Shown here: positions 1-11,677 of the stretch, piece by piece | Layout of the letters: every line of letters starts with the position of its first letter | Position numbering within the stretch: position 1 is the stretch's first letter | Assembly: GCA_009785395.1 (NCBI GenBank) | Contig: WQWK01000040.1 | Span: 1-11,677 of the forward strand | Length of the DNA stretch: 11,677 bases | DNA from: Conexibacteraceae bacterium | Lineage (GTDB): Bacteria > Actinomycetota > Thermoleophilia > Solirubrobacterales > Solirubrobacteraceae | Reading direction: 5' to 3' | Translations under genes and position numbers: made by a program | The notes under the pieces: generated by a model | The model's database searches: none | Seen by the model: only the letters and a program-made list of their open reading frames with translations | What the model was told of the DNA's origin: nothing

Positions 1-1116
1 CTCGGCGGTGGTCTCGTGCCCGGTTCGCTGGTGCTGATCGGCGGCTCGCCCGGGGTCGGCAAGTCGACGCTGACGACGATGGCGCTGGCGCATCTGGCCG
101 CGGCCGGGCGGTGCACCCTGTACGTGTCGGCGGAGGAGTCGCCCGCGCAGATTCGCCTGCGGGCCGAGCGGTTGAGCGCCGGTGCCCCGCTCGAGATCCC
201 GGTGATCGCCGAGACCGACCTCGCGACGGTGCTCGCGACGCTCGAGCGCGAGCGGCCGGAGGTGTGCGTTGTCGATTCGGTGCAGACGCTGCACTGCGGC
301 GAGCTGACGAGCGCGGCCGGCTCGGTCGCGCAGGTGCGCGAGGCCGCGACGGAGATCATGCGCGTGGCGAAGGCAATGCGGATCGCGGTGCTGCTGGTCG
401 GGCACGTGACCAAGGACGGGGCCCTGGCGGGGCCGCGGGTGCTCGAGCACCTGGTCGACTGCGTGCTGCAGTTCGAGGGGGAACGCGAGCGCACCTACCG
501 GACCGTGCGCGCGATCAAGAACCGTTTCGGGTCGACCAGCGAGGCCGGCGTGTTCGAGATGCGTGACGACGGCCTGGTCGAGGTGCTGGACGCGTCCGCG
601 CGGTTCGTGGCCGAGGCGACGCGCGCCGCCGGCAGCGTCGTGCTGTGTGCGATGGAGGGCACGCGGCCGCTGCTGGTCGAGGTTCAGGCACTGGTGTCGC
701 CCTCGGAGCTGGAGCCGCCACGGCGCGTGGTGGCCGGGATCGATCGCAACCGGCTGGCGTTGGTGCTGGCGGTGCTGGGCCGCCACGCCGGGATCGGGCT
801 CGGCAATGCGGATGTCTTCGTCAACGTCGTCGGTGGGGTCCGCGTCGACGAGCCGGGCGCCGACCTGGCGGTCGCGCTGGCGGTGGCGGGCGCGGCCCGG
901 AACGTGCCACTGCACTCGGGGGCGGGAGAGCCCTTGGCGTGCTTCGGCGAGCTGGGCCTGACCGGTGAGCTTCGCACGGTCGCCCACGCCGATCGGCGCC
1001 TGGCCGAGGCCGAGAAGTTCGGTCTGGCGCCGGTGGCCGAGCCGGATCGGTTCCGGACGCTGCGCGACGCGGTCCGGACGCTGGTCGTGCGGGACCGCAT
1101 GGCGCTCGCGCGGTAG
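1..1116 (+). CDS. radA: DNA repair protein RadA/Sms, 5'-truncated
   Basis: RadA is a RecA-like ATPase with a Lon-like C-terminal domain. It acts in recombination as a branch-migration helicase. The reading frame is open from base 1, so the N-terminal zinc finger and true start lie upstream; 371 codons remain of a usual ~450. Counting from the first window codon, Walker A GGSPGVGKST is at about residues 14-23, the Walker B strand VCVVDS at about 88-93, and the RadA signature KNRFG at about 173-177. A Lon-type domain follows (NVVGGVRVDEPGADLAVALA, then FGELGLTGELR). The stop is TAG at 1114-1116. disA follows after 62 bases. In Bacillus RadA is known to bind DisA and inhibit its cyclase activity, so this adjacency is functionally sensible. 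Identification is secure. Confidence 0.96.
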   Translation, partial: LGGGLVPGSLVLIGGSPGVGKSTLTTMALAHLAAAGRCTLYVSAEESPAQIRLRAERLSAGAPLEIPVIAETDLATVLATLERERPEVCVVDSVQTLHCGELTSAAGSVAQVREAATEIMRVAKAMRIAVLLVGHVTKDGALAGPRVLEHLVDCVLQFEGERERTYRTVRAIKNRFGSTSEAGVFEMRDDGLVEVLDASARFVAEATRAAGSVVLCAMEGTRPLLVEVQALVSPSELEPPRRVVAGIDRNRLALVLAVLGRHAGIGLGNADVFVNVVGGVRVDEPGADLAVALAVAGAARNVPLHSGAGEPLACFGELGLTGELRTVAHADRRLAEAEKFGLAPVAEPDRFRTLRDAVRTLVVRDRMALAR

Positions 1117-1136
1117 CGCCCCGATGACCGGCGCGG

Positions 1137-1168
1137 TTGCGCGCGCGGGGGCCGACTCGGCGTAAAAT
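1137..1168 (+). promoter_or_regulatory. Candidate promoter for disA with near-leaderless start
   Basis: TAAAAT at 1163-1168 fits a -10 box (TANNNT) in an otherwise GC-rich gap. Ten bases separate it from the disA ATG, so transcription would begin only a few bases before the start codon, and no Shine-Dalgarno sequence is present. TTGCGC at 1137-1142 is a possible -35, but its 20-base spacing is long. Inferred from sequence only. Confidence 0.4.
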
Positions 1169-1178
1169 CCTCCGTCTG

Positions 1179-2294
1179 ATGGCGCTGCGATCCGGGGAAG
1201 AGCTCAAAGACGAGCTCGAGTCTCGCCAAGAGTCCCGGATGGTGAGGGCGCTCGAGATGGTTGCGCCCGGGACCGCCCTTCGTGACGGCCTCGACAACAT
1301 CCTGCATGCGCATACCGGCGGCCTGATCGTGATCGGCGACGCCGATGACCTGGCGTTCATGTTCTCCGGCGGCATCAAGCTCGACCTCGACTATTCACCG
1401 GCGCTGCTCTACGAGCTGGCGAAGATGGACGGCGCGATCGTGCTCAGCTCGAACGCGACCAAGATCGCGCAAGCGAACATCCAGCTGACGCCCGATCCAA
1501 CGATCCATACGATGGAGACGGGCACCCGCCACCGCACGGCCGAGCGCGTCTCCAAGCAGACGGACGCGACGGTCGTCGCGATCTCCGAGCGGCGCGAGGT
1601 CATCTCGCTGTACGTGGACGGCATCAAATTCGTGCTCGCCGAGATCCCCGTCGTCCTGGCGAAGGCCAACCAGGCGCTGGCGACGCTCGACAAGTACCGC
1701 AGCCGGCTCGACCAGGTGTCGACGCGACTGACTGCGCTCGAGTTCGAGGGCGGTGCGACGCTGCACGACGTGCTGACGGTGCTGCAGCGGGCCGAGCTCG
1801 TGACCCGCATGGCGGTGGAGATCGAGCGTTACATCGTCGAGCTCGGCACCGAGGGGCGCCTGATCGAGATGCAGCTCGACGAGACGATGGTCGGTGTGGC
1901 GGCGGACAAGGCAGCGCTGGTCCACGACTATCTGCTCGAGGACACTGATGAGTCGTTCTCGATCGGGTTCGACCAGCTCGTGCGCCTGCCGCACCAGGAC
2001 CTGCTCGACTTCGGCCGTCTCGCCGAACTGCTCGGTTACGACCGCAAGCTGAACACGCTCGACTATCCGATCTCGCCGCGCGGCATCCGCATCCTCGGAC
2101 GCATCCCGCGCCTGCCGAAGCTGGTGGTCAAGCGAATCATCGACGAGTTCGGTGGCCTCGAGGAGCTGCTCGCGGCCACCGACGGCGAGCTGGAGACCGT
2201 CGACGGCGTCGGCGAGATCAGGGCGAAGGACATCCGGGAAGGGCTTCGCCGGTTGCAGGAGATAAATCTGGTCGACCGTTACCTGCAGACCTGA
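1179..2294 (+). CDS. disA: Diadenylate cyclase DisA (DNA integrity scanning protein)
   Basis: DisA condenses two ATP into the second messenger c-di-AMP and scans DNA for branched structures as an octamer. From the ATG at 1179 the protein has 371 residues, close to the family norm of about 357. The N-terminal DAC domain carries the DGA motif at 84-86 and the RHR motif at 117-119 (GTRHRTAERVSKQTDA), the two ATP-binding signatures. A helical linker follows. The C-terminus has helix-hairpin-helix elements (FGGLEELLAATDGELETVDGVGEIRAKDI), as expected for DNA binding. A TTG at 1137 would add 14 residues, but that segment contains the -10-like box and is not typical of the family, so ATG 1179 is preferred. 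carD follows after 23 bases, probably in the same transcript. Confidence 0.96.
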   Translation: MALRSGEELKDELESRQESRMVRALEMVAPGTALRDGLDNILHAHTGGLIVIGDADDLAFMFSGGIKLDLDYSPALLYELAKMDGAIVLSSNATKIAQANIQLTPDPTIHTMETGTRHRTAERVSKQTDATVVAISERREVISLYVDGIKFVLAEIPVVLAKANQALATLDKYRSRLDQVSTRLTALEFEGGATLHDVLTVLQRAELVTRMAVEIERYIVELGTEGRLIEMQLDETMVGVAADKAALVHDYLLEDTDESFSIGFDQLVRLPHQDLLDFGRLAELLGYDRKLNTLDYPISPRGIRILGRIPRLPKLVVKRIIDEFGGLEELLAATDGELETVDGVGEIRAKDIREGLRRLQEINLVDRYLQT

Positions 2295-2317
2295 CGGTCT
2301 GCGGGCGGCTCACCCCG

Positions 2318-3004
2318 GTGGCATTGGAAAGGGAGGACACCATCACTGAAATGATCGAGGGGCACCTGGGGGACGAGGAGGTCATCGAGGACCTCGACGA
2401 TCTCGCGCCGCTGCCGCAGGCCGAATTCGAGGTCGGCGACAACGTCGTGTATCCGCACCATGGGGCGGGCAAGGTGCTCAAGAAGGAGATGAAGGACGTG
2501 CTCGGGGAGAGTCGTGAGTACCTCACGATCAGGATCCTGCACAACGAGATGACGGTGATGGTCCCGACCGAGAACGCCGCGCTTGCCGGCCTGCGCCGCG
2601 TGGTCGACGAGGAGATGCTGGAAAAGGTCCTCGCCGTGCTTCAGGACGAATGCTCGGACATGCCCAAGAACTGGAACCGGCGCTTCAAGCACAACCGCGA
2701 CAAGATCAAGACGGGCGACATCTACGAGCTCGCGGCGGTTGTGCGCGACCTCGCCATCCGGGAGCACCAGAAGGGACTCTCGACCGGCGAGAAGCAGATG
2801 TTCACGCGAGCGAAGAAGGTCCTCTGCTCCGAGATGATGTACGCGCTTGATATGGACGAGGAGCAGGTGGACGGCCACCTGACGAGCGTGATCCTCGACG
2901 GGGCGGGTAACGCCAAAGCGGTGAAGATCACGACCGACAAGGTGACGGTTGAGACCGACTCGGTGACGATCGAGACCGAGTCGGTGACGGTCAGGGCCGA
3001 GTAG
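2318..3004 (+). CDS. carD: CarD family RNA polymerase-binding transcription factor
   Basis: CarD/CdnL proteins bind the RNA polymerase beta subunit and stabilise open promoter complexes, notably at rRNA promoters. Numbered from GTG 2318 (228 residues), a Tudor-like polymerase-interacting domain spans about 37-92 (FEVGDNVVYPHHGAGKV). A helical DNA-binding domain follows at about 95-190. W119 in PKNWNRR corresponds to the tryptophan known in mycobacterial CarD to wedge into the upstream edge of the bubble. The protein is longer than the ~160 residues of mycobacterial CarD: it has an acidic N-terminal extension and a Thr/Val-rich repeated C-terminal tail. The start is uncertain. GTG 2318 has no clear Shine-Dalgarno sequence, ATG 2351 has one 14 bases away, and an ATC at 2342 has ideal spacing. 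ispD starts 13 bases after the stop. Confidence 0.93.
   Translation: MALEREDTITEMIEGHLGDEEVIEDLDDLAPLPQAEFEVGDNVVYPHHGAGKVLKKEMKDVLGESREYLTIRILHNEMTVMVPTENAALAGLRRVVDEEMLEKVLAVLQDECSDMPKNWNRRFKHNRDKIKTGDIYELAAVVRDLAIREHQKGLSTGEKQMFTRAKKVLCSEMMYALDMDEEQVDGHLTSVILDGAGNAKAVKITTDKVTVETDSVTIETESVTVRAE
2330..2336 (+). promoter_or_regulatory. Strong Shine-Dalgarno sequence before or inside carD
   Basis: AGGGAGG here is the best ribosome-binding sequence in this part of the window, but it fits no usual start codon well. It lies inside the carD frame if GTG 2318 is used, 14 bases before ATG 2351, and 5 bases before an in-frame ATC at 2342. It argues that the true carD start is downstream of 2318. Confidence 0.5.
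2933..2995 (+). repeat. Three in-frame 21-base repeats encoding the CarD C-terminal tail
   Basis: Codons 206-226 of carD form three successive seven-residue units: TDKVTVE, TDSVTIE and TESVTVR. Each is 21 bases. Alternating Val/Ile and Thr suggest an amphipathic beta strand or small beta repeat. The unit pattern is read directly from sequence; its role is unknown. Confidence 0.8.
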
Positions 3005-3017
3005 CGGCCTGGACAGT

Positions 3018-3686
3018 ATGGCCGTCGCGCTGGTCGTTGCCGCGGGGCGTGGCGAGCGCCTTGGGTCCCGGGGACCCAAGGCGCTCGCCAGCGTTGCCGG
3101 CCGCCCGATGCTCGAATGGAGCCTGCTCGCGCTGCGCTCGGTGGCCGCCATTGAGACGATCGTGGTGGCTCTGCCCGCCGACCGGCTCGACGCCGCGCCC
3201 GCGGACGTGACCGCGGTGGCCGGCGGGGATACACGATCCGAGTCTGTGCGCGCCGCGCTGGATGCGGCGCCGCGGAGCGAGGTCGTGATCGTCCACGACG
3301 CCGCGCGCGCGCTGGTGACGGCCGAGCTGTTCGCCGCGGCGATCGCCGAGTTGGAGCTGACCGGCGCCGACGCGGTGGTGGCCGCGGCACCGGTGACCGA
3401 CACGATCAAGCAGGTCTCGGAGGGCGGGCGGATCGTCGAGCTGACGCTCGACCGATCACGGCTGTGGGCCGTGCAAACCCCACAGGTGTTTCGTCGCGCG
3501 GCGCTCGGGCGCGCGCTGGCGGCGCCGCCCGAGCTGCTGGCGGCCGCCACCGACGACGCCTGGCTGATCGAGCGCCAAGGCGGTACGGTCGCCGTGTTGC
3601 CCGCCCCGGCTGAGAACTTCAAGATCACGACGCCGCTCGACCTGCGCGTGGCCGAGCTATTGCTCGGCGAGAGGGCTGGGCGATGA
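3018..3686 (+). CDS. ispD: 2-C-methyl-D-erythritol 4-phosphate cytidylyltransferase IspD
   Basis: IspD catalyses the third step of the MEP isoprenoid pathway: MEP plus CTP gives CDP-ME and pyrophosphate. The 222-residue protein matches the family length of about 220-240. It begins with the nucleotidyltransferase loop AAGRGERLGSRGPK (residues 8-21; K21 is the conserved lysine). It also has VHDAAR (94-99), AVQTPQVFR, TDDA (substrate-side acidic residues) and NFKITTPLDL near the C-terminus. ATG 3018 puts the loop at the usual distance from the N-terminus; the ribosome-binding site is weak, consistent with coupling to carD. The stop overlaps the ispF start by four bases (ATGA), implying translational coupling of two enzymes of one pathway. 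Codons 12-24 form a perfect palindrome, listed separately. Confidence 0.97.
   Translation: MAVALVVAAGRGERLGSRGPKALASVAGRPMLEWSLLALRSVAAIETIVVALPADRLDAAPADVTAVAGGDTRSESVRAALDAAPRSEVVIVHDAARALVTAELFAAAIAELELTGADAVVAAAPVTDTIKQVSEGGRIVELTLDRSRLWAVQTPQVFRRAALGRALAAPPELLAAATDDAWLIERQGGTVAVLPAPAENFKITTPLDLRVAELLLGERAGR
3051..3089. repeat. Perfect 39-base palindrome inside ispD
   Basis: Bases 3051-3069 are the exact reverse complement of 3071-3089 around a single central base (3070). The arms are GGCGAGCGCCTTGGGTCCC and its complement, giving 19 pairs with no mismatch. It covers exactly codons 12-24 of ispD (GERLGSRGPKALA), the CTP-binding loop. Because codon phase is preserved, the - strand reads the same peptide with one change (GERLGSPGPKALA). 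In RNA it could form an 18-pair stem with a 3-base loop, starting 33 bases after the A of the start codon. Confidence 0.97.
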
Positions 3687-4168
3687 GCGTCGCCACCGGG
3701 CTCGGCTATGACTGCCACGCGCTGGTCGAGGGGCGGCCGCTGGTGATCGGCGGCGTCGAGATCCCGCACACTCACGGCCTGCTCGGGCACTCGGATGCCG
3801 ACGTGCTGACGCACGCGATCATCGACGCCCTGCTCGGAGCCGCCGCGCTCGGCGACATCGGCCAGCACTTTCCCGACACCGACGAGCGCTACCGCGGCGC
3901 CGACTCGATCGAACTGCTGCGCGTGACCGTGGCGCTCTTGATCGAGCACGGCTGCGCAATCGAGCACATCGACGCGACGGTCATGATCGAGCGGCCGAAG
4001 CTGTTGCCGCACCGGGGCGCGATCCAGGCTCGGCTCGCCACGGCGATGGGCTTGTCCGACCCTCAGCTGAACGTCAAGGCCACGCGCGGGGAGGGGATGG
4101 GCTTCATCGGCCGGCTCGAGGGCGCAGCGGCGCTGGCGGTCGCCACCATAACCCGGCCGAGCGACTAA
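3683..4168 (+). CDS. ispF: 2-C-methyl-D-erythritol 2,4-cyclodiphosphate synthase IspF
   Basis: IspF cyclises CDP-ME 2-phosphate to MEcPP with loss of CMP, working as a trimer with zinc at the active site. The protein is 161 residues, the normal length. Metal ligands are visible: GYDCH (D9, H11) near the N-terminus. The signature GHSDADVLTHAIIDALLGA and GDIGQHFPDTD follow. The C-terminal KATRGEGMGFIGR replaces the common KATTTEGLGFTGR. ATG 3683 overlaps the ispD stop by four bases and has GAGGG at 3671-3675, seven bases upstream. The order ispD-ispF is the usual one; the intermediate kinase ispE is elsewhere. Confidence 0.97.
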   Translation: MSVATGLGYDCHALVEGRPLVIGGVEIPHTHGLLGHSDADVLTHAIIDALLGAAALGDIGQHFPDTDERYRGADSIELLRVTVALLIEHGCAIEHIDATVMIERPKLLPHRGAIQARLATAMGLSDPQLNVKATRGEGMGFIGRLEGAAALAVATITRPSD

Positions 4169-4179
4169 TTTCCTGCTCC

Positions 4180-5529
4180 GTGCGCGAGATCACGCTTCAC
4201 GACACGCTCACCGGCGAGGTCCTGCCGCTGCGGCCGCGCGTGCCCGGAAAGGTCGGCATCTACGCCTGCGGGCCAACCGTCTACGGGCGGGTGCACATCG
4301 GCAACGCACGGCCGTTTGTGGTCTTCTCGCTGCTCAAGCGCTTCCTCGGGCACGAGGGCTACGAGGTCACGTTCGTGGCCAACATCACCGACGTCAACGA
4401 CAAGATCTATGCGGCGGCGGGCGCGGCGGGCGTCGACTCGGAGAGGCTCGCGCGCGAGATGACCGCCCATTACATCGCTGACACCGACGGCCTCGGGCTC
4501 GGCCGGCCCGATCACGAGCCGCTCGCCAGCGAGACGATCGCGGAGATCATCGCTCTGATCGAGCGGCTGATCGCGCGCGGCCACGCATACGCCGTGGACG
4601 GTGACGTGTACTTCGCCGTCCGCAGCTACGCCCGCTACGGCGAGCTCTCGCACCGCCGGCTGGACGACCTCGATCAGGGTGAGGGCAAGGAGGGAGCCGA
4701 ACGCAAGCGCGATCCGGCGGACTTCGCGCTCTGGAAGGCGCAGAAGCCGGGAGAGGACACGGCCTGGGACACGCCCTGGGGGCGTGGGCGCCCCGGCTGG
4801 CACATCGAGTGCTCGGCGATGGCCGAGAAGCTGCTCGGGCTCGGCTTCGAGATCCACGGCGGCGGCTCGGACCTGATCTTCCCGCACCACGAGAATGAGG
4901 CGGCCCAGACCTGCGCAGCCCACGGTCAGCCGCTGGTGCGGCTGTGGATGCACAACGGCATGGTGCGGCTCGACCAGGAGAAGATGTCGAAGTCGATCGG
5001 CAACACGTTCCTGCTGCACCGGGCGCTCGCGGTGCACGGGCGCGATGCGCTGGTGGCGTATTTCTGCGCCGGGCACTACCGCCAGCCGATCGAGTTCGAC
5101 GACGAGCGCCTGAACGCGGCGGCGGCGGGCGTCGAGCGCTTCCGGGAGGTGGCACGCCGGCTCGTCGACGGCGCCTCGCCGGAGTGGTCCGCACCCCTGC
5201 GGGCGGAGTTCTTCGACGCGTTGGCCGAGGACTTCAACACGCCGCGGGCGCTGGCCGCGGCGTTCGAGTGGGTGCGTGAGGCGAACCGCTCCGCCGACGC
5301 CGTGGGCGACGCCGACCTGCGCGAGATGCTCGCCGTGTTTGCGCTCGAGAACCTCTTGGAGGTCGAGCAGGCGAGCGCCCCGCCCGCTGCGCGGGCGTTG
5401 CTCGAGGAGCGGGAGCAGGCCCGCGCGGCGCGCGAGTTCGCCCGGGCCGACGCGATCCGCGACCAGCTGCGCGAGCTCGGCTGGGAAGTGCGCGACGGGC
5501 CCGGCGGCCCCGAATTGCGGGCGCTCTGA
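4180..5529 (+). CDS. cysS: Cysteinyl-tRNA synthetase
   Basis: CysS is the class I synthetase that charges tRNA-Cys with cysteine using ATP. The 449-residue protein agrees with the ~460-residue family. Visible elements are CGPTVYGRVHIGNARP, with zinc ligand C30 and the HIGH-type motif HIGN at 39-42. The remaining zinc ligands are C211 (WHIECSAMA), H236 and E240 (FPHHENE). KMSKS is at 268-272. The C-terminal DALR-type region (DFNTPRALAA...) and a short Arg/Glu-rich anticodon-binding end follow. GTG 4180 lies 11 bases after ispF and has no clear Shine-Dalgarno sequence. TAATTT at 4166-4171, overlapping the ispF stop, could be a -10 box for a leaderless start, but no matching -35 is seen. The stop overlaps the rlmB ATG by one base. 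Confidence 0.96.
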   Translation: MREITLHDTLTGEVLPLRPRVPGKVGIYACGPTVYGRVHIGNARPFVVFSLLKRFLGHEGYEVTFVANITDVNDKIYAAAGAAGVDSERLAREMTAHYIADTDGLGLGRPDHEPLASETIAEIIALIERLIARGHAYAVDGDVYFAVRSYARYGELSHRRLDDLDQGEGKEGAERKRDPADFALWKAQKPGEDTAWDTPWGRGRPGWHIECSAMAEKLLGLGFEIHGGGSDLIFPHHENEAAQTCAAHGQPLVRLWMHNGMVRLDQEKMSKSIGNTFLLHRALAVHGRDALVAYFCAGHYRQPIEFDDERLNAAAAGVERFREVARRLVDGASPEWSAPLRAEFFDALAEDFNTPRALAAAFEWVREANRSADAVGDADLREMLAVFALENLLEVEQASAPPAARALLEEREQARAAREFARADAIRDQLRELGWEVRDGPGGPELRAL

Positions 5530-6239
5530 TGAGCGCTGGCGGCGCGATGGTCGTCTATGGACGCAACCCGGTGCGCGAGGCGATCCGCGGGCCGCGTACG
5601 GTCAGCCGCGTGTGGGCGACGCAGAACGCGGCTCGCGAACCGTGGCTGCAGGCGGCGGGCATCCGGGTCACGATCGAACCGCCCGATGAGATCACACGCC
5701 GCGCCGAGTCCGACGGTCACCAGGGGATCTGTGCTGAGGTGTCCGCGTACGGGTACGCCGACGCCGACGCGCTGCTCGGCGGTGAGCAGGCGCTGATCGT
5801 CGCCCTGGACCAGGTCCAGGACCCACAGAACCTCGGGGCGATCTGCCGCTCGGCCGAGTGCGCCGGCGCCGCCGGGCTGGTGCTGCCCGAGCGCCGCGCG
5901 GCCGAGGTGACGCCCGCCGTCTGCAAAGCGTCGGCGGGCGCCGTCGAGCATCTGCCGCTTGCGCAGGTGCGTAACCTCACCGACTTTCTGACCGCGGCAA
6001 AGTCGCGCGGCTTCTGGTGTTACGGCGCCGCGGGGGAGGCCAGGCTCGATTACCGCCAGGTCGACTTCAGCGGGCCCGTGGTGCTGGTGATGGGCTCCGA
6101 GGGGAAGGGACTGCGGCCACGCGTCGCCTCGGCCTGTGACGCGCTGATCTCGCTGCCGTTGCGTGGCCGCATCGAGTCGCTCAGCGTGGGCGCCGCGGCG
6201 GCGGTCCTGCTGTACGCCGCGGCGGCGGCGCGCGAGTGA
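5529..6239 (+). CDS. rlmB: 23S rRNA (guanosine-2'-O-)-methyltransferase RlmB-type (SpoU/TrmH family)
   Basis: This is a SAM-dependent 2'-O-ribose methyltransferase of the trefoil-knot SPOUT class; RlmB modifies G2251 in the 23S rRNA P loop. The 236-residue protein has an N-terminal substrate-binding domain (VVYGRNPVREAI, 8-19) and the three SpoU motifs: DPQNLGAICRSAECAG (98-113, with catalytic-type N101 and R107), VMGSEGKGLRP (187-197) and ISLPLRGRIESLSVGAAAAV (207-226). The usual SLNV in motif 3 reads SLSV here. ATG 5529 overlaps the cysS stop by one base (TGATG); ATG 5547 (codon 7) is an alternative. It ends the tightly packed operon, with 218 bases following before the next gene. Confidence 0.92.
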   Translation: MSAGGAMVVYGRNPVREAIRGPRTVSRVWATQNAAREPWLQAAGIRVTIEPPDEITRRAESDGHQGICAEVSAYGYADADALLGGEQALIVALDQVQDPQNLGAICRSAECAGAAGLVLPERRAAEVTPAVCKASAGAVEHLPLAQVRNLTDFLTAAKSRGFWCYGAAGEARLDYRQVDFSGPVVLVMGSEGKGLRPRVASACDALISLPLRGRIESLSVGAAAAVLLYAAAAARE

Positions 6240-6242
6240 CGC

Positions 6243-6248
6243 TTGACA
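6243..6248 (+). promoter_or_regulatory. Possible -35 box upstream of the sigma gene
   Basis: TTGACA, a perfect -35 hexamer, lies just after the rlmB stop. Candidate -10 boxes are poor: AACCCT at 6266-6271 (17-base spacing) or TATGCA at 6261-6266 (too close). If used, transcription would start near 6278 and give the sigma gene a leader of about 180 bases. Confidence 0.4.
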
Positions 6249-6268
6249 GGCAAGCGGCCCTATGCAAC

Positions 6269-6317
6269 CCTAAACCTCAGGCTAAGCATCAACTCGACCT
6301 TTAGAGTGAGGGTTTGG
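6269..6317 (+). promoter_or_regulatory. Imperfect long-range stem in the sigma-gene leader
   Basis: CCTAAACCTCA (6269-6279) can pair with TGAGGGTTTGG (6307-6317) at 9 of 11 positions. An inner CTAAG/CTTTAG pairing with one bulge adds to it. No known riboswitch family was recognised. It may be a structured 5' leader, or chance. Confidence 0.3.
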
Positions 6318-6328
6318 CCTTTGCAGTC

Positions 6329-6415
6329 GGCGCTTCTCCTGGGAGGGACGCGCCATGCAGGGCCAACTGAATAGGCCGCGGCGCCAGGGGAGGTGACGCG
6401 CCACGCAATTCCAAC
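6329..6415 (+). repeat. Imperfect tandem duplication of a Shine-Dalgarno/start region in the sigma-gene leader
   Basis: 6341-6367 and 6388-6415 align at 23 of 27 bases with one inserted base. Both contain GGGAGG, then GACGCGCC, then ATGCA in the first copy and ACGCA in the second, then a shared CCAAC. In each copy GGCGC and GCGCC flank the GGGAGG (6329-6333 with 6350-6354; 6380-6384 with 6398-6402). Each could therefore fold into a hairpin holding the purine-rich sequence in its loop. The ATG of copy one opens a 13-codon ORF; copy two has ACG there. Confidence 0.65.
6355..6396 (+). CDS. Candidate 13-residue upstream ORF in the sigma-gene leader
   Basis: ATG 6355 is preceded by GGGAGG at 6341-6346, eight bases upstream, which is close to ideal. 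It encodes MQGQLNRPRRQGR and stops with TGA at 6394-6396, 61 bases before the sigma start. It is too short for a recognisable domain; four arginines make it basic. The placement between a candidate promoter and a regulatory gene suits a leader peptide that affects translation or structure downstream. The second GGGAGG overlaps its last codons. Function is inferred; translation is not shown. Confidence 0.4.
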   Translation: MQGQLNRPRRQGR

Positions 6416-6457
6416 CGCGGCCGGGCGGAGATCCCGGCGCGAGCAAAGGAAACCGCC

Positions 6458-7108
6458 GTGGCACGACTTTCATCTAATCCGAAGGGCCAGTTACCGGTCG
6501 AGGACGGCTATCTGATCGCCCTCGCAAAGGCAGGCAACGCCGATGCCTACGATCGCCTCGTCCGCCGTTACTACGGCTTCGTCAGGCTGAAGGCCTCCTC
6601 CTACTTCCTCGCCGGCGGCGACGCCGACGACCTCATCCAAGAGGGCTTGGTGGGCCTTTACAAGGCGATCCGGGACTACCGCAGCGACCGTGAGTCGAGC
6701 TTCCGCAACTTCGCCGAGCTCTGCATCACCCGCCAGATCATCACCGCCGTCAAGACGGCGACGCGGAACAAGCACACGCCGCTGAACCAGTACGTGTCGT
6801 TCTCGAGCACCCCCGCGGGTAGTGGCAGCGACACCGAGCCGACGCTCGACGAGATGATCGCCGGCTCGCCCGTCCACGACCCGGTCAACCAGGTGATCAG
6901 CTCCGAGGAGCTGCGTGCGCTGGTGGCCTGCATCTCCACCTCGCTGTCCGAACTGGAGTCGCGTGTGCTGTCTCTGTATCTCGACGGCCGCTCGTATGAG
7001 GAGGTGGGTCAGCGCCTCGGTTGCGACTGCAAGACCGTCGACAACGCGCTCCAGCGGGTCAAGCGGAAGGTCGGGCAGCATCTTGCGTCGCGGGCAGTGG
7101 CTGCCTGA
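6458..7108 (+). CDS. sigH: RNA polymerase sigma factor, SigH (sigma-30) type of the sigma-70 family
   Basis: This 216-residue alternative sigma factor directs RNA polymerase to a subset of promoters. Region 2 is at about 35-105 (RRYYGFVRLKASSYFLAGGDADDLIQ, then LYKAIRDYR and FAELCITRQIITAVKTATR). Region 4 is at about 160-205 (LSELESRVLSLYLDGRSYEEVGQRL, then KTVDNALQRVKRK, a helix-turn-helix). The region 2 and 4 sequences are very close to Bacillus SigH, which starts sporulation and stationary-phase programmes. The position after rlmB matches the Bacillus order. GTG 6458 has AAAGGA at 6445-6450, seven bases upstream. The name follows the Bacillus gene, not the unrelated ECF sigma H of mycobacteria. 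Its target genes here are unknown. Confidence 0.9.
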   Translation: MARLSSNPKGQLPVEDGYLIALAKAGNADAYDRLVRRYYGFVRLKASSYFLAGGDADDLIQEGLVGLYKAIRDYRSDRESSFRNFAELCITRQIITAVKTATRNKHTPLNQYVSFSSTPAGSGSDTEPTLDEMIAGSPVHDPVNQVISSEELRALVACISTSLSELESRVLSLYLDGRSYEEVGQRLGCDCKTVDNALQRVKRKVGQHLASRAVAA

Positions 7109-7129
7109 TACACACGCGTCGAGCGAGAC

Positions 7130-7450
7130 ATGCCGGTCATCAGCAGCAGCGCGCTCCCGAGCGGCAACCTCAGGGGTGAAGACCAGGGCGCGACGATCTC
7201 ATTGATCCTGGACCAGTCAGAGCCCGGACAGGGGCCGCGACTGCACAGGCATCCGTACGACGAGACCTGGGTGGTGATCGCCGGCAACCTCAGCTTCCAG
7301 GCCGGTGATGAGCAGATCGAGGCTGGGCCTGGCGACATCGTGATCGTGCCACCGGGGACGCCGCACAAGTTCACCAATCGCGGGCCCGCGCGCGCGAACC
7401 TTGTTTGCATCCACGCGAACCCCACATTCGTCACCGAGTGGCTGGAATGA
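7130..7450 (+). CDS. Small single-domain cupin protein
   Basis: This 106-residue Cupin_2-type beta-barrel protein has both conserved motifs. Motif 1 is GPRLHRHPYDETWVVIAGNLSF, with H39, H41, E45 and G51 region ligands. Motif 2 is GDIVIVPPGTPHKFTN, whose His completes the metal site. The metal-binding residues are therefore intact. Members range from dioxygenases and isomerases to ligand sensors, so no reaction can be assigned. It starts 21 bases after the sigma factor stop on the same strand with only a weak purine-rich ribosome-binding site (GAGCGAGAC), so co-transcription is likely. It ends 46 bases from the convergent PHP gene; GCCCGC 7453-7458 and GCGGGC 7492-7497 are a weak inverted repeat there. 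Confidence 0.85.
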   Translation: MPVISSSALPSGNLRGEDQGATISLILDQSEPGQGPRLHRHPYDETWVVIAGNLSFQAGDEQIEAGPGDIVIVPPGTPHKFTNRGPARANLVCIHANPTFVTEWLE

Positions 7451-7496
7451 CCGCCCGCCCCGCCACGGCCATCACTTGCAGGGACGTGGAAGCGGG

Positions 7497-8381
7497 CTAG
7501 CCGGCAATCGGTCCGAGGTTGGCCACGTGGCCGTAGGTCTTGAATGCGCGGAAGCGGTTGAAGATGCGGTGGCTGGGCCCGTGGAAGTCCGCTGAGCCGG
7601 TCGTGATCAGGCCCAGTTCGGCGCAGCACTGCGCCAACAGGTCCACCTGTGCGCGCGTGTGCGTGAGGTAGAAGACCTCGACCCCGTCAAGCCCCATCTC
7701 GGCGAAGCGCTCGATCGCCGCGACCACCTCCGCGTCGCTGTCGACATCCCAGAACGGGTGCGCCCAGACCGCGACGCCCCCGGCGCCGTGGATCACGTCG
7801 AGGACGTTGGCGACCGGCGGCGCGCCCCGCTCAACGTAGGCGGGCTTGCCGTCGATCAGGTAGGCCTCCAGGAAACTCGAGGGGTTTGTCAGCTGCTCCT
7901 GCGCGAGCCGCTCGGTGTTGTCCGGGTGCGACAGCACCGCCTGCGCCAGATGGGGGCGGCCGAGCGCGGCGCCCGCGGCCTGACGGGCGTCGAGCGGCCC
8001 GTGGTCCACCGCCCAGCCGCCGCGCTTGAGCGCTTCGATCATGCGCTCCGAGCGCAGCGCCCGGTCGCCGCGGGAACGCTCCAGCTGAGCGCCGAGGGCG
8101 GCATCATCCGGGTCGATCAGATAGCCGGCGATGTGCAGGTCGTGGCAGACCCGATCGAGCGCCGAGATCTCGACCGCGGGCACGAGCCTGATGCCGACGT
8201 GCCGAGCCATCTCCGCAGCCTCGGCGACGCCGTCGACGCTGTCATGGTCGGTCAGCGCGAACAGCTCGACGCCGGCGGCGGCCGCGGCCCTGACGGTCTG
8301 CGCCGGTGAGAGCTCACCATCCGAGTAGGTCGAGTGCGCCTGGAGATCGAAGCTCGGCGCGTCTGCCGGAGAGTGGGACAT
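7497..8381 (-). CDS. PHP-domain metal-dependent phosphoesterase (RnaAM/YciV-like)
   Basis: This 294-residue protein is about the length of E. coli YciV (RNase AM), which removes phosphate from 3',5'-nucleoside bisphosphates and trims short RNAs. Metal-site motifs in order are DLQAHSTYSDG (12-22), LTDHDSVDG (43-51), E71 in AVEIS, H83 in DLHIAGY, GRPHLA (141-146), AHPF (207-210) and SADFHGP (263-269). The first motif has Gln14 where most PHP proteins have His (DLHxH); H16 and D21 remain. I recall DLQ being common in actinobacterial members, so it is probably still active. The ATG (complement of 8379-8381) is the natural start. It is convergent with the cupin and divergent from the FTR1 permease, with a metal-box-like operator 31 bases from its start codon. 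The substrate is inferred from family only. Confidence 0.88.
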   Translation of the reverse strand: MSHSPADAPSFDLQAHSTYSDGELSPAQTVRAAAAAGVELFALTDHDSVDGVAEAAEMARHVGIRLVPAVEISALDRVCHDLHIAGYLIDPDDAALGAQLERSRGDRALRSERMIEALKRGGWAVDHGPLDARQAAGAALGRPHLAQAVLSHPDNTERLAQEQLTNPSSFLEAYLIDGKPAYVERGAPPVANVLDVIHGAGGVAVWAHPFWDVDSDAEVVAAIERFAEMGLDGVEVFYLTHTRAQVDLLAQCCAELGLITTGSADFHGPSHRIFNRFRAFKTYGHVANLGPIAG

Positions 8382-8411
8382 CGCAGGCGCGAAGCCTATG
8401 CCCTGCGGCTT

Positions 8412-8427
8412 GTTAGGGCACCCTAAC
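8412..8427. promoter_or_regulatory. Inverted-repeat operator, copy 1 (DtxR/IdeR-like box)
   Basis: GTTAGGGCACCCTAAC is a perfect 16-base palindrome (7-base arms, CA centre). TTAGG and CCTAA half sites are those of DtxR/IdeR operators, though the classical box is 19 bases. It lies 31 bases from the PHP start codon and upstream of the permease promoter, so it could act on either gene. Confidence 0.65.
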
Positions 8428-8453
8428 TTTTCTGATAGGGTGGCGGCCTGACG

Positions 8454-8483
8454 TTGTTAGGGCCACCTAACGTGTGCTACCGT
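8454..8483 (+). promoter_or_regulatory. Candidate promoter of the FTR1 permease
   Basis: TTGTTA (8454-8459) as -35 and TACCGT (8478-8483) as -10 are separated by 18 bases. TG at 8475-8476 gives an extended -10 (TGC-TACCGT). Copy 2 of the inverted repeat starts within the -35 and fills most of the spacer, the classic position for a repressor that blocks polymerase. Confidence 0.45.
8456..8471. promoter_or_regulatory. Inverted-repeat operator, copy 2 (DtxR/IdeR-like box)
   Basis: GTTAGGGCCACCTAAC has perfect 6-base arms around GCCA. It matches copy 1 at 14 of 16 bases, and both are preceded by TT. The two centres are 44 bases apart, about four helical turns, so both face the same side of the DNA. 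Metal regulation is inferred from half sites and from the iron permease downstream. Confidence 0.65.
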
Positions 8484-8529
8484 CCGGGCCCGGTCCTAAT
8501 CCGACCTACGGGATCGGAATAAGAAGCAG

Positions 8530-9702
8530 ATGACCACGCCCGCCGAGACAGTCAAGCCCGCAGCGCGCCCCGCAAAGGCCAAGCCCACAGCGCGCCGTAC
8601 CGCGCCGCGTTGGAGCTTCTACCTATGGGTGGCGATCGCTCTAGGTGTCGCCGTCACCGCCGTGATCCTGGGCTGGCACTCCGGCGGCGGCACGGCCAAC
8701 CCCGCGAACCCCGCTGCCGCCCACGGCATGAGCCGCACGACGGCCGTGATCAACAGCGGCATCCTCGTCTTCCGCGAAGGCCTCGAGACGATCCTCGTAC
8801 TGGCGGCGATCACGGCCAGCTTCCGCGGGGCCAACAGCGTCTACAAGCGGCCGGTGGCAGCCGGCGGCGCCGTTGGCCTGCTGGCGACCGTCGCGACCTG
8901 GTTCGCCGCCGTCGGGCTGATCAGCCTGCTGGGCGGCAGCGGTCTGAGCCTGCAGGCCGCCACCGGAATTCCGGCGATCATCGTCCTGCTCGTGGTGATG
9001 AACTGGTTCTTCCACAAGGTCTACTGGACCGGCTGGATCTCCCACCACAACAAGCGCCGCAAGGGCCTGCTCAACGACGAGACCAGCATGCGCGCCACGC
9101 TGCTCGGCTTCGGCCTGCTGGGCTTCACCTCGATCTACCGGGAGGGATTCGAGGTCGTGATCTTCCTGCAGAACCTGCGCGTCACGTTCGGCTCGAGCGT
9201 CGTGCTCGAGGGAGTCACCCTGGGCCTGCTGTTCACCGCTGCGGTCGGGATAATGACCTTCTCGCTGCACCAGAAGCTGCCGTACAAGCGGCTGCTGATC
9301 ATCACCGGCGCAATGCTGCTGGTCGTGCTGTTCGTGATGGTCGGCGAGGAGGTCAACGAGATGCAGCTCGCCGGCTGGATCGGCACGACCTCGATCGGCC
9401 ACTGGCCGGGCTGGCTCGGACAATGGTTCTCGCTGTTCCCGAACGTCGAGACGATCGCCGCCCAGGTCGGCGCGGTCGTGATCGTGCTCGGCTCCTACCT
9501 GATGGCCGAGTATCTGCGTGTGTGGCGTCCGCGCCGCCGGGGCCTGCGGGCCGCCACCGTCGCGAGCGAGCCTCCGGCCGCCGCGATGGCCGAGATCTGC
9601 CACACCGCCGAGACGATCGCCGAGTCCGCCACTGCCTCCGAGGCGGCCATGAACGCCGCACTCGCTGCCGCTGCCGCTGAGCGCACGTCGTCGAACGTTT
9701 AG
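8530..9702 (+). CDS. FTR1-family (EfeU-type) iron permease
   Basis: This 390-residue multi-pass membrane protein is predicted to import iron. Two REGxE signatures, the iron-binding glutamate motifs of the family, are present: VFREGLETILVLAAI (REGLE 82-86) and IYREGFEVVIFL (REGFE 204-208). Hydrophobic segments are seen at about 29-49, 72-95, 113-135, 146-162, 189-212, 225-243, 253-273 and 310-330. The N-terminus is Lys/Pro/Ala-rich and basic; the last ~50 residues are an Ala/Glu-rich tail with EICHTAE. ATG 8530 has a modest purine tract (GGAATAAGAAG) upstream. Partners EfeO and EfeB are not in the window. The upstream metal-box-like operators fit iron-repressed expression. The family is sure; the exact substrate (ferrous or ferric) is not. 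Confidence 0.92.
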   Translation: MTTPAETVKPAARPAKAKPTARRTAPRWSFYLWVAIALGVAVTAVILGWHSGGGTANPANPAAAHGMSRTTAVINSGILVFREGLETILVLAAITASFRGANSVYKRPVAAGGAVGLLATVATWFAAVGLISLLGGSGLSLQAATGIPAIIVLLVVMNWFFHKVYWTGWISHHNKRRKGLLNDETSMRATLLGFGLLGFTSIYREGFEVVIFLQNLRVTFGSSVVLEGVTLGLLFTAAVGIMTFSLHQKLPYKRLLIITGAMLLVVLFVMVGEEVNEMQLAGWIGTTSIGHWPGWLGQWFSLFPNVETIAAQVGAVVIVLGSYLMAEYLRVWRPRRRGLRAATVASEPPAAAMAEICHTAETIAESATASEAAMNAALAAAAAERTSSNV

Positions 9703-9724
9703 CGTTCTGCAAAACCCTTCATCC

Positions 9725-9743
9725 CGGGGGTGTTTCACCCTCG
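9725..9743 (+). terminator. Hairpin after the FTR1 gene
   Basis: CGGGGGTG, loop TTT, CACCCTCG form an 8-pair stem (one G-T pair) 23 bases after the permease stop and 24 bases before tRNA-Thr. There is no T-run, so efficient intrinsic termination is uncertain. Confidence 0.45.
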
Positions 9744-9766
9744 AAGCCTGGCAAACTCCCTGCTAC

Positions 9767-9839
9767 GCCCGCTTGGCGCAACTGGTAGCGCACCTCACTT
9801 GTAATGAGGCGGTTGTCGGTTCGAGTCCGACAGCGGGCT
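9767..9839 (+). tRNA. tRNA-Thr (anticodon UGU)
   Basis: It folds as a full cloverleaf. The acceptor GCCCGCT (9767-9773) pairs with AGCGGGC (9832-9838), and U is the discriminator base. The D arm contains AACTGGTA. The anticodon stem CCTCA/TGAGG encloses the loop CTTGTAA, with TGT at 9800-9802 reading threonine codons ACA/ACG by wobble. The T arm is GTCGG-TTCGAGT-CCGAC. CCA is not encoded. It stands alone between the permease and the phospholipase D-like gene. Confidence 0.97.
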
Positions 9840-9852
9840 TGCGTTTCGCATC

Positions 9853-9860
9853 AGGAGGTG
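9853..9860 (+). promoter_or_regulatory. Orphan Shine-Dalgarno-like sequence AGGAGGTG
   Basis: A nearly perfect complement to the 16S 3' end, 13 bases after tRNA-Thr. No ATG, GTG or TTG follows at 5-10 bases; the next plausible start (ATG 9891) is 30 bases away. It may be chance, a tRNA trailer element, or a remnant of an earlier start. Confidence 0.3.
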
Positions 9861-9890
9861 TCACGGGGGGAGCCCTCGGGCGACCCTGCA

Positions 9891-10967
9891 ATGAGGTCAC
9901 GTGAGGAAATGGTCAGCGTCGCCAGAAAATTGAGAGCCCTGTGCATGGCAGCCGCGGCCGTGGCCGCTATGGCTGCTCTCGGGGCCTCATCGGCGGCGGC
10001 CGCCGGCACACACGGATCGAACGCCGTCTATTACAAGCTCGTCCAGTATCCGAAGGCCGGGTTCGGCGGCTTCTACACGCAGATCGCGCAAGCCAAGCAT
10101 GCGATCGACATGGAGATCTACGAGCTCAGCGATCCGACCGCCGAACGTGACCTGGCGGCGGCGGCCAGGCGCGGCGTCAAGGTTCGGGTACTGCTCGACA
10201 AGGACTTCACCGGCGGTGAGGTCAACGCGTCCGCCTACTCGTACTTGGTAGCCCACGGTGTGAGTGTCAAATGGGCGCCGCCCCGGATCATCTTCCACAT
10301 CAAGGCGACGACGTTCGACGGGCGCACGGCCGACGTATCGACCGCCAACCTGACGGCCGCCTACTACGCCAGCACTCGCGACGCCACGGTGATCGATACC
10401 AACCCGGCGCAGGTCAAGGCGATCGAGGCCACCTTCGCCAACGACTGGAACGCGGCCCCGAACGGTCAGCCGGGCGCGCACACCGTCCAGGCGTCGGGCC
10501 TGGTCTGGTCCCCCAATACGTCGGGCGACCCGGCGGAGGCGGCGATGGTCGGACAGATCAAGTCGGCCAAGCACCTCGTCGAGGTCGAAAGCGAGGAGCT
10601 CAGTGACCAGGCGGTGTATGGCGCGCTCGCGGCCGATGCGCGGCGCGGTGTGACCTGCAGGATCGTGATGACGGCATCGTCGGATTGGACGAAGGCGTTC
10701 ACCGCCGTGACCCAGGCCGGATGCCAGGTCCACGTCTTCCCGGACAGCGCCAAGTCGCTCTACATCCACGAGAAGTTCGTGCTCGTCGACCCCGGCAGCC
10801 GCAACGAGTCGCTGCTGATCGGCTCACAGAACGCCAGCTGGGACTCGCTCAACTCCAATCGCGAGCTCGGCCTGCTGATCCAGGACGCACACGGCGGCAA
10901 GAGCGTGATCGCCGGTGTTGCCGGCGCTTTCCAGAGCGACTTCAGACAGGCCTCAGCCTGGTCCTAG
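9891..10967 (+). CDS. Secreted phospholipase D-like protein with two HKD motifs
   Basis: From ATG 9891 the protein has 358 residues. The first ~42 form a signal peptide: basic RKLRAL, hydrophobic AAAAVAAMAALGASSAAAA, likely cleavage near AAA-AG. Two PLD domains follow. The catalytic HxK(x)4D motifs are intact: HIKATTFD (H136, K138, D143) and HEKFVLVD (H293, K295, D300), each followed by an Asn-containing segment (STANLTAAY; IGSQNASWDS). The superfamily includes phospholipases, cardiolipin synthases and Nuc-type nucleases; a secreted form without membrane anchors suggests an extracellular hydrolase, substrate unknown. The frame is open back into the tRNA gene, so upstream starts are rejected. 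ATG 9909 is an alternative, with GAGG only two bases before it. It appears monocistronic, ending before strong hairpins. Confidence 0.88.
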   Translation: MRSREEMVSVARKLRALCMAAAAVAAMAALGASSAAAAGTHGSNAVYYKLVQYPKAGFGGFYTQIAQAKHAIDMEIYELSDPTAERDLAAAARRGVKVRVLLDKDFTGGEVNASAYSYLVAHGVSVKWAPPRIIFHIKATTFDGRTADVSTANLTAAYYASTRDATVIDTNPAQVKAIEATFANDWNAAPNGQPGAHTVQASGLVWSPNTSGDPAEAAMVGQIKSAKHLVEVESEELSDQAVYGALAADARRGVTCRIVMTASSDWTKAFTAVTQAGCQVHVFPDSAKSLYIHEKFVLVDPGSRNESLLIGSQNASWDSLNSNRELGLLIQDAHGGKSVIAGVAGAFQSDFRQASAWS

Positions 10968-10974
10968 AGGGACA

Positions 10975-10991
10975 GGTGCGAGCCTCGCACC
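10975..10991 (+). terminator. Perfect 8-bp inverted repeat after the phospholipase D-like gene
   Basis: GGTGCGAG, single C, CTCGCACC, starting 7 bases after the TAG stop. It abuts the second hairpin directly, and its GCACC arm is complementary to the GGTGC that begins that hairpin. No T-run follows. Confidence 0.55.
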
Positions 10992-11021
10992 GGTGCTACT
11001 GGCTAGCTGGCCAGTAGCACC
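10992..11021 (+). terminator. Perfect 12-bp inverted repeat, likely terminator
   Basis: GGTGCTACTGGC and GCCAGTAGCACC pair perfectly around TAGCTG. It is the strongest hairpin between the phospholipase D-like gene and the acyltransferase. It lacks a T-run but would terminate or protect the 3' end. The remaining 56 bases to the next start contain a weak CCCGC/GCGGG repeat (11048-11063). Confidence 0.65.
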
Positions 11022-11077
11022 GCCAGACGCGCTCTTGCCTGTAACGGCCCGCCCCGGCGCGGGTACCGATTAGTGCG

Positions 11078-11677
11078 ATGGACAACAGCACCCGCCACGG
11101 CCGCACACGCTCGAGGGGCGTGAACCCGGTCGTCTACTGGCTGGTCCGGATCCCGCTGCAGCTGTTCTTTCACGTCTACCTGAGGATGTCGCGGATCGGC
11201 CGCGAGCAGATCCCCGCTCGCGGGCCGGCGATCATCGCGTCCAACCACCGCAGCTTTTTCGACCCCTTCATCCTCGGCACGATGGCGCGACGGCCGATGT
11301 ACTACGTCGCCAAACGCGAGCTGTTCGAGATCCATCCGCTGATCAGCTGGCTGATGACCGCGCTCGGGGCGTTCCCGGTCGACCGCGGCAACGCGGATCA
11401 GGACGCGATCGCGACCGCGAAGCAGCTCCTCGCCCGCGGTGAGCTGGTGCTGATCTTCCCGGAGGGCACACGCACGCGTCCCGGGCCGCTCGGCGAGCCC
11501 AAGCGGGGCGTGGGCCGGCTCGCGCTCGAGACCGGTGTGCCCGTGATCCCGGTAGCGATCATCGGCACCGAGGCGATCCGCCGCGGCTGGCGTCTGCGAC
11601 CGCACCGGGTCCGAGTGCGCGCGGGGCGCCCGCTGCGCTTCCTGCACGTGGATGTCGCCACCCCGGCTGGGGCGGGC
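11078..11677 (+). CDS. plsC: 1-acyl-sn-glycerol-3-phosphate acyltransferase (PlsC family), 3'-truncated
   Basis: This enzyme transfers a fatty acyl group to lysophosphatidate to make phosphatidate in phospholipid synthesis at the cytoplasmic membrane. ATG 11078 opens a frame that stays open for 200 codons to the window end; homologues are about 220-260 residues. All four acyltransferase motifs are present: NHRSFFD (60-66, catalytic H61 and D66), GAFPVDRGN (about 105-113), FPEGTR (about 134-139) and VPVIPVAI (about 160-167). An N-terminal hydrophobic stretch (VVYWLVRIPLQLFFHVYL) suits membrane association. No clear Shine-Dalgarno sequence is present; TACCGA at 11064-11069 could be a -10 for a near-leaderless transcript. 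Other PlsC-domain acyltransferases cannot be excluded. Confidence 0.9.
   Translation, partial: MDNSTRHGRTRSRGVNPVVYWLVRIPLQLFFHVYLRMSRIGREQIPARGPAIIASNHRSFFDPFILGTMARRPMYYVAKRELFEIHPLISWLMTALGAFPVDRGNADQDAIATAKQLLARGELVLIFPEGTRTRPGPLGEPKRGVGRLALETGVPVIPVAIIGTEAIRRGWRLRPHRVRVRAGRPLRFLHVDVATPAGAG

Follow-up and report, generated by a model that had tools for sequence, protein, structure and literature searches.

The 11,677-nucleotide stretch of DNA analysed here (the window) carries a long palindrome near the start of the ispD coding sequence. A palindrome in this position might simply be dictated by the peptide that it encodes, or it might be kept for itself, in which case the purpose that it serves must be sought. 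A first-pass annotation had described a perfect palindrome of 39 bases at 3051..3089. The perfect repeat is present, although its true span is 41 bases (3050-3090), with one additional pair on each side of the segment first described. The two 20-bp arms are 100% complementary, are separated by 1 nt, and run from position 3 of codon 11 to position 1 of codon 25 in ispD (Table 1). As the same annotation had noted, the 39-base segment corresponds to codons 12-24, which are exactly 13 codons in frame within the ORF at 3018-3686, and the antisense strand encodes the same peptide with R changed to P (GERLGSPGPKALA). When folded as RNA, the 151 nt around the palindrome yield -92.3 kcal/mol compared to a mean of -77.7 kcal/mol for shuffled sequences (z = -3.73), and none of 200 shuffles folded as well.

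The gene row in the window is radA (TIGR00416), disA (NF010009), carD, ispD, ispF, cysS (TIGR00435) and rlmB (TIGR00186), where the order radA-disA-carD-ispD-ispF is of the Solirubrobacterales type. Several other repeats are found in the window. The CarD protein ends in a repetitive tail (2924-3001; KITTDKVTVETDSVTIETESVTVRAE) whose coding region holds a 16-nt inverted repeat (88%) at 2954-2985. A 22-nt inverted repeat (3631-3652 and 3714-3735; 91% complementary, 61 nt apart) spans the 3' end of ispD and the 5' end of ispF, and could enclose the ispF start. A gapless 16-nt inverted repeat (10991-11022; 94% complementary) is located just 3' of a PLD-like ORF (9804-10967; PF13091), which is a terminator-like position.

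Table 1. Features of the carD-ispD-ispF region and of the hairpin within ispD.
Feature	Coordinates	Strand	Evidence or remark
carD, encoding a CarD-type RNA polymerase regulator, upstream of the hairpin	2318..3004	+	PF02559 CarD_TRCF_RID, 58.4 bits; PF21095 CarD_C, 115.1 bits; both above cut-offs
carD-ispD spacer, 13 nt	3005..3017	+	sequence
ispD	3018..3686	+	TIGR00453, 200.7 bits (cut-off 181.3)
Left arm of the perfect 20-bp inverted repeat	3050..3069	+	codon 11 (third base) to codon 18 (first base)
Left half of the 15-bp stem, codons 12-16	3051..3065	+	kept across much of group A; pairs with 3075-3089
Glu codon 13	3054..3056	+	coevolution of its third base with codon 23 (first base)
Rare Leu codon CTT, codon 15	3060..3062	+	pairs with AAG, codon 21
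Inner codons 17-19, mostly variable	3066..3074	+	all paired in the window; pairing less complete in relatives
Right arm of the perfect 20-bp inverted repeat	3071..3090	+	codon 18 (third base) to codon 25 (first base)
Right half of the conserved stem, codons 20-24, PKALA	3075..3089	+	
ispF, next in the row	3683..4168	+	TIGR00151, 190.5 bits

Collection of related loci

Regions containing ispD were gathered from named contigs, from a class sample of 299 genomes and from an order sample of 232 genomes. Removal of 43 duplicates and of 47 loci without the 13-residue motif spacing left 186 loci. Group A comprises the 114 nearer loci, with phmmer scores of at least 178 bits to the IspD of the window, and these are mostly Solirubrobacterales where titled. 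Group B comprises the 72 farther loci below this score, among them some from the order search. A carD homologue is found close upstream of ispD in 108 of the 114 group A loci, and the remaining six records begin merely 69-458 nt ahead of the motif. Searches for hairpins from the carD stop codon into ispD were carried out on loci with carD close upstream (108 of 114 in group A, 42 of 72 in group B). The loci are related by descent, and per-locus counts are therefore not independent. Two Solirubrobacterales-type carD-ispD regions come from genomes titled Bifidobacterium breve (L042) and Chlamydiae bacterium (L020), whose bins look mislabelled.

Contribution of the peptide sequence

The peptide segments GERLG and PKALA are antiparallel-complementary, such that middle codon bases pair with middle codon bases and third bases pair with the first bases of the other arm. 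The first-pass annotation judged the palindrome to be far outside chance, and this judgement must be qualified. About 11 of the 19 pairs are expected from the peptide and the codon usage of relatives alone, but the choice of codons is extreme: given peptide and clade codon usage, the exact codon set of the window has P = 3.5e-7, and its pairing score was reached in none of 4000 synonymous resamplings. Peptide complementarity accounts for part of the palindrome only.

Codon choice in group A as a whole is similarly skewed. The codon CTT, which makes up ~4% of Leu codons in the rest of the relatives' ispD genes, occupies codon 15 in 57 of the 93 group A rows that share the peptide, compared to 4.5 expected, and codon 15 is the most biased of the 210 ispD codons scored. 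Among the 22 most biased codons in this group, seven are in the 13 motif codons that form the stem-loop and 15 are not, with six in the nine codons before it and nine elsewhere. Raised codon bias in group A extends beyond the stem.

Base pairing across relatives

Pairing between codons 12-16 and codons 20-24 was compared to a null in which only synonymous codons are exchanged. Group A exhibits a mean z of 2.15, with 72 of 114 loci above 1.64, whereas group B has no excess (mean z -0.05; six of 72 above 1.64). The difference persists when the peptide is held constant. In the 93 group A rows encoding GERLG...PKA[LF], third bases form Watson-Crick pairs in 744 cells compared to 435 expected, whereas the 33 group B rows with the identical peptide show no excess (132 compared to 143 expected). 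When 484 centres were scanned along ispD in group A, this hairpin was the single outlier (mean z 1.72; next 0.56). In an alignment limited to the 72 group A rows with z above 1.64, 93.5% of the cells of the conserved 15-bp stem are paired among 69 distinct rows, a value that leans upward because of this selection.

When the best hairpin between the carD stop codon and approximately ispD codon 31 was compared to a matched null, 82 of 108 loci in group A and four of 42 in group B were significant (p ≤ 0.05). Of these 82 hairpins, 63 reside in ispD codons 12-24, four are somewhat upstream and 15 are in the spacer. The other 26 group A loci, including near relatives of the window (L004, L008, L010 and L021), lack a significant junction hairpin. 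Among cultured strains, Svornostia abyssi J379 (L016) and Conexibacter arvalis DSM 23288 (L032) carry the hairpin, and Conexibacter sp. S30A1 (L004) does not. A hairpin near ispD codon 140 is present in four loci that have none near the ispD start (L004, L008, L010 and L251). A perfect inverted repeat of 15-16 bp is found ~380 nt after the motif in L001, L008 and L251, and L001 has both hairpins. Such downstream hairpins are not clearly commoner in loci without a junction hairpin (four of 26) than in those with one (seven of 82).

The hairpin does not appear to be a general trait of Actinobacteriota, judging from 50 loci examined in a phylum sample of 139 genomes, of which 136 carry ispD. Of these loci, 31 were dropped for an absent motif. 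Significance at p ≤ 0.05 was reached in two of the 19 analysable loci, just nine of which have carD close upstream.

These data bear on the simplest alternatives, which are that a complementary peptide and codon bias coincide by chance or that the palindrome was created during assembly. The ~11 expected pairs lend coincidence some initial appeal, but it is contradicted by synonymous resampling, by the pairing excess that group A shows and same-peptide outgroups do not, by the junction-hairpin test and by the tree-based coevolution described below. Regarding an assembly artefact, which the first-pass annotation had raised as a concern, the hairpin is common to the records of many different assemblies. 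We consider both explanations exceedingly improbable.

Coevolution of the two arms

Codon 23 encodes Leu or Phe in most rows, and this choice tracks the third base of the Glu codon at position 13. GAG occurs with Leu in 44 rows and GAA with Phe in 39, while GAG with Phe (12) and GAA with Leu (2) are less frequent. When the tree is inferred from columns outside the hairpin, Phe23 and GAA13 show strong support for correlated evolution (LR 43.5, p = 8e-9), and the fitted rate from Phe23 to Leu is 4.25 with GAG at codon 13 and 0.01 with GAA. The outermost pair, formed by CGT at codon 11 and an A starting codon 25, exhibits the same trend. The two features occur together in 21 rows, CGT alone in 10, A alone in six and neither in 37 (Fisher 2.6e-6), with correlated evolution on the tree at LR 15.1 and p = 0.005. 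In group B, codon 25 starts with A in 14 of the 16 such rows and CGT is found in two. Well-supported branches offer only 5 and 7 independent sister contrasts, which do not reach significance by themselves, and for this reason the likelihood test was used. For codon 13, an average of 2.8 of the 5 contrasts take the expected direction, and none takes the opposite one.

The first-pass annotation proposed that the arms be examined for covariation at synonymous positions, and the window's relatives give a positive answer, with both a pairing excess and coevolution. The RNA fold might even constrain the protein, such that hairpin pairing decides which amino acid is allowed in the nucleotide-binding loop of IspD, an essential enzyme. 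We offer this only tentatively and regard it as somewhat doubtful.

Relocation of the hairpin at the carD-ispD junction

In 14 of the 108 group A loci, the spacer is ~60-114 nt long and carries a long hairpin of its own. Some group A loci with a long spacer have no hairpin in ispD and instead place an unrelated long stem right after the carD stop codon, as in L240, where this stem has 15 perfect bp. An alignment of 14 of the 15 significant spacer loci (L040 was omitted) revealed double changes at six of 14 pairs, amounting to 11 cells compared to 2.9 in shuffles. A third placement, a few codons earlier in ispD, is exemplified by the 14-bp stem of L168.

Hairpins in the spacer and in ispD are nearly exclusive of each other. 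With thresholds of our choosing (12 for the spacer, 10 for ispD), 13 loci have only a spacer hairpin, 64 only an ispD hairpin, one has both and 30 have neither (Fisher 1.8e-5, for spacer-hairpin loci that are related to each other). Expressed differently, a spacer hairpin is found in 13 of the 43 relatives without an ispD hairpin compared to one of the 65 with it.

The hairpins are also specific to this junction. Those scoring at least 12 within 115 nt after a gene occur in group A at 57 of 109 loci for carD, but at one of 112 for ispD and one of 95 for ispF, and they are absent after radA (0 of 44), disA (0 of 101), cysS (0 of 33) and rlmB (0 of 12) and from random windows (0 of 1068). The corresponding numbers for group B are two of 64 after carD, one of 72 after ispD, one of 60 after ispF and one of 669 random windows. 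Most group A loci share a long Watson-Crick stem in the ~115 nt that follow the carD stop codon, and both its sequence and its place are exchangeable. We conclude, with a probability of roughly 0.95, that a hairpin is maintained at the carD-ispD junction in this Solirubrobacterales group, probably by selection.

This turnover between spacer and ispD fits the first-pass proposal that the hairpin might separate carD expression from ispD expression. It also bears on the possibility that the hairpin tunes the translation of ispD, either by slowing early ribosomes or by coupling initiation to the termination of carD translation. The 63 of 82 significant hairpins in ispD codons 12-24 are suitably placed for such a role. 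However, spacer hairpins end ~8-57 nt before the ispD start, estimated in these loci as 33 nt before the motif, and cannot affect elongating ribosomes, which makes translational tuning very unlikely.

Comparison with known elements and dispersed repeats

An intrinsic terminator, with a GC-rich hairpin followed by a U-tract, was considered and rejected because no U-tract follows the stem. The mean T fraction in the next 10 nt is 0.29 for hairpins of the ispD type, 0.13 for shifted hairpins and 0.18 for spacer hairpins. A search of Rfam with positions 2800-3300 of the window gave no match at the gathering score, with the best at 24.2 bits compared to 74.

Covariance models were then searched against 61 genomes of the order. 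For the ispD-hairpin model (R1), all matches above 33.2 bits fall in ispD. Of 20 matches of previously unknown place that were fetched, 16 are within IspD-coding sequence, and scores of 31.3-33.2 bits belong to the remaining four; matches weaker than these were checked in part. A second model (R2) has matches in five of the 61 genomes, exceeding 31 bits only in G153 and G112. The several copies per genome that characterize a dispersed regulator-binding palindrome or a REP-like repeat were found with neither model. One genome has equal-scoring matches on two contigs (G191:C16:285-323 and G191:C44:9741-9779, the latter L402); the L402 match also encodes IspD, and represents a duplicate contig or a second gene copy.

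Perfect inverted repeats with arms of at least 13 were also counted elsewhere in the collected sequences. There are 10 in 603 kb of group A (three in shuffles) and nine in 372 kb of group B (two in shuffles). Such long repeats exceed codon-order shuffles in both groups, and group A is no richer than group B.

These searches address the view that the element acts at the level of DNA, as a cruciform or as a palindromic protein-binding site at the carD-ispD junction. The first-pass annotation had included a protein-binding site among its suggestions, and a dispersed one is disfavoured by the confinement of R1 matches above 33.2 bits to ispD, with only the four of 31.3-33.2 bits elsewhere. Watson-Crick symmetry without strand preference is what a DNA element would exhibit. 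However, unrelated sequences serve at this junction, unlike the case for a binding site, and group A has no surplus of long inverted repeats elsewhere. Overall, we consider a DNA-level element distinctly unlikely.

The inverted-repeat counts bear equally on mutational self-perfection, in which a quasi-palindrome that arose by chance undergoes replication template switching, such that each arm is repeatedly corrected by copying its partner and no function is needed. This process would explain strict Watson-Crick pairing, the absence of a G-U preference and the coevolution of the arms. It has been described for RNA hairpins (PMC8794818), and accounts of template switching in coding sequences have been published as well. 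The hairpins maintained by template switching in PMC8794818 likewise have perfect stems with paired changes, but what is described there is a mutation process rather than a function. Against this process, the identical peptide in group B shows no pairing excess, and long perfect inverted repeats are no commoner elsewhere in group A than in group B. In paralogous RL...PK loops from the same order, CTT is found in none of 17 rows, although their longer loop makes them an imperfect control, and CTT does occur in two of the related loops that have AK in place of PK (L345 and L355). A first set of paralogues (30 PF00483 loci) proved to be nearly all AK rather than PK, and the 17 usable rows derive from a second set of 20 regions. 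Self-perfection also does not predict a replacement hairpin in the spacer. As the sole cause it is therefore unlikely, but template-switch mutation may help to perfect the palindrome.

Strand preference of the hairpins

Pairs that are permitted in RNA on only one strand offer a means to distinguish among sense RNA, antisense RNA and DNA. Sense-strand G-U pairs are not favoured in the ispD hairpin (50 compared to 95 expected), and A-C mismatches, which correspond to G-U in the antisense RNA, number 65 compared to 78 expected. Spacer stems contain seven A-C cells compared to two G-T cells. The G-U shortage counts against a purely sense-RNA element, because such an element should show the reverse. 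Furthermore, the antisense strand folds better in 10 of the 14 spacer hairpins, in one of them by 0.1 kcal/mol only. Across the region of the ispD hairpin, folding is more stable for the sense strand, by 4.7 kcal/mol in group A and by 3.2 kcal/mol in group B. Given the results that disfavour sense RNA, a process at the level of DNA, template switching or an antisense RNA to carD could each play a part.

The last of these has a precedent in AscarD of Mycobacterium smegmatis, which is reported to run from ispD across carD (PMC8820732). By analogy, the hairpin would serve as the stabiliser or the stop of an antisense RNA initiated within ispD and extending over carD. Both the greater tolerance of A-C over G-T and the folding of the spacer hairpins favour this arrangement. 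On the other side, literature searches on CarD in Solirubrobacterales and on RNA structure in Thermoleophilia yielded no report of an antisense transcript in this group, and the sense strand is the better folder in the ispD hairpin region, though group B shows the same. In addition, the fitted path of coevolution passes via a sense G-U pair (Phe with GAG), which codon bias would also predict. An AscarD-like RNA is therefore an unlikely explanation on present evidence. AscarD resembles our candidate in placing post-transcriptional control of carD in the carD-ispD region, but it is an antisense RNA from another family, and its description in PMC8820732, as far as considered here, mentions no hairpin.

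A candidate roadblock that shields the carD mRNA

The anatomy of the hairpin is closest to that of the protective 3' structures involved in differential operon decay in Escherichia coli (Dar and Sorek 2018, PMC5927463), and it is from this likeness that we infer a mechanism. The hairpin would act in a carD-ispD transcript, on the 3' side of the carD mRNA. Cleavage or Rho-type termination inside ispD would come first, after which 3'-to-5' exonucleases would halt at the hairpin, such that the carD mRNA would survive and the ispD-ispF mRNA would decay. The outcome would be much CarD and little IspD from a single transcript. We give an even chance to this proposal that the stem is a roadblock shielding the carD mRNA and that carD and ispD are expressed at different levels. 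Co-transcription of the two genes in this group is assumed from gene spacing; in M. smegmatis, carD-ispD is called an operon (PMC8820732).

Of the 26 E. coli structures for which protection of an upstream gene is proposed, 17 are described as sitting in the downstream gene, 107 +/- 56 nt in, without a U-tract (PMC5927463). The features reported for that class recur here: a hairpin at the junction (82 of 108 group A loci), mostly embedded early in the downstream ORF (63 of 82) and without a U-tract, along with conservation of third codon positions in which codon 15 ranks first. Unlike the E. coli structures, those described here are from another phylum and are known from sequence comparison alone. 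They also display a shift of the hairpin between spacer and ORF and arms that coevolve across an amino acid change, which are not seen for the structures as presented in PMC5927463.

A second parallel is the E-hairpin of the E. coli galE-galT junction. It lies near the start of galT, the downstream gene, after a junction of 9 nt, and is reported to block 3'-5' exonucleases after Rho-dependent termination (PMC9239205). The E-hairpin has an 8-bp stem and has been shown experimentally, whereas the stems described here reach up to 20 bp and are predicted. The malE-malF and puf stem-loops (discussed in PMC5927463) resemble the spacer version, which would likewise shield the upstream mRNA from 3'-5' decay, but they are purely intercistronic and belong to other operons, unlike the ispD-embedded hairpin. 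No earlier report of a carD-ispD hairpin was found among the open-licence papers listed for ispD, CarD, Solirubrobacterales or Thermoleophilia.

Several observations weigh against the roadblock, among them the small number of sister contrasts and the codon bias beyond the stem noted above. Ribosomes translating ispD would melt a hairpin positioned 33 nt into the gene, 26 of 108 group A loci have no significant hairpin, and the G-U shortage together with the better antisense folding of 10 of 14 spacer hairpins is not what a sense RNA would be expected to show.

Should the roadblock nevertheless be the correct reading, it would be written into the codons of the IspD nucleotide-binding loop because the spacer is just 13 nt in the window. 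It would exploit the freedom of third codon positions and partly steer the choice of amino acid at codon 23. The dependence of Phe23 rates on codon 13, together with the codons freed where the spacer holds the hairpin, suggests that the carD mRNA may have borrowed the coding space of its neighbour and that some lineages may have returned it.

Most coding sequences that double as RNA signals have come to light through experiments in model bacteria. In the present case, sequence comparison by itself points to a candidate RNA signal next to a transcription-regulator gene in an order that has received little study. The approach also distinguishes palindromes that merely follow from the encoded peptide from those that are retained in their own right. 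The alternative placements in relatives, in the spacer or within the enzyme gene, would constitute a natural experiment on the purpose of the hairpin and on the limits that RNA structure may set on protein evolution.
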